In this document: piece by piece, positions 1-64,000 of the stretch
How positions within the stretch are numbered: position 1 is the first letter of the stretch
Layout of the letters: each line of letters starts with the position of its first letter
Source: Baekduia soli
GTDB lineage: Bacteria > Actinomycetota > Thermoleophilia > Solirubrobacterales > Solirubrobacteraceae
DNA length: 64,000 nt
NCBI RefSeq assembly: GCF_007970665.1
Contig: NZ_CP042430.1
Span: 1,736,001-1,800,000, forward strand
Reading direction: 5' to 3'
Translations under genes and position numbers: made by a program
The notes under the pieces: model-generated
The model's database searches: none
The model's input: the letters and a program-made list of their open reading frames with translations, nothing else
What the model was told of the DNA's origin: nothing

Positions 1-30
1 GATCGCATCCCCCGGGGCGGTGAACGCAAC

Positions 31-50
31 AACGATCGTTAGGATGTTGC
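31..50. promoter_or_regulatory. Operator/-10 region of the CadC-type regulator
   Basis: A perfect 10-bp palindrome AACGATCGTT occupies 31-40. It overlaps a TAGGAT -10-like box (40-45) that lies 6 bases before the ATG at 52. A second imperfect inverted pair (GCAACA 26-31, TGTTGC 45-50) flanks it. ArsR-family repressors usually bind such palindromes over their own promoter, so autoregulation is likely. The assignment is inferred from position only. Confidence 0.5.
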
Positions 51-51
51 G

Positions 52-402
52 ATGTCCGGCGACCGCTGCGAGCTGCTGTGCCTCGACCTGCCCAAGGCCG
101 AGGCGATCCGCGCCGGGCTCCCGGCCCCCGGGGCCCTGACGGGCCCGGCGGCCCGGATGCGGGCCCTGGCCGACCCCACGCGGCTGGTGATCGCCGTCGC
201 GCTGGCGGCGAGCGACGAGCTGTGCGTCTGCGATCTCGCCTGGGTGACCGGCAAGGCGGACAACCTGGTCTCCCATCACGTCCGGGCGCTGCGCGCCGCC
301 GGCCTGGCCTCGTCGCGTCGCGAGGGCAAGATGGTGCTCTACGCCCTGACCGAGCCCGGCCGCGACCTCCTGCGCGCGGCCACCGTGGGGGCGCCGGCGT
401 GA
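52..402 (+). CDS. CadC-type ArsR/SmtB metal-sensing repressor
   Basis: This 116-residue winged-helix repressor of the ArsR/SmtB family should release DNA when it binds a soft metal ion. The sequence shows ELCVCDL at residues 56-62 in the recognition region, followed by a helix-turn-helix (about 63-85) and a beta wing. Cys6, Cys10, Cys58 and Cys60 match almost exactly the spacing of the Cd/Pb/Zn thiolate ligands known from staphylococcal CadC (Cys7, 11, 58, 60). It starts at ATG 52, 6 bases after a TAGGAT box, so the mRNA may be leaderless. Its stop overlaps the GTG of a CDF-like transporter, which makes a metal-efflux operon. Seen: the cysteines and the overlap. Inferred: Cd/Pb/Zn specificity. 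Confidence 0.85.
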   Translation: MSGDRCELLCLDLPKAEAIRAGLPAPGALTGPAARMRALADPTRLVIAVALAASDELCVCDLAWVTGKADNLVSHHVRALRAAGLASSRREGKMVLYALTEPGRDLLRAATVGAPA

Positions 403-1097
403 GCACGGTCGGGCTGCCGCTGGCCTCCGGTCCCGACCGGGCCACCGTCGAGGCGCTGGCCCGCCGGGCCCGGCTGCTCTCCTGGCTGTCGCTGGTGTGG
501 ATGACGGTCGAGGGGGCCGTCGCGCTGGCCGCCGGCATCGTCGCGGGATCGATCGCTCTCGTCGGCTTCGGCCTGGACTCGGCCATCGAGGGCTTCGCGT
601 CGGTGATCATCATCTGGCGCTTCACCGGCCACCGCATCCACTCCGCCGCCGCCGAGGATCGTGCCCAGAAGCTCGTCGCCGTCCAGTTCTTCCTGCTGGC
701 GCCGTACGTCGGCGTCGAGTCCGTCCGCGCCCTCGCCGGCGGACGGCACGCCGACCACACGCTGGCCGGGATCCTGCTGGCCTGGGGCTCCATCGTGGCC
801 ATGCCGATGCTCGGGATCGCCAAGCAGCGCATCGCCGAGCAGCTCGGGTCGGCGGCGACCAAGGGCGAAGGACGCCAGAACATGCTGTGCGCCTACCTGG
901 CCGGCGCGCTGCTGGTGGGGCTGCTCGGCAACACCTGGTTCGGCGCGTGGTGGCTGGATCCCGCGGTCGGGCTGCTCATCGCCGCGCTCGCGGTCAAGGA
1001 GGGGCGCGAGGCCTGGCGGGGCGAGGGCTGCTGCGTCGCCGTGCCCCCCGGCGCCGGGCCTGCGCCGGACACGTGCGACCACGCGGGCTGCGCCTGA
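399..1097 (+). CDS. CDF-like cation transporter with Cys-rich tail
   Basis: This is a membrane protein of 232 residues with about six hydrophobic segments. It carries the cation diffusion facilitator signature GFGLDSAIEG (Asp60, Glu64) and a second WWLDPAVG motif in the fifth segment, as in CDF transporters. The usual cytoplasmic domain is missing; instead the last about 22 residues contain four cysteines and a histidine that could bind metal. It starts at GTG 399, overlapping the regulator's TGA (GTGA), so translation is probably coupled. Context with a CadC-type sensor suggests export of Cd, Zn or Pb from the cytoplasm. The short form resembles the truncated TMEM163-like CDF branch; the substrate is inferred. 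Confidence 0.75.
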   Translation: MSTVGLPLASGPDRATVEALARRARLLSWLSLVWMTVEGAVALAAGIVAGSIALVGFGLDSAIEGFASVIIIWRFTGHRIHSAAAEDRAQKLVAVQFFLLAPYVGVESVRALAGGRHADHTLAGILLAWGSIVAMPMLGIAKQRIAEQLGSAATKGEGRQNMLCAYLAGALLVGLLGNTWFGAWWLDPAVGLLIAALAVKEGREAWRGEGCCVAVPPGAGPAPDTCDHAGCA

Positions 1098-1103
1098 CGC
1101 CGC

Positions 1104-1580
1104 ATGGTGACGCTGCGCCCGCTGAGCGAGTCGGACCGGCGGGCGGCCTACTCCCTGCGCGTGGCGCCGGGCCAGGAGCGCTTCGTCAGCGGCGTGGCCG
1201 AGTCGGTGCGCGAGGCCGCCGATCACCCCGGCGCCCACGCGCTGTGCTGGGTGGTCCACGACGGGGACACGCCGGTGGGATTCGTCATGGTCGCCGACGA
1301 GGTCGACGGGCCCGACTACCTCCCGCACTACCTGTGGAAGCTCCTCATCGACGAGCGCCATCAGCGCAAGGGCCACGGGACCGCCGTGCTGGACCTGGTC
1401 GTCGCCTACTTCCGGGGCCGCCCCGGCGTCGAGACCCTGACCACGAAGGCGCGGCTGGGGGACGGCGACCCGGTCGCCTTCTACGAGCGCTACGGCTTCG
1501 AGCGCGCCGGCGAGGCCGTCGACGGCGAGGTGCTGCTGCGGCTGCGGCTCGCCTCTCAGCCGATCCACAGGGTCCGTTGA
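1104..1580 (+). CDS. GNAT family N-acetyltransferase
   Basis: This 158-residue protein has the GNAT fold. The acetyl-CoA pyrophosphate-binding motif Q-R-K-G-H-G-T lies at residues 87-93, preceded by the beta-4 segment LWKLLIDE, and the C-terminal FYERYGFE element is typical of the family. The pattern YLWKLLIDERHQRKGHG is closest to the spermidine/spermine acetyltransferase-like (BltD/PaiA) branch, but the acceptor substrate cannot be read from sequence. It begins 6 bases after the transporter stop and is probably co-transcribed with the metal-efflux pair; no functional link to metals is evident. Confidence 0.75.
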   Translation: MVTLRPLSESDRRAAYSLRVAPGQERFVSGVAESVREAADHPGAHALCWVVHDGDTPVGFVMVADEVDGPDYLPHYLWKLLIDERHQRKGHGTAVLDLVVAYFRGRPGVETLTTKARLGDGDPVAFYERYGFERAGEAVDGEVLLRLRLASQPIHRVR

Positions 1581-1651
1581 GGTCACGTTGTGGTGTGCGG
1601 GGGAGGCTGGAAGCGAGCCCAGCCCCGTTCCGCACCGGAGACGCCCCGATC

Positions 1652-2902
1652 ATGCCCACGACCCTGCGCCAGCCCCCCGACGACCGGATCCTCTGGGCCA
1701 GACGCCCCGGCCCGCCGGACGGCAGCGGGCCGCCCGGCGGCGGCGGCTCGGGCGGGGGCGGGGACTCGGGCGACGGCGGCGGGCCGCGCCGCCGGGGGCG
1801 CGGGGTCGCCGCGCTGGTCGCGGCCACGGCGCTGCTCGGCGGCGGGGCCGGCGCCGGCGTGGTCGCCCTCTCGGGCGGCGGCCGCACGACGACGGCCACC
1901 ACCACCGTCGTGCGGTCGGCGGCCGGCGAGAGCAGCGGCTCGGCCGGCGGCCTGGACGCGCACGCGCTGTACGCCACGGCCGCCACGGGCGTGGTCGACA
2001 TCACCGCCCGCGGCGTGTCGACCGCCGGCGACGCCTCCGCGTCGCCGTTCGGCCGGCCGCCCCAGCCGCCGACCGCGACGGCCACCGGCACCGGCTTCGT
2101 CGTCGACGTGGCCGGCCACATCGTGACGGCCGAGCACGTCGTCGACGGGGCGTCCTCCATCACCGTCAGGTTCGCCGACGGCACGACGCGCAAGGCGACG
2201 GTCCTCGGCACCGACAACGCGACCGACGTCGCCGTCCTGAAGGTCGACGCCGCCGGCCTGACGCTGCATCCCCTCAAGCTCGCGACCTCCTCCGTCGCGA
2301 TCGGCGAGTCCGTCGCTGCCATCGGCGACCCGTTCGGATACGCCCGCAGCATCAGCACCGGGATCGTCTCCGGCGTGGACCGCACGATCCAGGCGCCCAA
2401 CGGGTTCACGGTCGCCCACGCCGTGCAGACCGACGCCGCGCTGAACCCGGGCAACTCGGGCGGACCGCTGCTCGACGCCGACGGCGAGGTCGTCGGGATC
2501 GTCGACCAGATCGCCACCGGCAGCGGCGCCGACCAGAGCTCCGGCGTGGGCTTCGCGGTGCCCGTCGCCATCGTGCGGTCCGAGCTGGCGGCCCTCGAGC
2601 GGGGCGAGAAGGTCAGCCACGCCTACCTCGGCGTCGCGACCTCGGACACCTCCTCGGTCCAGGGCGCGCCGATCGGCAGCGTCACGTCCGGCGGCCCGGC
2701 GGCCTCTGCGGGCCTGCGCGCCGGCGACGTCGTCACCCGGCTCGGCAGCACGACGATCTCGGACTCCAACGACCTCGTCGCCGCCATCGCCGCCCACCGG
2801 CCGGGCGAGAAGGTGCAGCTGACGGTCCGGCGCGGGTCGGGCACGACGACGCTCACGGTCACCCTCGGCACGCAGCCCACGCAGTCGAGCTCGGGCGGAT
2901 AG
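1652..2902 (+). CDS. HtrA/DegP-like membrane-anchored serine protease with PDZ domain
   Basis: This 416-residue trypsin-like protease probably handles damaged extracytoplasmic proteins. A Gly/Pro-rich cytoplasmic N-terminus (1-50) is followed by one transmembrane segment (about 51-73), the protease domain, and a C-terminal PDZ domain (about 325-410). The catalytic triad is His162 (VTAEHVV), Asp192 (NATDVAVLK) and Ser269 (NPGNSGGPL). Length and order match actinobacterial HtrA/PepD proteins. ATG 1652 was chosen because the upstream frame is low-complexity and the basic anchor follows it. It is a single gene, 71 bases after the acetyltransferase. Confidence 0.85.
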   Translation: MPTTLRQPPDDRILWARRPGPPDGSGPPGGGGSGGGGDSGDGGGPRRRGRGVAALVAATALLGGGAGAGVVALSGGGRTTTATTTVVRSAAGESSGSAGGLDAHALYATAATGVVDITARGVSTAGDASASPFGRPPQPPTATATGTGFVVDVAGHIVTAEHVVDGASSITVRFADGTTRKATVLGTDNATDVAVLKVDAAGLTLHPLKLATSSVAIGESVAAIGDPFGYARSISTGIVSGVDRTIQAPNGFTVAHAVQTDAALNPGNSGGPLLDADGEVVGIVDQIATGSGADQSSGVGFAVPVAIVRSELAALERGEKVSHAYLGVATSDTSSVQGAPIGSVTSGGPAASAGLRAGDVVTRLGSTTISDSNDLVAAIAAHRPGEKVQLTVRRGSGTTTLTVTLGTQPTQSSSGG

Positions 2903-2918
2903 GAACCGGCCGGCGCCG

Positions 2919-3199
2919 GTGCGCGACCATCGCGGGTCGACCTCCGTCTCCGTGGGACTCGTCGGCATCGGCGACTGCGCGTCCTCGCTCGTGGCCCGCG
3001 ATCCCGCGTGGGCCGGGCGGTTCGCCGCTTCCGCGCTGCCCCTGCTCGGCGACGACCTCAAGAGCCGCTTCGGCATGGAGGACTCGCCGTCGGCCGCGCC
3101 AGGATCCTCGACGCCGCCCGGGTCGCGCGGGCGGCCCTGGGCGAGGGGCGCGGCGGCGTGCTGGCGGAGTCGGCGCAGCTCATGAAGGCCGCGCCGTGA
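2919..3199 (+). pseudogene. Remnant of inositol-3-phosphate synthase (Ino1)
   Basis: This short degenerate frame keeps three islands of the actinobacterial myo-inositol-1-phosphate synthase in the right order. They are the N-terminal NAD-binding start GLVGIGDCASSLV (about 2953-2991), the central LLGDDLKSRFG (about 3040-3072), and EDSPSA passing after a one-base frame change near 3095-3105 into RILDAARVARAALGEGRGG...LMKAAP, which ends at the TGA 3197-3199. The family enzyme is about 360 residues long; roughly three quarters is deleted here, including most of the catalytic centre. It is therefore not functional. The match is from recalled family sequence, not a search. Confidence 0.6.
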
Positions 3200-3216
3200 C
3201 CTGCGCGTGCCCGGTC

Positions 3217-3232
3217 TAGACTCGGCGCGGTG
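3217..3232 (+). promoter_or_regulatory. Leaderless-type -10 box (TAGACT)
   Basis: TAGACT at 3217-3222 is followed by 7 bases and the GTG start at 3230, with no Shine-Dalgarno sequence. The spacing fits transcription starting at or next to the start codon. Confidence 0.5.
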
Positions 3233-4381
3233 GACCCCCTGAGCCTCGGCATCGTCGGCACCTCCCGCAAGCCCGACGAGCACCGGCTCGCGATCCATCC
3301 CGCGCACCTCGAGCGCCTGGACCCGGGCCTGCGCGAGCGGATCTGGCTGCAGCGCGGCTACGGCGAGCGCTTCGGCTTCGGCGACGACCGTCTCGCGCCG
3401 CTGGTCGCCGGCCTGCTCGAGCGCGACGAGCTCCTGGAGCGCAGCGACGTCGTCGTGCTGCCCAAGCCGCTGCCCGAGGACCTCGAGGGGCTGCGGCCCG
3501 GCCAGGTCGTCTGGGGCTGGGTGCACTGCGTCCAGGACCCGGTGATCACGCAGCTGGCCATCGACCGCGGGCTGACGCTCATCGCGTGGGAGGCGATGAA
3601 CCACTGGACGCCCGAGGGCACGTTCAGCGTCCACGTCTTCCACAAGAACAACGAGCTCGCCGGCTACTGCGCGGTGCTCCACGCGCTGCAGCTGCGGGGC
3701 AGCACGGGCGCCTACGGCCGGCGGCTGCGCGCGGCGGTCATCTCCTTCGGCGCCACCGGGCGCGGCGCGGTGAACGGCCTGACCGCGCTGGGCGTCACCG
3801 ACGTGACGGTCCTGACCCAGCGCAGCGTCTCGGCCGTCGCCTCGACGATCCCGTCGGTCGTGCTGCAGCACTTCGAGCGCGACCCGGACAACCCCACGCG
3901 CACCCTGGTCCTCCGCGACCCCGAGCCGGGGCCGATCGTCGAGGTGCTGGCCCAGTACGACGTCATCGTCAACTGCATCCTGCAGGACACCGACGCGCCG
4001 TTGATGTTCGTGATGGACGAGGACCTGCCGCGCTTCGCGCCGGGGACGCTCTTCGTCGACGTCTCCTGCGACGAGGGCATGGCGTTCGAGTGGACGCGCC
4101 CGACGAGCTTCGCCGACCCCATGTTCACCGTGGGCGACGGCGTGCACGTCTACGCCGTGGACCACACGCCGTCGTTCCTGTGGAACTCGGCGACATGGGA
4201 GAACAGCGAGGCGCTGCTGGAGTACGTGCCGGTCGTGATGGCCGGCCCGGAGGCCGTCGACGGCGACGAGACGCTGCGGCGGGCGATCGAGATCCGCGAC
4301 GGCCGCGTCCTCAACCCGCGCATCCTGTCGTTCCAGGGGCGCGCGGCGGAGCACCCGCACGCGCAGCGGGCCGGCGCCTGA
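3230..4381 (+). CDS. N5-(carboxyethyl)ornithine synthase-like dehydrogenase
   Basis: This protein of 383 residues belongs to the alanine dehydrogenase/NAD(P) transhydrogenase superfamily. N-terminal GIVGTSRKPDEHRL and QRGYGERFGF, then VVWGWVHCV and FHKNNELAGYCAVLHAL, follow the pattern of N5-(1-carboxyethyl)-L-ornithine synthase, which reductively condenses pyruvate with ornithine using NADPH. A Rossmann segment AAVISFGATGRGAVNGL (about 165-181) would bind the nucleotide. Length agrees with the family (about 310-400). It starts at GTG 3230 behind a TAGACT box. The precise opine product is inferred; saccharopine- or alanine-dehydrogenase-like activity remains possible. Confidence 0.65.
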   Translation: MDPLSLGIVGTSRKPDEHRLAIHPAHLERLDPGLRERIWLQRGYGERFGFGDDRLAPLVAGLLERDELLERSDVVVLPKPLPEDLEGLRPGQVVWGWVHCVQDPVITQLAIDRGLTLIAWEAMNHWTPEGTFSVHVFHKNNELAGYCAVLHALQLRGSTGAYGRRLRAAVISFGATGRGAVNGLTALGVTDVTVLTQRSVSAVASTIPSVVLQHFERDPDNPTRTLVLRDPEPGPIVEVLAQYDVIVNCILQDTDAPLMFVMDEDLPRFAPGTLFVDVSCDEGMAFEWTRPTSFADPMFTVGDGVHVYAVDHTPSFLWNSATWENSEALLEYVPVVMAGPEAVDGDETLRRAIEIRDGRVLNPRILSFQGRAAEHPHAQRAGA

Positions 4382-4548
4382 GCAGCAGGTTGTCCACCTC
4401 GGCCGCGTTGGCCTCGGCGTACTGCGCGCCGGTCAGGACCTTCGTGTCGGGGTGGACGGCATCACCTCCCTGTTCGTGCACGACATCCGCGACCGCGGGA
4501 TCCGCGCCGTCGTGCAGGAGGCGCCGACCACGGACGGGGCCGCGCGAA

Positions 4549-4563
4549 TATGCTCGCCTGATG
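4549..4563 (+). promoter_or_regulatory. Leaderless-type -10 box (TATGCT)
   Basis: TATGCT at 4549-4554 lies 6 bases before ATG 4561. It is the best -10 match in the 179-base gap after the preceding gene; no other element or gene is recognisable in that gap. Confidence 0.5.
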
Positions 4564-5580
4564 CGCGCCCTCGTGACCAGCGCCCCGCGCACCATGGAGC
4601 TGCGCGAGGTCGACGCGGTGGCCGAGCCCGGCCCGGGCGAGGTCCTCCTCGGCATCGACGCCGTCGGGATCTGCGGCTCGGACTTCGGGCTCTACAAGGG
4701 GACGCACCCCTACGCGCAGTTCCCGCAGGTCCAGGGGCACGAGTTCTGCGGCACGGTCCGTGCGCTCGGGCCCGGTTGCGAGGGCACGCACGCGGTCGGC
4801 ACGCGGGTGGCCGTCGAGCCGCTGCTGCCCTGCGGGCACTGCTACCCGTGCTCGGTCGGGCGCGGCAACTGCTGCATGGAGCTGCGCATCCTGGGCGTGC
4901 ACACGCCGGGCGGGCTGCAGGACGAGCTCGTCGTGCCCGAGCGGCTCCTGCACGACGCCGACGGCCTCGACGCGCCGGCGGCGGCGTTCGCCGAGCCGAT
5001 GAGCATTGCGCTGCAGGGCCTGGTCCGTGCGCAGGTCGTCGAGGGCGACACGGTCCTCGTGCTCGGCGCCGGCCCGATCGGCCAGGCGGCGATCATCGCC
5101 GCCCGGGCGCTGGGGGCGCGGGCCGCGGCCTCCGACCTCGTGCCCGAGCGCCTGGAGCGCGCGACTGCCGTCGGCGCCGAGCTCGTCTTCGACGCGGCCG
5201 GCGACGTGCCCGACGCGCTGGGGGAGTGGACGCACGGGGTGGGCCCCACGGTCGTCGTGGACGCCACGGGCGCGCCGGTGGCGATCCGCCGGGCGGTCGA
5301 CCTGGTGTCCTTCGCCGGGCGCGTCGTCGTCATCGGCCTCTCCTCCCAGGAGGTGTCCCTGCCCATCGTCCCCTTCACGCGCAAGGAGATCTCCATCCTG
5401 GGCTCGCGCAACAGCGTCGGGATCTTCGGCGACGCCGTGCGGATCGTGCGCGACCACCCCGACGAGGTGGCGCGGCTCATCACCCACGAGATCGCCCTCG
5501 AGGACGTGCCCGAGACGATCGAGCTGGCGATGGCCCACCCCGAGATCGTCGAGAAGGCGATCGTCCGGATGGCGGCGTGA
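4561..5580 (+). CDS. Zinc-dependent medium-chain alcohol/polyol dehydrogenase
   Basis: This 339-residue enzyme would oxidise a secondary alcohol, probably a sugar acid or polyol, with NAD(P)+. Catalytic zinc ligands are visible as GICGSD (Cys about 37) and GHEFCG (His/Glu about 60-61). The structural zinc loop PCGHCYPCSVGRGNCC supplies the four cysteines. The Rossmann motif VLGAGPIGQ lies near 165. The arrangement matches sorbitol/galactonate/threonine dehydrogenases. It starts at ATG 4561 and is followed after 10 bases by a VOC-family gene that may act in the same pathway. The substrate is not determinable. Confidence 0.8.
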   Translation: MRALVTSAPRTMELREVDAVAEPGPGEVLLGIDAVGICGSDFGLYKGTHPYAQFPQVQGHEFCGTVRALGPGCEGTHAVGTRVAVEPLLPCGHCYPCSVGRGNCCMELRILGVHTPGGLQDELVVPERLLHDADGLDAPAAAFAEPMSIALQGLVRAQVVEGDTVLVLGAGPIGQAAIIAARALGARAAASDLVPERLERATAVGAELVFDAAGDVPDALGEWTHGVGPTVVVDATGAPVAIRRAVDLVSFAGRVVVIGLSSQEVSLPIVPFTRKEISILGSRNSVGIFGDAVRIVRDHPDEVARLITHEIALEDVPETIELAMAHPEIVEKAIVRMAA

Positions 5581-5590
5581 GGGCGCGGCG

Positions 5591-6064
5591 ATGAGCGCCG
5601 GCGCGGGCGTGCAGGCCCTGCACCACGTGGGCATCTCCGTGGCGTCGATCGACGAGGCCGTGCGCTTCTGGGAGGGCTTCCTCGGGGCGCCGCCGCGCTA
5701 CCGCGGCACGCTGGACCGGCCCTACCTCGCCCAGGTGACCGGCTACCCCGGGATCGTGATCGAGGCGGCGATCTTCGACCTGCCCGGTGGCGGGATGATC
5801 GAGCTTCTGGAGTACCAGGACGGCGACCTGCAGCCGCAGTCCGAGGAGTCCTCGCACCCCGGCCATCTCCACATCTCGCTGCGGGTGGCCGACGGCGAGG
5901 CGGCGTGGCGGCGGGCCGTCGAGCTCGGCGCGCGACCGCGCAGCCCCGACGGCCCCGTCCGCTCCGACGGCGGGCCCAACGCCGGCGCGATCAGCGCGTA
6001 CCTGCGCATCCACGACGGCGTCACGCTCGAGCTCAAGCAGCCCGCCGCGCCCCCGTCCCCCTAG
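5591..6064 (+). CDS. VOC family (glyoxalase/epimerase-like) protein
   Basis: This 157-residue protein has the two beta-alpha-beta-beta-beta modules of the vicinal oxygen chelate superfamily. It has LHHVGISV at the N-terminus (first metal His about 12), MIELLEY in the middle, HLHISLRV (second His) and VTLELKQP (last Glu). The pattern is that of methylmalonyl-CoA epimerase/glyoxalase-like enzymes. It follows the zinc dehydrogenase by 10 bases and is probably in its operon. The reaction is not predictable beyond metal-dependent lyase, isomerase or dioxygenase chemistry. Confidence 0.7.
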   Translation: MSAGAGVQALHHVGISVASIDEAVRFWEGFLGAPPRYRGTLDRPYLAQVTGYPGIVIEAAIFDLPGGGMIELLEYQDGDLQPQSEESSHPGHLHISLRVADGEAAWRRAVELGARPRSPDGPVRSDGGPNAGAISAYLRIHDGVTLELKQPAAPPSP

Positions 6065-6340
6065 TCGCCCGCGGCCTTCAGCGCGGCCTCCGCGACGGCC
6101 TTGCCAACGCGACGCTGGCGACGTCGGGCGAGCGCAGGTGGATGCCCTCCCACACGCGGGCGTCGACTTCTCCTGCGTCGGCTGGATGAGGAACGGCTTG
6201 GCGCGCGCCGCCAGCAGCGCCGCGGCGGCCGTGCGGCCCGTGGCCTTGCCGGTGGCCTTGGGCCGGCTGGTGGGCAGCCGGCCCAGCCTGCGGCGCCGGG
6301 CGTCGTCGGCCAGCGATGTGGCCTGGTGGAGACGGAAGGA
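6061..6340 (-). pseudogene. Possible C-terminal remnant of a PAP2/vanadium-haloperoxidase-like gene
   Basis: No intact gene fits this 276-base stretch. Reading leftwards on the minus strand gives, in two alternating frames, RVWEGIHLRSPDV (about 6160-6120) and then GKAVAEAALKAAGD ending at a stop codon (6061-6063). The first segment resembles the RVYxGIHFR element near the end of PAP2-like phosphatases and vanadium haloperoxidases, and the second a typical helical tail. A preceding AKPFLIQPT piece may belong to the same family. The frame break and missing 5' part mean it cannot encode a working enzyme. The family match is weak and from memory. Confidence 0.35.
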
Positions 6341-7275
6341 TTACGAGGGCAGCGCCTCGGCGGCGACCTCGCCGGGGTCGAGTGCGGTGCGCGGCGCCCG
6401 GGCCGCCCCGCCCGTGCGCAGCACGATCACGGCGCCCAGCACCAGCGCGCCGCCGACCAGCTGCGCGCCGCCCAGGCGCTCGGAGAACACCAGCGAGGCG
6501 AGCACGACCGTCACCACGGGCTCGACCGTGGAGAGGATCGACGCCGCCGTCGGGCCGACCCGGCGCAGGCCCGCGAAGAAGAGCGCGATCGCCGCGACGG
6601 TGGAGACGACGGCCAGGCAGGCCAGCCATCCCCAGCCGGCGGCCGTGACCGCCCCGGGGCGCAGCTGCCCGGTGACGGCCGACCCGATCGTCAGCGACGC
6701 CGCGGCGCCCGTGCAGACCAGGGCGCTCAGCGTGAGGGCGGGCAGGCGCCCGGCGACGCCGTCGCTGACCAGGATGTAGGCGCTGTAGACGAACGCCGCG
6801 CCGAGGCTGAGCGCGACTCCGACGGCCTCCAGGGCGCCCGTCCCGGCGCCGGCGAGCACGAGCGCCAGCCCGGCGGACACGAGCACGAGCGCGGCGACGC
6901 GCCGCGGGTCCAGGCGCTCGCGGCCGAGGGCCACCGACGCGACGGTGACGATCGCCGGGAACGTGTAGAGCAGCAGCGACAGCAGCGAGGCGTCGATGCG
7001 CTGCAGCGCCAGGACGTAGCACCCGCTCTGCAGCGCGTAGCCGCAGGCGCCGAGGCCGAAGGCGATCGCGACGTCACGCCGTCCCAGCGTGCGCAGCGCC
7101 GGCAGGGCCCGCGCACGAGCAGCACGCACCACAGGATCGCGGCGGCGAGGACGAACCGCGCGCTGAGCAGCGTCCCGGCGGTCGCGCCGTCGCCCAGCGC
7201 GAGCTTGCCGAAGATCGCCATCGCGCCGAACGCGGCGGCCGAGCCGAGGCAGAGGAGCGGGCCGCCGGGGGACAT
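6341..7275 (-). pseudogene. EamA/DMT-family exporter, frameshifted
   Basis: This gene encodes a ten-helix drug/metabolite transporter of about 310 residues, probably an exporter of small metabolites. The first about 56 codons from ATG 7275 give a hydrophobic EamA start (LLCLGSAAAFGAMAIFGKLA...). The rest, from about 7105 down to the TAA at 6341, lies in another frame and gives the remaining helices, including TFPAIVTVASVALGRERL and SILSTVEPVVTVVLASLVFSE. A single missing base around 7105-7120 (GC-rich) explains the break. It is divergent from a LysR regulator, a common pairing. The break could be an assembly indel, in which case the gene is intact. Confidence 0.75.
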
Positions 7276-7311
7276 GGCCGGTCACCCTCCTCCTTCGAAG
7301 CATCAGGATCC

Positions 7312-7351
7312 ATTCGGATTCCTGGCGTCTATTCGGTAGCGTCGCTGAACG
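7312..7351. promoter_or_regulatory. Divergent LysR/EamA promoter region
   Basis: The 76-base gap between the exporter and the LysR gene holds two direct ATTCGG repeats (7312-7317 and 7331-7336) and a TAGCGT box (7337-7342) 9 bases before the LysR ATG. LysR proteins usually bind in such divergent gaps; the exact operator is a guess. Confidence 0.35.
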
Positions 7352-8281
7352 ATGCTCGACCTTCGCCGGCTGCGCCTCCTGCGCGAGCTCCACGAGCGCG
7401 GCACGATCGCCGCGGTCGCCGACGCCCTGCAGTTCACGCCCTCGGCCGTCTCCCAGCAGCTCGCGATGCTCGAGCGCGAGACCGGCGTCCGGCTCCTGGA
7501 GCGGGCCGGGCGCGGCGTCCGGCTCACCGATCCCGCGCTCGTCCTCGTCGGCCACGCCCACGCGCTGCTCGACGAGGCCGCGCGCGCCGAGGCGGGCCTC
7601 GCGGCCGCTGTCGGGACCGTGACGGGCCGCGGGCGCATCGCGTGCTTCCAGTCGGCCGCCATGCGGATCGCCGTCCCGGCGATGGCCCGGCTGGCCGTCG
7701 ACGCGCCGGACCTGCGCTGCGAGCTCGTCGGCGGCGAGCCCGAGGAGGCGCTGCCCGCGCTCGCGCTCGGCGACGTCGACCTCGTCATCGGCGACGAGTG
7801 GCAGCACGTCCCGTGGCGGATGCCCCCGGGCCTCGATCGCCACGAGCTGCTGCTCGACCCCGTCGTCCTCGCCCTGCCGGCCGGCCACGCGGCGGCCGGG
7901 GGCCCCGGCCACGCCGTCGCGCTGGCCGAGCTGGCGACCGCGGCGTGGATCTCCGGCCCGGTGAGCCTGGGCTGGGACGAGATCACCGAGCGCCTCTGCC
8001 GCGAGCGCGGGCGCTTCACGCCGCAGGTCCGCCACCGGATGAACGACGCCGTGGTGGCCGCCGAGCTCGTCGCCGCCGGGCTGGGCGTGGCGCTGCTGCC
8101 CGAGCTCGCGCTCCCCGACGACGACCCGCGCCTGGCGATCCGCCAAGTCGCGCGGGAGCGCCCGACGCGCGTGATCTCCGCGGTGACCCGCGCCGGCGAC
8201 GCCGAGCGCCCGTCGACGCAGGCGCTGCTGGCGGCGGTGCGCCGCGTCGCGGAGGCGCGCCGGCCGCGGGCGCGCGGCTGA
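7352..8281 (+). CDS. LysR-family transcriptional regulator
   Basis: This 309-residue protein has an N-terminal winged helix-turn-helix (about 4-62, with GTIAAVADALQFTPSAVSQQLAMLE) followed by a periplasmic-binding-protein-like effector domain (about 90-295). Length is typical of LysR regulators. It is transcribed away from the adjacent EamA exporter and most likely controls it, responding to the exported metabolite or its precursor. The start at ATG 7352 is supported by the first recognition helix and a nearby TAGCGT box. Confidence 0.85.
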   Translation: MLDLRRLRLLRELHERGTIAAVADALQFTPSAVSQQLAMLERETGVRLLERAGRGVRLTDPALVLVGHAHALLDEAARAEAGLAAAVGTVTGRGRIACFQSAAMRIAVPAMARLAVDAPDLRCELVGGEPEEALPALALGDVDLVIGDEWQHVPWRMPPGLDRHELLLDPVVLALPAGHAAAGGPGHAVALAELATAAWISGPVSLGWDEITERLCRERGRFTPQVRHRMNDAVVAAELVAAGLGVALLPELALPDDDPRLAIRQVARERPTRVISAVTRAGDAERPSTQALLAAVRRVAEARRPRARG

Positions 8282-8322
8282 GCGGGCCGGGTGCGGGGTG
8301 CCCGGGGCGACTCTCAAGGGGC

Positions 8323-8365
8323 GTGGGTCGAGTTCGGTGTCCATATGACCCTCGATCCGACCCAC
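8323..8365. terminator. Stem-loop between convergent LysR and adhE genes
   Basis: GTGGGTCG (8323-8330) and CGACCCAC (8358-8365) form a perfect 8-bp stem with a 27-base loop in the 88-base convergent gap. There is no U-tract, which is usual in very GC-rich genomes. It may terminate both transcripts. Confidence 0.4.
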
Positions 8366-8369
8366 GGCC

Positions 8370-10997
8370 TCAGCGGCCCTCATAGCCCGCCCAGAGCAGC
8401 TCCACCAGCTCGGTCAGCATCGGGATCCGCGGGTTCGTGCGGATGCTCGGGTCGATGAACGCCGCGCGCGCCAGGTCGGGCACCGCCGCCTCGAACTCCG
8501 CGCGCGGAATGCCCAGCGCGGCCAGCGACCCCGGCATGCCGACGCCGGACAGCAGCTCGTCGACCCGGGCGAAGAGCGCCTCGCGCCGCGCGGCCTCGTC
8601 GCGCGTGCCGACCCCCAGGATCCATGCGGCCTGGGCGTACTTCTCCGGGGCGACGTAGTGCGAATACCCCGGGGCGGGCATGAACTTGCTCGGCAGGGAG
8701 GCGTTGTAGCGCAGGACATGGGGCAGGAAGATCGCGTTCGCGCGGCCGTGGGCGATGCCGAAGCGCGCGCCGACGGCGTGGGCGAGCGCGTGGTTGACGC
8801 CGACGAAGGCGTTGGAGAACGCCAGCCCCGCGATCGTCGCCGCGTTGGACATCGCCGTCCGCGCCCCGAGGTCCTCGCCGTCGGCGTAGGCCCGGGGCAG
8901 GGCCTCGAAGATGAGGTTCATCGCCTGCATGCAGAACGCGTCGGTGAACGGCGAGGCGAAGATCGACACGGCCGCCTCGAGCGCGTGCGTCAGCGCGTCG
9001 ACGCCCGTGTCGGCGGTCATGAACGGCGGCATGCTCGTCGTGAGCTTGGGCTCGACGACCGCCATGTCGGGCACGAGCGAGTAGTCGACGAGCGTGACCT
9101 TGCGCCCGTCGACGGTCAGCACGGCGGCGGGCGAGACCTCCGATCCGGTGCCCGCGGTGGTCGGCACGGCGATCAGCCTGGAGGCGTGGTCGACCTGCGG
9201 GTAGTGGGCCACGCGCTTGCGGGCGTCGAGGAACGGCAGGGCGAGCTCGCGCATCGTGAGCTGCGGGCTCTCGTGGAAGAGGCGGATCGCCTTGGCCGCG
9301 TCGATCACCGAGCCGCCGCCGATCGCGAGCAGCACGTCGGGTGCCAGCTCCTCCATGACGCGCACGCCGGCCCGGATCTCGGCCTCCGGCGGCTCGGGCG
9401 AGATGTCGGCGAAGACGTGGACCGACGCGCCCGCCGGCAGGTGCGCGCGCACCTCCTCGGCCACGCCGCGCCGCTCCGTGTCCTGGTCGGTGACGATCAC
9501 GACCTGCTCGGCGTGCAGCTCGCGCAGGCTGTCGAGCGAGCCGGGGTTGAAGTAGGTGTCCGACGGCACCCGGAACCACTGCGGCGGCGACTGGCGGCGG
9601 GAGACCGTCTTGACGTTGAGCAGGTTGCGGTAGTTGATGTTGTCGGTCGTGGTCGAGCCGCCCCATGTGCCGCAGCCGAGCGAGAACGTGGGCGTCATCG
9701 AGTTGTACACGCCGCCGAGCGCGCCGACCGCGGTCGGCGCGTTGACGAGGATGCGGCCGGTGCGGACCGCCAACGAGAAGCGCCGCACGACCTCCTCGTC
9801 GCGCGCGTAGACCGCCGAGGTGTGCCCGAGCCCGTCGTGCTCGGTGACGAGCACGGATGCGGCGATGCCGTGTTCGAGCGACGGCGACCGCACGAGCCCG
9901 AGGACCGGCATGAGCTTCTCAGCGATGAGCGGGTGGGCGGCGAGACCGTCGAGGTCGGTGGGCAGCTGGGCGAGGAGCACCTTCGTCCCGGTGCCGGGCT
10001 CGATGCCGGCCAGGGCCGCGAGGTCCACGCACGAGCGCCCGAGCGCCTCCAAGCGCATCGACCCGTCGTCGGTCATCGCGGCGTGCGCCACCCGGTCGGT
10101 CTCCTCGGCGGTGAGCAGCCGCGCGCCCATGCGCTCGAACTCGGCGACGAGCTCGTCGTAGGCCGCGTCGTCGACGATGCAGGTCTGCTCGGCGGGGCAG
10201 ATGACCGAGGCGTCGAACGTCTTGGACACCAGGATGTCGACGACGGCCATCGGCAGGTCGGCCGACCGGTGGACGTAGACGGGCGCGTTGCCCGAGCCGA
10301 CACCCATGCAGGGCTTGCCCGCCGCGTTGGTCGCCGCGACGGCCTTCGGGCCGCCGGTCGTCCAGATGAAGTCGACGCCGTCGTGGTGGAAGAGGTGCTG
10401 GGAGATGTCGAGCGTCGGGTCGGGGATCACCTGCAGCGCGTCGGGCGGCAGGCCGGCGGCCTCGCCGGCCTCCTGCAGGACCTCGATCGCGCGCAGCGCG
10501 CAGCGCGCCGCGCGGGCCGACGGGCGGAACAGCATGGCGTTGCGGGTCTTGGCGCCGACGATCGCCTTGAACAGCGCCGTCGAGGTGGGGTTGGTGATGG
10601 GCAGCAGCGCGAGCACGACGCCGATGGGCTCGGCGATGAACTCGATCCCGCGCTCGACGTCGGTGTCGATGACGCCGACCGACCGCTTGTCCTTCAGGTA
10701 GTCGTATAGGAACTCGGTCGCGATGTAGTTCTTGACCACCTTGTCCTCGAAGACGCCGAAGCCGGTCTCCTCCATCGCCAGCTCGGCCAGCTCGATGGCG
10801 TGCTCGAGCCCGGCGACGACCATCGCCCAGACGATGCGGTCCACGGCCTCCTGGTCCAGGCGCCGGAAGGCGTCGGCCGCCACACGGGCGCGCGCGACGT
10901 AGCCGTCCATGCGCTCGACCTGCTCGGGCGCCAGGCCCGGGGCCGGCGCTGCGGGGGCGGCGCCCGCGGTTTCGGGGACCGTGGTCGTGCCGGTCAT
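8370..10997 (-). CDS. adhE: Bifunctional aldehyde-alcohol dehydrogenase AdhE
   Basis: This 875-residue fusion reduces acetyl-CoA to acetaldehyde and then ethanol with NADH, or runs in reverse. The N-terminal CoA-acylating aldehyde dehydrogenase domain (about 25-440) has the catalytic Cys267 in ASVICPAEQ. A linker precedes the iron-dependent alcohol dehydrogenase domain (about 465-870) with GGGSVID and metal-binding histidines in HALEAAVS, GVNHALAHAVGARF and IAHGRANAIFLPH. Size and order match known AdhE spirosome enzymes. ATG 10997 follows GGAGG by 10 bases and is preferred over an upstream in-frame Met. It is a single gene. Confidence 0.93.
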   Translation of the reverse strand: MTGTTTVPETAGAAPAAPAPGLAPEQVERMDGYVARARVAADAFRRLDQEAVDRIVWAMVVAGLEHAIELAELAMEETGFGVFEDKVVKNYIATEFLYDYLKDKRSVGVIDTDVERGIEFIAEPIGVVLALLPITNPTSTALFKAIVGAKTRNAMLFRPSARAARCALRAIEVLQEAGEAAGLPPDALQVIPDPTLDISQHLFHHDGVDFIWTTGGPKAVAATNAAGKPCMGVGSGNAPVYVHRSADLPMAVVDILVSKTFDASVICPAEQTCIVDDAAYDELVAEFERMGARLLTAEETDRVAHAAMTDDGSMRLEALGRSCVDLAALAGIEPGTGTKVLLAQLPTDLDGLAAHPLIAEKLMPVLGLVRSPSLEHGIAASVLVTEHDGLGHTSAVYARDEEVVRRFSLAVRTGRILVNAPTAVGALGGVYNSMTPTFSLGCGTWGGSTTTDNINYRNLLNVKTVSRRQSPPQWFRVPSDTYFNPGSLDSLRELHAEQVVIVTDQDTERRGVAEEVRAHLPAGASVHVFADISPEPPEAEIRAGVRVMEELAPDVLLAIGGGSVIDAAKAIRLFHESPQLTMRELALPFLDARKRVAHYPQVDHASRLIAVPTTAGTGSEVSPAAVLTVDGRKVTLVDYSLVPDMAVVEPKLTTSMPPFMTADTGVDALTHALEAAVSIFASPFTDAFCMQAMNLIFEALPRAYADGEDLGARTAMSNAATIAGLAFSNAFVGVNHALAHAVGARFGIAHGRANAIFLPHVLRYNASLPSKFMPAPGYSHYVAPEKYAQAAWILGVGTRDEAARREALFARVDELLSGVGMPGSLAALGIPRAEFEAAVPDLARAAFIDPSIRTNPRIPMLTELVELLWAGYEGR

Positions 10998-11065
10998 CGC
11001 TGTCGTTCCTCCAGAGGGTGTGGAGCGCCGAGCATCCCGCCGCGGGCCGCACCCGGCATCCGCGC

Positions 11066-11115
11066 AAGCTACGGACCGGGCCGCGGTCAAGTTCGGTGCG
11101 CGGGAACCGACCGAA
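11066..11115. promoter_or_regulatory. Divergent promoter region of adhE and the secreted-protein gene
   Basis: On the minus strand CCGTAGCTTG (TAGCTT = 11071-11066) lies about 69 bases before the adhE start; similar motifs occur before two other minus-strand genes. On the plus strand TCAAG (11087-11091), 15 bases and CCGACCGAA (11107-11115) resemble the spacing of sigma-28-type promoters. Both are candidates only. Confidence 0.3.
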
Positions 11116-11227
11116 GGGACCAGCCGCTGCCCGATGCAGCGTGCGCCGACCGCTCAGCCGCTGAAGGGCTCCTGACGTCGGGATCCACCGCCGTGCTCTC
11201 CCACGGCGCGTCCCCGGAAGGTCCCGC

Positions 11228-12865
11228 ATGCGCCGTCTCCACAAGGCCCCACGTCCGCTGCGCGCGGCCGGGCTCATCTGCTCGCTGGTCGCGCTGCTCG
11301 GTGCGGGCTGCGTCGCGTCGGCGTCGGCGGCGACGTACGCCGTCAGCTCGTCGACCGGGGCCACCCTCGTGCCCGGCGTCGACGACGCCGGCAACCACTG
11401 CGACGACTGCACCAGCACCCTGGCGCTGCCGTTCGACGTGACGTTCGCCGGGGTGACCTACACGAGCGCCGCGCTCAGCTCCAACGGCAACCTGCAGTTC
11501 TCCGGGGGCGACAACCAGACGATGGGGACGGTGCCCTACGGGCCCATGGGCCCGACGATCTTCGCCTACTGGTACGACCTCTACACGAGTGACGCCGCCT
11601 CCGGCCAGGGCGTCTTCACCACGACGACCGGCGTCGCCCCGCACCGCTCCTTCGTCATCGAGTGGCGCGCCACGGAGTGCTGCAGCGCCGGCACGCCGAC
11701 CTACGACTTCGAGCTCGTCCTCCGCGAGGACTCGCCGGCGATCACCGTGGTCTACGGCGCGATGGAGTCCGGCGACCAGAACATCGCCGTCCAGGCCGGC
11801 CCGTCCGACTACACCGTCTTCGACACCGGTGGGCCCGGCGGGCCCGTGGGCCCGGGGCGCTCGGTGACCTTCACGCCCGACCAGACGGCGCCGGTCACGA
11901 CCGACGACGTGGGCGGGGGCTGGTCGACGACGCCGGTGGCCGTGACGCTGACGCCCACCGACGCCGGCTCGGGCGTCGACGCCACCTACTACACGACCGA
12001 CGGCAGCACCCCGACGACGGCCTCGGCCGTCTATGACCCGGGCGCCCGGCCGGAGCTGGCCGACGGGGAGCGGATCCGCTACTTCTCCACCGACGTCGAC
12101 GGCAACGCCGAGAGCGTGCAGACCTCGCCGGCCGCACACGTCGACGCCGTCGCGCCGGTCACCGTCGACGACGTGCCCGCCGCGGTCCAGGCCGGGCCGG
12201 TGACCGCCACGCTGACGGCGACCGACGTGGGCTCGGGTGTCGACGCCACCTACTACACGACCGACGGCGACGTCCCCACGACGGCCTCGGCCGTCTACGA
12301 CCCGGCGCACCGGCCGGTGCTGGCCGGCGGCGAGCGCATCCGCTACTTCTCCACCGACGTCGCGGGCAACGCCGGGACCGTCCAGGCCTCGGCCGTCGTG
12401 ACCGCCGAGGTCCCCGCGCCGGCCCCGCCGGCCGCGCCGGGCGCCGCACCGGTCCCGGGTCCCGCCGCATCGGCCCCGGTGCCCCCCGGCCCGGCCGCGT
12501 CGCTCGCGTGGCTGCACGTCTCGCTACCTGTGCTGACCATCGCGCCGCGGTCGGCGCGCTTCGCCGCCGACCTGCCCGCCGGCACGACGACGTTCGCCCT
12601 CGCGCGGTCCTTCGGCCACGGGCACACGGTCACGACCGCGGCGGTCCATGCACGCCTGCCCCTGGCCCGCACGACGGTGCGGACCACGTCGGCCGGTCGC
12701 GTCCGCGTCACGCTGCGGCTCAGCGCCTTCGGCCGGCGCATCCTCGCGCGTCACCCGCGGGCCCGGCTCGTGCTGCGCACGTTCTACGTGGCGCCCGACG
12801 GCTCGCGCGCGCACTCCACCCGCGTCGTGTCCCGGCGCAGCACGCCCGCGCTCAGCCCCCGCTGA
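11228..12865 (+). CDS. Secreted protein with two tandem Ig-like (chitobiase-type) repeats
   Basis: This 545-residue exported protein has a signal peptide (about 1-35, cleavage near ASASA-ATY). A beta-rich N-terminal domain (about 40-215) contains SSNGNLQFSGG and FAYWYDLYT, like nidogen-type surface modules. Two Ig-like repeats of 88 residues (about 218-306 and 307-395) share GSGVDATYYTTDG and GERIRYFSTDV. A Pro/Ala-rich linker (about 395-425) and a C-terminal basic beta domain follow. The repeats resemble chitobiase/OmpL47-type Ig-like domains of surface proteins. GGAAGG lies just before ATG 11228. A role in adhesion or binding polymers is likely but not shown. Confidence 0.7.
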   Translation: MRRLHKAPRPLRAAGLICSLVALLGAGCVASASAATYAVSSSTGATLVPGVDDAGNHCDDCTSTLALPFDVTFAGVTYTSAALSSNGNLQFSGGDNQTMGTVPYGPMGPTIFAYWYDLYTSDAASGQGVFTTTTGVAPHRSFVIEWRATECCSAGTPTYDFELVLREDSPAITVVYGAMESGDQNIAVQAGPSDYTVFDTGGPGGPVGPGRSVTFTPDQTAPVTTDDVGGGWSTTPVAVTLTPTDAGSGVDATYYTTDGSTPTTASAVYDPGARPELADGERIRYFSTDVDGNAESVQTSPAAHVDAVAPVTVDDVPAAVQAGPVTATLTATDVGSGVDATYYTTDGDVPTTASAVYDPAHRPVLAGGERIRYFSTDVAGNAGTVQASAVVTAEVPAPAPPAAPGAAPVPGPAASAPVPPGPAASLAWLHVSLPVLTIAPRSARFAADLPAGTTTFALARSFGHGHTVTTAAVHARLPLARTTVRTTSAGRVRVTLRLSAFGRRILARHPRARLVLRTFYVAPDGSRAHSTRVVSRRSTPALSPR

Positions 12866-13400
12866 GCGCCCCCGCCCCGCGGGTGGGGTCCGGCGTCTCG
12901 GGGCGCACGACCAGCGCGCCGGGGTCGTCGCCGCGCCAGGACTCCGGCGCGGTCTGCAGGCGGTGGCCGGGCAGGAACGAGAGCGCGCCACGATGGCGAT
13001 GGCGTCCACCGGCGCCGGCGTCTCGCCCCCGGCGCGTAGCGGTGCCGATCTGGTCGTAGGTCTCGGCGAGGTCCGGGTGTGCAGCTCGTGGCCGACGGCG
13101 GTCAGCCTGCCGCCGGGCGGGACGGGCGGGCGCCGGCCGGGAAGCGCGGCAGCCTGGCCCGGTTGCCCACGATGGCGCCGCGCAGCACCGGGTCCAGCAC
13201 GAGGCCCCGGCGCGCGACGCGGGCCGCAGGACGGCCGCCGAGGAGCGGGTGCCGAACGGCTGCAGCGCGGTGCCCGAGGTCGCGACGCCGGCCACGAACG
13301 GCTCGCTGACCCCCGTCGGGATGCGGGCGCCGTACCCATCCGGCGCTGCGGTCACGCCTGCCGCGCACGACGCGGACCGGGCTCGGGTTAGGCTCGGCGT
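12866..13400 (-). other. 535-base stretch without an intact gene; degenerate minus-strand frames
   Basis: No plus-strand gene fits here. On the minus strand, protein-like pieces appear in order but jump between all three frames: GVSEPFVAGVATSGTALQPFG, then LDPVLRGAIVGNRARLPRF, RLTAVGHELHT, PDLAETYDQIG, and finally LSFLPGHRLQT running to a stop at about 12852. This suggests a decayed gene, but I cannot name the family. Immediately after the preceding stop, GCGCCCC (12866-12872) and GGGGCGC (12900-12906) could form a terminator stem. The right end contains the TAGGCT box of the next gene. Confidence 0.3.
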
Positions 13401-13403
13401 ATG
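13389..13403 (+). promoter_or_regulatory. Leaderless-type -10 box (TAGGCT)
   Basis: TAGGCT at 13389-13394 is followed by 6 bases and ATG 13401, with no ribosome-binding site. Confidence 0.5.
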
Positions 13404-14747
13404 CCCCATGAGCTGCTGGACCGGGCCCGCGCGCTGGCCGGGGCCTGGCTCGATGCGCTGCCGGACCGCCACGTCGGCCCGGCGGCCGACGACGCGGCGC
13501 TGCGCGCCGCGCTGGACCGCCCGCTGACCGACGCCGGCGAGGACCCGGCGACGGTGCTCGAGGACCTCGCACGCGACGTCGAGCCCGGCCTGGTCGCCTC
13601 GGGCGGGCCGCGCTACCACGGCTTCGTCATCGGCGGCGCCCTGCCCGTCGCCATGGCGGCCGACTGGCTGGTGAGCGCCTACGACCAGCCCGCCGTCCTG
13701 CACGCCAGCTCGCCGGGGATGGCCGTGCTCGAGGACATCGCGGGCACCTGGGCGCTCGACGTCCTGCGGCTGCCGGCGGGCAGCGGCGTCGGCTTCGTCA
13801 CCGGCGCCCAGATGGCCAACGCCACCTGCCTGGCCACCGCGCGCAACGCGGTCCTGGCCCGCGAGGGCTGGGACGCCCGAGCCGACGGGCTGTCGGGCGC
13901 CCCGGCGGTCGAGGTCCTCGTCGGCGACGAGGTCCACGTGACCGTGGGCCGGGCGCTGGGACTCATCGGGATGGGGGAGCGGCGCGTGACGCGCGTGGCC
14001 GTCGACGCCGGCGGCGCGATGGACCCGGCCGCGCTGGCCCGCGCGCTGGACGCGGGGTCGGGGCCCTCGATCGTGTGCGCCCAGGCCGGCAACGTGAACA
14101 CCGGGGCCTGCGACCCGCTGGCGGCGATCGCCGACGCCTGCGCCGCGCGCGGCGCGTGGCTGCACGTCGACGGCGCGTTCGGGCTGTGGGCCGCCTCCGC
14201 TCCGGAGCTGGCCCACCTCGTCGCGGGCCACGACCGCGCCGACTCGTGGGCGGTGGACTGCCACAAGTGGCTCAACGTGCCCTACGACTCCGCGCTGGCG
14301 ATCGTGCGCGACGCGGCCGCGCAGGCCCGGGCGATGGGCATGACCGCCGCCTACCTGGCCGGGAGCGACGAGCGCGAGCCCAACGCGTTCGTCCCCGAGT
14401 CCTCGCGGCGCGCGCGGGCCGTCCCGGTCTACGCCGCGCTGCGCACGCTGGGCCGCGATGGCGTCGCGGCGCTCGTGGACCGCTGCTGCGCGCAGGCGCG
14501 CCTCATGGCGCGGCTGCTGGCCGAGGGCGGCGTCGAGGTGCTCAACGACGTGGTGCTCAACCAGGTCCTGGCCGGGTTCGGCGACGCCAGAGGCGTGGTC
14601 GCGCGGGTGCAGGCCGACGGCACCTGCTGGCTGGGCGGCACGACGTGGCGCGGGCGCGACGCCATGCGCATCTCGTTCTCGAACTGGTCGACGACCGACG
14701 ACGACGTCCGCGCCTCCGCGGCGGCGATCCTGCGGGCCGCGCGCTGA
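13401..14747 (+). CDS. PLP-dependent group II decarboxylase (aromatic amino acid/glutamate decarboxylase-like)
   Basis: This 448-residue fold-type I pyridoxal-phosphate enzyme belongs to the aromatic-L-amino-acid/glutamate decarboxylase family. The signature DSWAVDCHKWLNVPYD holds the Schiff-base lysine, Lys289. HVDGAFG supplies the Asp that pairs with the cofactor nitrogen, and SSPGMAVLEDIAGTW is the usual N-terminal element. Length is slightly short of the 470-500 of most family members. It should remove the alpha-carboxyl of an amino acid; which one is not readable. It has its own leaderless-type promoter and ends at a strong hairpin. Confidence 0.82.
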   Translation: MPHELLDRARALAGAWLDALPDRHVGPAADDAALRAALDRPLTDAGEDPATVLEDLARDVEPGLVASGGPRYHGFVIGGALPVAMAADWLVSAYDQPAVLHASSPGMAVLEDIAGTWALDVLRLPAGSGVGFVTGAQMANATCLATARNAVLAREGWDARADGLSGAPAVEVLVGDEVHVTVGRALGLIGMGERRVTRVAVDAGGAMDPAALARALDAGSGPSIVCAQAGNVNTGACDPLAAIADACAARGAWLHVDGAFGLWAASAPELAHLVAGHDRADSWAVDCHKWLNVPYDSALAIVRDAAAQARAMGMTAAYLAGSDEREPNAFVPESSRRARAVPVYAALRTLGRDGVAALVDRCCAQARLMARLLAEGGVEVLNDVVLNQVLAGFGDARGVVARVQADGTCWLGGTTWRGRDAMRISFSNWSTTDDDVRASAAAILRAAR

Positions 14748-14758
14748 CCCCCGGTGCC

Positions 14759-14805
14759 GCCGGGGCGGGTCGCCGTCGAGGGAGGACGGCGACGCCGGCC
14801 CCGGC
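14759..14805. terminator. Strong bidirectional hairpin terminator
   Basis: Nested perfect arms form one long hairpin: outer GCCGGGGC (14759-14766) with GCCCCGGC (14798-14805), and inner GTCGCCGTC (14769-14777) with GACGGCGAC (14785-14793), around a 7-base loop. It fills the 69-base gap between two convergent genes and should end both transcripts. Confidence 0.7.
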
Positions 14806-14816
14806 GGCCGGCGGCC

Positions 14817-15116
14817 TCAGGCCGTGGCGGCCGGCTCGGGATCGGGGCGGACGAGGACCGTGTCGGCGATCGGGATGATCTCGTCGGCGGGCAGGTCGGC
14901 CCGGCGGGCGTGCTCGCGGATCGCCTCGGGGCTCGTCGCCTGGTAGATGCAGATCGTGCCGACGGTGCCGGCGCCCTCGTCGAGGACGTAGCTGCGGATC
15001 CAGCGCACGTCGTCGGGCATGTCCTCGTCGCCGACGCGGGTCGAGCGGCCGGCCGCGGCCTGCAGCTCGTCGGCCGAGCTCCAGCCGCTGCGGCGGAGGA
15101 TGGCGTACAGCTTCAT
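14817..15116 (-). CDS. DUF4242 (SCO4226-like) small protein
   Basis: This 99-residue cytoplasmic protein matches the DUF4242 family, whose Streptomyces member SCO4226 binds nickel in a ferredoxin-like dimer. It starts MKLYAILRRSGW, has VRWIRSYVLDE and TICIYQATSPEAIREHARRADLPADEI, all typical. AGGAGG lies a few bases before ATG 15116, and a CCGTAGCTTG motif (TAGCTT = 15154-15149) lies about 32 bases upstream. It stands between two terminator-bounded units and is probably monocistronic. Function beyond possible metal binding is unknown. Confidence 0.65.
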   Translation of the reverse strand: MKLYAILRRSGWSSADELQAAAGRSTRVGDEDMPDDVRWIRSYVLDEGAGTVGTICIYQATSPEAIREHARRADLPADEIIPIADTVLVRPDPEPAATA

Positions 15117-15189
15117 GGTGCCTCCTGGGGGGTGGGTGCGATGTCGCCAAGCTACGGTGGCGCCGCACCGGCGGCATCGGGAGGACGAC

Positions 15190-17856
15190 CTATCTTTCGA
15201 CGATCCGCAGCCTGAGCGCGGTCGCCGCCGCCTGGCTGCGCGAGGTCGCGTCGAGCTTGCGCAGGATGGCCGAGACGTGGTGGCCGACGGTGCGCTGCGA
15301 CAGCCACAGGCGCTCGGCGATCTCGGCGTTGCGCAGGCCGTCCGCCAGGAGCTCGACGACCTCCAGCTCGCGGGCGGTCAGCCCGGCGGGGTTCTCGCGC
15401 GTGGCGGGGTGCGGGCCCCGGCGCAGGCCGCGGGCGCCGCGCTCGCGCAGACGCCGGGCCACGCGCGCCGCGGCGGCCGCGGCGCCCAGGCCCTGCAGCG
15501 CCTCCAGGGCCTCGCGCTGGGACGCCTCGTCGCCGGCGTGCGTGAGCGCCAGCGCCGCCTCGAACGGGCAGCCGACCTGCGCCCAGGCCTCGGCGGCGGC
15601 GCGGTGGTCGCCGTCGAGCTCCAGCCGGCAGGGCTCGGCGAGGGCGCCCGCGGCGGGCCCGGGCGCCGGCTCCAGCCCGGCGCGCCGGCGCCACACCGCC
15701 AGCTCGCCGGCCACCCACGGGTCGCCGCGGCGCAGGGCGAGGGCGAGCGTGGCCGCCGTCTCGTCCTCGACGGCCGCGGGCTCGCCGCCCAGCCAGCGGG
15801 CCTCGGCACGGGCGACGGCCACGGGCCCCAGCCGTTGCAGCTCGCCGGTGCGGCGGGCGAGCTCGAGGGCCTCGTCCAGCGCCGGCCAGTGCCCCGCCTC
15901 GCCGCGGCGCGCGGCGAGCCGGCCGGCGACGACGAGCGCGGAGAAGCGGCTCGTGGCGGCCACGCGGGGCTGGGCGAGCACCTCGGCGGCGCCGCGCGCC
16001 GCCGCGTCCCAGCGCCCCTGGTCGAGGTCGGAGCGCGCCCGGTAGCCCGACATGTACCACAGCCAGGCGTCGAGCCCGCGCTCGCGGCAGTAGGCGATCC
16101 CGTCGTCGTGGGCGCGGTCGGCGCGGGCGAAGTCGCGCCGCTCGACCGCGCAGGAGCTCAGGTTGGTGTAGGCCCTGGCGACGTGTTCCTCCAGGCCGCC
16201 GGCCAGGGCGAGGGCGAGGCTGCGCTCCAGCGTCGCGGCGCCGCCCGGCGCGCCCGAGCGCAGCTCGGCCACGCCGACGTTGTTGAGGGCGTGCGCGAGC
16301 GTCTCCTGCTCGCCGAGCCGCTCGGCCAGGGCGATCGCGCGCGCGCCCCAGGCGATCGCGGCCGCGTCCTCGCCGGTCAGCATCCGCAGCTGGGCGACAT
16401 TGCTGTAGGCCATGGCCAGCTCGGGGCCCGGCTCCAGCGGCTCGAGGAGCGCGATCGCGCGCTGCGCCTGCGCCTCGGCCGTCGCGTTGTCGCCGCCGAA
16501 CCACGCCAGGCGCGACAGCCAGCGGTGGGCGTCGCCCTCGCCGGCCACGTCGCCGGCGGCGCGGTGCTCGGCCAGCGCCAGCGTGCGGGCCTGCACCGCC
16601 TCGGGGATCGCGTCGGTGAGGTAGCACTCGTAGGAGCGGCGGCCGAGCAGCTCGGCGCGGCGGGCGGGCGGCAGGCCGTCGGCGTAGCGCAGGGCGCGGG
16701 CCAGCTGCGCGGCCGCCTCGCGGTGGGAGCCCAGCGCGGCGGCGCGCGAGGCGGCGGCCGGGGCGAAGCGCAGGACGGCCTCGGCGTCGTCGGCGGCCTC
16801 GGCGTGGGCCGCCAGGCGCGCCGGGTCCGGCCGGCGCCCGAGCGCCGCGGTCAGCGCCGCCAGCGCCCGGCGGTGCAGCAGGAGGCGCCGGTGGGGCGCC
16901 AGCGCCTCCTCGATCGCGACGCGGGCGATCTCGTGGCGGAACCCGACGCGCGTGCCCTCCGCGCGCAGCATCCCCGTGGCCAGGCAGGCGTCCAGGCCGG
17001 CGCCCGCGCCGTCGGCGAGCGTCTCGAGCAGCCACAGCTCCGTGCGCGCGGGCTCGATCGCGACCGCGTCGAGCACCTCGCGCGCCGCGTCGCCGAGCCG
17101 CGCGGCCCGGGCCAGGACGGCGTCGCGCACGGTGTCGGGCAGGTCGCCCGCCCCCTCGGCGGCGAGGACCTCGGTCACGAAGAACGGGTTGCCCGCGGTG
17201 CGCTCGTGCAGGCGGGCGACGTCGACGACGCCGACCGCCCCGGCCAGCACGCCGACGGCGTGCACCGACAGCGGCCCGAGGTCCAGGCGGTGGGCGCCCT
17301 GGGCGGGGAGGTCGCCGAGCGCCAGGCGCAGCGGGTGCGCCGCGTGCAGCTCGTCGGCCCGGTAGGTCGCGACCACGAGCGCCGGCCAGGCCGCGACGCG
17401 CCGCGCGAGCAGGCGCAGGACGTCGAGCGTCGCCTCGTCGGCCCAGTGCAGGTCCTCCAGCACGACGATCGCCGGGCCCGGCTCGAGCTCGCCCGCCAAC
17501 GCCGCGGCCACCGTCCCGGGCGCCGCGTCACGGGCGACCGCGGCCGCCAGCCCACCGCCGGTGGCGTGCGCGATGTCCAGCAGCGGGCCGAGCGCCCGCG
17601 GCGTGCTCAGCGCGTCGCAGCCGCCCCACAGCACCCGGGTCCCCGGGCCCGACGCCGCGCAGAACGCCCGCACGAGGGCCGACTTGCCGATCCCGGCCTC
17701 GCCGCCGACGAGCACGAGGCGCCCCGCGCCGCCGGCGCGCACGCCGTCCAGGAGGTTCTGCAGCGTGGCCAGCGCCTCGGCGCGCTCCAGCAGCCCGGCG
17801 TCCGCGGCCGTGCCGGGGGCGTCGTCGGAGATCTGCGGCCGGCCACCGGCGCGCAT
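15190..17856 (-). CDS. LuxR-family ATP-dependent transcriptional regulator (LAL/MalT type)
   Basis: This 888-residue regulator has an N-terminal AAA/STAND ATPase, a long helical TPR-like region and a C-terminal LuxR helix-turn-helix. Walker A is GGEAGIGKS (51-59) and Walker B is VVLEDLHWADE. The middle (about 380-800) is rich in Ala/Leu helices with TPR-like spacing that would sense a ligand or partner. The last about 65 residues (LTARELEVVELLADGL... TVGHHVSAILRKLDATSR) bind DNA. It belongs to the large ATP-binding LuxR class. It lies downstream of an MFS gene on the same strand with a 59-base gap, so it may regulate neighbours, but no operator is evident. Confidence 0.85.
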   Translation of the reverse strand: MRAGGRPQISDDAPGTAADAGLLERAEALATLQNLLDGVRAGGAGRLVLVGGEAGIGKSALVRAFCAASGPGTRVLWGGCDALSTPRALGPLLDIAHATGGGLAAAVARDAAPGTVAAALAGELEPGPAIVVLEDLHWADEATLDVLRLLARRVAAWPALVVATYRADELHAAHPLRLALGDLPAQGAHRLDLGPLSVHAVGVLAGAVGVVDVARLHERTAGNPFFVTEVLAAEGAGDLPDTVRDAVLARAARLGDAAREVLDAVAIEPARTELWLLETLADGAGAGLDACLATGMLRAEGTRVGFRHEIARVAIEEALAPHRRLLLHRRALAALTAALGRRPDPARLAAHAEAADDAEAVLRFAPAAASRAAALGSHREAAAQLARALRYADGLPPARRAELLGRRSYECYLTDAIPEAVQARTLALAEHRAAGDVAGEGDAHRWLSRLAWFGGDNATAEAQAQRAIALLEPLEPGPELAMAYSNVAQLRMLTGEDAAAIAWGARAIALAERLGEQETLAHALNNVGVAELRSGAPGGAATLERSLALALAGGLEEHVARAYTNLSSCAVERRDFARADRAHDDGIAYCRERGLDAWLWYMSGYRARSDLDQGRWDAAARGAAEVLAQPRVAATSRFSALVVAGRLAARRGEAGHWPALDEALELARRTGELQRLGPVAVARAEARWLGGEPAAVEDETAATLALALRRGDPWVAGELAVWRRRAGLEPAPGPAAGALAEPCRLELDGDHRAAAEAWAQVGCPFEAALALTHAGDEASQREALEALQGLGAAAAAARVARRLRERGARGLRRGPHPATRENPAGLTARELEVVELLADGLRNAEIAERLWLSQRTVGHHVSAILRKLDATSRSQAAATALRLRIVER

Positions 17857-17915
17857 CGTCGGCCAGCGCCCCGGCGCACGCAAGGGTGCTGGCCGTACGC
17901 CGCAGGCGCGGGCGC

Positions 17916-19160
17916 TCAGGCCGCCCGGCAGGCCGTCGCCCGGGGCCGGCGGCGGCGGGCCGCCGTGCCGGCCAGCGCGAGCGCCGCGAGCGTCATGACG
18001 ACCACGCCGTACTCGCGCGAGGTCTGCAGGATCCCGCCATGGACGGCCAGCGCCCCCGCGACGATCGCCGGCAGGCCCATCGCCAGGTAGCTCACCGCGT
18101 AGACCACCGAGAGGACCCCGGCCCGCTCGTGCGGCGCCGCGAGCGGGATGACCGTGCGCAGGGCACCCTGGAACGCGGAGCCGAAGCCGATCCCGGCGAC
18201 CACGGTGCCCAGGAAGAACCCGGGCGCCCAGCCGGCCGCGACGGCCAGCAGCGTGATGCCGACGCCCGCGATGAGCGCGGCGTTGCCCACGACCATGACC
18301 GTGCGCGCCGCGGCGTTGCGGACCACCAGGACCGTCGCGGCGCCGCTGCCGGCCAGCGCGAAGAGCGACAGGCCGCCGAGGATCGCCGAGTCCGAGCCCG
18401 ACACGAGGCGGGCCAGGGCGGGGCCGAGCGAGCCGTAGAACCCGGCCAGCGCCCAGATCGCCACCAGCGCGGGGACGGCGCGCAACAGCGGCCCGCGGGC
18501 GCCGGCGGGCAGGCCGATCTGCGGGCGCAGGGAGGCGAGCGCGCCCGGCGTGCGCGCCGAGGACTCGGCCATGAACGCGACGCCGGCGAGCTGCAGCACG
18601 AACGCGGCGAGCAGCACGAGGTAGACGAGCTGGGTCGGGGCGGGCAGCAGCTGCACGAGCAGCGCTGACCCGAGCGCGCCGGTCGCCGTGCCGCTCATCG
18701 GGCCGACGCCGTTGGCGATCGCGCCCTTCGTGCGGTGCAGGTCGATCATGCCGGCGCCCAGCGCGCCGACGGCCGCGCCGGTCGACAGGCCCTGGGCGAC
18801 CCGGGCGACGAGCAGGGCCGGGACGCCGCCGGCGGTCGCGAAGACGACCATGACGACGGCCTGCACGACGATGGCCACCAGCAGCACGGGGCGGCGCCCG
18901 ACGTGGTCGGAGAGCGAGCCGACGACGAGCAGCGCGGCCAGGACCGCCACGGCGTAGACGCCGAAGATCACCGTGATGGTGATGGGCGAGAAGCCCCACT
19001 CGGCCTGGTAGGCCGCGTAGAGCGGCGTCGGGGCGCTCGAGCCGGCGAGGAACAGCACGAGGATCGAGGCCTGCAGCGCGAACGCGGCGCGGGACGGCAG
19101 ACGGCCGGGGCGCGACGGGGCCCAGGCGGTGGACGGGGCGGGGAGGGAGAGATCGGTCAT
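17916..19160 (-). CDS. MFS exporter controlled by divergent TetR
   Basis: This 414-residue major facilitator protein has 12 hydrophobic segments. The loop motif VGSLSDHVGRRPVLL lies between helices 2 and 3, and the start has FLAGSSAPTPLYAAYQ, typical of the drug/metabolite proton antiporter branch. It is transcribed away from a TetR gene across an 83-base gap containing two copies of the same palindrome, so its expression is almost certainly repressed by that TetR and induced by a transported compound. The substrate is unknown; efflux of an antimicrobial or aromatic compound is the usual role. Confidence 0.85.
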   Translation of the reverse strand: MTDLSLPAPSTAWAPSRPGRLPSRAAFALQASILVLFLAGSSAPTPLYAAYQAEWGFSPITITVIFGVYAVAVLAALLVVGSLSDHVGRRPVLLVAIVVQAVVMVVFATAGGVPALLVARVAQGLSTGAAVGALGAGMIDLHRTKGAIANGVGPMSGTATGALGSALLVQLLPAPTQLVYLVLLAAFVLQLAGVAFMAESSARTPGALASLRPQIGLPAGARGPLLRAVPALVAIWALAGFYGSLGPALARLVSGSDSAILGGLSLFALAGSGAATVLVVRNAAARTVMVVGNAALIAGVGITLLAVAAGWAPGFFLGTVVAGIGFGSAFQGALRTVIPLAAPHERAGVLSVVYAVSYLAMGLPAIVAGALAVHGGILQTSREYGVVVMTLAALALAGTAARRRRPRATACRAA

Positions 19161-19179
19161 GAGGGGTTTCCGGTCAGAG

Positions 19180-19195
19180 AACAGACAGGTCTGTT
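19180..19195. promoter_or_regulatory. TetR operator 1
   Basis: AACAGAC-AG-GTCTGTT is a 7+7 inverted repeat with a 2-bp centre, 20 bases upstream of the MFS start. It shares its half-site with operator 2. Confidence 0.75.
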
Positions 19196-19216
19196 CATGG
19201 CCTCCCTGGACAGTAC

Positions 19217-19230
19217 ACAGACCTGTCTGT
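19217..19230. promoter_or_regulatory. TetR operator 2
   Basis: ACAGAC-CT-GTCTGT repeats the half-site of operator 1. It lies exactly between a TGGACA -35-like box (19207-19212) and the TACCGT -10 box (19231-19236) of the TetR gene, so binding would block RNA polymerase and give autorepression. Confidence 0.75.
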
Positions 19231-19246
19231 TACCGTCAAGCCCATG
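19231..19246 (+). promoter_or_regulatory. Leaderless-type promoter of the TetR gene (TACCGT)
   Basis: TACCGT at 19231-19236 is 7 bases before ATG 19244, and TGGACA lies 18 bases upstream of it. Confidence 0.55.
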
Positions 19247-19822
19247 TCCGCGAAGGCCCCAGATCGGCCGTCGGCGCGGGAGCGCCTGCTGGCCTCGGCG
19301 ACCGAGCTGTTCTACTGCGAGGGCATCCATACGGTCGGCATCGACCGCGTCATCGAGCACGCCGACGTGTCCAAGGCGTCGCTCTACAAGATCTTCGGCA
19401 GCAAGGACGAGCTCATCCGCGCCTACCTCGAGGCGCGCCACGCCCGCTGGCGCGAGCGGCTGACGGGGGAGATCGACGCGCGCTGGGACGATCCCGCCGA
19501 GCGGCTGCTGGGCGTCTTCGACGTGCTCGGCGAGTCCTTCGCCGACCCGGACTTCCGCGGCTGCGCGTTCATGAACGCCAGCGCCGAGGCCCGGCCGGGG
19601 AGCCCGGTCGTCGAGGCCTCCGACGCGGCGCGCGCCTGGAAGCGCGGGCTGTTCGCCGACCTCGCCGCGGCCGCGGGCGCGCCGGACCCGCAGGGGCTGG
19701 CCGCCCAGCTCGTGCTGCTCTACGACGGGGCGCAGATCGCCGCGCGGATGGACCGCGACCCGGCCGCCGCCGCCACCGCGCGGGCCGCCGCCGCCGTGCT
19801 GCTGGACGCCGCGCGCCGCTGA
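19244..19822 (+). CDS. TetR/AcrR-family repressor
   Basis: This 192-residue protein has an N-terminal helix-turn-helix (about 12-58: ATELFYCEGIHTVGIDRVIE, then VSKASLYKIFGSKDELI) and an all-helical ligand-binding domain. It faces an MFS exporter across a gap with two identical palindromic operators, one of them inside its own promoter. It should repress both genes until a ligand binds. The ATG at 19244 is supported by the TACCGT box 7 bases upstream. The ligand is unknown. Confidence 0.88.
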   Translation: MSAKAPDRPSARERLLASATELFYCEGIHTVGIDRVIEHADVSKASLYKIFGSKDELIRAYLEARHARWRERLTGEIDARWDDPAERLLGVFDVLGESFADPDFRGCAFMNASAEARPGSPVVEASDAARAWKRGLFADLAAAAGAPDPQGLAAQLVLLYDGAQIAARMDRDPAAAATARAAAAVLLDAARR

Positions 19823-19834
19823 CGCCGGGACCGC

Positions 19835-22800
19835 TCACACGCGGCGGCCGGCCGCGTCGGCGAAGCGGCACAGCATCGTGACCAGTCGCATGTCCTGCAC
19901 CGTCGTGCACCGCGCGCCCAGCAGGGCCGGCGAGCACACCACCACGGCCAGCGCCTGCGCACGCGAGACGGCCACGTTGAGGCGGTTGCGGCTGAACAGG
20001 AAGCCCATCCCGCGCGAGACGTCCTCGCCGCTGGAGCTGGCCATGGAGAACAGGACGACGGGCGCCTCCTGGCCCTGGAACCTGTCGACGGTCCCGACCC
20101 GCGCACCCTCGGGCAGCCGGGCCTTCAGGCAGCGGACCTGCAGGTTGTAGGGCGCGACGACCAGGACGTCGTCGAGCGTCAGCGGGCGCCGGCGCCCGTC
20201 GCGGCCCACGCACGTCCCGCCGTCGAGGAGCAGCTCCAGCTCGGAGGCGATCCGGTCGGCCTCCTCGGGCGACCGGCCGCGGTTGGCCTCGTGCTCGACC
20301 TCGATGAGGCGCAGCCCGTGCCCCGACAGGCCGGGCGAGTCGACCCGCTGGACCTCGCACCCGGGCACGGGGACCAGGCGGCCGTCGTACATCGTCTCGG
20401 AGATGAACCCGCACACCTCGGGGTGCATCCGCCAGGAGGCCGCCAGCAGGACGCCTCGCTCGGGCGGGATCGTGTCGTGGTCGCCGAGCACGTGCTCGAG
20501 CACCGAGCCGCCCGTGCCCAGTGGGTGGGTGCCCTGGCTGACGTGCGCGAGCTGCTGCGGGTCGCCGAGCAGGACGACGCCGCCGGCGGCCTGCGTGGTG
20601 GCGATGGCGTCGGCGAGGGAGACCTGGCCGGCCTCGTCGACGAGCAGCACGTCGACGCTGCGCCGGGCGTCCGCCGACGCCCAGTGCCAGGCGGTGGCCG
20701 CGGTGAGCGCGACGGGGCCGTCCTCGACCGGCGGGCCGGCCTTCCCGCTCGTGACGCGGGCGCTGTCGTAGGCGTCCTCGTCCTTCGCGCACTTCTTCCA
20801 GCCGCGGAAGTCGACGCCGGCCTCGTCGGCCGCCACGTCGACGGCGGCCACGAGGTTGTTGATGGCCTTGTGCGAGGTCGCCATGATGCCGACGCGCCGC
20901 CCGTGGGCCAGCAGGTCGACCGCCAGCCGCGCGCCGGTCCACGTCTTGCCCGTGCCGGGCGGCCCCTGGACGACGAGGACGCTGCGGTCCAGGCCACGGA
21001 CCTGGGCCTTCAGGCGCTCGAGGTCGACCGGGCCGTCGGTCAAAGGCGGCGTGCCCGCGGCGAAGCGCGGCGAGCGGGCCAGCAGCAGGTCGAGGCCGGG
21101 GTCCGGGCGGTCGGTGCCCGCGTCGGCCACGCCCTCGGCGAAGCGGTGCAGCGCGTCGGTCTGGGCGGGCGTGTCGTACGGGCCGGCGGGACCGATCGCC
21201 AGCGGCGCGCCGGTCCCGTGCCGGGGGCCGCGGCGGACCACGACGATGCGGGCCGCCTCGTCGACGGACTCCAGGGTCGCCTCGCGCCCGGCCAGCGGCT
21301 CGTCGACCTTGCCGGGGGTGAGCTTGAACTCCTGCTCGGGGTATCGCAGCGTCCAGACGCGCGAGCCGCGGCCGACCTCCTCGCAGCCGAGCACCTCGAG
21401 GCCGGAGAGCGCCTCGGGGTCCTCGTCGCGGAGCTCCTCCAGGGTCCGCTCGCGCCGCGCGAACAGCGCCCACCACACCGGCTTGGACTCGCGGCGGTGG
21501 TAGCCCGCGAGGTGGAACGCCAGCCGCCGGGCGCGCTGCGCCGCGTCGTCGCCGGACTCGTCGTCGGGCAGGCCCGCGAGCAGGCGGTCGCGCAGGGCGT
21601 CGGTCCGGGCCTGCTGCGCCAGCGCACGGTCCGACCGGGGCCGGGGCTCCTGGGCGGTCAGGACGGCCAGCGGCGCGCCGAACACCCGCTCGACGTCGGG
21701 CCGGCGCTCCAGCAGCCACGCGTACAGCGCCCGCGTGCTGAGGCAGTCGTCCTCGTTGTAGCCCGCGATGCCGTCCAGGTGCGACGGGTCGCCATCCTGC
21801 CCGTAGGCCTGCCAACGGCGCAGCGACCCGATCGCCCCGCGCAGCTCGGCGTCGCGCTGGAAGCCGAAGACCGGCTCGAGCGCCTTGAGCCCGTACCCCT
21901 CGGTCCCGGCGCGGATCGCCTGCCGGGTGATCCCGTAGAGGTCGACGAACACGCGCCGGCGCAGGAGGTCGTCGACCTCGGCCTCGCGCGTGGCGTGGCG
22001 GGCCACCAGGCGCTTGAGCGCGACGGTCTCGTAGGCGTTGTAGTGGAAGACGTGCAGGTCGGGGTAGCGGCGCAGGCGGTCGCCGAGCCAGTCGATCCAG
22101 GTCTCGAACGCCTGCTTCTCCTCGGCGCGTGACGTCGCCCACAGCGCCCGGTAGACCGGGCCGCCGGCCTGCTCGAACACCGTGCCGAACAGGTACTCGA
22201 GCCCGTCGTCGCCCCAGTTGGGGTCGCCCTCGAAGTCGAAGTGCACGTCGCCGGCCGACGGCAGGGGCAGCCGCCCGAGCCCGCGGTCGGCCGCCGGCTC
22301 CAGGAGCTCGTACAGCGGGCGGCCCAGACCGCGGCTGCGCAGCTGCAGGCCGGCCTGCGCGCGCAGGGTCCCCACCGTGGTGCGCGGCACGCGTGGGACA
22401 TCCCGGTCGACGGGCAGCGTCGCCAGCGCGGGCAGGGTGTGCACGCCGGCGGCCTCGAGGCGCAGCCCCTGCGAGCGGTGCACGCCGGCCGTCAGCGAGA
22501 CGTGGTCGTCACGGCGACGGCGCGCGTCGCAGACGTGCCACCAGTGGCAGAACCCGCAGGCGGCCACCTCGTAGGGGTAGGCCGGGACGGCGCCGGGCGC
22601 GCACAGCTCGGCGTGGCGCACGAGGAACGCGGCGCGCACGCGGCCCGCATAGGCCGCGAACTCCTCGGGGCGGAACGACGCCGTGGCGCCGTCGCCCAGG
22701 AGCAGGTGCATCTTCTGCGGCGCGACGCCCTGCAGACGGGCGAGCTCGTCGGTGTAGAAGACCAGCTGGAAGATGTGGCGGGGCTCGGCGTGGCGGCTGA

Positions 22801-23206
22801 GCTTGGCGTCGAAGACCTCGTAGGACCACGCGCCGAGCTCCGACGGCGCGTCGACGCGGACGAGGAAGTCGGGGTAGCCGATCCACCCGTCCCGCAGGAA
22901 GCAGGCCTGGTGCAGGATCTCGCGGCCCTCGGCCATCGCCGCGGCGGTGCGCCGCGCCAGGTCGTCGGCCTCGGCGCGGTCGCCGGCCAGCAGGACGACG
23001 TCGCGGCCGGCGTCCAGGAAGCCCTGCAGGATCGCGTCCTCGTGGCGCATGCCGCGCTCGGACAGGAGCTCGAGGTCCGGCGGCCGGCGGCGCTCGCCGA
23101 GCTCGCCGCGCCGCTCGAGGATGTCGAGGTGGGTGCGGTGCTCGCAGTCCAGGAAGCGCGTGAGCGCGGTGGGGGAGAGCGGGAGGTCGGAGGACGTGGC
23201 GGCCAT
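19835..23206 (-). CDS. TM0106-type RecB-like nuclease/RNase H/SF1 helicase fusion
   Basis: This protein of 1123 residues combines three nucleic-acid domains. The N-terminal RecB/Cas4-like nuclease has PD-(D/E)xK residues Asp113, Asp133 and Lys135 and a QLVFYTDEL motif. It also has four cysteines (Cys21, 217, 220, 226) placed like the iron-sulfur clamp of AddB/Cas4. A central RNase H-like 3'-5' exonuclease domain starts with VHFDFEGDP (about 315) and ends with GYNEDDCLSTRALYAWL. The C-terminal superfamily I helicase has Walker A GPPGTGKT, DEAGQ and VDRFQGQE. It probably unwinds and trims damaged or foreign DNA or RNA-DNA hybrids. ATG 23206 was chosen; an in-frame GTG at 23245 is possible. It ends 13 bases from the convergent TetR gene. 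Confidence 0.82.
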   Translation of the reverse strand: MAATSSDLPLSPTALTRFLDCEHRTHLDILERRGELGERRRPPDLELLSERGMRHEDAILQGFLDAGRDVVLLAGDRAEADDLARRTAAAMAEGREILHQACFLRDGWIGYPDFLVRVDAPSELGAWSYEVFDAKLSRHAEPRHIFQLVFYTDELARLQGVAPQKMHLLLGDGATASFRPEEFAAYAGRVRAAFLVRHAELCAPGAVPAYPYEVAACGFCHWWHVCDARRRRDDHVSLTAGVHRSQGLRLEAAGVHTLPALATLPVDRDVPRVPRTTVGTLRAQAGLQLRSRGLGRPLYELLEPAADRGLGRLPLPSAGDVHFDFEGDPNWGDDGLEYLFGTVFEQAGGPVYRALWATSRAEEKQAFETWIDWLGDRLRRYPDLHVFHYNAYETVALKRLVARHATREAEVDDLLRRRVFVDLYGITRQAIRAGTEGYGLKALEPVFGFQRDAELRGAIGSLRRWQAYGQDGDPSHLDGIAGYNEDDCLSTRALYAWLLERRPDVERVFGAPLAVLTAQEPRPRSDRALAQQARTDALRDRLLAGLPDDESGDDAAQRARRLAFHLAGYHRRESKPVWWALFARRERTLEELRDEDPEALSGLEVLGCEEVGRGSRVWTLRYPEQEFKLTPGKVDEPLAGREATLESVDEAARIVVVRRGPRHGTGAPLAIGPAGPYDTPAQTDALHRFAEGVADAGTDRPDPGLDLLLARSPRFAAGTPPLTDGPVDLERLKAQVRGLDRSVLVVQGPPGTGKTWTGARLAVDLLAHGRRVGIMATSHKAINNLVAAVDVAADEAGVDFRGWKKCAKDEDAYDSARVTSGKAGPPVEDGPVALTAATAWHWASADARRSVDVLLVDEAGQVSLADAIATTQAAGGVVLLGDPQQLAHVSQGTHPLGTGGSVLEHVLGDHDTIPPERGVLLAASWRMHPEVCGFISETMYDGRLVPVPGCEVQRVDSPGLSGHGLRLIEVEHEANRGRSPEEADRIASELELLLDGGTCVGRDGRRRPLTLDDVLVVAPYNLQVRCLKARLPEGARVGTVDRFQGQEAPVVLFSMASSSGEDVSRGMGFLFSRNRLNVAVSRAQALAVVVCSPALLGARCTTVQDMRLVTMLCRFADAAGRRV

Positions 23207-23251
23207 CGGGGACAGGGTCGACCGCCGGGGGGTGGTTCCTGACACCGGCTG

Positions 23252-23524
23252 TCAGACCACCGGCGGGCCCTCCCGGGCCACGTCGAGCTCGGCGACCTTC
23301 AGCGAGCGCACCTCGAGCTCGTCGATGACCAGGCGCTTGATCGTCGCGTGGCGGACGGTCAGGCGTCCGATCGCCAGCGCCCCGATCGCCCCGGCGCCGA
23401 GCGACAGCGCCGCGATCGCGATCGGCGCGCGCGCCGACGGGCCCGAGACGCTGAACCCGGTCGCGCGCAGCGGCACGACGTCGGTCAGGGACGATGACCT
23501 GCGGCGGGGGCGCGCGAGCGACAT
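23252..23524 (-). CDS. Small membrane-anchored protein, unknown function
   Basis: This 90-residue protein has a basic, Ser-rich N-terminus, one hydrophobic segment (about 33-53: PIAIAALSLGAGAIGALAIG) and a C-terminal part of alternating basic and acidic residues (RLTVRHATIKRLVIDELEVRSLKV) that looks like a short right-handed beta helix. Similar small proteins with repeated ...IGRL... and ...RLxVxELxV patterns occur in actinobacteria. It lies between rmuC and the helicase gene on the same strand and may be co-transcribed with them. No function can be assigned. Confidence 0.55.
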   Translation of the reverse strand: MSLARPRRRSSSLTDVVPLRATGFSVSGPSARAPIAIAALSLGAGAIGALAIGRLTVRHATIKRLVIDELEVRSLKVAELDVAREGPPVV

Positions 23525-23558
23525 GGGGTCCTCGGTTCTCGGTCGGGGCGGACCCAGC

Positions 23559-24896
23559 CTACGCCGCGGACGCCTCGCCCGGTCCCAGGACCGTGATCTC
23601 GCCGCCGGCGGCCTCGGGCACCGTCAGCGCCCGCGCGACGCTGTCGATCCCCACGGGCACCGCGAGCTCCTTCTCCGAGGCGGCCCCGAGATCGTCGAGT
23701 CGGCGCAGCTGGGGGAGCACTCGGCCCTCCAGCGAGCCGACCGAGGCGTTGTAGGCCTCGGTCGCCGACGTCAGCTGGCGCCCCACCTTGGCGAAGGACG
23801 CCAGGAACGTCGCGCAGCGCTTGTGCAGCTCCCGGCCGGCGGCGGCGATCTCCAGCGCCGACTGCTCGACCTCAGCCTGGCGCCAGCCGTAGTGGGTGGC
23901 GTGCAGCAGGGCGAGCAGGGTCGTCGGCGTGGCGATGAGCACGCCCTTGCCGGCGCCGCGCTCCAGCAGGCCGGGGTCGCGGTCCAGCGCCGCCACGTAG
24001 CAGGCCTCGTTGGGCACGAAGCACACCACGAACTCCGCGGAGCGCTCGAGCTTGGCGTGGTAGGCCTTCGTCGCCAGCGCGTCGAGGTGGGTGCGCAGCT
24101 GGGCCGCGTGCCGGTCCAGGTGGCGGTCGCGCTCCTCGTCGCCCGTGGCCTCCAGCGCGGTGAGGTAGGCGTCGAGGGGGACCTTGGAGTCCACGACGAT
24201 GTCGCGCCCGGTCGGCAGGTGCACGGTCATGTCCGGGTGCAGGCGCGTGCCCTCGTCGCCGTCGACGGTGACCTGGGTGTGGAAGTCGACGTGGTCGGTC
24301 ATCCCCGCGACGCGCACGACGTTCTTGAGCTGCATCTCGCCCCACGAGCCGCGGACCTGCGGGCGCTTGAGCGCGCTGACCAGCGCGCCGGTCTCCAGGC
24401 GCAGCCGCCCCAGCTCGGTCGCGGTCGTCTCGCACATCTGCCGAACGGTGGCCTGCGTCGCGCGGCGCTCGCGCTCGAGGTTGCGGACCTGGGTCTGCAC
24501 GTCCTTGAGGTGCTCGGCGATGGGCGCCACCGCGGCGGTGATCTCGGCCGCCCGCAGCCGCAGCTCCCCGTTGGCGCTCTCGTGGTCGGCCTTGCGGGCC
24601 TGGGCCGCGAGCTCGGCGACCTGCTCGGTGGCCCCGCGCAGCACCTCGCCCGAGATGGCCTGCATCTCCTGGCGGAACTGCTCGCGGTTGCCCTGCAGCA
24701 GCGCGACCTTCTCGGCCGTGGCGCGCTCGAGCTCGCCGAGGCGCGTGCGGTGCGACGCCTCGGCCTGCTCGTGCAGGCGGCGCTCGGCCTCCAGCGCGGC
24801 GTCGGCGCGGACCTGCGCCGCCCGCGCGGACGCGAGCTTGTGCAGGGTCCCGGCCAGCGCGAGGATGAGGACGACGATGACGGCGAGGGCGAGCAT
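23559..24896 (-). CDS. rmuC: DNA recombination protein RmuC
   Basis: This 445-residue protein starts with a single transmembrane segment (about 1-20), continues as a long coiled coil (about 25-175), and ends in the RmuC nuclease-like domain. RmuC hallmarks are RGSWGEMQLKNVVRVAGM, DMTVHLPTGRDIVVDSKVPLDAYL and FVVCFVPNEACY..A, followed by IATPTTLLALLHA. RmuC restrains DNA inversions and contains a degenerate PD-(D/E)xK fold. The clustering with a helicase-nuclease is consistent with a role in DNA maintenance. The start at ATG 24896 places the membrane helix at the very N-terminus, as in the family. Confidence 0.92.
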   Translation of the reverse strand: MLALAVIVVLILALAGTLHKLASARAAQVRADAALEAERRLHEQAEASHRTRLGELERATAEKVALLQGNREQFRQEMQAISGEVLRGATEQVAELAAQARKADHESANGELRLRAAEITAAVAPIAEHLKDVQTQVRNLERERRATQATVRQMCETTATELGRLRLETGALVSALKRPQVRGSWGEMQLKNVVRVAGMTDHVDFHTQVTVDGDEGTRLHPDMTVHLPTGRDIVVDSKVPLDAYLTALEATGDEERDRHLDRHAAQLRTHLDALATKAYHAKLERSAEFVVCFVPNEACYVAALDRDPGLLERGAGKGVLIATPTTLLALLHATHYGWRQAEVEQSALEIAAAGRELHKRCATFLASFAKVGRQLTSATEAYNASVGSLEGRVLPQLRRLDDLGAASEKELAVPVGIDSVARALTVPEAAGGEITVLGPGEASAA

Positions 24897-24994
24897 GGGA
24901 TGAGGGTCGCGGCAGGCCCGGTCGGTCTGACAGCGAGCTTGCGCACGGGGTCGGGGCTCGGCCCCGGCCGCCGCGCTGCCGATGATGCCGGGGC

Positions 24995-25720
24995 GTGAGC
25001 AGCCTCGACCACAACCGGGGCGCCAAGCGCGCCCGCGAGGCGCGTCGGGCTCTGGGCCTGGACCCCGTCGGGCCGCTGCCCTGCCTGCTCAGCGCCGTCG
25101 AGCAGGCGGCGGGGCTGCCGGTCGTCGTGGCCCGCCTGGCCGCCGGGGTCGCCGGCGCCTGCCACCGCGACGGCGACCGCGCGCTGCTGTGGGTCAACGG
25201 CCTGGAGTTCCTGCCGCGCCGGCGCTTCACGCTCGCCCACGAGCTCGGGCACGCGTGGTGCCGCCACGACGGCACGCTGGCCGTCGACACCATGGCCACG
25301 CTCAACGGCGGCACGACGAGCCCGCACGAGATCCAGGCCAACGCGTTCGCCGCCGAGTTCCTGCTGCCCCGCGCGGCGATGGAGGAGCTCGTCGTCGACG
25401 GCGAGCCGGGCCTCGACGAGGTCGTCGTGATCGCCGCGGGCTTCGGCGTGAGCGCGCTCGTCGTGCTCTACCGCCTCAAGCAGCTCGGGCTCGCGGGCGC
25501 CCGCCGCATCGAGGCGCTGCAGGCCGAGATCGCCGAGGGGCTGCACACCGACGCGTTCGCGCGCCTGCGCCTCACCGGCCCGGCCGACCGCCTCGCGGCC
25601 ATCGCGACGCTGCCCTACCTGTCGCCCGCGCTGGCCGGCACCCATCTGGAGGCCGCGCTGCGCGGGGAGGCCGCGGCCGACGACGCGCTGGCCGGCGCGA
25701 TGGCCCGGCTGCTGGCCTAG
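24995..25720 (+). CDS. ImmA/IrrE-family metallopeptidase
   Basis: This 241-residue zinc peptidase has the gluzincin motif HELGH at 82-86 and the third-ligand helix EIQANAFAAEFLLP (about 112-125), both diagnostic of ImmA/IrrE. Such proteases cleave XRE-type repressors or anti-sigma-like proteins in response to DNA damage or stress. It starts at GTG 24995. It faces, 49 bases away, an operon encoding an HTH protein and a sigma factor, which are obvious candidate substrates or partners. The C-terminal about 80 residues are helical and not assigned. The partnership is inferred from gene order. Confidence 0.83.
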   Translation: MSSLDHNRGAKRAREARRALGLDPVGPLPCLLSAVEQAAGLPVVVARLAAGVAGACHRDGDRALLWVNGLEFLPRRRFTLAHELGHAWCRHDGTLAVDTMATLNGGTTSPHEIQANAFAAEFLLPRAAMEELVVDGEPGLDEVVVIAAGFGVSALVVLYRLKQLGLAGARRIEALQAEIAEGLHTDAFARLRLTGPADRLAAIATLPYLSPALAGTHLEAALRGEAAADDALAGAMARLLA

Positions 25721-25769
25721 CTGAGGTGCCTCGGACTTGGCGGACACCCAGAGGCCGCGCGCCCGGCCC

Positions 25770-26423
25770 TCACGCGTCGGGCCCGCCCGTGAACAGCCGG
25801 TCGACCTCGTCCATCGCGGCCGGGGCCGGCGACAGCGCCGCGCGGCTCAGCGCGGCGATGTCGGCCGCGACCTGCGCGGTGGCGTCGCCCTCGGCCCGCA
25901 GCAGCGTGCCGCCCGCCGGCGCCGCGCGCAGGCCGCGGCCGAAGCCCGCGGCGTCGGCCAGCGTGCCGGGGCTGGCGCCCAGGAGGTCGCCGAGCGCCTC
26001 GAGCAGCCGGCGCGACACGCGCGTGGGCTCCAGGCCGCCCTGCTCCAGACGCCCCAGGTACTCGGCGGTGCGCGGCTCGTCGCCGCGGTCCAGGCCCAGG
26101 CGCGCCACGAGCCGCGCCGCGACGTCGGCGATCGACAGGCCCCGGCGCGTGCGCAGCGCGGGCAGCGTGGAGGGCCACAGGCCGGCGTCGTCGCCGGCGG
26201 CGCCGAGGACCCGGGCCACGACGGGCTCGGCCCGGACCGCCGCCCGCGCGGCGTCGTCGAGGTCGGGGGTGGGCGCCAGCTCCAGCCACGTCGTGATCCG
26301 GTCGGCCAGCTCGTCACGGGCGGGGCCCTCGGGCACGCGTGCCAGGTGGTCCCGCACCCGCGGCCGCCGGCCGGCGTTCCACGCGTCGATGAACGCGCCG
26401 AGGACCTGATCGGTGGTGCTCAT
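25770..26423 (-). CDS. XRE-like HTH protein, partner of the upstream sigma factor
   Basis: This 217-residue protein begins with an acidic/aliphatic helical region (about 1-90: FIDAWNAGRRPRVRDHLARV, DELADRITTWLELAP). A helix-turn-helix follows with LRTRRGLSIADVAARLVARLG and YLGRLEQGGLEPTRVSRRLLEAL (about 92-150), a split XRE-type motif, and then a helical tail. Its ATG overlaps the sigma gene's TGA (ATGA), so the two are made together. With an ImmA/IrrE protease converging on it, it could be the protease-sensitive regulator or an anti-sigma-like partner. The N-terminal part is unlike known anti-sigma families, and no direct evidence exists. Confidence 0.6.
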   Translation of the reverse strand: MSTTDQVLGAFIDAWNAGRRPRVRDHLARVPEGPARDELADRITTWLELAPTPDLDDAARAAVRAEPVVARVLGAAGDDAGLWPSTLPALRTRRGLSIADVAARLVARLGLDRGDEPRTAEYLGRLEQGGLEPTRVSRRLLEALGDLLGASPGTLADAAGFGRGLRAAPAGGTLLRAEGDATAQVAADIAALSRAALSPAPAAMDEVDRLFTGGPDA

Positions 26424-27022
26424 GTGTCGTAGTCCTCCCTAAGCCGCTTGAGGTCCTTCATGCCGCGCGACCGCCGCTGGTAGGCGTTGTCGGCGGTGAT
26501 GCCGAGCTCCTGGGCGATCTCCGGCACCTCGGCGCCGTGGAACGTGAGCTCGAGCACGCGCCGGCGCTCCTCCTTGACCTGCGGCAGCGCCCACTCCAGG
26601 AACGCCCGCACATCGTCGCGGCGCTCGGCCTGCTCGAGGCGCGCACGGGCGGCGTCGGCCTCCCAGACCGCCGCGGTCCCCGGGTCGGCCGGCGTCAGCG
26701 AGGGGCCCTCGTGGCGGTGCTCGCGGACCGACCGGCGCTGGACGTCGATGCAGATGCCGCGCGCCAGGGTCTTGCAGGCGTTGACGAGCTCGCCGGTCGA
26801 GACGCCCGCGAACGTCGTCATCAGGTTGGTCGAGAAGCGCGCCATGGCCATGCCCACGGCCACCTCGTGCTCGTCGTCGTCCAGGCGGCCGCGGTGCGCG
26901 GCGTAGACCAGGCCGTCCATGCGATCGAAGAAGTCGATCACGAGCTCCTCCCAGCAGCGGCGCATGAGCGCCCCGTCGTCCCGGTCGCGCGCGGCCACGA
27001 ACCGCCGCAGGTGCTCATCCAC
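26420..27022 (-). CDS. ECF-like RNA polymerase sigma factor
   Basis: This 200-residue protein has a region 2-like helical N-terminus (about 1-100, with RRCWEELVIDFFDRMDGLVY and ELVNACKTLARGICIDVQRR). A C-terminal region 4 helix-turn-helix follows (KEERRRVLELTFHGAEVPEIAQELGITADNAYQRRSRGMKDLK). Length fits an extracytoplasmic-function sigma factor. GTG 27022 follows GGGGAG and starts the conserved part; in-frame upstream codons are low-complexity. It is translationally coupled (ATGA) to the XRE-like protein. It diverges from the GIY-YIG-like gene across 169 bases. No target promoter can be recognised. Confidence 0.75.
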   Translation of the reverse strand: MDEHLRRFVAARDRDDGALMRRCWEELVIDFFDRMDGLVYAAHRGRLDDDEHEVAVGMAMARFSTNLMTTFAGVSTGELVNACKTLARGICIDVQRRSVREHRHEGPSLTPADPGTAAVWEADAARARLEQAERRDDVRAFLEWALPQVKEERRRVLELTFHGAEVPEIAQELGITADNAYQRRSRGMKDLKRLREDYDT

Positions 27023-27178
27023 GTGTCTCCCCACGCCGGGTGTGTCGCTGCGCGCCGCCACGTCCTGACACTCTCGCAGCGGATCGCGCCGGCGTGGACG
27101 GGGCACGGCAGGTCGGACGATGGGTCGGCACGGGGGAGGGTCGCACGGGGCGCGACGGGCCTGACGCCCCCGGCCCCG

Positions 27179-27194
27179 TACGCTCGACGGGATG
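27179..27194 (+). promoter_or_regulatory. Leaderless-type -10 box (TACGCT)
   Basis: TACGCT at 27179-27184 is 7 bases before ATG 27192 of the GIY-YIG-like gene. Confidence 0.5.
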
Positions 27195-28010
27195 CCCTCC
27201 ACGGTCTCCAGCCTCTTCTCCGCGGCGCGCGTGACCCCGGCGGGCGTCACGCGCTGGGGCGATCCCGTCGCCCCGCCCGGCCCGCCCGGGTCCCCGGCGA
27301 TCGGGATCTACGTCGTGGCGCTGGGCGCCGACCCCGGCTCGCTGGACGCCGCGCGCGACGTGGCGCCGATCTCCGCTGCCGCGCTCGACGCCCTGCTGGC
27401 CGTGCGACCCGGCCTGACGGTGGACCGCGTGCGGCCCACGCGCGACGGCCTCGCCGCCGCGCTGGCGGCGATGTGGTGCCCCGACGAGGTCGTGCTCTAT
27501 GTGGGCGTCGCGGGGCGCCGCAAGCAGCGCCCGCCCGAGGGCGAGCTCGCCGAGCGGGTCGCCGAGTACCACGGCACGCCGCTGGGCGCCAGCGGCCCGC
27601 ACGCCGCCGGGTGGCCGGTCAAGACCCTGTCGTGCCCCGGGGACCTGTACGTCCACGTCGCCTACGCCGACCGGGTCGCGGCGGCGCAGTCCGCGATGGT
27701 CGCCCGGTTCGCGCGCGACGTCTCGCCCCTGACCCGGATGGGCCTGCGCGATCGCGCGCACGTGCTCCCGTTCGCCAACCTCGAGTTCCCGAAGGGCACG
27801 GCGAAGGACCACGGCATCCTGGGCGCCGGGGCGCGCGGCGAGGAGGAGCACCCGGCGCGCGCCCCCTCTCGCCCCGCCCCCGCGCACGTCGCCGCGGGCG
27901 GTCGGGCCCGCGCCGCTGAGGCCCGGCCCCGAGGCTTCCCGACGCTCCCGGCGCCGCTGAGGCCCGGCGGGCTCAGCCCGGCGGCGCGGGCGGCCGCGAC
28001 CATGGCGTGA
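27192..28010 (+). CDS. Divergent GIY-YIG-like protein
   Basis: This 272-residue protein carries separated GIY (38-40) and LYVG (102-105) elements, Arg122 in ERVAEYH, and Asn196 in PFANLEFPKG, in the order of the GIY-YIG nuclease fold. The GIY and YIG parts are about 60 residues apart instead of the usual 10-20, indicating an insertion. The helix that normally carries the catalytic Glu reads AAAQSAMVARFA, with Gln166 there. It may therefore be a weakened or non-nucleolytic member. The last about 60 residues are low-complexity. The 3' end overlaps the convergent DUF427 gene by 38 bases. Fold assignment is by motif only. Confidence 0.5.
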   Translation: MPSTVSSLFSAARVTPAGVTRWGDPVAPPGPPGSPAIGIYVVALGADPGSLDAARDVAPISAAALDALLAVRPGLTVDRVRPTRDGLAAALAAMWCPDEVVLYVGVAGRRKQRPPEGELAERVAEYHGTPLGASGPHAAGWPVKTLSCPGDLYVHVAYADRVAAAQSAMVARFARDVSPLTRMGLRDRAHVLPFANLEFPKGTAKDHGILGAGARGEEEHPARAPSRPAPAHVAAGGRARAAEARPRGFPTLPAPLRPGGLSPAARAAATMA

Positions 28011-28815
28011 CGGGGCGCTGGAGGCGCCGGCCGTCCACGGTCATGTCGACGTGCTCGTCGAAGAACGCCACACGGCCCGCCACCTCGGCGGCCTCGCGCA
28101 GCGGCGCCTCGTACACCCACGCGACGTCGGGCGCCCCGGCCGCCGACAGGTAGGACGCGCGGCCCTTGTAGGCGCACCAGGACACCGTGTCGCTGGGGGC
28201 CAGCAGTCCGAGGTCGACGTCCTCGCGCGACAGGTACGCGCGGACGGGCAGCGGCGGCTCGAAGAGGAGGTACGGGCGCGAGGACTCGGCCAGCACGACG
28301 TCGCCCAGCGCGACGCGCACGTGCCGCGAGCTGTGGACGATGTCGATGCGATGGAACGGATCGCGCGGATGGGCGACGTTGGGCTCGTCCTCCTCGAGCC
28401 AGTCCAGCCCGGCGAAGTCGACGAGCAGGTGCCCGTCGAGCGCGTCGTCGCGCAGGCGGAAGCCCGCCACCTCGCCCGCTCCGTCGCGGGCGCGCAGGCG
28501 CACGGGCTCGCCCGGCGCGGTGTGGAACGCGAACGGCACGCTCGGGTCGAGCACCGGCCGGCCCTCCAGGCGCGGCACGGTCACGCCTGGCGGCGGCTCA
28601 TCCGCGGCCCCGCCGCCGGCCACGACCTCGGCGTCGACGTCGTCCTCGGGCACGGCGTAGGCCGGGACGATCCGCCGCGGCTCCCAGACGAGGACGGCCC
28701 GCCGGCTGTCGACGACGGTCCGGTCGCCCAGCCGCCCGCGGATGCGCTTGTCGATCGGCTCGTGGCGCACGGCCCCCAGCTCGGCCGTCAGCAGGTCGCG
28801 CATGCGTCGGCTCAT
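27973..28815 (-). CDS. DUF427 domain protein
   Basis: This 280-residue protein has a complete C-terminal DUF427 domain (about 160-265: RPYLLFEPPLPVRAYL, TVSWCAYKGRASYLS, VAWVYEAPL, VAFFDEHVDMTVDG). A diverged N-terminal half (about 30-70: VVDSRRAVLVWEPRRIVPAYAVPEDDV) looks like a partial second copy. DUF427 proteins are small beta-rich cytoplasmic proteins of unknown activity found widely in actinobacteria. ATG 28815 was chosen; a second Met follows four codons later. It is divergent from the cyclic amidohydrolase gene and convergent with the GIY-YIG-like gene. Confidence 0.75.
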   Translation of the reverse strand: MSRRMRDLLTAELGAVRHEPIDKRIRGRLGDRTVVDSRRAVLVWEPRRIVPAYAVPEDDVDAEVVAGGGAADEPPPGVTVPRLEGRPVLDPSVPFAFHTAPGEPVRLRARDGAGEVAGFRLRDDALDGHLLVDFAGLDWLEEDEPNVAHPRDPFHRIDIVHSSRHVRVALGDVVLAESSRPYLLFEPPLPVRAYLSREDVDLGLLAPSDTVSWCAYKGRASYLSAAGAPDVAWVYEAPLREAAEVAGRVAFFDEHVDMTVDGRRLQRPVTPWSRPPAPPG

Positions 28816-28884
28816 GGGCCAACCGTCCCACAGACACGATGTCCGACGCCAGGCCCGCGTCCCTCCGCGGGCGCCGCGCGGCGC

Positions 28885-28899
28885 TAGGGTCGCCGCATG
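28885..28899 (+). promoter_or_regulatory. Leaderless-type -10 box (TAGGGT)
   Basis: TAGGGT at 28885-28890 lies 6 bases before ATG 28897, the first gene of the ureide-catabolism island. Confidence 0.5.
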
Positions 28900-30285
28900 A
28901 GCGACCTGCGCGTCAGCGGTGGCCGGGTCCTGCTCGCCGACGGGCGCCGCCACGACGTCGACCTGCTCGTTTCGGCGGGCCGCATCGCCGCGATCTGCGA
29001 GCCCACGGCGGCCGCGGGCGCCGACGAGGTCCTGGACGCCACGGGCCTCACCGTGCTGCCCGGGGCCATCGACGCCCACGTCCACCTCGGCCAGGACATC
29101 ACGGTGCCCAGGACGCCCGAGGACGTCGCGCTGGAGACGGCGTCGGCGGCGGCGGGCGGGGTCACCACGCTGCTGGCCTACCTCATGCTCGCCCGGCCCT
29201 ACGGCGAGGTGCTCGACGAGGTCGTGGCCTTCATGGAGCAGCACGCGCGCATCGACTTCGGCCTGCACGTCTGCATCGTGTCCGGCGAGCAGCTGGCCGA
29301 GCTGCCGGCCTACGTCGCCGAGCACGGGGTGTCGTCGTTCAAGTTCTTCATGAACTTCCGCGGCGAGGAGGGCGCCTACCTCGGCCTGCCCGGCAACGAT
29401 GACGCGTTCCTGGCCGAGCTCATGCGCGCGGCCGCGCGCTGCGGCGCCATGGTCAACCCGCACGCCGAGAACATCGAGCTGATCTGGCGCCGGCGCGGGG
29501 AGCCCGTGCCGCCCGGCCTCTCGCCGCTGCAGACCTGGAACCACCTGCGGCCCGCCGAGGCCGAGGCCGAGGCCCTGCAGCGCGCGGCGTTCCTGGCCCG
29601 CGTCGCCGGCGCGTCGATGTATGCCGTGCACGTCACCAACGCGCGCAGCCTCGACGCGCTGACCCGCCAGGGGCCCGGCGCCCCCGGCCTGTACGTCGAG
29701 ACGTGCCCGCACTACCTCGTCTGCGACGAGGCGTCGGGGCTCGGCACCCGCGGCAAGGTCAACCCGCCGCTGCGCACGGCCGCCGATCGCGAGGCCCTGT
29801 GGGCCGCGGTCGCCGACGGCACCGTGGACGTCATCGGCTCCGACCACGTGCCCCGGCACGTGTCGGCCAAGTCCGACGACCTCGCCAAGGCCAGCGCCGG
29901 CTTCCCCGGCCTGCAGACGCTCCTGCCGCTCGTGCTGTCGGAGGGCCTGCGCCGCGGCATCGACCTCGGGCGCCTGGTGGCCGCGGTGTCCTCCACGCCC
30001 GCGCGGCTCTTCGGGCTGGCGCCCCGCAAGGGCACGATCGCGGTCGGCGCCGACGCCGACCTGGCCCTCGTCGACCTCGACGCGCCGCAGACGATCACCG
30101 CCGCCGACCAGCTCTCGGGCGCCGGCTACACGGTGTTCGACGGCATCGACGTCGACTGCCGGGTCGTGCACACGCTGGTGCGCGGGCGCCTCGCGCTGCG
30201 CGACGGCGCGGCCACCGGCGAGCCGCTGGGCCGCTACCAGCGCCGCGCGCTCAGTGGCGCGACCGCCGTGGGGGCCACGGCATGA
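28897..30285 (+). CDS. Cyclic amidohydrolase, dihydropyrimidinase/hydantoinase family
   Basis: This 462-residue amidohydrolase has the metal-binding DAHVHLG and the carboxylated-lysine motif SSFKFFMNF. It also has ETCPHYL and GSDHVPRH (metal His and catalytic Asp), plus the C-terminal GTIAVGADADLALVDL strand of the composite beta domain. It should hydrolyse a cyclic amide or ureide such as a hydantoin, dihydropyrimidine or allantoin. It overlaps by ATGA an isochorismatase-family hydrolase of the N-carbamoylsarcosine-amidase type, which makes N-methylhydantoin or hydantoin attractive substrates, but specificity is inferred from context only. Confidence 0.83.
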   Translation: MSDLRVSGGRVLLADGRRHDVDLLVSAGRIAAICEPTAAAGADEVLDATGLTVLPGAIDAHVHLGQDITVPRTPEDVALETASAAAGGVTTLLAYLMLARPYGEVLDEVVAFMEQHARIDFGLHVCIVSGEQLAELPAYVAEHGVSSFKFFMNFRGEEGAYLGLPGNDDAFLAELMRAAARCGAMVNPHAENIELIWRRRGEPVPPGLSPLQTWNHLRPAEAEAEALQRAAFLARVAGASMYAVHVTNARSLDALTRQGPGAPGLYVETCPHYLVCDEASGLGTRGKVNPPLRTAADREALWAAVADGTVDVIGSDHVPRHVSAKSDDLAKASAGFPGLQTLLPLVLSEGLRRGIDLGRLVAAVSSTPARLFGLAPRKGTIAVGADADLALVDLDAPQTITAADQLSGAGYTVFDGIDVDCRVVHTLVRGRLALRDGAATGEPLGRYQRRALSGATAVGATA

Positions 30286-30971
30286 GCGGGCCGGCGCCCT
30301 GGGAGGGCGTCGTCGGGCCCGGCGACGAGGCGCGCTACCGCGCCGCGGGCTTCGGCGGCCCCTCGGGCTCGGGCTCGCGGCCCGCGCTGCTCGTCATCGA
30401 CGTGCAGTACCGCACGACGGGCAGCCGGCCGATGCCGTTCGACGAGGCCGTGCAGGAGTACTCGACGAGCTGCGGCGACGTGGCGTGGGCTGCGCTGGAG
30501 CACATCGAGCGCCTGGTGACGGGCTTCCGCGCGCTGGACCTGCCGGTCCTGTACCCGCACGTCGCGCCCAAGCTCGGCTACGACGCCGGCCGGCTGGCGG
30601 CCAAGGTCCCGGCGATCATGGACGTGCCCGACCGCGGCTACGACTTCGTCGAGGCGGTCGCGCCGCGCCCCGGCGACATCCTCGTGCCCAAGCGCCACCC
30701 GAGCGCGTTCTTCGCGACGTCGCTGACGAGCTACCTCGTCGACCTCGGCGTCGACTGGCTCGTCGTGTGCGGCTGCACGACGAGCGGGTGCGTGCGCGCG
30801 TCGGTCGTCGACGGCTTCTCCTACAACTTCCGCGCGACGGTGCCCCACGACGCCGTCTACGACCGCAGCCAGGCGGTCCACGCCGTCAACCTGTTCGACA
30901 TGGCCCAGAAGTACGCCGACGTCGTGAGCACCGACGCCGTCCTCGAGGCCGTCGCCGCCGCGCGCGCCTAG
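30282..30971 (+). CDS. Isochorismatase-family cysteine hydrolase, N-carbamoylsarcosine amidase-like
   Basis: This 229-residue protein has the Asp-Lys-Cys triad of cysteine hydrolases: Asp40 (LLVIDVQY), Lys137 (VPKRHPSAF) and Cys170 (TTSGCVRASVVDG). The segments RHPSAFFATSLTSYL and AVYDRSQAVHAVNLFDMAQKYADVVSTD align well, from memory, with N-carbamoylsarcosine amidohydrolase, which yields sarcosine, CO2 and ammonia. Maleamate or biuret hydrolase activity is an alternative. Its ATG overlaps the TGA of the cyclic amidohydrolase, so it would act on the ring-opened carbamoyl product. Confidence 0.78.
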   Translation: MSGPAPWEGVVGPGDEARYRAAGFGGPSGSGSRPALLVIDVQYRTTGSRPMPFDEAVQEYSTSCGDVAWAALEHIERLVTGFRALDLPVLYPHVAPKLGYDAGRLAAKVPAIMDVPDRGYDFVEAVAPRPGDILVPKRHPSAFFATSLTSYLVDLGVDWLVVCGCTTSGCVRASVVDGFSYNFRATVPHDAVYDRSQAVHAVNLFDMAQKYADVVSTDAVLEAVAAARA

Positions 30972-32320
30972 GGCGCCCGGCGCAGCCAGCGGCCCGTGCC
31001 GGGCGCGGCGACGACGCGGCCGTCCTCGAAGACCGGCCGGCCCCGCAGCCAGGTGGCCTGGACGCGGCCCACGAGCGCCATGCCGTCGAACGGGCTCCAG
31101 CGCGCGGCGGTCACCGAGTCGGCGGCGCGGAAGACCGCGGGCTCGCGCGCGTCGAAGACCACCAGGTCGGCGTCCATGCCCTCGGCGAGGCGCCCCTTGC
31201 GGTCGCCGAGCCCGAACAGCGCCGCGGGCGCGGAGGTCATGAGGGCCACGAGGCCGGGCAGCGCCACGCCCTGGCCCTCCGCCGCGGTCAGCACGACGCC
31301 CAGCAGCGACTCCAGCCCGGGCATCCCCGCCGCGGCGCGCAGCATCGCGGCCTGCTTGGTCGCCGGCGGCCACGCCGCGTGGTCGGTGGAGATCGTCGCG
31401 ACGCGCCCGGCGCGCACGTCCTCCCACAGCGCCAGCCGCGCGGCGGCGTCGCGGATCGGCGGGTTGACCTTGGCCGCCGAGCCCAGCCGCGCGACGTCGT
31501 CCTCGTCGAGCGCGAGGTAGTGCGCGCACGTCTCGCCCGTCACGTCGGCGCCCAGCGCCCGGTAGCCGGCGATGAGCTCGAACACGCGGGGATGGGTGCA
31601 GTGCGCGAGGTGCAGCCGCGCGCCCGACCACAGCGCCAGCTCCAGGGCCTTGGCCGCAGAGGCGGTCTCCGAGACCGGGGGATGCGTGCGGCCGTGCGCG
31701 CGCGGGTCGTCCTCGGCGGCCGTGCCGAGCACCCGCCCGAGCACGGACTCGACGACCTCCTGCAGCTCGCTGTGCAGCACGACCGGGACGCCCGTCGGCG
31801 CCAGGCGCTCGAAGGCCTCGAGCAGGTCGCCGTCGTCGATGCGCGGGAAGCGCCGGGCGTCGTATTCGTAGGACGAGAACTTGAACGCGCACACACCACC
31901 CTCGACGAGCTCGTCGATCGCCGCCACGCCCCCGGTCTTGGCGATCGTGCCGTACAGCCCCACGTCGACGACGGCCTGCTCGCCGACCTGGCCGATCTTC
32001 TGCGCCAGCCGGGCGGCGCCCATCACCGGCTCGGCGCGGTCGTAGGGCATGTCGACGATCGTCGTGACCCCGCCCGCGGCGGCCGCCGCGGTCGTCGTGG
32101 CGATCGACTCGGTCTCGAAGCTGCCGGCGTGGACGTGGGTGTCGACGAGGCCGGGCAGGACGAGGCGGCCCGGGTGGTCGTGCACCACCGTCGCCTGGGC
32201 CGGGGCGCCCGGCGGCAGGATCGCCGCGATCCGCCCGTCGCGGACCGCCACCGACCCGCCCTCCAGCACACGGTCGGGCAGGACGACGTCGCCGCCGACG
32301 ATCAGGTCGTAGGGCGCCAC
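30968..32320 (-). CDS. Cyclic amidohydrolase, allantoinase-like
   Basis: This 450-residue protein has DTHVHAG, the carboxylysine segment CAFKFSSYEYD, the metal His in HLAHCTHP, ETCAHYL, and STDHAAW, with a C-terminal LAEGMDADLVVFD strand. The layout is that of allantoinase/dihydroorotase-type amidohydrolases, which would open allantoin to allantoate or a related ureide. It starts at GTG 32320, only 3 bases after the TatD stop, as the last gene of a three-gene operon. Its 3' end overlaps the convergent cysteine hydrolase by 4 bases. With an M20 allantoate/carbamoyl hydrolase nearby, allantoin use is plausible. Confidence 0.8.
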   Translation of the reverse strand: MAPYDLIVGGDVVLPDRVLEGGSVAVRDGRIAAILPPGAPAQATVVHDHPGRLVLPGLVDTHVHAGSFETESIATTTAAAAAGGVTTIVDMPYDRAEPVMGAARLAQKIGQVGEQAVVDVGLYGTIAKTGGVAAIDELVEGGVCAFKFSSYEYDARRFPRIDDGDLLEAFERLAPTGVPVVLHSELQEVVESVLGRVLGTAAEDDPRAHGRTHPPVSETASAAKALELALWSGARLHLAHCTHPRVFELIAGYRALGADVTGETCAHYLALDEDDVARLGSAAKVNPPIRDAAARLALWEDVRAGRVATISTDHAAWPPATKQAAMLRAAAGMPGLESLLGVVLTAAEGQGVALPGLVALMTSAPAALFGLGDRKGRLAEGMDADLVVFDAREPAVFRAADSVTAARWSPFDGMALVGRVQATWLRGRPVFEDGRVVAAPGTGRWLRRAP

Positions 32321-32323
32321 GGG

Positions 32324-33142
32324 TCAGGCCGGCGTCCGCACGGTCCGCAGGACCCGGTCGACGTTGGCGGTGGCGGCGCCCAGCAGCGCCTCGGGCTCCA
32401 CGCCGCGTACGCGGGCGATCGCGGCGCCGATCGCGATGAGGTCGGCCGGGGCGCTGCGCGTGGACGCGTGGCCGTGGTACGGCAGCCACGGCGCGTCGGA
32501 CTCGACGAGCAGCAGCTCGGGCGGGATCGCGCGCACGGTCTCGTGCCACGCCCCGGCGGCCCCGGGGAACGTGACGCTGGAGCCGACGGAGAACCCGAAC
32601 CCCAGCGCGGCGTAGGCCTCCACGTCGGCCGGGGTGCCCTCGAAGAACTGCACGCAGCCGCCGACCTCCTCCATGCCCTCCTCGGCCAGGACGCGGGTCG
32701 TCGTCGCGTGGGCGCCGCGGCTGTGCAGGATCACCGGCAGCCCGAGCCGGCGCGCCATCTGCAGCTGGTCGCGGAAGACGCGCTCCTGGCGGGCTCTCAG
32801 CGCGGGGTCGGCGTAGGAGAGCCCCAGCCACGAGTTGTCGACGAAGTCCAGGCCGATCTCGCCGACGGCCACGACGTCGTCGGCGCCGGCGAGCGCCTCC
32901 AGCTCGGCGACGGGCGCGCCGTCCGGGAAGTCCTGGGCATTCCACGGGTGCAGGCCCACCGCGGCCAGGACGGGCTCGTGGGCGGCCGCGATCCCGGTGC
33001 CGCGCCGCGAGGTGGCCACGTCCATGCCGACGGTGATCAGCAGCACGACGCCCGCGGCGCGGGCGTCGGCCAGCACGCCGATCAGCTCGTCGTCGGAGAA
33101 CGCGTCGAGGTGGCAGTGGGCGTCGACGATGCGCGGGGCCAT
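32324..33142 (-). CDS. TatD-family metal-dependent hydrolase
   Basis: This 272-residue TIM-barrel hydrolase has DAHCHLD at the N-terminus, GLHPWN, VGEIGLDF, VILHSRGA, and VESDAPWL near the C-terminus, as in TatD DNases and related amidohydrolases. Family members cleave phosphodiesters (DNA) or, in some catabolic clusters, act on small metabolites. Its ATG overlaps the stop of the upstream dehydrogenase (TGATG) and it is followed after 3 bases by an allantoinase-like gene, so a catabolic rather than DNA-repair role is possible here. Confidence 0.75.
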   Translation of the reverse strand: MAPRIVDAHCHLDAFSDDELIGVLADARAAGVVLLITVGMDVATSRRGTGIAAAHEPVLAAVGLHPWNAQDFPDGAPVAELEALAGADDVVAVGEIGLDFVDNSWLGLSYADPALRARQERVFRDQLQMARRLGLPVILHSRGAHATTTRVLAEEGMEEVGGCVQFFEGTPADVEAYAALGFGFSVGSSVTFPGAAGAWHETVRAIPPELLLVESDAPWLPYHGHASTRSAPADLIAIGAAIARVRGVEPEALLGAATANVDRVLRTVRTPA

Positions 33143-34149
33143 CAGGTGTAGTCCAGGGTGACGGCGAGCGTCTGCTCGGGGTGCTCGTCCAGGAGCCGGA
33201 ACGCGTCCGGGGCCTGCGCGAACGGGATGCGGTGGCTGATCATCTCCTCGGGGTGCAGCGTCGGCAGGAGCTCGAGCGCGGTCTGCAGCTTGCGGCCCAG
33301 GTCCCAGCGGGGCTGCAGGCCGGAGCCGGCGTACAGGACGCTGGAGCTCACGAGCTTGAGGCGCTGGGAGTAGAACTGCGGCGCGAGGACGAGCGGGATC
33401 TCCTTGGCGCCGTACCAGCCCACGACGCAGACCGTCGCCTCCAGGCCGCTGCAGTCGATCGCGAGCTGCAGCCCCGACGCCGCGCCGCTGGCCTCGATGC
33501 TGATGTCGCTGCCACGGCCGTCGGAGGCCTCCAGCACGGCGGCGACCGCGCCGGCCGGTTCCACGGCGACGTCGGCCCCGAGGCGCAGCGCGATGTCGCG
33601 CCGGTGGGCGTAGGGGTCGACGACGACCAGCCGCCCGGCGGTGCGCCGCGCCAGCAGCGCGCAGAACATCCCGACGATGCCCAGCCCGGTGACCACGACG
33701 ACGTCGCCGAGGCGGACCGGGACGTCGAGCAGCGCGGTGAGCGCGACGTCGACGTTGTTGCCCAGGACCGCGATCTCCGGAGGGTCGAACTCCGGGATCC
33801 GGTCGACGAGCTCGGGGTCGGTGGCGTCGATCGTGTAGACGTCCTGGTGGGGGAAGCGGCAGAACACGAGCTCGCCGCCGCTGAAGCCCGAGTCGCGCCC
33901 GGCGTCGATCACGCGCCCGACGCTCTGGTAGCCGTACTTGACCGGGAGGTCCCAGCGCCCCTCGCACGTCGACGGCGTCATGGCCTGCCCGCCGGGCCCC
34001 AGGCCGTGGTAGAGCACCATCTCGGTCCCGCTGCTGATGCCCGAGGCGATGGCGCGGACGCGGATCTCGCCCGGTCCGGGGTCCGGGGCCGTGGTGGGGC
34101 GCAGCTCCGCCACTCCGGGGCTGGGGATCCACAGGGCCTTCGCGTCCAC
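33142..34149 (-). CDS. Medium-chain dehydrogenase/reductase lacking the structural zinc cysteines
   Basis: This 335-residue MDR protein has an N-terminal GroES-like domain and a Rossmann domain with [14 protein letters not shown] (about 155-168) and an acidic VVVDPY turn favouring NAD. The usual catalytic Cys (ICGSD) reads ISSGTE, and the four structural cysteines are missing. It therefore resembles the BchC/zinc-independent branch. GTG 34149 is preceded by GAGGAGG. It leads an operon with TatD and an allantoinase-like enzyme. The substrate is unknown. Confidence 0.72.
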
Positions 34150-34256
34150 GGCTCCTCCTCGTCGCGTGCCGGCACCCGATGCGCCGTGCGCCGTGGCGCA
34201 TCATGACGCGGCGCGGCCGCCGGCGGGAGATCGGCGCCTATGATGCGGGCCGCCCG

Positions 34257-35479
34257 ATGCTGCGCATCGACCCCCAGCGGATGCTGCGCGACCTGCGCGA
34301 GCTCGCGACCTTCGGCGCGCTGCACCCCGGCGTCGACCGCCGCGCGTTCGGCGACGCCGACCGGGCGGCGCGCGCGTGGCTGGCCGGCCGGCTGGCCGAC
34401 GCGGGCCTTGACGTGACCGTCGACGACGTGGGCAACGTCGTCGGCCGCACCCCCGGGGTGGCGCGCGCGGTGCTCGTCGGCTCCCACAGCGACAGCGTGC
34501 CCGCCGGCGGCTGGCTGGACGGCGCGCTCGGCGTCATCGGCGCGCTCGAGGTGGCGCGGGCCTTCGCCGCCCGCGGGGCAGGGGGACCGGCGTCGGCGTC
34601 GACGTCGTGTCCTTCGCCGACGAGGAGGGCACGTTCCTGGCCACCCTGGGCAGCACCGCGTTCTGCGGCGAGCTGACCGGCGAGGCCGTGCAGGCCGCGC
34701 GCGACGCGGCCGGCCGGGCGCTGCCCGAGGCGCTGGCGGCGGCCGGGTACGCCGGCCGGCCGCCGGCCCGGCTGGACCGCGACCGCCACGTCGGCTTCCT
34801 CGAGCTGCACATCGAGCAGGGGCCACGGCTGGAGGCCGCCGGCGTGCGCATCGGCGTGGTGACCGGCATCGCCGGCATGCGCCGGCGCGTCGTCGCGTTC
34901 ACCGGCCGCGCCGACCACGCGGGCACCACGCCGATGGGCCGCCGGCGCGACGCGGGCGCCGCGCTCGTGCGCCACGCCGCGGCCGTCGGCGACGTCATCG
35001 CGGCCCACGGCGGCCCCGACACCGTGTGGAACATCGGCCGGATCGCGCTGGAACCGGGGGCCAGCAACGTCGTGCCCGGCCGGGCCGAGCTGCTGCTGGA
35101 GCACCGCGACCTCGATGACGCCGTGATGGACGGCGTCAACGCCGCGCTGGAGGCGCTCGAGGCGCAGACGGCCGCCGCCACGGGCATCGGGGTGCAGGGC
35201 ACGACGGTCGCGGCCCGCCGCGGCGCGGCGACCGACGCCCGGCTGGCGGGCCTGCTGGAGGCCGCCGCCGCCGAGCACGGCGCGAGCTCGGTGCGGATGC
35301 CCAGCGGCGCGGGCCACGACGCCCGCGTGCTCGGCCGTCACGTGCCCGCCGCGATGCTCTTCGTGCCGAGCATCGGCGGCCGCAGCCACGATGTGGCCGA
35401 GGACACCGCCGAGGACGACCTGGTCCTCGGCGTGCAGGTCCTGGCGACCGCGGTCGGCGCCCTGCTCGACCAGGCCTAG
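34257..35479 (+). pseudogene. M20-family allantoate/N-carbamoyl-amino-acid amidohydrolase, frameshifted
   Basis: This is a zinc amidohydrolase of about 407 residues. The 5' part from ATG 34257 ([17 protein letters not shown], then [15 protein letters not shown] with metal His/Asp) runs out of frame at a G-run near 34580-34586. The 3' part ([46 protein letters not shown]) continues one frame earlier to the TAG at 35479. Adding one G to the G5 run restores one uninterrupted enzyme, so this is probably an assembly error. Homologues hydrolyse allantoate, ureidoglycolate or N-carbamoyl-amino acids to ammonia and CO2. It sits among three cyclic amidohydrolases. A TATGAT box lies at 34239-34244. Confidence 0.8.
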
Positions 35480-35679
35480 TCGCGCAGCACGACCTCGGCG
35501 TCCAGCGCCACCGGGACCTTGATCCACTGCACGTCGGAGTCCTCGACGAACGCCAGCATCTCGTCGCGCCCCAGGAACGGCCGGTCGATGCGCGTCACGG
35601 TCAGGTCGATGGCCCGCGCCGTGATGCGGTCGCCGGGCCGCACCTCCGTCGCGGGCACCGTCCGCGCCCCGTCGCTCAC
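35476..35679 (-). CDS. 67-residue conserved-looking protein, unknown function
   Basis: This short protein starts at GTG 35679, overlapping the glutathione peroxidase stop (GTGA). It reads as one beta-rich domain with VRPGDRITARAIDLTVTRIDRPFLG and DVQWIKVPVALDAEVVLRD. The strand pattern would suit a small beta barrel. It is the last gene of the amidase-oxidase-hydantoinase-peroxidase operon, and its end overlaps the convergent M20 gene by 4 bases. I do not recognise the family; overlap with both neighbours and operon position argue that it is real. Confidence 0.5.
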   Translation of the reverse strand: MSDGARTVPATEVRPGDRITARAIDLTVTRIDRPFLGRDEMLAFVEDSDVQWIKVPVALDAEVVLRD

Positions 35680-36170
35680 GGCAGGACGCCCTCGATCGCG
35701 GTCACGACCTCGTCGGACTCCGGGTCGACCGTCGGCCGGAAGCGCGCGACGACCTCGCCGGAGGGCGCGACGAGGAACTTCTCGAAGTTCCACTCCACCT
35801 CGCCGGCCTGGCCGGCGGCGTCGGGCGCCTCGGTCAGCCGGGCGTACAGCGGGTGGCGGCGCACGCCGTTGACCTCGAGCTTGGCGGTCAGCGGGAACGT
35901 CGTGCCGTAGGTCGCCGAGCAGAACTGGTGGATCTCCTCCGCGCTGCCCGGCTCCTGCTCGGCGAACTGGTTCGACGGCACGCCGAGCACGGTGAACCCG
36001 CGGTCGCGGTAGCGCTGCTGGAGGCGCTCGAGGCCCTCGTACTGCGGCGTGAGGCCGCAGCGCGAGGCGACGTTGACCACGAGGACGGCGCGGCCCTCGA
36101 AGTCGGCGGCGGGCAGCGAGCCCCCGGTCAGCGAGGGCAGGTCGTCGCGGAACGGCGTCATGGCGCTCAC
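35676..36170 (-). CDS. Glutathione peroxidase family (thioredoxin/mycothiol-dependent peroxidase)
   Basis: This protein of about 164 residues has the GPx signatures NVASRCGLTPQYEGLERL with peroxidatic Cys38, GVPSNQFAEQEPG with the catalytic Gln, and WNFEKFLV with the Trp/Asn pair. It reduces peroxides with low-molecular thiols or thioredoxin. The start is GTG 36170, which overlaps the hydantoinase TGA; ATG 36161 in the same frame is possible. Its place in the operon with a FAD oxidase suggests it detoxifies the hydrogen peroxide that oxidase would release. Confidence 0.88.
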   Translation of the reverse strand: MSAMTPFRDDLPSLTGGSLPAADFEGRAVLVVNVASRCGLTPQYEGLERLQQRYRDRGFTVLGVPSNQFAEQEPGSAEEIHQFCSATYGTTFPLTAKLEVNGVRRHPLYARLTEAPDAAGQAGEVEWNFEKFLVAPSGEVVARFRPTVDPESDEVVTAIEGVLP

Positions 36171-37666
36171 GCCGCCGCCGGGGCCGGGGCCGGGGCGCCC
36201 GGAGCGGTGATGCTGGGGTCCAGCGGGTTGGCGGTGACGTGCGGGGCCAGCGTGCGCTCGATGAAGTGCCCGCCCGTCGTGCTGCCGACGTAGTTGCCCC
36301 GGTCGATGAGGACCTCGCCGCGGCGCAGCACGTCGCGGACCTTGCCGGTCATCTCCTGGCCGTCCCAACACGAGTAGGGCACGCTCATGTGCAGCTCGCG
36401 CCAGTCCACCGTCCACTGCCTGGCGGGGTCGAACACCACGACGTCGGCGTCGGCGCCGACCGCGATCTCGCCCTTGGCGGGCGCCAGCCCCATGAGCTGG
36501 GCCGGGTTGGTGGCGATGAGCTGCACCCAGCGCGATGCCGAGCAGCGCCCGGTCGCCACGGCCATGGAGTACAACAGCTCGACGCGCAGCTCGACGGCCG
36601 ACTGGCCGGCCTGCATGCTGTCCTGGGTCGTGCCCATCTTCTCCATGCGGTCCTCGAGCGTCGTCGAGCAGTGGTCGGTGGCCACGACCTGCAGGCGGTC
36701 GTCCAGGATGGCCTCCCACAGCTGCTCGCGGTCGGCGGGGAACTTCGGCACCGGAAAGTTGTTGTACAACAGCCCGCGCGGGCCCCAGGCCTTGCCGTCG
36801 ACGATGAGCGGCGTCTCGTCGCGCATGTTCTCCTGGGTCCAGCTCAGGTAGGCCGACAGCGTCTCGCCGTACATCGGCAGGCCGCGCGAGCGGGCCTCGG
36901 CGATCGCGTCGACCGCTGCGCCGGCGGCCACGTGCAGGACGTAGAGCGGGGAGCCTGCGCGCTCGGCCAGGAACAGCGCGCGGCGCACCGCGGCCTCCTC
37001 GACGAGCGGCCCGCGCGTCTCGGAGACGTAGGAGGCGTGCTGCTTGCCCTCGCGCTTGTACTTCTCGTGCAGCCAGTTGGCGATCGCGTCGTCCTCGGCG
37101 TGCACGAGGCTCAGCCCGCCGTGCTCGGCGACCTCGCACATCGCGCCGTAGCGGCGGCCGTCGTCCGACATCCAGCCGTAGGTCATCATCGTCTTGATCG
37201 TCGGGCAGCCCGCGCGGATGACGTCGCCGATCTGCTCGATGTCCTCGAAGGAGAACTCGCGGGTGAGGATCGTGTGCAGGCTCCAGTCGGTGGCCATCGA
37301 GCCGTCGAGGAACGCGCGCCGGTCGGCGAGCGTGTCGAGCGGGCCCTTGGTCTCCTGGAACGCGAAGTCGATCACGGTGGTCGTGCCGCCGTGCACGGCG
37401 GCCGCGCTGTACTCCGGGCCCTCCGTGACGAGCAGGCCCTGGAAGTCCATGCCGTAGTGGACATGGGGATCGATGGCGCCGGGGACGACGAGGCATCCCG
37501 TCGCGTCGATCGTCCGCTTCGCCGGCCCGGCCGTGCCCGGCTCGTGCAGGCCGGAGATGCGCTCGCCGTCGATGCTCACGTCGAGCGCCCGCTCGTCGCG
37601 CGGGCCCACGACCGTGCCGCCGGCGATGACGACGTCGTGGACGGGTGCGTCGGTGCTGCTGGTCAT
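36167..37666 (-). CDS. D-hydantoinase/dihydropyrimidinase
   Basis: This 499-residue zinc hydrolase is typical of dihydropyrimidinases. It has DPHVHYGMDF, the carboxylated-lysine motif CPTIKTMMTYGWM, LVHAEDDAI, LYVLHVAA, VVATDHCS with the catalytic Asp, and GEIAVGADADVVVFD. It opens 5,6-dihydrouracil or 5-substituted hydantoins to N-carbamoyl products. AGGAGG precedes ATG 37666, which overlaps the upstream oxidase stop (ATGA). A Pro/Ala-rich tail ends the protein. Within the operon it would feed the nearby carbamoyl hydrolases (M20 and cysteine hydrolase). Confidence 0.87.
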   Translation of the reverse strand: MTSSTDAPVHDVVIAGGTVVGPRDERALDVSIDGERISGLHEPGTAGPAKRTIDATGCLVVPGAIDPHVHYGMDFQGLLVTEGPEYSAAAVHGGTTTVIDFAFQETKGPLDTLADRRAFLDGSMATDWSLHTILTREFSFEDIEQIGDVIRAGCPTIKTMMTYGWMSDDGRRYGAMCEVAEHGGLSLVHAEDDAIANWLHEKYKREGKQHASYVSETRGPLVEEAAVRRALFLAERAGSPLYVLHVAAGAAVDAIAEARSRGLPMYGETLSAYLSWTQENMRDETPLIVDGKAWGPRGLLYNNFPVPKFPADREQLWEAILDDRLQVVATDHCSTTLEDRMEKMGTTQDSMQAGQSAVELRVELLYSMAVATGRCSASRWVQLIATNPAQLMGLAPAKGEIAVGADADVVVFDPARQWTVDWRELHMSVPYSCWDGQEMTGKVRDVLRRGEVLIDRGNYVGSTTGGHFIERTLAPHVTANPLDPSITAPGAPAPAPAAA

Positions 37667-38793
37667 GCCGCCTCCTGGAAGCGCGCCGGCGCGTAGCGCG
37701 CCAGCACCTCGGATTGCCGGTGGTCGATGAGCTCCTCGGCGACGAGGCGACCGAGGACCGCTGCGAGGGTGACGCCGCTGTGGGTGGCGACGACGTAGAG
37801 GCCGTCGCGCGCCAGGCCGACCACGGGCCGGTGGTCGGCGGGCAGGGCGCGCAGCCCGAGGCGCGCGCTCTGCACCTGCGCGGCGCCCGCGCCGCGCAGC
37901 CGCGCGCGCACCAGGGCGACGAGCTCCTCGCTGAGCGTGGGCGGGGCGGCGGTCGCCAGCTGCTCGCGCACGCGCGCGTCGATCGCGTCGCTGTGCAGCA
38001 GCAGGCGGCCCGCCCCGTCGGGGCGCAGCATGAGGCCGTCGCCCATGACGACGCCCCGCAGGCGCGCGGGCACGGGCGTGGTGAGCACGAGCAGGCCGAC
38101 GGCGGGGGAGTCGGCCGGCTCGGCGTCCACCATCGGGACGTCGATGCCGGCGGGGGCCAGCAGCTCCTGCGTGAAGCGCCCGACGCAGCTGACCACGACG
38201 TCGGCGGGCAGCCTCTGGCCGCCCTCCAGCTCCACGCCGGTGACGGCCTCGCCGTCTCGCAGCAGCCCGGTGACGCGCGTGCCCTCGCGCACGGTCAGCC
38301 CGGCGTCGCGCCCGAGGGCGAGCAGGTCGCCCAGGGCGGCGACGGGCTGCAGGTAGCCCTCCGTCGGGAAGTGCCAGAGCGTCCCGGCCGCGTCGTCGGT
38401 GACCAGGTCGGGCTCCAGCAGGGCGGCCTGCGCGGGCGTGACCGCCTGCACCGGGTGGCCGAGGTCGCGCAGCAGCCCGACGTGGCGCTCGAGCGTGGCC
38501 TGGGCGGCGGGCTCGTCCTCCCACATGATCGTGCCGGTCAGCGCCAGCCACGACGGGTCGCCCAGCTCGGCGCCGAGCTCGCGCCAGGCGGGGTGCGAGT
38601 CCACGTTGATGTCCAGGTAGGACTCCAGGCCGGGGTGGCTGGCGTCGATCCAGGCGAACGACGAGCCGCTCGTGCCGCTGCCCGGCGTCGCGGCCTCGAT
38701 CAGGGTGACCGCGGCGCCGCGCTGGGCCAGCCGCAGGGCGACGACCGAGCCGACGATGCCCGCGCCGACGACGATGATCCGCTGGTGGGCCAC
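37663..38793 (-). CDS. FAD-dependent D-amino-acid/sarcosine oxidase-like enzyme (DAO family)
   Basis: This 376-residue flavoprotein starts with the Rossmann motif IIVVGAGIVGSVVALRLAQRG (residues about 5-25) and LIEAATPGSGTSG. It has a DAO-family middle part and ends with the FAD-binding VVATHSGVTLAAVLGRLVAEEL. It should oxidise a secondary or D-amino acid (sarcosine, glycine, D-amino acids) to the imine with hydrogen peroxide or quinone reduction. GTG 38793 starts just before the FAD motif, 4 bases after the amidase stop; the longer upstream frame is not family-like. If the neighbouring amidase makes sarcosine, this enzyme could demethylate it. Confidence 0.8.
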   Translation of the reverse strand: MAHQRIIVVGAGIVGSVVALRLAQRGAAVTLIEAATPGSGTSGSSFAWIDASHPGLESYLDINVDSHPAWRELGAELGDPSWLALTGTIMWEDEPAAQATLERHVGLLRDLGHPVQAVTPAQAALLEPDLVTDDAAGTLWHFPTEGYLQPVAALGDLLALGRDAGLTVREGTRVTGLLRDGEAVTGVELEGGQRLPADVVVSCVGRFTQELLAPAGIDVPMVDAEPADSPAVGLLVLTTPVPARLRGVVMGDGLMLRPDGAGRLLLHSDAIDARVREQLATAAPPTLSEELVALVRARLRGAGAAQVQSARLGLRALPADHRPVVGLARDGLYVVATHSGVTLAAVLGRLVAEELIDHRQSEVLARYAPARFQEAA

Positions 38794-38797
38794 GGGC

Positions 38798-39727
38798 CTA
38801 GGACCCCAGCAGGCTCTTGTCGATCTTGGCCACGAGCGAGTACTGCGGGTCGACCATGTTGCCGACGCGCATCCTGCCCGCATGGGTGAGCAGCTGGTAG
38901 GCCTCGAGCTCCTCGAAGCCGTAGTCGGCCTGCATCCAGCGGATGAGCTCGACCCAGGCGATGCGCGCGGCGTCCTCCATCGGCCGCGCGCTGCCGACGG
39001 TCATGATCTCCGTCGGCGACTCGATGCGCGGCCAGGCGATCGTCGCGCCGGACTCCACGCCGAAGCGCACGCGCACGCGCGCGGTCATCTCGCACGCCAC
39101 CCCGCAGAGCTCGCCGTCGCCCTGGGAGGCGTGGGCGTCGCCCGTGAAGAACCACGCGCCGTCCACGTTGACGGGCAGCCGCACGATGTTGCCCGGGCAG
39201 GTGTCGGGCACGTCCATGTTGCCGCCGAAGGGTCCGGGCGTCAGCGCGCCGATGGCCTCGAGCTCGGGCGCCGTGGCGATCGTGCCGACGAAGGGCCGGT
39301 AGGGCAGGCGGATGCCGCGGGGCAGCTCGACGTGCCCGTCGCGCAGCGGGTACTTGTAGACCTGCTCGGGCAGCGACGGGGTGAGCAGGGCGGTCGCCGA
39401 GGTGCCGGTGAGCCCGCCGAAGTTCGGGATGTGGGCGCTGACGACGAAGTCGCGCGTGGGCTCGATCTCGAGGATCTCGACGGCCAGCGTGTCGCCCTTG
39501 CGGGCGCCCTCGACGACGATCGGCCCGGTCTGCGGGTTCAGGAACGGCATCGTGAGGACCTGGGACGGGAGGTCGTCGACGTCCTGGACGCGCGACTCGA
39601 ACGCGTCCTCGGTGTAGATGTCGACGATCTCGCCCGGCCTGACCGTCGCGACCGGCTCGCCATAGGTCCCGAACACGTAGCTGTACGTGTCGGTCCTGAT
39701 CTCACGGACCCGTCCCTCGTCGCCCAT
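38798..39727 (-). CDS. Acetamidase/formamidase family amidohydrolase
   Basis: This 309-residue protein matches the acetamidase/formamidase family, which hydrolyses short amides to acid and ammonia. Hallmarks are HIPNFGGLTGTS, PGPFGGNMDVPDTCPGNIV and FTGDAHASQGDGELCGVACEM, with conserved His, Asp and Glu residues around a metal site. It is the first gene of a five-gene operon. GAGGGG lies 7 bases before ATG 39727 but is inside a perfect inverted repeat that could hide it. It may liberate ammonia from formamide or another small amide formed in the pathway. Confidence 0.85.
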   Translation of the reverse strand: MGDEGRVREIRTDTYSYVFGTYGEPVATVRPGEIVDIYTEDAFESRVQDVDDLPSQVLTMPFLNPQTGPIVVEGARKGDTLAVEILEIEPTRDFVVSAHIPNFGGLTGTSATALLTPSLPEQVYKYPLRDGHVELPRGIRLPYRPFVGTIATAPELEAIGALTPGPFGGNMDVPDTCPGNIVRLPVNVDGAWFFTGDAHASQGDGELCGVACEMTARVRVRFGVESGATIAWPRIESPTEIMTVGSARPMEDAARIAWVELIRWMQADYGFEELEAYQLLTHAGRMRVGNMVDPQYSLVAKIDKSLLGS

Positions 39728-39734
39728 CAACGCT

Positions 39735-39771
39735 CCCCTCGGTCGTCGGCCGCCGACCGGCCACCGAGGGG
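39735..39771 (-). promoter_or_regulatory. Hairpin sequestering the ribosome-binding site of the amidase operon
   Basis: On the minus-strand mRNA, CCCCUCGGU (39771-39763) pairs perfectly with ACCGAGGGG (39743-39735), which contains the Shine-Dalgarno GAGGGG. The start codon follows 7 bases later. An inner GGUCG/CGACC pair could extend the stem. Such an arrangement can switch translation on and off; it could equally be a DNA operator. Confidence 0.5.
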
Positions 39772-39913
39772 ATGCTTTCACATGTGTCCACGCGCGCCGG
39801 GGCGCCGGGGCCGCTCGGTCGGTGGGTGGCGGCCACGAGGTGGGCGCGACGCAGGCCGGGGGGTCCCAGGATCTCGATGCCGACCTGCCCCCACTGGTCA
39901 CGCCGCCTGGCGA

Positions 39914-40972
39914 TCAACCACCGGCTTTCGCGCCGTCCGGTGGCCCTGCACCGCGATTGGCTGGCCGAGGTCGAGGCCGGGCTCGGCCCCTGAAGATCGC
40001 GCGGCGCGGGGCCGCGGCGTCGGGGTCGCCGTGGCGGTGCAGGACCCGGTCGGCGCTCGCCCAGGTCAGGAAGGCCAGGCCGCCGAGCGTGCCCGTCACC
40101 GTCATGAGCACGCCCGCCGCCGCGGCGGCGGCCACGCCGTGGCGCCCGAGGATGAGGACCGCCGCCGCCGCGCCGACGCTGGGGCCGACGGGCAGCTGGC
40201 CGAGCGTGACCACCGCGATGAGCACGGCGATCGCGTCCAGCAGCGACGCGTGGACGCCGACGGCGTTGAGGAGCATCCAGTTGCGCAGGACCTGCGAGAC
40301 GATGGCCACGAGCACGAGCGCGACCACGCGGCGTCCGGCGCGCCCGTGACGCAGCACGGCCAGGCCGCGCCAGAGATTGCGGCCGGTGCGCAGCGCGAGG
40401 TGCCTCAGGCCCGCGCTGGCGGCCGCGATGACCGCCACGCCGATGAGGGGCACCCACCACGGCAGGCCCAGCGGCCCGATGAGCGTGAACGAGGTCAGCG
40501 CCGCCAGCGTGGCCTCGACGGCGAGGATGGGGAACTCGGCGGCGATGAGCGTGGCGACCTGCGGGCTGACGGTCGGCGAGGACCGGCGCAGGGCGGCGAT
40601 GCGGGCCGCGACGCCGAGGTGGCCGTCCAGGAGGCTGCCGAGCACCTGCATGCTCGAGGCGCGGAAGAGGATGCGCCGTGCGACGCGGCCGCCCGCGGCC
40701 TCGATGGTCAGGTGCCACGCCTCCGTGCGAGCCAGCAGCGCGACGATCTGCAGCAGCGTCGCGCCGGCCAGCACCGACACCGCGGCCTGCGAGAACGCGG
40801 CCGAGAACGCGTGGCGGTGGCGGGCGAGCACGAAGGCCAGCACCGCCGCCGTGGCCAGCGAGCCGACGATGGTGACCATCCAGCGCCGGCGCGACGCGGA
40901 CGGGCGGGGTGGGGGGACGGCGACGGTGGCCTCCATCACCCGCACGATGCCCGCCGGCGCCCGCGCCGTCAT
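39914..40972 (-). CDS. Flippase-like (UPF0104/lysylphosphatidylglycerol synthase TM region) membrane protein
   Basis: This is a multi-spanning protein of 352 residues with about eight hydrophobic segments, such as WMVTIVGSLATAAVLAFVLA and ATLLQIVALLARTEAW. It also has the short loops RILFRASSMQVLGSLLDGHLGV and TLGQLPVGPSVGAAAAVL that characterise the UPF0104/MprF flippase-like family. Members move or protect lipid-linked compounds. The C-terminus is basic and Pro-rich. ATG 40972 is used; 40936 is an alternative Met. A CCGTAGTTTG motif (TAGTTT = 41008-41003) lies about 30 bases upstream. It stands alone. Confidence 0.68.
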   Translation of the reverse strand: MTARAPAGIVRVMEATVAVPPPRPSASRRRWMVTIVGSLATAAVLAFVLARHRHAFSAAFSQAAVSVLAGATLLQIVALLARTEAWHLTIEAAGGRVARRILFRASSMQVLGSLLDGHLGVAARIAALRRSSPTVSPQVATLIAAEFPILAVEATLAALTSFTLIGPLGLPWWVPLIGVAVIAAASAGLRHLALRTGRNLWRGLAVLRHGRAGRRVVALVLVAIVSQVLRNWMLLNAVGVHASLLDAIAVLIAVVTLGQLPVGPSVGAAAAVLILGRHGVAAAAAAGVLMTVTGTLGGLAFLTWASADRVLHRHGDPDAAAPRRAIFRGRARPRPRPANRGAGPPDGAKAGG

Positions 40973-41020
40973 CGGGGGTCCGCGCGGTGGCGCGCCGTCG
41001 GCAAACTACGGAACCGGCCG

Positions 41021-42405
41021 CTAGGGCTCGGTGTGCACCACGACGTCGGCGATGTGGCCCGCGCCGCGGCGGATGTCCTCCTCCAGGCGCCCCGCGAGCT
41101 CGTGGGCGGCCGTCAGCGACGTGCTCGCGCCGACGGAGATCGTCAGGAACACGACAAGCCCCGCGTCGGAGCGCAGGAGCCGCAGCTCGCACGGCCGGCC
41201 GCCGGTGTCGTCGGCGACGATCGCGCGGATGCGGCGCTGCTCGTCGTCCTCGTCGGCGTCGCGGCCGCCCGCCGGGCGTGCGGCGACCGGGCGCTCGAGC
41301 GGCTCGAGGTGGGTCTGCACGGCGTCGATGCCCGGCGCCCGCAGCAGCTCGGCCTCGACGCGCTCGGCCACGGCGTGCGCCTCGGCGAGGTCGAGGTCGG
41401 GCGGGAGCTTGAGGTGCAGCGACAGGCTCGAGCCGTCGCCCAGGTCGTAGACCGTGATGTCGTGGGCCTCGCTGACCAGCGGCTCGGCCAGGGCGGCGGC
41501 CAGCGCGCGGTCGCGCAGCGCGAGGTTCTCGCGGCGCGGCTCGAGGTGGACGACCACGTCGGTGCCCGGCAGCGCCTCGCGCACCGCCGCCTCGACGCGG
41601 TCGGCGACGCCGTGGCCCTCGACGATGGCCTGGCCGGGCGCGATGCCGACGACCACGTCGGCGAAGTAGCGACCGCCCGACTCGCGCAGGCGCAGGCGCC
41701 CGAGGTCCACGTCGTCGCCGAGCGCGCGGATCGCCGCCTCGGCCTGGGCCTGGGCCTCGGCGGGCGTCGTGTCCATGAGCACGCGGGCGTTCTCGTGGAT
41801 GAGCCGCACCGCGGCGCCGAGGATGATGCCGGCGACCACGAGCGCGGCGACGGCGTCGCCCTGCTCGAAGCCCGCGCTGACGGCGAGCAGGCCGGCGAGC
41901 ACCGCCAGCGAGCCGGCCATGTCGCCCGCGAAGTGGAAGGCGTTGCCGCGCAGCGCGGCCGAGTCGTAGCGGCGCGCCGTGCGCAGCGAGACGGCGATCC
42001 GGCTGATGTCCACGAGCACGGCGACGGCGATGACCGCGTAGACGAACCACCGGGCGTCGGGCGCGTGCCCGCCCTCGGCCAGGCGGCCGACGGCCGCCAC
42101 GACGATCACGACGCCGCCGCCGAGCAGGATCCCGGCCTCCCCGAGCGCGCCGAGGTTCTCGGCGCGGCGGTGGCCGTAGGGGTGGTCGCGGTCGGCCGGG
42201 CGCGCGCCGAGGCGGATGACCAGGAACGTCATGATCGCGGCCAGGACGTCGCCGCTGGACTCGATGCCCGCGGAGATCAGGCCCAGGCTGCCGGTGGCCA
42301 GGCCGGTGCCGAGCTTGAGCGCGACGAGCAGCGCGGCGGCGGCGATGGAGGCGATCGCCGTGCGCCGCTGGCCGCGGCTGAGGTGGGAGGCGGGGCGTCG
42401 GTCAC
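41021..42405 (-). CDS. Cation diffusion facilitator transporter, 5' end disturbed
   Basis: This CDF transporter of about 460 residues has six membrane helices. SAGIESSGDVLAAI, DRDHPYGHRRAENLGAL and GNAFHFAGDMAGS carry the metal-binding Asp/His residues, followed by a long cytoplasmic domain with two dimerisation-type modules. It probably exports Zn, Fe or Mn. The frame has no ATG, GTG or TTG before the first helix. GTG 42405 opens a short VTDAPPP frame that joins the main frame if one base is added near 42385-42390. I take this as a one-base indel and use GTG 42405 as the start. It lies 42 bases downstream of the quinone reductase gene. Confidence 0.72.
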
Positions 42406-42447
42406 GTCGGGACCGCCGACCGTACCCGGCGCGCGACGTCGCGACGC

Positions 42448-43392
42448 TCAGGGTACGAGGACGAGCTTGGCGCCCGCGTGGCCCGCGACGGCGGCCCGGT
42501 GGGCCTCGGCGGCCCCGGCCAGCGGGAAGGCCTGCACGGGCAGCACGAGGCGGCCCTCCGCGGCCAGGCGTACGAGCTCGGGCCGCGCGGCCTCGCGGAT
42601 CGCGGTGCCGGGATCGGCGCCGGGGCCTCCGCCGAGCAGGCGGATGCCCTCCCGGGCCCCGCGCGCGAAGGCCGCGATGGTGACGATGCGCCCGCGGTCG
42701 GCCACGAGCGCGAGGGAGGTGTCGATCGCCTCGTCGGTCCCGGCGCAGTCGATGGCGGCGTCCACGCCGCCGGGCGCCAGGGCGCGGACGCGCTCCTGCA
42801 GGCCCTCGCCGTAGGCCACCGGCTCGGCGCCGAGCGCCCGCAGGTCGTCGTGGCGCGACGGGCTCGCCGTCCCGATGACGCGCGTGCCCCGGGCCACCGC
42901 GAGCTGGACCGCGCAGCGCCCGACCGCGCCGGAGGCGGCGTGCACGAGCAGCGTCTCGCCCGCGGCGGGCTCGGCGACGGCGAGCGTGTGCCAGGCCGTC
43001 ACGCCCGCGAGCAGGAGGCCGCCGGCCGCCTCCCAGCCCAGGGCCGGAGGCTTGGGGATGCAGGCCGCCGCGCCGACCACGACCTGCTCGGCGTAGCCAC
43101 CCGCGATGCGGAAGGCCACGACCTCGTCGCCGGCGGCGACCGGGCCGAGCGGGCCCTGTGCGCCGGGGCCCGCCTCGAGCACCACGCCCGAGGCCTCGAA
43201 GCCGAGGCGCAGGGGCAGGTCGGCAGGATCGGCGCCGAACCCCCCGCCGAAGATCCTGCGGTCCACCGGGTTGACGCCGGCGGCGCGGACGGCGAGCAGG
43301 ACCTCGCCGGGCCCGGGCGCCCCGGGGGCCTCGTCGACGACCTGCAGCACCTCGGGCCCGCCGTAGGCGGTGGCGACGACGACGCGGGGCAT
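42448..43392 (-). CDS. NADPH:quinone reductase-like (QOR) oxidoreductase
   Basis: This 314-residue zinc-free medium-chain reductase has the QOR start VVVATAYGGPEVLQVVD, AAGVNPVDRRI, GFEASGVV and LLVHAASGAVGRCAVQLA, which binds NADPH. It reduces quinones or enones. ATG 43392 lies 6 bases after TAGAAC (43404-43399 on the minus strand), so the mRNA may be leaderless. It diverges from an SDR gene across 120 bases and precedes the CDF gene. Confidence 0.85.
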   Translation of the reverse strand: MPRVVVATAYGGPEVLQVVDEAPGAPGPGEVLLAVRAAGVNPVDRRIFGGGFGADPADLPLRLGFEASGVVLEAGPGAQGPLGPVAAGDEVVAFRIAGGYAEQVVVGAAACIPKPPALGWEAAGGLLLAGVTAWHTLAVAEPAAGETLLVHAASGAVGRCAVQLAVARGTRVIGTASPSRHDDLRALGAEPVAYGEGLQERVRALAPGGVDAAIDCAGTDEAIDTSLALVADRGRIVTIAAFARGAREGIRLLGGGPGADPGTAIREAARPELVRLAAEGRLVLPVQAFPLAGAAEAHRAAVAGHAGAKLVLVP

Positions 43393-43512
43393 CGCCCGGT
43401 TCTAGCAGCCCGCGTCCACGGGCTCGCCGCACTAGCGGAAACGCACGTGGTCGGCGCGATCGCGCGCACCTAGGGTCGCACTGTCCGAACGCCCACCCGC
43501 AGGAGGCCCGCC

Positions 43513-44289
43513 GTGTCCCATCCCGATCGTGTCGCCGCCGTCACCGGTGCCTCCGGAGGCATCGGGCGCGGCATCGCCGTCCGCCTCGCGCAGGCGGGCG
43601 CCGCCGTGGCCGTTTCCGGGCGCTCGCCGGAGGGCGGCGCCGAGACCGTGCGGGTGATCGAGGAGGCCGGCGGCCTCGCGCACTTCACGCCGGTCGACGT
43701 GACGAGCAACGAGCAGGTCGCCGCCTGGATCGCCGACACCCACCAGCGTTTCGGCCGCCTGGACTGGCTTGTCAACAACGCCGGCATCAACGGCGACTCC
43801 GCGCGCATCGAGGACCAGCCGGTCGAGGAGTTCGAGCAGGTCGTGATCACCAACCTGTTCTCGGCGTTCTACACCGTGCACGCGGCGATCCCGATCATGC
43901 GCGCCCAGGGCGGCGGGGCGATCGTCAACGTCGGGTCGGCCGCGAGCCTCCAGGGCTACGCGCTGCTCAGCGGCTACACGGCCTCCAAGCACGGCATGCT
44001 CGGCCTCACGAAGTCGATCGCCCTGGAGAACGCCGACATCCCGATCCGTGCCAACCTCGTCTGCCCCGGACCCGTCGACACCCCGCTCATGCAGAGCATC
44101 GAGGTCCTCGTCAACCCGGAGGACCCGGGCGCCGCCCGGGCGATGTTCGAGGGCACGATCGCAATGCGCCGCTATGGGCAGATCTCGGAGATCGCGGACG
44201 CCGTCGCCTACCTGCTGAGCGACGGCGCCGCCTTCATCACCGGCACCGCGCTGTCGGTCGACGGCGGCGTGATGAGCGGCGTGGGCTGA
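43513..44289 (+). CDS. Short-chain dehydrogenase/reductase (classical SDR)
   Basis: This 258-residue Rossmann-fold enzyme has the cofactor motif TGASGGIGRG (about 11-20), LVNNAGI, the catalytic Ser in NVGSAAS, and YTASKHG with Tyr and Lys, plus the C-terminal FITGTALSVDGGVMSG. It oxidises or reduces an alcohol/ketone with NAD(P). GTG 43513 has AGGAGG 7 bases upstream, and a TAGGGT box further up suggests a leadered mRNA. It is convergent with a hydroxyacid dehydrogenase-aldolase pair that may use related sugar acids. Confidence 0.87.
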   Translation: MSHPDRVAAVTGASGGIGRGIAVRLAQAGAAVAVSGRSPEGGAETVRVIEEAGGLAHFTPVDVTSNEQVAAWIADTHQRFGRLDWLVNNAGINGDSARIEDQPVEEFEQVVITNLFSAFYTVHAAIPIMRAQGGGAIVNVGSAASLQGYALLSGYTASKHGMLGLTKSIALENADIPIRANLVCPGPVDTPLMQSIEVLVNPEDPGAARAMFEGTIAMRRYGQISEIADAVAYLLSDGAAFITGTALSVDGGVMSGVG

Positions 44290-44298
44290 GCTCAGCCC
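44283..44298. terminator. 16-bp perfect palindrome holding both convergent stop codons
   Basis: GGGCTGAG-CTCAGCCC is a perfect palindrome centred between the SDR and hydroxyacid dehydrogenase genes. The plus-strand TGA (44287-44289) and the minus-strand TGA (44294-44292) are its mirror-image parts. It may act as a minimal bidirectional terminator. Confidence 0.4.
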
Positions 44299-45323
44299 GC
44301 CGCCGCCGGCGTGCCCGCGAATCGCGGGTGGGCGAAGACGTCGGGGTTGGCCACGTGCGGCGGCCGGCGCCCCGCCGCGACGTCGAGGATGCTCGACAGC
44401 GCCCTGCGGCCCGCGACCATCCCGAACTGGTCGGTGGTCGCCAGCCCGTGGGTGGACAGGATCACGTTGTCCAGCGCGGTGAGCGGGTCGTCGGCCGGCA
44501 GCGGCTCGGTCTCGAACACGTCGAGCCCGGCGCCGGCGATCCGGCCCTCCCGCAGCGCCGCGGTGATCGCCGCCTGGTCGATGATCGGCCCGCGGCCCAT
44601 GTTGATGACGTAGCTCGTGGGCTTGAGCAGCGCCAGCCGCTCGGCATCGAGCAGGTGACGCGTCTCGTCGGTCAGCGGGCAGAGGACGACGACCACGTCG
44701 GCGCTGCGCAGCAGCTCCTCGAGGCCGACGAGCTCCACGCCCAGCTCCGCGGCCCGCGCCGGGTCGGCGTAGGGGTCGTGCACGACCTGGCGCATGCCCA
44801 GCGGCTTGGCGATCGTCAGGAACTCCGCGCCGATGTTGCCCATCCCCAGCACCCCGAGCGTGCGGTCCACGAGGCCGAAGCCGGGGTGCTTGCGGGCCTC
44901 GGCCCACCGGTCGGTGCGCACGAGGCGGTCCTGGAGGAAGAGCTGGTGGGTGAGCCCCAGCAGCAGGGCCAGCGCCGACGTGGCGACCGGGCGGCGCACC
45001 GCTTCGGGGGTGAGCGTGACCGGGATGCCGAGCTCGGTGCACCGTCGCACCGGGACGCTGTCGTAGCCGACGCCCATGCGCGCGATGACCTTCAGGCGGT
45101 CGGAGGACTCGACGGCCTCGAGCGAGACGCGCGGGTACAGGACGACGAGCGCGTCGAAGCCCGCCACGTGCTCGGGCGTCAGCTCGGCGGCCTCCGCGTC
45201 CAGGAACGCCCACTCCATGCCCGGCTCGGCCTCGATCATGCCGAGGCCGAGGTCGCCGTAGTTCGTGCTGCCGTCCGCCGCGCGCAGGTCTCGGGTCAGG
45301 CCGATGCGGAACGGCTCGCTCAT
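44292..45323 (-). CDS. D-isomer-specific 2-hydroxyacid dehydrogenase
   Basis: This 343-residue enzyme of the phosphoglycerate dehydrogenase/hydroxypyruvate reductase family has GVGYDSV, TLGVLGMGNIGAEFL (NAD-binding), the Arg in NMGRGPIID, the Glu in FETEPLP and the catalytic His in STHGLATT. It interconverts a 2-oxoacid and a D-2-hydroxyacid. Its ATG overlaps the upstream HpcH/HpaI aldolase stop (ATGA). The pair could reduce the 2-oxoacid (glyoxylate, tartronate semialdehyde or pyruvate) released by the aldolase, as in sugar-acid catabolism. Confidence 0.83.
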   Translation of the reverse strand: MSEPFRIGLTRDLRAADGSTNYGDLGLGMIEAEPGMEWAFLDAEAAELTPEHVAGFDALVVLYPRVSLEAVESSDRLKVIARMGVGYDSVPVRRCTELGIPVTLTPEAVRRPVATSALALLLGLTHQLFLQDRLVRTDRWAEARKHPGFGLVDRTLGVLGMGNIGAEFLTIAKPLGMRQVVHDPYADPARAAELGVELVGLEELLRSADVVVVLCPLTDETRHLLDAERLALLKPTSYVINMGRGPIIDQAAITAALREGRIAGAGLDVFETEPLPADDPLTALDNVILSTHGLATTDQFGMVAGRRALSSILDVAAGRRPPHVANPDVFAHPRFAGTPAAAG

Positions 45324-46105
45324 CGCCCGGCCCCCGGCGTCAGGGCGCGCAGCTCGTCGACGCCGGTCTTCAGCGCGGCCGCGTAGAGCCAGAGATCCGC
45401 GGAGTGGCTGATCATCCGGTAGCCGAGGTCGAGCAGGAGCTGGGCCTCGTCGGTCGTGCGGGAGAGCATGCCGGCGACCTTACCGGCGGCCTGTGCCGCG
45501 GAAGCGACGGTCTGCAGCGCCTCGAGGTAGCGCGGATCGTCGAACTGGCCGGGGATCCCCATGGTGGTGGTGAGGTCGGCTGCGCCGATCCACAGCACGT
45601 CGATGCCCTCGATGGCGGCGAGCTCGTGCACCGCCTCGACGCCCTTGACCGACTCGATCTGGATGATCAGCTGCGTCTGGTCGTTGTGGCGCAGCTCGGT
45701 CGCGCCGAGGCCGCCCTCGATGAGCAGGTCGGGGTAGTAGATCCCGCAGCCGCGCTCGCCCGCGGGCGGGTACTTGGCCCAGGAGACGATCTGCTCGGCT
45801 TCCTCGACGGTCTCCACCTGCGGGACCATGATCCCCATCGCCCCCACGTCCAGCGCGCCGGCGATCAGGTGGTACTGCGCATCGGGGACGCGGACGATCG
45901 GCGTCAGGTCGTAGGACCGCGACGCCGAGACGATGGTCTTCACCGACTCGAGCGTCAGGCCGGTGTGCTCCTGGTCGATGACCATGAAGTCGACACCGGC
46001 GGAGGCCGCCAGGCGGCCGATGTTGGGCGTCGCCAGCTCGGCCACGAACGTGCCGATGCTGACGCCGCCGGCGTCCAGCGTGCGCTTCACCGCGTTCTCT
46101 CGCAT
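45320..46105 (-). CDS. HpcH/HpaI-family class II aldolase
   Basis: This 261-residue TIM-barrel aldolase has FMVIDQEHTGL, VRVPDAQYHLIAGALDVGAMGIMVPQ and IIQIESVKGVEAVHEL (metal Glu), followed by VLWIGAADLTTTMGIPG, as in HpcH/HpaI (2,4-dihydroxyhept-2-enedioate or 2-keto-3-deoxyglucarate) aldolases. It cleaves a 2-keto-3-deoxy acid to pyruvate and an aldehyde using a divalent metal. AGGAG precedes ATG 46105. It starts an operon with the D-hydroxyacid dehydrogenase and diverges from a chromate-transporter gene. Confidence 0.85.
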   Translation of the reverse strand: MRENAVKRTLDAGGVSIGTFVAELATPNIGRLAASAGVDFMVIDQEHTGLTLESVKTIVSASRSYDLTPIVRVPDAQYHLIAGALDVGAMGIMVPQVETVEEAEQIVSWAKYPPAGERGCGIYYPDLLIEGGLGATELRHNDQTQLIIQIESVKGVEAVHELAAIEGIDVLWIGAADLTTTMGIPGQFDDPRYLEALQTVASAAQAAGKVAGMLSRTTDEAQLLLDLGYRMISHSADLWLYAAALKTGVDELRALTPGAGR

Positions 46106-46168
46106 GGTGCTCCTGTCGTCGGGACGGCCATTTCACCGCACGGACCCCGGACGGTGCGCCGCGGCGTC

Positions 46169-46185
46169 TAGGGTGCCGCGCGATG
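46169..46185 (+). promoter_or_regulatory. -10 box close to chrA start (TAGGGT)
   Basis: TAGGGT at 46169-46174 is 8 bases before ATG 46183, giving a leaderless or near-leaderless mRNA. Confidence 0.45.
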
Positions 46186-47359
46186 ACGGCGCCCGATCCT
46201 GCCCCCGGCGGCCCGCCGGCGCCTGTGCCCGCGCCCTCGCTGGCGACCGTCGCGCGCGAGTGGGGCCGCATCGGCTGCATCGGGTTCGGGGGGCCGCCCG
46301 CGCACATCGCGCTGCTGCGCGACCTGTGCGTCCGGCGGCGCGGCTGGATCGGCGAGGCCGACTTCGAGGACGCCATCGCGGCCGTCAACCTGCTGCCCGG
46401 GCCCGCGTCCACGCAGCTGTCGATCTACTGCGCGCAGCGCGTGCGCGGGCGCGCCGGGGCGCTGGTCGGCGGCCTGTGCTTCATCGTCCCGGGCCTGGTG
46501 GCGATCCTGGCGCTGGCGGCCGCGTTCCTGGCGTCGGACCCGCCGCGGTGGCTGCAGGGCGCGGGCGCGGGCGCGGGCGCGGCGGTGGCGGCCGTGGCGC
46601 TGAAGACCGGGCTGGACCTCGTCCGCCCCGGGTGGGGGCGCGCGGCGACCCGCCGCAGCGAGTGGTTGTCCTACATCCTGCTCGGCGCCGCGGCGGCGGC
46701 GCTGGTCGGCCCGTGGCTCGTCCTCGTGCTGCTGGCCTGCGGCGGGGCCTCGCTGCTGCGCGCGGCCGCCCGGCGTCCTGGGCCCGGCGCCGGCGGTCCT
46801 CGCGGCCGCCGCCGCGGCCGGCGGCGGCCTGGCGGCGCTGACCTGGACCGCGCTGAAGGTCGGCGCCCTCTCCTACGGCGGGGGCTTCGTGATCATCCCG
46901 CTCATGCAGGGCGACGCGGTGGACCAGCACCACTGGATGACCGCGCCGCAGTTCCTCAACGCCGTCGCGCTCGGGCAGGTCACCCCCGGCCCGGTCGTGC
47001 ACACGGTCGCCGTCGTCGGCTACGCCGCGGCGGGCGTGGGCGGCGGCCTGCTCGCGGCCGCCGTCGCGTTCTCGCCCTCGTTCCTGTTCGTGGTGGTCGG
47101 CGCCCGCCGCTTCCACGCGCTGCTGGCCGACCCACGGGTGCGCGCGTTCGTCGATGGCGCCGCGCCCGCGGCGCTCGGGGCGATCCTGGGCTCGGCGATC
47201 CCGCTCGCGCTGGCGCTGGACCGCGCGTGGCAGTGGGCGGTGCTCGCCGTGGCCGTCGTGGCGCTGACGGCCGGGCGCCGCGGCGTCGTGGGCACCCTGC
47301 TGGCCGCCGGGGCCGCCGGGGCGGTCGTGGCGCTGGCCGGCGGCCCGCTGCCGGCCTGA
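46183..47359 (+). pseudogene. Chromate transporter ChrA, frameshifted
   Basis: This is a long-chain CHR-family transporter of about 390 residues. The N-terminal CHR domain (GRIGCIGFGGPPAHIALL, then AIAAVNLLPGPASTQL) reads from ATG 46183. The C-terminal CHR domain (VGALSYGGGFVIIPLMQ, FLNAVALGQVTPGPVV) reads in the next frame and ends at the TGA 47357-47359. The switch is at about 46770-46785. One extra base (or two missing) explains it. Otherwise both domains are complete, so this may be an assembly error. The protein would export chromate or sulfate-like anions. It diverges from the aldolase operon. Confidence 0.78.
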
Positions 47360-47368
47360 CCGGGCGCC

Positions 47369-47611
47369 TCAGCGCGCGGTCGCGCGGGGCGTCGCGGGGC
47401 CCGTCTGGAACCACGCGATGACGAAGCACCCGAGCCCGAGCGCGAGGGCGGCGATGCCGTGCTTGACGTGGTGGTGCGACGAGCCGGCCTGGTGGCCGGG
47501 GAAGAACGACGGCAGCGAGCCCGCGGAGTCGACGAGGTAGATCGCCGCGATGACGAGCAGGACGACGCCCGCGACGACGGCGGGGAGGATGAGGGCGCGG
47601 TGCTTGGCCAT
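47369..47611 (-). CDS. Small two-helix membrane protein
   Basis: This 80-residue protein has two hydrophobic segments (about 6-28: LILPAVVAGVVLLVIAAIYL, and about 52-72: HGIAALALGLGCFVIAWF). They are joined by a loop with a His cluster (SSHHHVKHG). AGGAG lies just before ATG 47611. It is 14 bases after uppP on the same strand and probably co-transcribed. Related small proteins are annotated as uncharacterised; no function can be given. Confidence 0.6.
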   Translation of the reverse strand: MAKHRALILPAVVAGVVLLVIAAIYLVDSAGSLPSFFPGHQAGSSHHHVKHGIAALALGLGCFVIAWFQTGPATPRATAR

Positions 47612-47625
47612 GGGTGCTCCTCGCC

Positions 47626-48498
47626 TCAGGTGACGGCGAAGACGATCGACAGGACGACGCCGATGCCGAGGCAGTAGTAGGCGAACGGGGTGAGGCGGTT
47701 GGTCTCGAAATACTTCATGAGGAAGCGCACGGAGAACCAGGCCGTGAACGCCGCGCCGACGGCACCGGCGAGGGCCGGGCCCCGGATGCCGTCGCCGGCG
47801 CTGCCGGCCAGGTCGGGCAGCTTGAGCAGCGCGGCCGCGCCGATGATCGGCGTGGCCAGCAGGAAGGCGAAGCGCGCGGCGTCCTCGTTGGAGAGGCCGA
47901 CGAGCAGGCCGCCGCCCATCGAGGCGCCCGAGCGCGAGAGGCCGGGCAGCAGCGCGACGGCCTGGGCGGCGCCGACCGACAGCGCGTCGCGCCAGCGCAG
48001 CCGCGCGACGATGCGCGCGTCGCCGTCGGGCAGCAGCGGGTCGGGGCCGGGCGCGCGGCGGCGCAGGTGCTCGGCGCCCAGGAGCATGAGGCCGTTGAGG
48101 ACCAGGAACGCCGCAGCCGACTGCGGCGAGGCGAACACCTTGCGCAGCGCGTGCTCGAGGAGCAGCCCGAGCAGTCCGGCGGGGACCGTGCCGACGACGA
48201 GCAGCCAGCCAAGCTTGGCGTCGGTGTCGGAGGGGTGGATCTCGCGGTCGCGCAGCGAGCGGCCCAGCCCCTTGACGATGCGCACCCAGTCGCGCCAGAA
48301 GAACCCCAGCAGCACGAGCGCGGTCGCCAGGTGGGTGGCGACCAGGAACGTGAGGAAGTAGTCGTCGTTCTGGTGGATGTCCCAGCCCAGCAGCCGCGGC
48401 AGCACGACGCTGTGGCCGAGGCTGGAGACCGGGAACAGCTCGGCCGCACCCTGCAGGAGGCCCAGGACGATCGCCTGGGCGTAGGAGATCGGGTGCAC
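47626..48498 (-). CDS. uppP: Undecaprenyl-diphosphatase UppP (BacA)
   Basis: This 290-residue membrane phosphatase has the two UppP motifs, LQGAAELFPVSSLGHSVVLP near the N-terminus and LLPGLSRSGASMGGGLLVGL in the middle. These hold the catalytic Glu, Ser and Arg. About eight helices are visible. It dephosphorylates undecaprenyl pyrophosphate to recycle the cell-wall lipid carrier and gives bacitracin tolerance. It starts at GTG 48498. A small membrane protein follows. The gene diverges from a two-component system that could sense envelope stress. Confidence 0.9.
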   Translation of the reverse strand: MHPISYAQAIVLGLLQGAAELFPVSSLGHSVVLPRLLGWDIHQNDDYFLTFLVATHLATALVLLGFFWRDWVRIVKGLGRSLRDREIHPSDTDAKLGWLLVVGTVPAGLLGLLLEHALRKVFASPQSAAAFLVLNGLMLLGAEHLRRRAPGPDPLLPDGDARIVARLRWRDALSVGAAQAVALLPGLSRSGASMGGGLLVGLSNEDAARFAFLLATPIIGAAALLKLPDLAGSAGDGIRGPALAGAVGAAFTAWFSVRFLMKYFETNRLTPFAYYCLGIGVVLSIVFAVT

Positions 48499-48618
48499 CT
48501 AGCCGGCCGTGGGCGCGCCGCAGGCGGCGAGGGTGTCGCAGCGATCCATGGCGCGCGATGGTGCCGGGTGACCCCTGAACGACTCCTGACCGGCGTCCCA
48601 TAGCCCGGCGGCGCGCCG

Positions 48619-48633
48619 TACGCTGGGGCCGTG
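48619..48633 (+). promoter_or_regulatory. Leaderless-type -10 box (TACGCT)
   Basis: TACGCT at 48619-48624 is 6 bases before GTG 48631 of the response regulator gene. Confidence 0.5.
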
Positions 48634-49296
48634 ACCGGATTCCGACTCCTCGTCGTCGAGGACGACGCCTCCCTCCGCGGGCTCGTCGTGCGCGGCCTGG
48701 AGGAGGAGGGCTTCGAGGTGACGGCCGTCGGCGACGGCGCCGGCGCGCTGCAGGCCGCGCGCGAGCCCGTCGACGCGCTGGTCATCGACGTCGGCCTGCC
48801 CGACGCCGACGGGCGCGACGTCTGCCAGGCTCTGCGCGCGCAGGGCTGCACGGCGCCCGTCCTCTTCCTCACCGCGCGCGACGCGGTGACCGACCGGCTG
48901 GCGGGCTTCAGCGCCGGCGGCGACGACTACGTCACCAAGCCGTTCCACTTCGACGAGCTCGTCGCGCGGCTGCGGGCGCTGCTGCGCCGCACGGGCGCCG
49001 ACCCGGGGACGACGGTCGGCGGCCTGCGCCTGGACCCGCTCGCCCACGCCGTGGCCGCCAACGGCCGCGAGGCGTCGCTCACGCCGACCGAGTTCCGGCT
49101 CCTGGCCGCGCTGGCGGCCCAGCCCGGCGTCGTGCTGCGCCGGCGCGAGCTCGTGCGCGCCGCGTGGCCCGAGGGAGCGATCGTCCACGACAACACGCTG
49201 GACCAGTACGTCGCTCGGCTGCGCCGCAAGCTGCGCGAGCTCGGCCCCGGCAGCGAGATCGCCACCGCGCACGGCGTGGGCTACAAGCTGGGATGA
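48631..49296 (+). CDS. OmpR/PhoB-family response regulator
   Basis: This 221-residue protein has a receiver domain (Asp10-Asp11 pocket, phospho-acceptor Asp53 in VIDVGLPD, Lys in YVTKPFHF). A winged-helix OmpR DNA-binding domain follows (about 125-221, with LTPTEFRLLAALAAQPG and DNTLDQYVARLRRKL). Its stop overlaps the ATG of the cognate histidine kinase. The system diverges from uppP; targets may include envelope genes, though none is shown here. Confidence 0.9.
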   Translation: MTGFRLLVVEDDASLRGLVVRGLEEEGFEVTAVGDGAGALQAAREPVDALVIDVGLPDADGRDVCQALRAQGCTAPVLFLTARDAVTDRLAGFSAGGDDYVTKPFHFDELVARLRALLRRTGADPGTTVGGLRLDPLAHAVAANGREASLTPTEFRLLAALAAQPGVVLRRRELVRAAWPEGAIVHDNTLDQYVARLRRKLRELGPGSEIATAHGVGYKLG

Positions 49297-50642
49297 GGCG
49301 GGTGCGCCTCCACACCCTCCGGGACCGCCTGACGGTCCTCGCCGTGTTGGTCGCGGCGATCGCCATCGGCGTCCTGACGGTCACCTTCAACCTCCTGCTC
49401 GCCGGCAGCCTGGACCACGACGCGCGCAGCCGCCTGCGCACCGCCGCCGCCGCCGCCTCCACGACCGTCTCGGTGCGCGACGGGCGCGTCGGGGTCGCCG
49501 ACGCCCCGAACGACAGCGTGCTGGACGGCAAGGTGTGGGTCTTCCAGGGCGCGCGCCTCGTCGAGCGCGCCTCGGGCGACCCCGAGCTGCAGCGCTCGGC
49601 CGCGGCACTGGCCGGGCAGGCCGGCGTCTTCGACGACCTGCCCAACGACCGCCAGATCCGGCTCTACGCGGCGCCGGTGCGGGCGGGCGGCCGCCAGGTC
49701 GGCACGATCGTCGTCGCGCTGTCGCTGGCGGCCTACGACCGCACGACCGACCTGGCCGGCGTCGCCTCGGTCGCGCTGGCCGCCATCCTCATCCTCGCGG
49801 TGCTCCTGCTCACGCGCGTGACGATCGGGCGGGCCTTCGCGCCCGTGCTGGAGATGACGCGCGCCGCCGCCGAGTGGAGCGAGAACGAGCCCGAGCGGCG
49901 CTTCGGCTCCGAGCTGCGTCCCGACGAGCTCGGCGACCTCGCGCGGACGTTCGACGCCCTGCTGGACCGGGTCGCGGCCGGGCTGCGCCACGAGCAGCGG
50001 CTCTCGGCCGAGCTGTCGCACGAGCTGCGCACGCCGCTGTCGCGGATCGTGGCCGAGGTCGAGCTGCTGCAGCGCCGCGACCGCCCGCTGGACGAGCGCC
50101 AGCAGGCCTACACGTCGATCGCGCGCTCGGCCGAGCAGATGAGCGCGATCCTCGAGACGCTCATGGCCGCCGCGCGCGCGGAGGCCGGCCTGGACCGCGG
50201 CCGCTGCTCGCTGCCGGCCGCGCTGGCCGAGCTGCGTGCGACGTGGGCGCCGGTCCTGCTCGAGCGCGGCGTGCGCCTGCAGGTCGCGCCGCCGCGCACG
50301 GCACAGGCCCACGTCGGCGTCGACGCGGAGGTCGTCGCGCGGATCGTCGCCCCCGTGCTCGACAACGCCGGCCGGTTCGCCCGCACGCGCGTGACGATCA
50401 CGACCGTCGACCGCGACGGCGGCGTCGCGATCGTGGTCGACGACGACGGCCCCGGCGTCGGCGGCGACGACCCCGAGCGCGCGTTCGAGCCCGGCGTCCA
50501 GCTCGCCGACGACAACGGCCATCGCGGCTCCGGGCTCGGGCTTCCCCTCGCGCGGCGCCTGGCCCGCGCCGCCCACGGCGACGTGCGCGTGGAGGACGGG
50601 CCGGGCGACGGCGCGCGCTTCGTCATCGAGCTGCCGCGCTGA
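49293..50642 (+). CDS. Sensor histidine kinase
   Basis: This 449-residue kinase has a first membrane segment (about 12-35), an extracytoplasmic sensor of about 110 residues, and a second segment (about 155-175). A HAMP-like linker, the HisKA domain with His243 in SHELRTPLS, and an HATPase_c domain follow (DNAGRFARTRV; DDDGPGVG; GSGLGLPLARRLA). It autophosphorylates His243 and passes the phosphate to the partner regulator. ATG 49293 overlaps the regulator stop (ATGA). Confidence 0.9.
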   Translation: MRRVRLHTLRDRLTVLAVLVAAIAIGVLTVTFNLLLAGSLDHDARSRLRTAAAAASTTVSVRDGRVGVADAPNDSVLDGKVWVFQGARLVERASGDPELQRSAAALAGQAGVFDDLPNDRQIRLYAAPVRAGGRQVGTIVVALSLAAYDRTTDLAGVASVALAAILILAVLLLTRVTIGRAFAPVLEMTRAAAEWSENEPERRFGSELRPDELGDLARTFDALLDRVAAGLRHEQRLSAELSHELRTPLSRIVAEVELLQRRDRPLDERQQAYTSIARSAEQMSAILETLMAAARAEAGLDRGRCSLPAALAELRATWAPVLLERGVRLQVAPPRTAQAHVGVDAEVVARIVAPVLDNAGRFARTRVTITTVDRDGGVAIVVDDDGPGVGGDDPERAFEPGVQLADDNGHRGSGLGLPLARRLARAAHGDVRVEDGPGDGARFVIELPR

Positions 50643-50711
50643 GCGCGGGGCCGTGCGCGCTCGGCGGCCCGGCCGTGCGCGGCGCGGCCGCCGGGCGGGT
50701 ACAGCCGGGCC

Positions 50712-51872
50712 ATGACGACGCGCGCGCAGACCGAGGCCCCGACGTTGCACGAGGCCGTGCGGCGGTTCGTCGGCGACGTCGTCGCGCCGTCGGTGCAGGC
50801 CTGGGACGCCGAGGACGAGCTGCCCGACGGCGTGCTCGCCGCGCTGGTCGACCTCGGGCTGACCGGGGCGCTCGTCCCGCCCCGCTACGGCGGGCCGGGC
50901 CTGGGCGTCGCGGACCTCGTCGGCGCCTGGCGCACGCTGTCGCAGGGGTGGATCTCGCTGACCGGCGCGGTCAACCCGACGGGCCTGGCCACCGCGCTGC
51001 TCGTCCGCCACGGCACGGAGGACCAGCGCGAGCGCTGGCTGCCCCGGATCGCGGCCGGCGAGGTGCTCGCGTCGTTCTCCATCACCGAGCCGCAGGCCGG
51101 CAGCGACCTCGGGCGCATCGAGACGACGGCGGCGCCGCGCGCCGGCGGCGGGCTCGTGCTCGACGGCCGCAAGCGCTGGGTCGCCGGCGGGCGCTCGAGC
51201 GACGTGGTGTTCCTGCTCGCCGAGGTGCAGGGAGCCGACAAGCCGTCGTGCGTCGTGCTGCCCGCCGAGGGGCGCGGCGGCGCCGGCTGGTCGATGGAGG
51301 ACATCGACAAGCTCGGCTACCGCGGGGTCGAGTCGGCCGCCTACCGCTTCACGGCGCACGAGGCGCCGGGCGCCGAGGTGCTCGGTGGCGAGGAGGGGCT
51401 CGGCGCGGGCGCGCGCCAGATGCTCGACGCGCTCGACGTGGGCCGCGTCAACGTGGCGTGCCGGGCGCTGGGGATCGTCGACCGCGCGCTGGCCTGCGCG
51501 GTGCACGAGTGCACCGACCGCGAGATCGGCGACGGCGTGCTGGGCGACCACACCCACGCCCAGCTGCGGGTGGGCGAGATCGTGGCCCGCCGCGCGGCGG
51601 CCGAGGCGCTCGTGCTGCGCGCCGCGGCGGCCTCCGACGCCCGCGACGAGACGGCGCGGGAGCTCAGCACCGCGGCGAAGATCGTGGCCTCCGACCTGGC
51701 GGTGTGGGCCGTGGACCGGGCGGCCCGCCTGGCGGCCAGCCGGTCGTTCGCGGCCTCCGACGAGCTCGCGCGGCTGCGCCGCGACGCGCCGCAGACCCAG
51801 ATCGGCGAGGGCGCCAACGACGCGCTGCTGCTCGCGCTGGCCGCCGGCGCGCTCAGCGCGCCGCGGACCTGA
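50712..51872 (+). CDS. Acyl-CoA dehydrogenase
   Basis: This 386-residue flavoenzyme has the acyl-CoA dehydrogenase order: helical N-terminus, the beta domain with FSITEPQAGSDLGRIET and LGYRGVESAAYRF, and a helical C-terminus with GRVNVACRALGIVDRAL and QIGEGANDALLL near the FAD site. It should oxidise an acyl-CoA to the enoyl-CoA. It starts at ATG 50712, 70 bases after the kinase gene, with a weak TACAGC box 6 bases upstream. Its last 20 bases overlap the convergent metallopeptidase gene. Chain-length preference is unknown. Confidence 0.85.
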   Translation: MTTRAQTEAPTLHEAVRRFVGDVVAPSVQAWDAEDELPDGVLAALVDLGLTGALVPPRYGGPGLGVADLVGAWRTLSQGWISLTGAVNPTGLATALLVRHGTEDQRERWLPRIAAGEVLASFSITEPQAGSDLGRIETTAAPRAGGGLVLDGRKRWVAGGRSSDVVFLLAEVQGADKPSCVVLPAEGRGGAGWSMEDIDKLGYRGVESAAYRFTAHEAPGAEVLGGEEGLGAGARQMLDALDVGRVNVACRALGIVDRALACAVHECTDREIGDGVLGDHTHAQLRVGEIVARRAAAEALVLRAAAASDARDETARELSTAAKIVASDLAVWAVDRAARLAASRSFAASDELARLRRDAPQTQIGEGANDALLLALAAGALSAPRT

Positions 51873-52839
51873 TCAGCTCGTCGACGACGCCGAGCTTGCG
51901 CGCCACGGCGGGGCTGAGCACGAAGGGGTACAGGTCGTCCTGGCCCATGCTGCGGTTCAGGGCGTTCAAGGCGTAGGACAACGCGAGCCAGTCCGTGAGG
52001 CGGTCCGGCAGACCGGCCGCGGGCTTGCGCGGGTCGGCGGCGAGGTCGGGGCGCTGGACCGGGCCGTCGGCGTGCAGCCCGTAGGCGGCCGCGGTCTGCA
52101 GGGTGTCGGAGATGTGCAGGACGTGGGCGAACGTCTCGGCCCAGTCCTCGGCGGCGTGCATCGTCGCGTAGGCGCTGACGTGCTCCTCCTCCCAGCCGTC
52201 CGGCGGCCCTTGCTCGTAGTGGCGGTCCAGCGCGGCGCCGTAGTCCTCGCGCTCGTCGCCGAACGTCGCGCGCGCCCGCGCCAGCGCCTCCGGCGCGGTG
52301 GTCAGCAGCGGGAAGTAGAAGTGCCCGACCTCGTGGCGGAAGTGGCCGAGCAGCGTGCGGTAGGGCTCGCCCATCTCCGTGCGCATCTGCTCGCGGTGGG
52401 CGTCGTCGGACTCGGCGAGGTCCAGCGTGATGAGCCCGTCGGCGTGCCCCGTGGTCACCGGCTCGTGGGCGCTGGAGAGCAGGTCGAACGCGAGCCCGCC
52501 CTCCTGGCGTCGGAAGGACGGGATGGGCAGGCCGATCTCGCCGAGCTCGAAGAGCAGGCGGCGCTTGGCGGCCTCGGCGTCGCGGAGCTGCTGCAGCGCG
52601 ACGGGGTCGTCGCCGGGCCGGGTGCGCGTCAGCGCGCAGCTGAAGCACAGGCCGCCGCCGTCGTCCTCGGCGAGCCAGTTGCACCCGGCCAGCGCGGCGT
52701 TGGCGCACGCCGGCGCGCCGGGCTGGGTGACGACGTCGCGCGAGGGCCAGTCGAAGCGCAGCTCGGCGCCGCAGTGCAGGCAGCGGCTGTTCTCGAAGAA
52801 GACGAGCTGCGTGCAGCGCCCGCACGTGAAGGTTCGCAT
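51853..52839 (-). CDS. Zinc-ribbon metallopeptidase (Zn_peptidase/DUF2248-like)
   Basis: This 328-residue protein has an N-terminal zinc ribbon with Cys6, Cys9, Cys20 and Cys23 and a second Cys-rich stretch (PACANAALAGCNW ... GLCFSCA). A metallopeptidase domain with the HEVGH motif (HFRHEVGHFYFPLL) and downstream EDWAETFAHVLH follows. It matches the putative zinc-binding metallopeptidase family of actinobacteria and proteobacteria, whose substrates are unknown. ATG 52839 begins exactly at the zinc ribbon and lies 8 bases after TACCCT (52853-52848). It overlaps the acyl-CoA dehydrogenase gene tail to tail. Confidence 0.8.
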   Translation of the reverse strand: MRTFTCGRCTQLVFFENSRCLHCGAELRFDWPSRDVVTQPGAPACANAALAGCNWLAEDDGGGLCFSCALTRTRPGDDPVALQQLRDAEAAKRRLLFELGEIGLPIPSFRRQEGGLAFDLLSSAHEPVTTGHADGLITLDLAESDDAHREQMRTEMGEPYRTLLGHFRHEVGHFYFPLLTTAPEALARARATFGDEREDYGAALDRHYEQGPPDGWEEEHVSAYATMHAAEDWAETFAHVLHISDTLQTAAAYGLHADGPVQRPDLAADPRKPAAGLPDRLTDWLALSYALNALNRSMGQDDLYPFVLSPAVARKLGVVDELIRSAAR

Positions 52840-52925
52840 CGCGGCGCAGGGTAGGGGTGGGGGCGGTGTCCGGTCCGGGCGCCGGGGCGCATGGCGGCCC
52901 GCCGGCGCTCTCCTCGGCCGCGGGT

Positions 52926-52960
52926 GGCGCGAAGGTGGGCACGAACCCCACGTTCGCGCC
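52926..52960 (-). terminator. Strong hairpin downstream of upp
   Basis: GGCGCGAA (52926-52933) and TTCGCGCC (52953-52960), plus inner GTGGG (52935-52939) and CCCAC (52947-52951), form a 13-bp stem with one G-G mismatch and a 7-base loop. It starts 74 bases after the upp stop and likely terminates it. No other feature is seen in this 195-base gap. Confidence 0.5.
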
Positions 52961-53034
52961 ATCCGGTTCCCGCAGGCGCGCGAGGTCGACGCGGCCGCCC
53001 GCGCAGGGGTGCGACCGCCGGCGCCCGGGCCCGC

Positions 53035-53658
53035 CTACTCCGTCCCGAACAGTCGGTCGCCGGCGTCGCCCAGGCCCGGGCGGATGTAGCCGCGCTCGTC
53101 CAGGCCGCGATCCAGCGCGGCGGCGATGATCGGCACGTGCGGGTCCTGCTCGCGCACCGCGGCGACGCCCTCCGGGGCGGCGACCAGGCAGACGAGGCGC
53201 AGGTCGCGGGCGCCCGCCGCGCGCAGGCGCCGCAGCGCCGCCGACGACGACCCGCCGGTGGCGAGCATCGGGTCGACCACGAAGACCGTCGTGGAGGCGA
53301 GGCTCTCGGGCAGCGACTCGTAGTAGTCCTCGGGCTGCAGCGTCTCCTCGTTGCGGCGCATCCCGAGGTGCCCGACCGCCGCGTCGGGCATGAGGCGCAG
53401 GAACGCGTCGACCATCCCCAGGCCCGCCCGCAGCACCGCGATGACCGTGATGCGCTCGGGCCGCGCGCCCGTCGTGGCCTCCAGCGGCGTCTGCACCTCG
53501 ACCTCGTGGACGGGCAGGTCGCGCAGCGCCTCGTAGGCCAGCATCTCCGACGCCTCGGCCATCGCGGCGCGGAACGCGGCGCGGCTCGTATCGGTCGACC
53601 GCAGCTCGGTCAGCGCACGGGCCAGGACGGGATGCTCGATGACGCGCAGGCCTTCCAT
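53035..53658 (-). CDS. upp: Uracil phosphoribosyltransferase
   Basis: This 207-residue enzyme makes UMP from uracil and PRPP. Visible motifs are VIAVLRAGLGMVDAFL, GHLGMRRNEETLQPEDYYESLP, the PRPP loop VFVVDPMLATGGSSSAAL, and the C-terminal GYIRPGLGDAGDRLFGTE that binds uracil. Length is normal. ATG 53658 lies 10 bases after TACTGT on the minus strand. It diverges from the nucleoside-salvage operon and would recapture uracil formed there by cytidine deaminase and the phosphorylases. Confidence 0.95.
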   Translation of the reverse strand: MEGLRVIEHPVLARALTELRSTDTSRAAFRAAMAEASEMLAYEALRDLPVHEVEVQTPLEATTGARPERITVIAVLRAGLGMVDAFLRLMPDAAVGHLGMRRNEETLQPEDYYESLPESLASTTVFVVDPMLATGGSSSAALRRLRAAGARDLRLVCLVAAPEGVAAVREQDPHVPIIAAALDRGLDERGYIRPGLGDAGDRLFGTE

Positions 53659-53747
53659 CGGTGCGCGGACAGTAGTCCACGGGCCATCCGGGAACGTGGT
53701 CGGCCACCCGACCGGACCGGGCCGAATGCTCGTCACCGCACTCCTAG

Positions 53748-53763
53748 TACGTTGCGCCGGATG
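53748..53763 (+). promoter_or_regulatory. Leaderless-type -10 box (TACGTT) of the nucleoside operon
   Basis: TACGTT at 53748-53753 is 7 bases before ATG 53761. Confidence 0.5.
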
Positions 53764-54681
53764 GCTCCGCACCGCAACGTCGAGCTCAAGGCCCGCGACC
53801 CCGAGCCCGAGCGGACGCTCCGCGCGGCCCTCGCCCACGGGGCCGTCGACCAGGGCCTCCTGCACCAGCGCGACACGTACTTCGCCGCCCGCGACGGACG
53901 GCTCAAGCTGCGCGAGCAGGACGACGCCGGCCACCGCGCAGCGCAGCTCATCGCCTACGCCCGCGACGACGAGGCGACGGCCCGCACGAGCTCCTACCAC
54001 CTCGTCGACGTCCCCGATGCGGCCGCGGCGGCCGGCGCGCTGGAGGCCGCGCTCGGCCTCGTGGTCGTCGTCGACAAGCGCCGGCGCCTGCTGCTGTGGG
54101 ACGGCGTGCGCATCCACCTCGACGAGGTGCAGGGCCTGGGCTCCTGGCTCGAGCTGGAGGCCGTCGCGGCGCCGGACTCCGACCTCGCCGCCGAGCACGA
54201 CAAGGTCGGCCGCCTGCGTCAGGCGCTCGGCATCACCGACGACCGGATCGTCGCCCGCGGCTACGCGGCCATGCTCCTGGATGCCGGGGCGGCGACCCCG
54301 CGCCTGGTCGCGCTGGCCCGCCGCGCGATGGAGCGCGCGCACGCGCCGTACTCGCGGTTCCACGTCGGCGCCGCGCTGCGCGACGAGGCCGGCGGCCTGC
54401 ACAGCGGGCCCAACGTGGAGAACGGCGCCTACCCGCAGAGCCAGTGCGCCGAGGCCGCCGCGATCGGCGCGCTCGTCGCCGCCGGCGCCACCGCGATCCG
54501 GGAGGTGGCCGTCATGGCCGACACCGAGCTCATCGTCCCCTGCGGCGGCTGCCGCCAGCGCCTGGCCGAGTTCGCCGGCCCCGACGTGCCCGTGCACCTG
54601 TGCGGCCCCGAGGGGGTCCGGCGCACCGTCACGCTGGGCGAGCTGCTGCCGCTGGCCTTCGACCTGGAGGCCGCACGGTGA
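53761..54681 (+). CDS. CYTH (class IV adenylate cyclase-like)-cytidine deaminase fusion
   Basis: This single 306-residue frame joins two enzymes. Residues 1-175 are a CYTH domain: NVELKARDPEPERTL, LHQRDTYFAARDGRLKLRE, KRRRLLLWDGVRIHLDEV and LELEAV, as in actinobacterial class IV adenylate cyclase-like proteins that handle triphosphates. Residues 178-306 are a complete cytidine deaminase with NVENGAYPQSQCAE (Cys229, Glu231) and PCGGCRQRLAEF (Cys261, Cys264) as zinc and proton-shuttle residues. No stop or frame change separates them. It heads an operon with PNP, DeoA and Add, so the deaminase role (cytidine to uridine) is clear. The CYTH part could bind a nucleotide for control or process a triphosphate. 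Confidence 0.85.
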   Translation: MAPHRNVELKARDPEPERTLRAALAHGAVDQGLLHQRDTYFAARDGRLKLREQDDAGHRAAQLIAYARDDEATARTSSYHLVDVPDAAAAAGALEAALGLVVVVDKRRRLLLWDGVRIHLDEVQGLGSWLELEAVAAPDSDLAAEHDKVGRLRQALGITDDRIVARGYAAMLLDAGAATPRLVALARRAMERAHAPYSRFHVGAALRDEAGGLHSGPNVENGAYPQSQCAEAAAIGALVAAGATAIREVAVMADTELIVPCGGCRQRLAEFAGPDVPVHLCGPEGVRRTVTLGELLPLAFDLEAAR

Positions 54682-55499
54682 CCGCGGCCGCGCAGGTCGT
54701 CCGCGACGCCGCCGGCGACCGCCCGGCGCCCGTGCTCGGCCTTGTGCTGGGCTCGGGCCTCGGCGGCCTGGCCGACGCCGTCGCCGGCGCCGTGGCGATC
54801 CCCTTCGCCGAGCTGCCGGGCTTCCCGGTCGGCGCGGTGGCCGGGCACGCCGGGCGCCTCGTGCTCGGGACGCTGGCCGGCACGCCGGTGGTCGTGCTCC
54901 AGGGCCGCGCCCACCTCTACGAGGGCATCCCGGTCGCCGAGCTCGCCGTCGGCGTGCGCACGATCCGTGCGCTCGGCGCCCGCGGCGTCGTGCTCACCAA
55001 CGCCGCCGGCTCGCTGGACCCGGCGGTCGGGCCCGGCCGCGTCATGGCCATCACCGACCACATCAACCTGATGGGCGCCAACCCGCTCCTCGGGCCCAAC
55101 GACGACGCGCTGGGCCCGCGCTTCGTCGGCCTGGGCGACGCCTACGACGACGCGCTGCGTGCCCGCATGCTCGCCGCCGCCCGGGCGGAGGGCGTGGCGA
55201 TGACCCAGGGCGTCTACCTCGCCGTGGCCGGCCCGTCGTTCGAGACGCCCGCCGAGATCCGCGCCTTCCGCATCCTCGGCGCCGACGCCGTCGGCATGTC
55301 CACGGTCCCCGAAGTCATCGCCGCGCGCCACTGCGGCCTGCGCGTCACGGCGGTCTCGGTGATCACGAACCTCGCCGAGGGCCTCGGCGACGAGGCGCTC
55401 ACCCACGAGCACACGCTGGCCAACGCGCAGGTCGCCGCCCGCGACCTGCAGCGCGTCCTGCTGCGCTTCATCCCCGAGGCCGCCGCGGAGCTCGCATGA
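54678..55499 (+). CDS. Purine nucleoside phosphorylase
   Basis: This 273-residue trimeric-type PNP has VLGSGLGGLAD (phosphate site), GHAGRLVLGTLAG, LQGRAHLYEG (phosphate-binding His), NAAGSLDP, ITDHINLMGANPL, and the base-binding GPSFETPAEIRA and MSTVPEVIAARH. It splits purine nucleosides to base and ribose 1-phosphate. GTG 54678 overlaps the CYTH-CDA stop, and its own stop overlaps the deoA ATG, so the operon is tightly coupled. Confidence 0.92.
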   Translation: MTAAAQVVRDAAGDRPAPVLGLVLGSGLGGLADAVAGAVAIPFAELPGFPVGAVAGHAGRLVLGTLAGTPVVVLQGRAHLYEGIPVAELAVGVRTIRALGARGVVLTNAAGSLDPAVGPGRVMAITDHINLMGANPLLGPNDDALGPRFVGLGDAYDDALRARMLAAARAEGVAMTQGVYLAVAGPSFETPAEIRAFRILGADAVGMSTVPEVIAARHCGLRVTAVSVITNLAEGLGDEALTHEHTLANAQVAARDLQRVLLRFIPEAAAELA

Positions 55500-56800
55500 C
55501 CCCGCCCGTCAAGGAGCTGCTGCGCACCAAGCGCGACGGCGGGACGCTCGCACCCGGCGAGCTGCGCGCGCTGGCCGCCGGCATCGGCGACGGCACGCTG
55601 TCCGACGCCCAGGTCGCCGCGTTCGCGATGGCCGTGTTCTTCCGCGGCCTGGACGCGACCGAGCTGCCGGCCTTCACGCTGGGCATGCGCGACTCGGGCG
55701 CCGTCCTGGACTGGTCGGACCTCGACCGCCCCGTGCTCGACAAGCACTCCACCGGCGGTGTGGGCGACAAGGTGTCGCTCATCCTCGCACCGCTCGTCGC
55801 CGCCTGTGGCGGCGCGACGCCGATGATCTCGGGCCGCGGGCTGGGGCACACCGGGGGCACGCTGGACAAGCTGGAGGCGATCCCGGGCTACGACGCAACG
55901 CCCGACGCCGCCACGATGGGGAGGGTGGTCCGCGAGGTGGGCTGCGTCATCGGCGGCCAGACCGACGACCTGGCGCCCGCGGACCGGCGCCTGTACGCGA
56001 TCCGAGACGCCACGGGCAGCGTCGAGGCGATCCCGCTCATCGTCTCCTCCATCCTGTCCAAGAAGCTGGCCGCCGGCCTCGGCGGCCTGGTCATGGACGT
56101 CAAGCACGGCTCGGGGGCCTTCATGGCCGACCTCGGCGATGCGCGCGCGCTCGCGCGGGCGCTCGTGGACGTCGCGGTCGCGGCAGGGCTGCCGACCGTC
56201 GCGCTGCTGACCGACATGGACCGCGTCCTGGGCCACACGGCGGGCAACGCGCTCGAGGTGCGCGAGTGCGTCGACGTGTTGACGGGCGCGCCGGGCGCCG
56301 ACCCCCGCCTCGTCGAGGTCACGATGGCGCTGACCCGCACGCTGCTGGACCTCGGCGGTCTGGGCGACGCCGACCCGCAGGCCGCCCTGGACTCGGGCGC
56401 CGCCGCCGAGCGCTTCGCCTCGATGGTGACCGCCCTGGGCGGCCCGGCGGACCTGCTCGAGCGCCCCGACGCCCACCTGCCCGCCGCGCCCGTCGTGCGG
56501 GAGGTCTTCGCGACCGCCCCGGGGTTCGTCACCGGGCACGCCGTGCGCGACCTCGGCCTGCTCGTCACCGAGCTGGGCGGCGGCCGGCGCACGGAGGCCG
56601 ACGCCATCGACCACGCCGTCGGCCTGTCGGCCGTCGCCGGGCCCGGCGCCCAGGTGGGCCCGGGCTCCCGCCCGCTGGCCGTCGTGCACGCCCGCGACGA
56701 GGACGCCGCCGACGCCGCCGAGCGCGCCCTGCGCACGCTGATCGCCGTGGGCGACGCGGCGCCCCCGACCCCGCCCGTCGTCACGGAGGAGCTGCGATGA
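55496..56800 (+). CDS. deoA: Thymidine/pyrimidine-nucleoside phosphorylase
   Basis: This 434-residue enzyme of the thymidine phosphorylase/AnPRT fold has VLDKHSTGGVGDKVSLILAP (phosphate and substrate loop), MISGRGLGHTGGTLDKLEAIPG, DVTGSVE-type IRDATGSVEAIPLI, SSILSKKLAAGL and VMDVKHGSGAFM. It converts thymidine, deoxyuridine or uridine plus phosphate to base and (deoxy)ribose 1-phosphate. Both ends overlap the neighbours by 4 bases. Confidence 0.93.
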   Translation: MTPPVKELLRTKRDGGTLAPGELRALAAGIGDGTLSDAQVAAFAMAVFFRGLDATELPAFTLGMRDSGAVLDWSDLDRPVLDKHSTGGVGDKVSLILAPLVAACGGATPMISGRGLGHTGGTLDKLEAIPGYDATPDAATMGRVVREVGCVIGGQTDDLAPADRRLYAIRDATGSVEAIPLIVSSILSKKLAAGLGGLVMDVKHGSGAFMADLGDARALARALVDVAVAAGLPTVALLTDMDRVLGHTAGNALEVRECVDVLTGAPGADPRLVEVTMALTRTLLDLGGLGDADPQAALDSGAAAERFASMVTALGGPADLLERPDAHLPAAPVVREVFATAPGFVTGHAVRDLGLLVTELGGGRRTEADAIDHAVGLSAVAGPGAQVGPGSRPLAVVHARDEDAADAAERALRTLIAVGDAAPPTPPVVTEELR

Positions 56801-57795
56801 CGGACCACGCCGCCGAGGTCGACGCCCTCCCCAAGGCCGAGCTGCACGTCCACCTCGAGGGCACCGCGACGCCCGAGCTCGTGCGCCGCCTGGCGCGCCG
56901 CAACGGCGTCGCGCTGCCCGACGGCCTCTTCGCCGACGAGCACACCTTCGCGTGGACCGACTTCCTGGACTTCCTGCGCGCCTACGACGTCGCCGCCTCG
57001 ACCATCCGCACGGCCCTGGACTACCGCGACGTGACCTACGAGTACCTCACGGCCTGCGCCGCCGAGGGCGCGGTCTACGTCGAGCTCATCGCCTCCCTGG
57101 ACCACGGCGCGCTCGTCGGCCTCGGCGACGCCGAGCACATCGCCGGCATCGCTCAGGGCATCGACGACGCGCACGCCGACCACGGCATCGTCGGGCGCAT
57201 CATCTCCTCGTGCGTGCGCAACTTCGGCGTCCCCGCCGCCGAGGACGTGGCGCGCCGCACCGTCGCCCTGGACCACCCCTACGTCGTCGGCTTCAACATG
57301 GCCGGCGACGAGGCCGGCTTCCCGGCGCCGGACTTCGCCCGCGCGTTCGCCATCGTCGCCGAGGCGGGGCTGGGGTGCTCCGTGCACGCCGGCGAGCACG
57401 CCGGGCCCGAGTCCGTGCGCGCCGCGCTCGCGCTGCCCGGCGTCCGGCGCATCTCGCACGGCGTGCGGGCGATCGAGGACCCCGCGCTCGTGGAGGAGCT
57501 CGCCCGGCGCGCCATCGTGCTCGAGGTCTGCCCCACCTCCAACGTCGTGCTCGGCGTCTACTCGTCCTACGAGGCCCATCCGCTGCCGGCCCTGCGCGCC
57601 GCCGGCGTGCTCGTCACGCTGGGCTCCGACGATCCTCCGTACTTCGGCACGACGATCGGCCGCGAGTACCGGCTCGCCCACGAGCGCCTGGGCTGCGATC
57701 TGGCGGCGTTGGCGGCGATCACCCGAACCGCGCTGGATGCGGGCTTCGCCCGTCACCTCGCCGTGAACCTCACTGACCATCTCGGGGATCGGTAG
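56797..57795 (+). CDS. add: Adenosine deaminase
   Basis: This 332-residue zinc enzyme has HVHLEGTATPEL (metal histidines), FNMAGDEAGFP, CSVHAGEHAGPES (metal His, catalytic Glu), ISHGVRAIED and LGSDDPPYFGTT (metal Asp). It deaminates adenosine to inosine, which the operon's PNP can split. GGAGG lies 6 bases before ATG 56797, which overlaps the deoA stop. A hairpin follows 7 bases after its own stop. Confidence 0.92.
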   Translation: MTDHAAEVDALPKAELHVHLEGTATPELVRRLARRNGVALPDGLFADEHTFAWTDFLDFLRAYDVAASTIRTALDYRDVTYEYLTACAAEGAVYVELIASLDHGALVGLGDAEHIAGIAQGIDDAHADHGIVGRIISSCVRNFGVPAAEDVARRTVALDHPYVVGFNMAGDEAGFPAPDFARAFAIVAEAGLGCSVHAGEHAGPESVRAALALPGVRRISHGVRAIEDPALVEELARRAIVLEVCPTSNVVLGVYSSYEAHPLPALRAAGVLVTLGSDDPPYFGTTIGREYRLAHERLGCDLAALAAITRTALDAGFARHLAVNLTDHLGDR

Positions 57796-57802
57796 GTTCT
57801 GC

Positions 57803-57823
57803 GCGCGGCCGGGTCGGCCGCGC
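57803..57823 (+). terminator. Hairpin between add and the nucleoside ABC operon
   Basis: GCGCGGCCG (57803-57811) and CGGCCGCGC (57815-57823) form a perfect 9-bp stem with a 3-base loop, 8 bases after the add stop. It may end the salvage transcript or attenuate read-through into the transporter genes. Confidence 0.55.
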
Positions 57824-57868
57824 TGTCCCTCGGCAGTCCCATTCCATTCGTAGAGGGAGAACCTCGAA

Positions 57869-58942
57869 GTGCGTGCACGTTCCACCCGCCGGACCCTTGC
57901 TGCGATCGGCCTCTCCGGGCTGCTCATCGCCGCGGCCGGCTGCGGCTCCAGCAGCAACGCCAACTCGTCGTCGTCGTCCTCCTCCGGGGCCACGACGACC
58001 GCCGCCGCTGCGGCGCCGGCCAAGAAGGCCATCAAGGTCGGTCTGGTGACGGACATCGGCGGTCTCAACGACCGCTCGTTCAACAGCCTGGCCAACCAGG
58101 GCCTCGAGCAGTCCAAGTCGCAGCTGGGCATCACCGGCCGCGTCCTGACCTCGAAGTCCAACGCCGATTACATCCCGAACCTCTCCACGCTGGCCCAGCA
58201 GAAGTACGACCTGGTCATCGGCGTCGGCTTCCTCATGGCCGACGCGGTCGACACGGTCGCCAAGAAGTTCCCCAACACGAAGTTCGCGATCATCGACGTC
58301 GACGCCACCGGCCTGAAGGGCAAGCCCACCAACGTCGAGGGCCTGCTCTTCAAGGAGCAGGAGTCCGGGTACCTGGCGGGCTACCTCGCCGGCCTGTACG
58401 CCAAGGGCAACAACGTGACGACGATCTCGAGCGTCGGCGGCCAGAAGATCCCGCCGGTCGACCACTACATCGCGGGCTACGAGGCCGGCGCCAAGGCGGC
58501 CGACCCGTCGATCAAGACGCTGCACGCCTACTCACAGGACTTCGTCGACCAGGCGAAGTGCAAGGAGATCGCGCTCAACCAGATCGCGCAGGGCTCCAAG
58601 GTCGTCTTCCAGGTCGCGGGCCAGTGCGGCCTCGGCGCGCTGGACGCCGCCAAGGGCAAGAACCTGCAGGGCATCGGGGTCGACGCCGACCAGGCCTACC
58701 TGGGCAGCTACATCCTGACCAGCGCCATCAAGAAGGTCGACCAGTCGGTGATCGACACGGTCAAGCAGGTCCAGGACGACAAGTACACCGGCGGCGCGAA
58801 CACCACGTTCTCGGTCGCCAATCAGGGGGCCGGGATCGGCAAGATCGGCGCGGCCGGGACCAAGTACCAGGCCCAGGTCGACGCGGTGGCCAAGAAGATC
58901 GCCGCCGGGTCGATCACGATCCCGGACACCGTCGCCAAGTAG
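57869..58942 (+). CDS. BMP-family nucleoside-binding lipoprotein of an ABC transporter
   Basis: This 357-residue lipoprotein has a signal peptide with lipobox IAAAGC (lipidated Cys25) and a Ser/Ala-rich linker. It ends in a BMP/PnrA-type purine-nucleoside-binding domain with [51 protein letters not shown] and DADQAYLG. It captures nucleosides outside the membrane for the ABC importer encoded next. GTG 57869 follows GAGGGAG. It is the first gene of the import operon. Confidence 0.92.
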
Positions 58943-58950
58943 CAGCACGC

Positions 58951-60504
58951 GTGGCGCACGAGTCGCCAGCGGGTGCCGGTGCCGCGGAGCTCGCCCTGGA
59001 GCTCCGCGGCATCACCAAGCGGTTCGGCGCCGTCGTGGCCAACGACGGCGTCGACCTGCAGCTGCGCCGCGGCGAGATCCACGCCCTGCTCGGCGAGAAC
59101 GGCGCGGGCAAGTCGACGCTCATGAGCGTCGTCTACGGCATGGCCCGCCCCGACGAGGGCGAGATCCGCATCGACGGCGAGGTCGCCGTCGTGTCCTCGC
59201 CCAAGGACGCCATGGCCCGCGGCGTCGGCATGGTGTTCCAGCACTTCATGCTCATCCCGGTCATGACGGTCGCCGAGAACCTCGTGCTCGGCGCCGAGCC
59301 GCGGCGCGGCGGGCTGTTGGACCTCGCCGCCGCGCGGCGGCGCACGCGCGAGCTGTCGCAGCGCTACGGCCTGCGCGTCGACCCGGACGCCCGCGTGTCG
59401 GACATCTCGGTCGGCCAGCAGCAGCGCGTCGAGATCCTGCGCGCCCTGGACCGCGGCGCGCGGATCCTCGTCCTCGACGAGCCCACCGCCGTGCTCACCG
59501 CCCAGGAGACGGCCGAGCTCGTCGAGGTCCTGCGCGGCCTGCGCGCCGGGGGCACGTCCATCGTCTTCATCACCCACAAGCTCCACGAGGTCCTCGAGGT
59601 CGCCGACCGCGTCACCGTCCTGCGGCGCGGCAAGACGATCGGGACGATCGACACGGCGGGCGCCGACGAGGCGTCGCTGGCGCGGATGATGGTCGGCCGC
59701 GACGTCGTGCTCCGCGTGGAGAAGGAGGCCCGCACGCCCGGCGCGCCGCTCCTGGAGATCGACGACCTGCACGTGACCGACGACCGCGGGCTGCCCGCCG
59801 TCGACGGCGTGTCGCTGCAGGTGCGCGCCGGCGAGATCGTCGCGGTCGCGGGCATCGACGGCAACGGGCAGTCCGAGATCATCGACGCCGTGTGCGGGCT
59901 GCGGCCCGTGGCCTCCGGCCACGTCCGGATCGGCGGCCGCGACATCACCGGGTGCGACCCGCGCGAGGCGCGCGAGGCCGGCATCGGCCACATCGCCGAG
60001 GACCGTCATCGCCGCGGCCTGGTGCTCGACTTCACGCTGGCCGAGAACCTCGCGCTGCGCGACTACCGCTCCGGCGCGCGGTTCGGGCTGCTCAGGCCGC
60101 GCCGGATGCTCGACACGGCGCGGCGGCTGCTGGCCGAGTTCGACGTGCGCGGCGGCGAGCCGGAGACGCCCGCGCGCTCCCTGTCGGGCGGCAATCAGCA
60201 GAAGGTCGTCATCGCCCGCGAGATCTCCGGGGAGCCCGACGCCCTCATCGCGGCCCAGCCCACACGCGGGCTCGACGTCGGCGCGATCGAGTTCGTCCAC
60301 CGCCGGCTGCTGGCCGAGCGCGACGACGGCAAGGCGATCCTGTTGTTCTCGCTCGAGCTCGACGAGGTCCGCGCGCTGGCCGACCGCATCCTGGTGATCT
60401 ACGGCGGCCGCATCGTCGGTGAGCTGCCGCCGACCGCCGGCGACGAGGAGCTCGGCCTGCTCATGACCGGCGGGTCGCGCGTTGCCGCGGAGGGCGCGGC
60501 GTGA
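58951..60504 (+). CDS. Nucleoside ABC importer, double ATP-binding protein
   Basis: This 517-residue protein contains two ABC domains, as in BmpB/NupA and RbsA. The first has Walker A GENGAGKST, Q-loop VFQHFMLIP, signature SVGQQQRVEI and Walker B ILVLDEPTA. The second has a degenerate Walker A (GIDGNGQSE), signature LSGGNQQKVV and a changed Walker B (LIAAQPTRGLD), typical of the class. It energises nucleoside import. GTG 58951 starts 8 bases after the lipoprotein stop; its end overlaps the permease start. Confidence 0.92.
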   Translation: MAHESPAGAGAAELALELRGITKRFGAVVANDGVDLQLRRGEIHALLGENGAGKSTLMSVVYGMARPDEGEIRIDGEVAVVSSPKDAMARGVGMVFQHFMLIPVMTVAENLVLGAEPRRGGLLDLAAARRRTRELSQRYGLRVDPDARVSDISVGQQQRVEILRALDRGARILVLDEPTAVLTAQETAELVEVLRGLRAGGTSIVFITHKLHEVLEVADRVTVLRRGKTIGTIDTAGADEASLARMMVGRDVVLRVEKEARTPGAPLLEIDDLHVTDDRGLPAVDGVSLQVRAGEIVAVAGIDGNGQSEIIDAVCGLRPVASGHVRIGGRDITGCDPREAREAGIGHIAEDRHRRGLVLDFTLAENLALRDYRSGARFGLLRPRRMLDTARRLLAEFDVRGGEPETPARSLSGGNQQKVVIAREISGEPDALIAAQPTRGLDVGAIEFVHRRLLAERDDGKAILLFSLELDEVRALADRILVIYGGRIVGELPPTAGDEELGLLMTGGSRVAAEGAA

Positions 60505-61734
60505 GCGTCACCCCCCGCCCGAGCCCGGCGCCCAGCCCGAGCTCGACCTCGGCTCCGGGCCCACCGTCGCCTCGCGCCTGTCGGCCCAGCTGCGCGGAGG
60601 CGGGATCCTCGCCCCGGTCCTGACGGTGATCATCGCGTTCCTGGCCGGCGGCCTGGTCGTGCTGGCCACGGGCCACAACCCGATCGACACCTACAAGGCG
60701 ATCTTCAACGGCACGGGCCTGCAGTGGCTGTTCCCGTGGACCTCGGGCGCCGACCGCGACACGGCGGCGATCAACCTCCAGCAGACGCTGCTGATCACCG
60801 CGCCGCTGATCCTCGTCGGCCTGGCCGTCGCCTACGCCTTCCGCGCCGGCCTGTTCAACATCGGCGGCCAGGGCCAGTACGCCGTCGGCGGCATCGTCGC
60901 GGTCTGGGTCGGCTCCTCGTGGTCCGGGATGCCGGGCTGGCTGCACATCATCCTCGCGATGGTGCTGGCCACGCTGGCGGGGGCCGCGTGGGCCGGGATC
61001 GCCGGCGCCCTGCGCGCCACGACCGGCGCCAACGAGGTGATCACCACGATCATGCTCAACTACGTCGCGCTGTGGCTCGGGGTGTACCTCTTCCAGCTCG
61101 GTGGCCCGCTGCAGAACAGCACGCAGCCCGACGTCCCGATCTCCAACGACATCGTCGGCAGCGCCCACCTCCCGGTCTTCTGGGGCGACCCAGAGCTGCA
61201 GGGGCTGCACATCGGGATCTTCGTGGCGCTCGCCGCGGCCGTCGTCTACTGGGTGCTGCTCAACCGCTCGACGAAGGGCTACGAGGCGCGGGCGGTGGGC
61301 TTCAACCCCGAGGCCGCGCGCTACGGCGGCATCCGCGTCGGCTGGACCTACGTGCTCGTCATGGGCACCTGCGGCGCGCTGGCCGGCCTGGCGGGCTCGC
61401 TCGACGTCCTGGGCTGGCAGTTCCACCTGGCCACGAACGACATCCAGACGTCGCAGATCGGCTTCCTGGGCATCGCGGTGGCACTGCTGGGACGCAACAC
61501 GGCGATCGGCACGTGCCTGTCGGCGCTGCTGTTCGGCGCGCTGGTCAACGGCACGTCGGTGCGCAACCTGGACCCGGCGGTCTTCGAGCCCGAGCTGGCC
61601 CAGAACCTGACGACGGTCATCCAGGGCCTGGTCGTGCTCTTCGTCTCGGCCGACCTGCTCGTCGTCATCGTCTACAACCGGCTGCGCCGGCGGCGCACCG
61701 GTCCGGCCGCCGAGGCCGAGGGGCTGCCGCATGA
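60501..61734 (+). CDS. Nucleoside ABC importer permease 1, frame disturbed at both ends
   Basis: This permease of about 410 residues belongs to the BmpC/RbsC family. It has about ten helices and the motifs FRAGLFNIGGQGQYAVGG, GANEVITTIMLNY and GFNPEAARYGGI. GTG 60501 overlaps the ATPase stop, but its frame joins the permease frame only if one C is added to the C6 run at 60511-60516. At the 3' end the frame lacks a stop and reads through the next gene unless one base is added near 61690-61730, which would give a TGA at 61732-61734 overlapping the next ATG. I read both as one-base assembly losses. A TTG at 60482 is the alternative start without correction. Confidence 0.8.
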
Positions 61735-62969
61735 GCGGGCTGTCGACGGTCGCCGACCGCCTGCGCTCGCCGCGCGACGAGGGGCCCGGGGGCTCCGCGG
61801 CGCCGCCCGAGCGCTGGTACGGCCACGCGGGCATCGCGCTCGGGCTGATCGCGTTCGTCCTGACGCTGCCGCCGTTCGAGGTGCGCACCGCGCTGCCCTC
61901 GCTGATCATCGGGATCGTGGCCGCCGGGCTCGGCGTCGTCGCGATCCGCGGCGGGGCGCGCCGGCCGGGCTGGGGCGCGATCGCCGCCGCGATCGCCGGC
62001 GTCGCCGGCGCCTACGGGGCGTCGCGCTCGGGGACCTCGCACCTCGAGGTCGTCGTGAGCTGGGGCGCCCTGACCGCGGCGATGCTGCGCTACGCCACGC
62101 CGCTGACGTTCGCCGCGCTCGGCGGCCTGGTCAGCGAGCGCTCCGGGGTCGTGAACATCGCCCTGGAGGGCATGATGCTCATGGGCGCCTTCTTCGCCGC
62201 GTGGGGCGCCGACCGCACCGACTCGTGGGTGCTCGGCCTGCTCATCGGCGTGCTGGCGGGCATGGCGCTGGCCGCCGTGCACGCCGTGTGGGCGATCACG
62301 CTGCGCTCGGACCAGATCGTCTCGGGCACCGCGCTGAACTTCGTGGCCCTGGGCGTGACGGGCTACATGTACGTCAACTCCTACGGCCAGGACGGCACGC
62401 CCGACAACCTGCCCGCCGTGCCCGAGATCCACCTGCCCACCGACTCGCTGGGCTTCATCGGCGACGCGATCAGCGACCTCAACCTGCTCGTGTGGGGCGC
62501 CCTGGTCGCCGTCGTGGTGATCTGGGTCGTCGTGTTCCGCACTGCCCTGGGCCTGCGCCTGCGGTCGGTGGGGGAGAACCCGCGGGCGGCGGAGACCGTC
62601 GGCGTCAAGGTGCTCTCCACGCGCTACGCCGCGGTCATCACGTCCGGCGGCCTGGCCGCGCTGGGCGGCGCGTTCCTGTCGATCGGCTTCGTGCACTCCT
62701 TCACGCAGAACATGACCGCGGGCCGCGGCTTCATCGCGCTGGCGGCGCTGATCTTCGGCCGCTGGCGGCCGGGCGGGCTGCTCGCCGCGACGCTGCTCTT
62801 CGGGTTCTCCAGCGCCCTGGCACAGCGGCTGCCCGAGTTCTCACCCCAGCTGGCGACGCTCTTCCAGGCGCTGCCCTACGTGTTGACGCTCATCGCGGTC
62901 GCCGGCGTGGTCGGCCGCTCGACGCCGCCGGCCGCCGACGGCGTGCCGTACAAGCGCGAGAGCGCGTAG
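61731..62969 (+). CDS. Nucleoside ABC importer permease 2
   Basis: This 412-residue permease, partner of the preceding one, has SERSGVVNIALEGMMLMGAF (the EAA-like conserved loop), LRSDQIVSGTALNFVALG and GENPRAAETVGVKV, with about ten helices. Together with permease 1 it should form the membrane channel of the BMP-type nucleoside importer. ATG 61731 overlaps the expected stop of permease 1. A hairpin follows its stop. Confidence 0.9.
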   Translation: MSGLSTVADRLRSPRDEGPGGSAAPPERWYGHAGIALGLIAFVLTLPPFEVRTALPSLIIGIVAAGLGVVAIRGGARRPGWGAIAAAIAGVAGAYGASRSGTSHLEVVVSWGALTAAMLRYATPLTFAALGGLVSERSGVVNIALEGMMLMGAFFAAWGADRTDSWVLGLLIGVLAGMALAAVHAVWAITLRSDQIVSGTALNFVALGVTGYMYVNSYGQDGTPDNLPAVPEIHLPTDSLGFIGDAISDLNLLVWGALVAVVVIWVVVFRTALGLRLRSVGENPRAAETVGVKVLSTRYAAVITSGGLAALGGAFLSIGFVHSFTQNMTAGRGFIALAALIFGRWRPGGLLAATLLFGFSSALAQRLPEFSPQLATLFQALPYVLTLIAVAGVVGRSTPPAADGVPYKRESA

Positions 62970-63000
62970 GCCGACCTGCCCTCCGGGCCGGCATCGGCCT
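62968..63000 (+). terminator. Hairpin after the nucleoside transporter operon
   Basis: AGGCCGA (62968-62974) and TCGGCCT (62994-63000) form a perfect 7-bp stem. Inner TGCC/GGCA extends it after a 2-base bulge. It begins within the permease stop codon. Confidence 0.45.
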
Positions 63001-63027
63001 GTGACGCATCCGTCCGTCGCGCGTATG

Positions 63028-63053
63028 ACCGGTGTGCTCACCACCGGTACGCT
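63028..63053 (+). promoter_or_regulatory. Operator-like inverted repeat and -10 box of the beta-propeller gene
   Basis: ACCGGTG (63028-63034) and CACCGGT (63042-63048) form a 7-7-7 inverted repeat. It abuts the TACGCT box (63048-63053), which is 7 bases before ATG 63061. The repeat covers the space upstream of the -10 and could be a repressor site. Confidence 0.45.
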
Positions 63054-63060
63054 CGCGCCC

Positions 63061-64000
63061 ATGAGGCGCGCAAGCATCCTCGCCCTGTCGGCCGTCGCGG
63101 GGCTCGCCGCCGCGCCCGCCGCCCAGGCCGCCACCCGCGCCCCGCGCCTGACGACGTTCTCCTCATGCCGCGCGCTGCTCTCCTACGCGCGCGTCAACGC
63201 GGCCCGCGCCGGCGGCGTCGGGTCTCCGGTCCTGGCCGTGCAGGGCGCGCCGACCGGGCTGGCCTCGCCGGTGACCAAGACGACCGGGACCGCCGAGGAC
63301 CAGCCCGCCCCGGCGCCCACCGCCTCGGCGCCCGCCGCGGGCTCCACCACGCCGGCGTTCTCGAGCACGAACGTGCAGGAGGCCGGCATCGACGAGCCCG
63401 ACATCGTCAAGACCGACGGCCGCCGCATCGTCAGCGTCGCCGACGGCGTGCTGCGGGTCGTCGACGTCAGCGGCGACGCGCCGCGCCTGACCGGGACGCT
63501 CAAGCTCGACGGCAGCGCGGGCCAGCAGATCCTGCTGCGCGGCGACCGGGTGCTCGTGATCTCCAGCGTGGCGACCGCGATCCCCGTCGAGGGGCCGGTC
63601 CCCGTCGCCGGCCCGGCGCCCGTCGCCGTCGCGGCCCGCACGGCGCTGCTGCCCTACGGCAGCCCCACCACGCTGCTGACCGAGGTCGACATCACCGACC
63701 CGGCCACCCCCACGGTCGCCCGGACGATGACGCTGCCCGGCGGCTTCGTCGACGCGCGGATGACGGGCGGCACCGTCCGCGTCGTCGTGAGCAGCACCCC
63801 GGCGCCGCGGGCCGTGCCGCTGGCCAGGGCCTCGCTGCGCACGTTCGTGCCGGCCACGACCATCCGCAGCCGCATCTCCGGCCGCACGTTCCGGCGCGGG
63901 GTCGTGCCGTGCGGCGCGGTGCGCCACCCGGCGAGCTTCTCCGGACTGGGGCTGCTGACCGTGCTGACGGTCGACCTCGACCGCGGGCTCTACGACGTCG
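63061..64000 (+). CDS. Secreted beta-propeller domain protein (partial, runs off the window)
   Basis: The first 313 codons of a secreted protein are present without a stop. The signal peptide is MRRASILALSAVAGLAAAPA with cleavage near AQA-A. A Pro/Ala linker precedes STNVQEAGIDEPDIVKTDG, the hallmark at the start of the bacterial secreted beta-propeller domain family. Repeated strand motifs such as RRIVSVADGVLRVVDVSG and LLRGDRVLVISS follow. Family members are 600-750 residues long, so about half lies outside. A TACGCT box 7 bases upstream supports ATG 63061. Function is unknown; extracellular binding is likely. Confidence 0.75.
   Translation, partial: MRRASILALSAVAGLAAAPAAQAATRAPRLTTFSSCRALLSYARVNAARAGGVGSPVLAVQGAPTGLASPVTKTTGTAEDQPAPAPTASAPAAGSTTPAFSSTNVQEAGIDEPDIVKTDGRRIVSVADGVLRVVDVSGDAPRLTGTLKLDGSAGQQILLRGDRVLVISSVATAIPVEGPVPVAGPAPVAVAARTALLPYGSPTTLLTEVDITDPATPTVARTMTLPGGFVDARMTGGTVRVVVSSTPAPRAVPLARASLRTFVPATTIRSRISGRTFRRGVVPCGAVRHPASFSGLGLLTVLTVDLDRGLYDV

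What the first reader, a model, noticed from the sequence alone, without database searches (positions are those of the whole stretch)
24995..27022. Sigma factor-HTH operon facing an ImmA/IrrE protease: candidate protease-switched sigma module
An ECF-like sigma gene is translationally coupled (ATGA) to an XRE-like protein with an unusual N-terminal domain, and an ImmA/IrrE peptidase with an intact HELGH converges on them 49 bases away. ImmA/IrrE proteases are known to cleave XRE repressors. No ordinary anti-sigma gene is present. The simplest model is that the HTH protein restrains the sigma factor or its promoter until the protease cuts it under stress.
Basis: partly seen in the sequence, partly recalled or inferred. 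Interest (0 to 1): 0.6.

Follow-up and report, generated by a model that had tools for sequence, protein, structure and literature searches.

The report
Protease-switched sigma factor module
Three neighbouring genes, a transcription sigma factor, a protein that probably holds it in check and a protease that probably cuts that protein, travel together across a whole class of soil bacteria and appear to switch on DNA-repair genes.

Summary
Around homologues of the HTH protein, the ECF sigma gene lies directly upstream in 57 of 60 (order) and 36 of 40 (class/phylum) regions, and an ImmA/IrrE (M78) gene next downstream in 49 of 60 and 34 of 40, in either orientation. The HTH protein has an N-terminal helical domain, an XRE domain and a tail with an Arg after a hydrophobic residue in 89 of 89 sequences; the known PprI cut in DdrO is Leu|Arg. 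A promoter TGTCAGA-N16-CGAC is conserved upstream of sigma; in the window genome three of its eight copies lie in this locus, before sigma, rmuC and a RecB-like nuclease-helicase. Recurrent targets elsewhere include ssb, recC and addB-like genes, though genome-wide enrichment is modest. Best model: an autoregulated ECF sigma held by a soluble anti-sigma that M78 cleaves, probably after DNA damage. Sigma binding and cleavage are inferred, not shown. Sigma / XRE-less protein / M78 operons occur in other phyla, three of six opened plasmid copies beside CBASS-type or ubiquitin-like genes.

The parts
24995..25720 (+). ImmA/IrrE-type metalloprotease (M78), convergent with the other two genes; HELGH at 25238-25252
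   Evidence: Pfam M78 E=3.9e-19; HExxH, Glu112 and Arg75 invariant in 70 of 70 aligned proteins; AF2 model pLDDT 92.6 matches CapP (Foldseek E=8.9e-7) and IrrE/PprI (7.9e-5 to 1.5e-3)
25770..26423 (-). HTH protein: N-terminal helical domain (1-76), XRE domain (about 78-161), tail; proposed cleavable anti-sigma
   Evidence: AF2 pLDDT 91.7; XRE domain like SinR Z 9.0, CapH-NTD 8.8, DdrO 8.0
25896..25907 (-). Codons for T-L-L-R, residues 173-176 of the HTH protein: proposed protease cut before Arg176, in the least confident loop of the model (mean pLDDT 59)
   Evidence: hydrophobic-(x)-Arg in 89 of 89; loop confidence; DdrO cut Leu108|Arg109
25791..25811 (-). Codons for D-E-V-D-R-L-F, residues 205-211: conserved C-terminal motif of unknown role
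   Evidence: DxLF in 79 of 92 complete tails
26420..27022 (-). ECF sigma factor, start GTG 27022, ATGA overlap with the HTH gene
27041..27071 (-). Conserved promoter of the sigma operon: GTGTCAGGA-N14-GCGACACA
24906..24932 (-). Copy of the same promoter, ending 9 nt before rmuC
23559..24896 (-). RmuC, predicted target of the sigma factor
   Evidence: Pfam RmuC E=1.4e-88; promoter
23217..23244 (-). Copy of the same promoter, ending 10 nt before the nuclease-helicase gene
19835..23206 (-). RecB-like nuclease-helicase (RNase_H_2 + AAA_12/AAA_30), predicted target of the sigma factor
   Evidence: Pfam; promoter; homologue in G169 with the promoter 10 nt upstream

Best explanation
The three genes form one switch. 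The ECF sigma drives its own operon and a small set of genes with the promoter TGTCAGA-N16-CGAC, several of them nucleases or other recombination proteins. The HTH protein, made from the same message by coupled translation, binds the sigma and keeps it off RNA polymerase, most likely through its N-terminal helical domain with or without the C-terminal helix. When the M78 protease is activated, probably by single-stranded DNA as in PprI and CapP, it cuts the HTH protein before the invariant Arg of the tail (Arg176 here), the protein loses its hold, and the freed sigma amplifies itself and the repair genes. Shown: co-occurrence, gene overlap, intact protease motif, invariant Arg site, conserved promoter, promoter copies before repair genes. 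Inferred: anti-sigma binding, cleavage, ssDNA as the signal.
For: Conserved triad in both orientations of the protease gene. The protease tree needs 3 changes of orientation, and the window-type proteases lie behind a branch of 1.47 changes per column with 100% support, while in the HTH tree the same loci are separated by a branch of 0.28: one module kept together through change of its protease. Arg site in 89 of 89 HTH proteins. Promoter core GTCAG-N17-CGAC in 36 of 94 sigma upstream regions against at most 10 in five shuffled sets, with unrelated spacers. In the own genome 8 sites against 1 for the reversed pattern; three lie in this locus, 9, 10 and 21 nt before gene starts. Targets are repair-type: RmuC, RecB-like, RecC, AddB-like PD-(D/E)XK, SSB, HD/OB nuclease. 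Positional test: site 3-45 nt before a called gene in 21 of 48 triad-genome sites against 6 of 40 in genomes without the triad, Fisher p=0.003. Protease fold nearest CapP and PprI, both ssDNA-activated (passages of PMC10904395, and PMC13373217). XRE-less middle proteins in sigma-X-M78 operons elsewhere keep an Arg after hydrophobic residues: NFRS, LTLAAR.
Against: No contact or cleavage was tested. Genome-wide, the promoter pattern also exceeds its control in 23 genomes without the triad (136 against 66; triad set 202 against 51), so most single hits are background. One genome without the triad (G005) also has a site 14 nt before a recC-like gene (L420), so another sigma may share this promoter. 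The positional test includes 6 sigma promoters among the 21; without the sigma sites the contrast is weaker (15 of 40 against 6 of 40, my subtraction). rmuC was seen as a target only in the window. The Arg site also fits a docking site or a structural element. LexA is present in 187 of 201 genomes of the order, so DNA damage already has a regulator.
Confidence: 0.6

Rival explanations
1. The HTH protein is a DNA-binding repressor in the DdrO/CapH manner: it sits on the sigma operon promoter and perhaps on target promoters, M78 cleaves it, and the sigma is only the first derepressed gene that amplifies the response.
For: The XRE domain is well formed and close to SinR, CapH and DdrO DNA-binding domains; the M78 substrates in the papers read here (DdrO, CapH) are DNA-binding repressors.
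Against: No palindrome stands out in 94 sigma upstream regions (best 7 of 94 against 5 in shuffles); the conserved element there is a promoter. Middle proteins of similar operons in other phyla match no HTH family.
Confidence: 0.25
2. The HTH protein is a partner of the sigma (co-activator or targeting subunit) and the protease ends the response by destroying it.
For: Tight gene overlap and an XRE domain would suit a sigma-HTH complex that reads promoter DNA.
Against: The conserved promoter looks like a complete -35/-10 pair with no extra conserved box; in the M78 systems read here cleavage turns a response on.
Confidence: 0.1
3. The protease is a neighbour without a functional tie to the sigma-HTH pair.
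For: In the window it is on the other strand, so it is not in the same operon.
Against: Adjacent in 49 of 60 and 34 of 40 regions, in both orientations, with only two M78 genes in the genome.
Confidence: 0.03

Closest known systems
DdrO-IrrE/PprI of Deinococcus
   Same: M78 protease with an XRE-domain protein as likely substrate; proposed cut before an Arg (DdrO: Leu108|Arg109); link to DNA-repair genes
   Different: No sigma factor there; DdrO is an operator-binding repressor; PprI has a GAF-like domain that contributes to ssDNA binding, for which the window protease has little room (about 75 residues after the M78 domain)
CapH-CapP controllers of CBASS and other immune operons
   Same: Window protease matches PADLOC capP (E=3.8e-23) and folds like CapP; cleavable HTH partner; DNA-damage signal
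   Different: No sigma; the window HTH protein does not match the capH model (2 of 89 relatives weakly); here the output seems to be chromosomal repair genes
ImmR-ImmA of ICEBs1 (recalled)
   Same: XRE protein plus M78 protease; the ImmR DNA-binding domain is among the structural matches (Z 7.9)
   Different: Controls an integrative element; no sigma (recalled)
ECF sigma with classical anti-sigma, membrane or zinc type (recalled)
   Same: Autoregulated sigma encoded with its presumed inhibitor; inhibitor removed by proteolysis
   Different: Inhibitor is an XRE-domain protein with no anti-sigma Pfam match; the protease is an M78 enzyme encoded next door rather than site-1/site-2 or Clp proteases

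Membership tests
ECF sigma-70 factors | Sigma region 4 and region 2 | tested here: met
   Region 4 by Pfam; profile A6 spans positions 23-191 against full ECF sigmas in the PDB, E=1.8e-23
ECF sigma-70 factors | Own conserved promoter upstream | tested here: met
   GTCAG-N17-CGAC in 36 of 94 upstream regions
ImmA/IrrE (M78) proteases | HExxH with third ligand and M78 fold | tested here: met
   M78 E=3.9e-19; H82, E83, H86, E112 invariant in 70 of 70; fold like CapP/IrrE
DdrO-IrrE system | XRE substrate cut before Arg by M78 | tested here: inconclusive
   XRE fold and an invariant hydrophobic-(x)-Arg site present; cleavage not tested
DdrO-IrrE system | GAF-like sensor domain in the protease | tested here: inconclusive
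   About 75 residues follow the M78 domain, modelled as short helices with falling confidence; a missing match is not proof
CapH-CapP | CapP-type protease | tested here: met
   PADLOC capP E=3.8e-23 for the window protein
CapH-CapP | CapH-type repressor by profile | tested here: not met
   P0002 matches no PADLOC family; 2 of 89 relatives match capH, best E=0.0036
CapH-CapP | Adjacent immune operon under its control | tested here: not met
   Neighbours in the window are rmuC and a RecB-like gene, and the promoter copies point to these
Classical anti-sigma factors | A known anti-sigma domain in the partner | tested here: not met
   Only HTH_31 matches, in 14 of 89 relatives
Anti-sigma function (any fold) | Binds and inhibits the sigma | not testable with these tools
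   No complex prediction or assay available

The most novel reading that the evidence does not exclude
ECF sigma / soluble cleavable anti-sigma / M78 protease is a general kind of cytosolic sigma switch, present in at least five phyla, in which single-stranded DNA triggers the protease. In Thermoleophilia it runs a LexA-independent set of recombination genes; on proteobacterial plasmids it guards CBASS and ubiquitin-like immune operons, a sigma-based counterpart of CapH-CapP. The XRE domain is an optional addition.
Probability: 0.4. Interest if true: 0.85.

Novelty: new variant of a known kind. Interest (0 to 1): 0.72.

Why it matters
M78 proteases are known to free promoters by cutting DNA-bound repressors. 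If this reading holds, they also free sigma factors by cutting a soluble inhibitor, which gives sigma regulation a route that needs neither membrane proteolysis nor phosphorylation. It predicts a DNA-damage regulon, with a named promoter and a named cleavage residue, for a class of bacteria whose stress responses are little studied, and it suggests how some plasmid-borne immune operons are switched on.

Tried and rejected
Rejected: the long GTG-27250 start for sigma, because it would read through the conserved promoter and across the start of the next gene. Rejected: the triad as a substitute for SOS, because LexA is found in 187 of 201 genomes of the order, the window genome included. Tried without result: natural sigma-HTH or HTH-M78 fusions (none in frame); an operator palindrome upstream of sigma; homologues of the Terriglobia and Clostridia middle proteins in viral contigs and of the planctomycete one in plasmids; a named-genome search with the HTH protein. 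The similarity of the HTH protein's N-terminal domain to the planctomycete middle protein is too weak to use (i-Evalue 0.0004 in a search of four sequences; Clostridia ones none). One search assigned a RecB-like target in L074; one search showed that the called gene there is a small MWL-type protein, so that claim is dropped. Pfam gave nothing for the MWL-type protein. A PDB profile search with the HTH family gave only designed helical proteins and weak hits; VIA-align tested in effect only residues 78-176, so the fold of the N-terminal domain is open. The reversed-pattern control is imperfect: it is exceeded twofold also in genomes without the triad. G074 was put into the set by mistake; no HTH match was reported for it.

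Full report
What is there. The window is part of a single 5.2 Mb contig. Contigs of two relatives have the same lengths as named records of a Solirubrobacterales MAG and of 'Candidatus Siliceabacter maunaloa' (G175 C517 and L225; G039 C58 and L230), so the order is probably Solirubrobacterales, class Thermoleophilia (inference).

Do the genes belong together? HTH homologues were found in 69 of 201 genomes of the order, 90 of 299 of the class (some are short matches to the XRE part alone) and 27 of 396 of the phylum (outside the class only G471 matches over the full length). I fetched 60 regions from the order list and 40 from the class and phylum lists, chosen by the HTH match alone; not all places listed were fetched. 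Sigma lies directly upstream on the same strand in 57 of 60 and 36 of 40; M78 lies within 700 bases downstream in 49 of 60 (30 co-directional, 19 convergent) and 34 of 40 (27 and 7). Of the rest, 8 are contig ends for M78, 6 have M78 further away, L094 lacks it, L120 and L207 were generic HTH hits, L113 lacks sigma, L101 is a contig end for sigma, and in L175, L187 and L202 sigma lies further upstream. The HTH gene has a possible start within a few bases of the sigma stop almost throughout. So the module is usually a sigma-HTH-M78 operon; the convergent form of the window is the form of most of its own family and of family f10. In the protease tree (70 proteins) orientation needs three changes, and the window-type proteases sit behind a branch of 1.47 changes per column with 100% support. 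In the HTH tree (68 proteins) the same loci form one clade behind a branch of only 0.28, next to L070 and L071, whose HTH proteins are about as close to the window's (46% and 45%) as L068's is (45%) but whose proteases belong to the other group (28-30% against 42-43% for L068). This suggests that the protease was exchanged or changed fast while the partnership stayed. The window genome has only two M78 genes.

The HTH protein. The model (mean pLDDT 91.7) has an N-terminal helical domain, an XRE domain (Z 9.0 to SinR, 8.8 to CapH, 8.0 to DdrO) and C-terminal helices, joined by a loop (residues 171-180) with the lowest confidence. In that loop all 89 aligned proteins have an Arg one or two places after a hydrophobic or aromatic residue (59 with one residue between, 30 directly), while the linker around it varies in length and sequence. 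A second motif, DExDxLF, closes the protein (DxLF in 79 of 92 complete tails). PprI cuts DdrO between Leu108 and Arg109 (PMC4374696, passages); in D. geothermalis DdrO, Arg118 of the cleavage loop contacts ssDNA in a modelled complex and is needed for cutting in the presence of ssDNA (PMC10904395, passages). The invariant Arg is therefore my predicted P1' residue. In the window protease Arg75 stands seven residues before the first His of HExxH and is invariant in 70 of 70, the spacing of the ssDNA-binding Arg85 of PprI (my comparison, by spacing only).

Promoter and regulon. Enumerating gapped words in 94 sigma upstream regions gave GTCAG-N17-CGAC in 36, against at most 10 for any word in five shuffled sets. 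A position matrix gives (T/C)GTCAGA(T/A)-N14-xCGAC(C/T), mostly near the sigma start, with unrelated spacers; several loci of the wider class have GTAAG instead of GTCAG (the matrix was trained on the same regions, so its 59 of 94 above the 99% shuffle level is not independent). The window copy is 27041-27071. Searching the whole genome for TGTCAGRN{15,17}CGAC gave eight sites against one for the reversed pattern. Three of the eight are in this locus: before sigma, before rmuC (9 nt) and before a RecB-like nuclease-helicase (10 nt); a fourth lies before an HD/OB-fold protein, probably a nuclease (13 nt to the first ATG, 52 to my called start). With 1.6% of strand positions lying 5-40 nt before a gene start in the window, three or four of eight by chance has p=2.2e-4 or 4.4e-6.

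Relatives: 26 genomes gave 202 sites against 51 controls (sums mine; one genome, G074, was included by mistake), 23 genomes without a detected HTH gene gave 136 against 66 (sums mine). The excess is thus small per genome and most single hits are background. In six triad genomes taken whole, a site lies 3-45 nt before a called gene in 21 of 48 cases, against 6 of 40 fetched from eight genomes without the triad (three of those eight not complete), p=0.003. Recurrent targets with the promoter (Pfam): RecB-like nuclease-helicase (window, G197, G169), RecC (G021; a variant site in G061), AddB-like PD-(D/E)XK protein (G068, G071), SSB (G093, G144, G190, all of one genus, about 110-126 nt away; and G041, 53 nt), HD/OB protein (window genome, G093), VWA protein (five genomes, one by a variant site), ARPP-1 protein (several, some by variant sites), a TPR protein and an unknown small protein starting MWL (several each). 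Against: a recC-like gene in G005, which lacks a detected HTH gene, also has a site (L420), and rmuC was a target only in the window.

Beyond the class. A reverse scan from the protease kept 80 loci; besides Thermoleophilia (L225, L230), four of them (L277, L290, L297 from Clostridia; L301 from Fimbriiglobus) show a sigma upstream of the matched M78, and L303 (Terriglobia) shows one upstream of a second M78. In L277, L301 and L303 the middle gene overlaps or abuts its neighbours and encodes a protein without any Pfam HTH. The Clostridia protein has NFRS and an acidic hydrophobic tail; the Terriglobia one has LTLAAR. The latter finds relatives on 11 plasmid records; all six that I opened have gene - small protein - M78 in a row, the first gene annotated as sigma-70 in Azospirillum and, in an alignment of seven such genes, weakly sigma-like (3 of 7 match Sigma70_r2, best E=0.00085; SigH E=0.0075). 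Two sit divergently beside a nucleotidyltransferase gene (with a SAVED gene in Cereibacter), one beside multiubiquitin and E2 genes. In alignment the Arg of the LTMAARNG motif is invariant in 7 of 7. Four of the seven middle proteins weakly match the capH model (best 8.6e-5), and the Cereibacter protease matches capP at 3.2e-67. This links the module to CapH-CapP, which is reported to control immune operons through a CapP protease that ssDNA activates and that cleaves the repressor CapH (PMC13373217, passages).

Mechanism. The evidence fits an autoregulated ECF sigma with a soluble inhibitor that M78 removes by a cut before the conserved Arg, probably upon DNA damage. XRE-less versions argue that sigma inhibition, not operator binding, is the shared function, but their homology to the Thermoleophilia protein is not shown.

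What is in print. Ten searches of the open-access PMC library listed no paper that I could recognise, from titles and abstract openings, as describing a sigma-HTH-M78 triad; most subscription papers and preprints are not held. I read passages of three papers only.

Noticed in passing
L408 2399-4184, L410 1923-3660, L413 1948-3693 (plasmids): Sigma-like gene, small LAAR-motif protein and M78 protease in a row, divergent from nucleotidyltransferase genes of CBASS type (Cereibacter, Roseivivax) or multiubiquitin/E2 genes (Celeribacter): possible sigma-based controllers of immune operons.
   Followed up: partly
L277 4941-6633, L301 4614-6351, L303 8001-9773: Sigma / small protein / M78 operons in Clostridia, a planctomycete and Terriglobia, without a recognisable XRE domain in the middle protein.
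   Followed up: partly
L420 (G005): The same TGTCAG-N17-CGAC promoter 14 nt before a recC-like gene in a same-genus genome where the HTH gene was not found; another sigma may share the promoter.
   Followed up: no
L070 4938-5225, L071 7220-7528: A short sigma-like fragment directly upstream of the sigma gene of the triad, perhaps a duplicated domain.
   Followed up: no
L175, L187, L202: About 500 bases, room for one more gene, lie between sigma and the HTH gene in these three loci; L175 is from outside the class.
   Followed up: no
L104 (G164) and L086 (G021): Second copies of the sigma-HTH pair in genomes that already have one (L061, L074).
   Followed up: no
L366 (G023 2432200-2446500): Five copies of the promoter pattern within about 8 kb, some 30 kb from the triad, before VWA and unknown genes.
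   Followed up: no
G000 C1 2105709-2106062 (L216): The only other M78 gene of the window genome lies in a 432-codon open frame; it was not studied.
   Followed up: no

What the first reader, a model, noticed from the sequence alone, without database searches (positions are those of the whole stretch)
53761..54681. CYTH domain fused to cytidine deaminase at the head of a nucleoside-salvage operon
One uninterrupted frame encodes a CYTH (class IV adenylate cyclase/triphosphatase-like) domain followed by a complete cytidine deaminase (Cys229-Ala-Glu231, Cys261, Cys264). The CYTH family binds organic or inorganic triphosphates with metal. Fusion to a salvage deaminase, upstream of PNP, DeoA and Add and beside a nucleoside importer, suggests either allosteric gating of salvage by a (d)NTP or signal nucleotide, or a nucleotide-processing step coupled to deamination. 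I do not know of this fusion being described.
Basis: partly seen in the sequence, partly recalled or inferred. Interest (0 to 1): 0.7.

Follow-up and report, generated by a model that had tools for sequence, protein, structure and literature searches.

The report
Triphosphate-tunnel domain fused to cytidine deaminase
In soil bacteria of the order Solirubrobacterales, the enzyme that deaminates cytidine is built as one protein with a domain that binds triphosphate compounds, a conserved pairing that I found described nowhere and that suggests a two-function nucleotide-salvage enzyme.

Summary
Window 53761-54681 (+) is one open frame of 306 aa with a complete CYTH (triphosphate-tunnel) domain (residues 5-168) and a complete tetramer-type cytidine deaminase (182-303), heading a PNP-DeoA-Add-BMP/ABC operon opposite upp. 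It is no lost stop. The same uninterrupted fusion, 55-76% identical and nearly always in the same operon slot, occurs in 27 of 232 genomes of the order, and in none of 395 other Actinomycetota sampled.

All catalytic residues of the deaminase and the tunnel residues are invariant in 25 distinct fused proteins. Published motif rules make the CYTH domain a triphosphatase-type TTM, not a class IV cyclase or a ThTPase. But the first Glu of the ExExK hallmark is Asn in the whole subfamily, so catalysis is uncertain.

Both domains also occur alone: five relatives keep the deaminase alone in the same slot with no CYTH gene at all, and 27 keep the CYTH alone without this deaminase. No genome holds both as separate genes, apart from three with only a divergent deaminase hit. 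I therefore favour a bifunctional enzyme of two separable activities over obligatory allosteric gating, which remains open. It is a new domain combination of known parts.

The parts
53761..54681 (+). Fused CYTH-cytidine deaminase gene (306 aa)
   Evidence: full-length uninterrupted orthologues
53773..54264 (+). CYTH / triphosphate tunnel (TTM) domain, residues 5-168; tunnel residues N6 E8 K10 R47 K49 R51 R68 K106 R108 R117 H119 D121 E131 E133 invariant in 25 distinct fused proteins
   Evidence: PF01928 E 1e-13; alignment; fold match to PH1012 2dc4 Z 21.0 and SaTTM 7ns9 Z 18.9
54265..54303 (+). Short interdomain linker, residues 169-181 (roughly 5-10 residues between the last CYTH helix and the first CDA helix across the family)
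   Evidence: alignment; model secondary structure
54304..54669 (+). Cytidine deaminase domain (homotetrameric type), residues 182-303; zinc/catalytic C229-A-E231 (54445-54453), C261 (54541), C264 (54550), substrate N218/E220
   Evidence: TIGR01354 above its cut-off; PDB sequence matches; fold match to mouse CDA 2fr5 Z 21.1
53035..53658 (-). upp, uracil phosphoribosyltransferase, divergent neighbour conserved beside the fusion
   Evidence: context
54678..55499 (+). purine-nucleoside phosphorylase (start overlaps the fusion's stop codon)
55496..56800 (+). thymidine/pyrimidine-nucleoside phosphorylase (deoA/pdp)
56797..57795 (+). adenosine deaminase (add)
57869..58942 (+). Bmp/PnrA-type ABC substrate-binding lipoprotein (nucleoside-type importer by family)
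   Evidence: PF02608 E 3e-56
58951..60504 (+). ABC importer ATPase
61731..62969 (+). ABC importer permease (BPD_transp_2)

Best explanation
The gene encodes a bifunctional salvage protein. Its C-terminal half is an active, tetramer-type cytidine/deoxycytidine deaminase that feeds uridine/deoxyuridine to the phosphorylase and Upp encoded beside it. Its N-terminal half is a TTM-type CYTH domain whose tunnel binds a metal-triphosphate (PPPi, NTP/dNTP or a related compound) and probably hydrolyses or otherwise processes it. The CDA tetramer would therefore carry four tunnels. The two activities are separable and are joined for co-expression and co-localisation at the head of the nucleoside operon, rather than one being strictly required by the other. 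Shown here: the fusion, intact catalytic and tunnel residues, purifying selection on both halves, operon linkage, a complete predicted fold for each half, and existence of each half alone. Inferred: that the tunnel turns over a substrate, which substrate, that the CDA half is active and tetrameric, and that the benefit is co-localisation.
For: CDA catalytic set and substrate residues 25/25 invariant; above-cut-off CDA call; near-full-length PDB matches. Tunnel residues 25/25 invariant. No HF motif, ExE E131/E133 intact, basic K49 and R51: TTM-type by PMC8233210. dN/dS below 0.45 for both halves in 8 pairs. AlphaFold2 model mean pLDDT 90, both domains complete. In 146 family genomes: 26 fused; 5 with CDA alone in the same slot and no CYTH gene; 27 with this CYTH alone and no above-cut-off CDA; none with this CYTH and an above-cut-off CDA as two genes. 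Unfused CDAs nest among fused ones in the tree, so the CDA is kept when the CYTH half is gone. Stand-alone CYTH L010 nests among fused ones, so the CYTH half is kept without the CDA.
Against: First Glu of the ExExK hallmark is Asn6 in the fused proteins and in over 90% of the stand-alone set. In AtTTM3, changing the equivalent Glu-2 to Asp or Ala strongly cuts PPPi hydrolysis (PMC4641920), so the domain may bind rather than hydrolyse. The family-typical tunnel Lys (SaTTM K69) is not conserved (position 67 varies; R68 is invariant instead). The metal-site region also carries R117 and H119, which the archaeal structures aligned here lack. Strict single-gene state whenever both are present could equally mean a regulatory need. 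Some relatives also carry a second, canonical EIERK CYTH protein, so a plain PPPase role would be redundant there.
Confidence: 0.55

Rival explanations
1. Allosteric gating: the CYTH tunnel is a metal-triphosphate (NTP/dNTP/PPPi) sensor with little catalysis, and its ligand switches the deaminase on or off, so that salvage follows the nucleotide pool.
For: Asn replaces the metal-2 Glu while the metal-1 Glu (E131) and the basic tunnel residues are invariant, as expected of a binder; linker is short; the family never keeps this CYTH and an above-cut-off CDA as separate genes; SaTTM changes between open and closed tunnel on binding (PMC8233210).
Against: Five relatives run the same operon with the same CDA lacking any CYTH, and 27 keep the CYTH without this CDA, so neither needs the other. 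No structural or biochemical evidence of coupling. E8, K10, D121 and E133 would not all be needed for simple binding.
Confidence: 0.22
2. Passive fusion: the CYTH domain only adds stability, oligomer contacts or translation coupling at the operon head; its tunnel no longer matters for salvage.
For: CYTH half evolves somewhat faster than CDA in most pairs; gained or lost more than once.
Against: All tunnel residues invariant in 25 divergent proteins down to 54% identity and dN/dS below 0.45; a passive tag would lose them.
Confidence: 0.13
3. Class IV adenylyl (or other nucleotidyl) cyclase fused to a deaminase: a cyclic-nucleotide signal linked to salvage.
For: Weak TIGR00318 cyaB match below its cut-off (29 against 57.95 bits); fold match to Yersinia AC-IV 2fjt Z 18.5.
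Against: No HF motif before the ExExK position, second Glu of ExE retained (Ala in all AC-IV), basic K49 where AC-IV has a small residue; best fold matches are archaeal proteins of the TTM cluster.
Confidence: 0.04
4. Artefact: a lost stop codon or frameshift joining two genes in one assembly.
For: None.
Against: 27 independent genomes carry the uninterrupted fusion; named isolate genomes do too.
Confidence: 0.01

Closest known systems
Homotetrameric cytidine deaminase (TIGR01354; e.g. Bacillus subtilis CDA 1jtk, mouse CDA 2fr5)
   Same: Residues 182-303: sequence, zinc motif, substrate residues and fold
   Different: Carries an N-terminal CYTH domain; the matched solved structures are single-domain
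TTM-type CYTH proteins: archaeal SaTTM Saci_0718 (7ns8/7ns9), PH1012 2dc4, PH1819 2een, Pfu 1yem
   Same: Residues 5-175: eight-stranded tunnel fold, E8/K10, R51, K106/R108, D121, ExE
   Different: Asn for the first Glu of ExExK, no tunnel Lys at 67, subfamily-specific R68, R117 and H119; fused to a deaminase
YgiF-type CYTH-CHAD and plant TTM1/2 kinase-CYTH proteins
   Same: CYTH as one module of a multidomain protein (PMC8233210)
   Different: Partner is CHAD or a kinase domain; a deaminase partner is not in the list given there (HD, exopolyphosphatase, nucleotidyl kinase, CHAD, phosphoribulokinase)
CyaB class IV adenylyl cyclase (2fjt, 3n0y)
   Same: Fold, several tunnel residues
   Different: Lacks the HF motif; has ExE instead of ExA and a basic residue at the xRxR position

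Membership tests
Cytidine deaminase, tetramer type (TIGR01354) | Whole-domain profile match above the curated cut-off | tested here: met
   123.1 bits against cut-off 113.65
Cytidine deaminase, tetramer type (TIGR01354) | CxE ... PCxxC zinc/catalytic motif and N-x-E substrate residues | tested here: met
   C229, E231, C261, C264, N218, E220 invariant 25/25
Cytidine deaminase, tetramer type (TIGR01354) | Deaminates cytidine/deoxycytidine; homotetramer | not testable with these tools
   no biochemistry; single-chain fold match only
CYTH superfamily (PF01928) | Profile match above gathering score; eight-stranded tunnel fold | tested here: met
   51.7 bits against 23.2; Z 14-21 to solved CYTH proteins
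CYTH superfamily (PF01928) | Hallmark N-terminal ExExK motif | tested here: not met
   NxExK: Asn6 25/25 in the fused set and in over 90% of the stand-alone set; E8 and K10 met
TTM triphosphatase-type CYTH | No HF motif; ExE on the last strand; basic residues at xRxR | tested here: met
   no HF; E131/E133; R47xK49xR51 (first Arg is Lys)
TTM triphosphatase-type CYTH | Hydrolyses PPPi or NTP gamma-phosphate with Mg/Mn | not testable with these tools
   needs assay; Asn6 raises doubt (PMC4641920)
Class IV adenylyl cyclase | HFxxxxExExK motif and ExA | tested here: not met
Thiamine triphosphatase | W/YxRxR motif | tested here: not met
   R47 at the aromatic position in 25/25

The most novel reading that the evidence does not exclude
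The NxExK tunnel is a triphosphate sensor that evolved from a TTM enzyme by changing its metal-2 site, and in the fusion it gates cytidine deamination and so the nucleoside-catabolic operon's flux by the cellular (d)NTP or PPPi level: a previously unknown allosteric cytidine deaminase.
Probability: 0.2. Interest if true: 0.65.

Novelty: new variant of a known kind. Interest (0 to 1): 0.4.

Why it matters
The physiological substrate and role of most bacterial CYTH/TTM proteins are unknown. A conserved physical link to a deaminase, with natural controls of each half alone in close relatives, makes the role of one TTM subfamily directly testable and ties it to nucleoside salvage. It also marks an uncharacterised NxExK subfamily that genome annotation may mislabel as class IV adenylate cyclase.

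Tried and rejected
Lost-stop artefact: rejected by 27 independent uninterrupted fusions. Class IV cyclase: motif test fails. A CYTH remnant upstream of the unfused CDA in L130: the tblastn extension to residue 114 crosses a stop and is not convincing; the unfused genes start cleanly with their own start codon. A CDA remnant downstream of stand-alone CYTH L010: none detected. Coupling to dGTPase, which releases PPPi and deoxynucleosides: TIGR01353 occurs in 18 of 19 relatives whether or not they have the fusion, so it is not informative. Conserved neighbours of stand-alone CYTH: none seen in the seven loci inspected. Sigma-70 promoter or terminator in 53600-54800: none found. Literature searches for the fusion: nothing relevant. 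The CYTH founding paper (10.1186/1471-2164-3-33) is not held.

Full report
WHAT IS THERE. Window 53761-54681 (+) is a single open frame of 306 aa. Pfam finds CYTH at residues 5-168 (E 1.2e-13) and NCBIfam calls residues 182-303 a tetramer-type cytidine deaminase above its curated cut-off. The deaminase half matches solved CDAs (EfCDA E 9.5e-25, B. subtilis E 1.1e-23) and the CYTH half matches archaeal TTM-type proteins. The gene heads an operon: PNP, pyrimidine/thymidine phosphorylase, adenosine deaminase, Bmp-type binding protein, ABC ATPase and permease, with upp divergent on the other side. The gene's stop overlaps the start of PNP.

IT IS A REAL, CONSERVED FUSION. Searching 232 genomes of the order gave 27 full-length matches without an internal stop: 26 of 146 in the window's own family and one in a sister family. 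Named isolates include Paraconexibacter antarcticus, Solirubrobacter soli and S. deserti. The fusion sits between upp and PNP in nearly all; one relative, L115, has Add directly downstream instead. An even sample of 396 genomes of the phylum shows the fusion only in the window's own genome; all other listed matches cover one domain only. This makes it a trait of Solirubrobacterales within the collections searched.

FUSED OR ALONE. In 146 family genomes, 31 have an above-cut-off CDA and 53 have this CYTH subfamily. Of the 31, 26 have both, always fused; the other 5 lack any CYTH gene. The remaining 27 have the CYTH alone without such a CDA; three of these (G157, G073, G158) have only a divergent CDA-like hit below the cut-off. 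The association is strong (Fisher p 1e-9), but shared ancestry inflates this figure. In the CDA tree, fused proteins plus the five unfused ones form one clade (89/87) with the unfused ones nested inside: the simplest reading is one fusion followed by loss of the CYTH half. In the CYTH tree the fused domains fall into at least three groups and one clade is rejected (p-AU 0.005); the stand-alone L010 lies within the fused group of the window. So either the CYTH half escaped several times or joined more than once. This is not settled.

WHAT THE CYTH HALF IS. Vogt et al. 2021 (PMC8233210) give motif rules: AC-IV needs HFxxxxExExK and ExA; ThTPase has W/YxRxR; TTMs have ExE and basic xRxR. The window protein and all 25 distinct fused proteins have no HF, keep E131/E133 and carry R47xK49xR51. 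So it is TTM-type, not a cyclase. Equivalents of SaTTM E7, R58, K110, R112, E135 and E137 are invariant; R56 is Lys. Two tunnel positions differ: the first Glu of ExExK (SaTTM E5, a metal-2 ligand) is Asn6, and K69 is replaced by a variable residue followed by invariant R68. R117 and H119 are also invariant here and absent at these positions in the aligned archaeal proteins. Stand-alone relatives share these features, so the change predates the fusion or came with the subfamily. Some relatives have a second CYTH protein with a canonical EIERK motif. In AtTTM3, mutating the equivalent Glu strongly lowers PPPi hydrolysis (PMC4641920), so hydrolysis cannot be assumed.

STRUCTURE AND SELECTION. 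AlphaFold2 on the 25-protein alignment gave mean pLDDT 90.1 with both domains complete. VIA-align gives Z 21.1 to mouse CDA, 21.0 to PH1012, 18.9 to SaTTM and 18.5 to Yersinia AC-IV. Inter-domain geometry was not assessed. dN/dS in eight pairs is 0.08-0.44 (CYTH) and 0.10-0.32 (CDA). High G+C codon bias lowers dS, so these are upper-side estimates.

MECHANISM. Most likely a bifunctional enzyme: deaminase plus a TTM-type triphosphate-processing tunnel, linked for co-expression and co-localisation. Because each half lives without the other in close relatives, an obligatory allosteric switch is less likely. A sensor role is the leading rival because of Asn6.

NOVELTY. I found no description of a CYTH-CDA protein. 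The full-text library holds only openly licensed papers, and the CYTH founding paper was not held. Known CYTH partners listed in PMC8233210 do not include a deaminase. Both parts are known kinds; the combination and the NxExK tunnel make it a new variant.

Noticed in passing
L133:49-229 (G013): Decayed cytidine deaminase upstream of an intact PNP in a relative: frameshifted and with the catalytic Cys replaced by Arg (QRAE).
   Followed up: partly
window 60500-61734: The first ABC permease frame (60500 onwards) has no stop near the start of the second permease at 61731; the TGA that would overlap it lies in another frame, so a frameshift or assembly error near 61.7 kb is possible.
   Followed up: no
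window 54304-54669: The deaminase half is closer to alphaproteobacterial CDAs (Inquilinus, Henriciella, SAR11; about 55-60%) than to those of other Thermoleophilia (about 40-50%), which suggests horizontal transfer in one direction or the other.
   Followed up: partly
L198, L199, L200, L201, L202, L204: A second, separate CYTH protein with a canonical EIERK motif occurs in several genomes, most of which also carry the fused NxExK protein.
   Followed up: partly
L029 (record titled Mycobacterium sp. KBS0706): Its CDA groups with Inquilinus limosus (Alphaproteobacteria) in the tree, so the record title may be a misnomer.
   Followed up: no
window 51853-52839 (-): Zinc-ribbon plus Peptidase_Mx (putative zinc-binding metallopeptidase) gene next to upp.
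   Followed up: no
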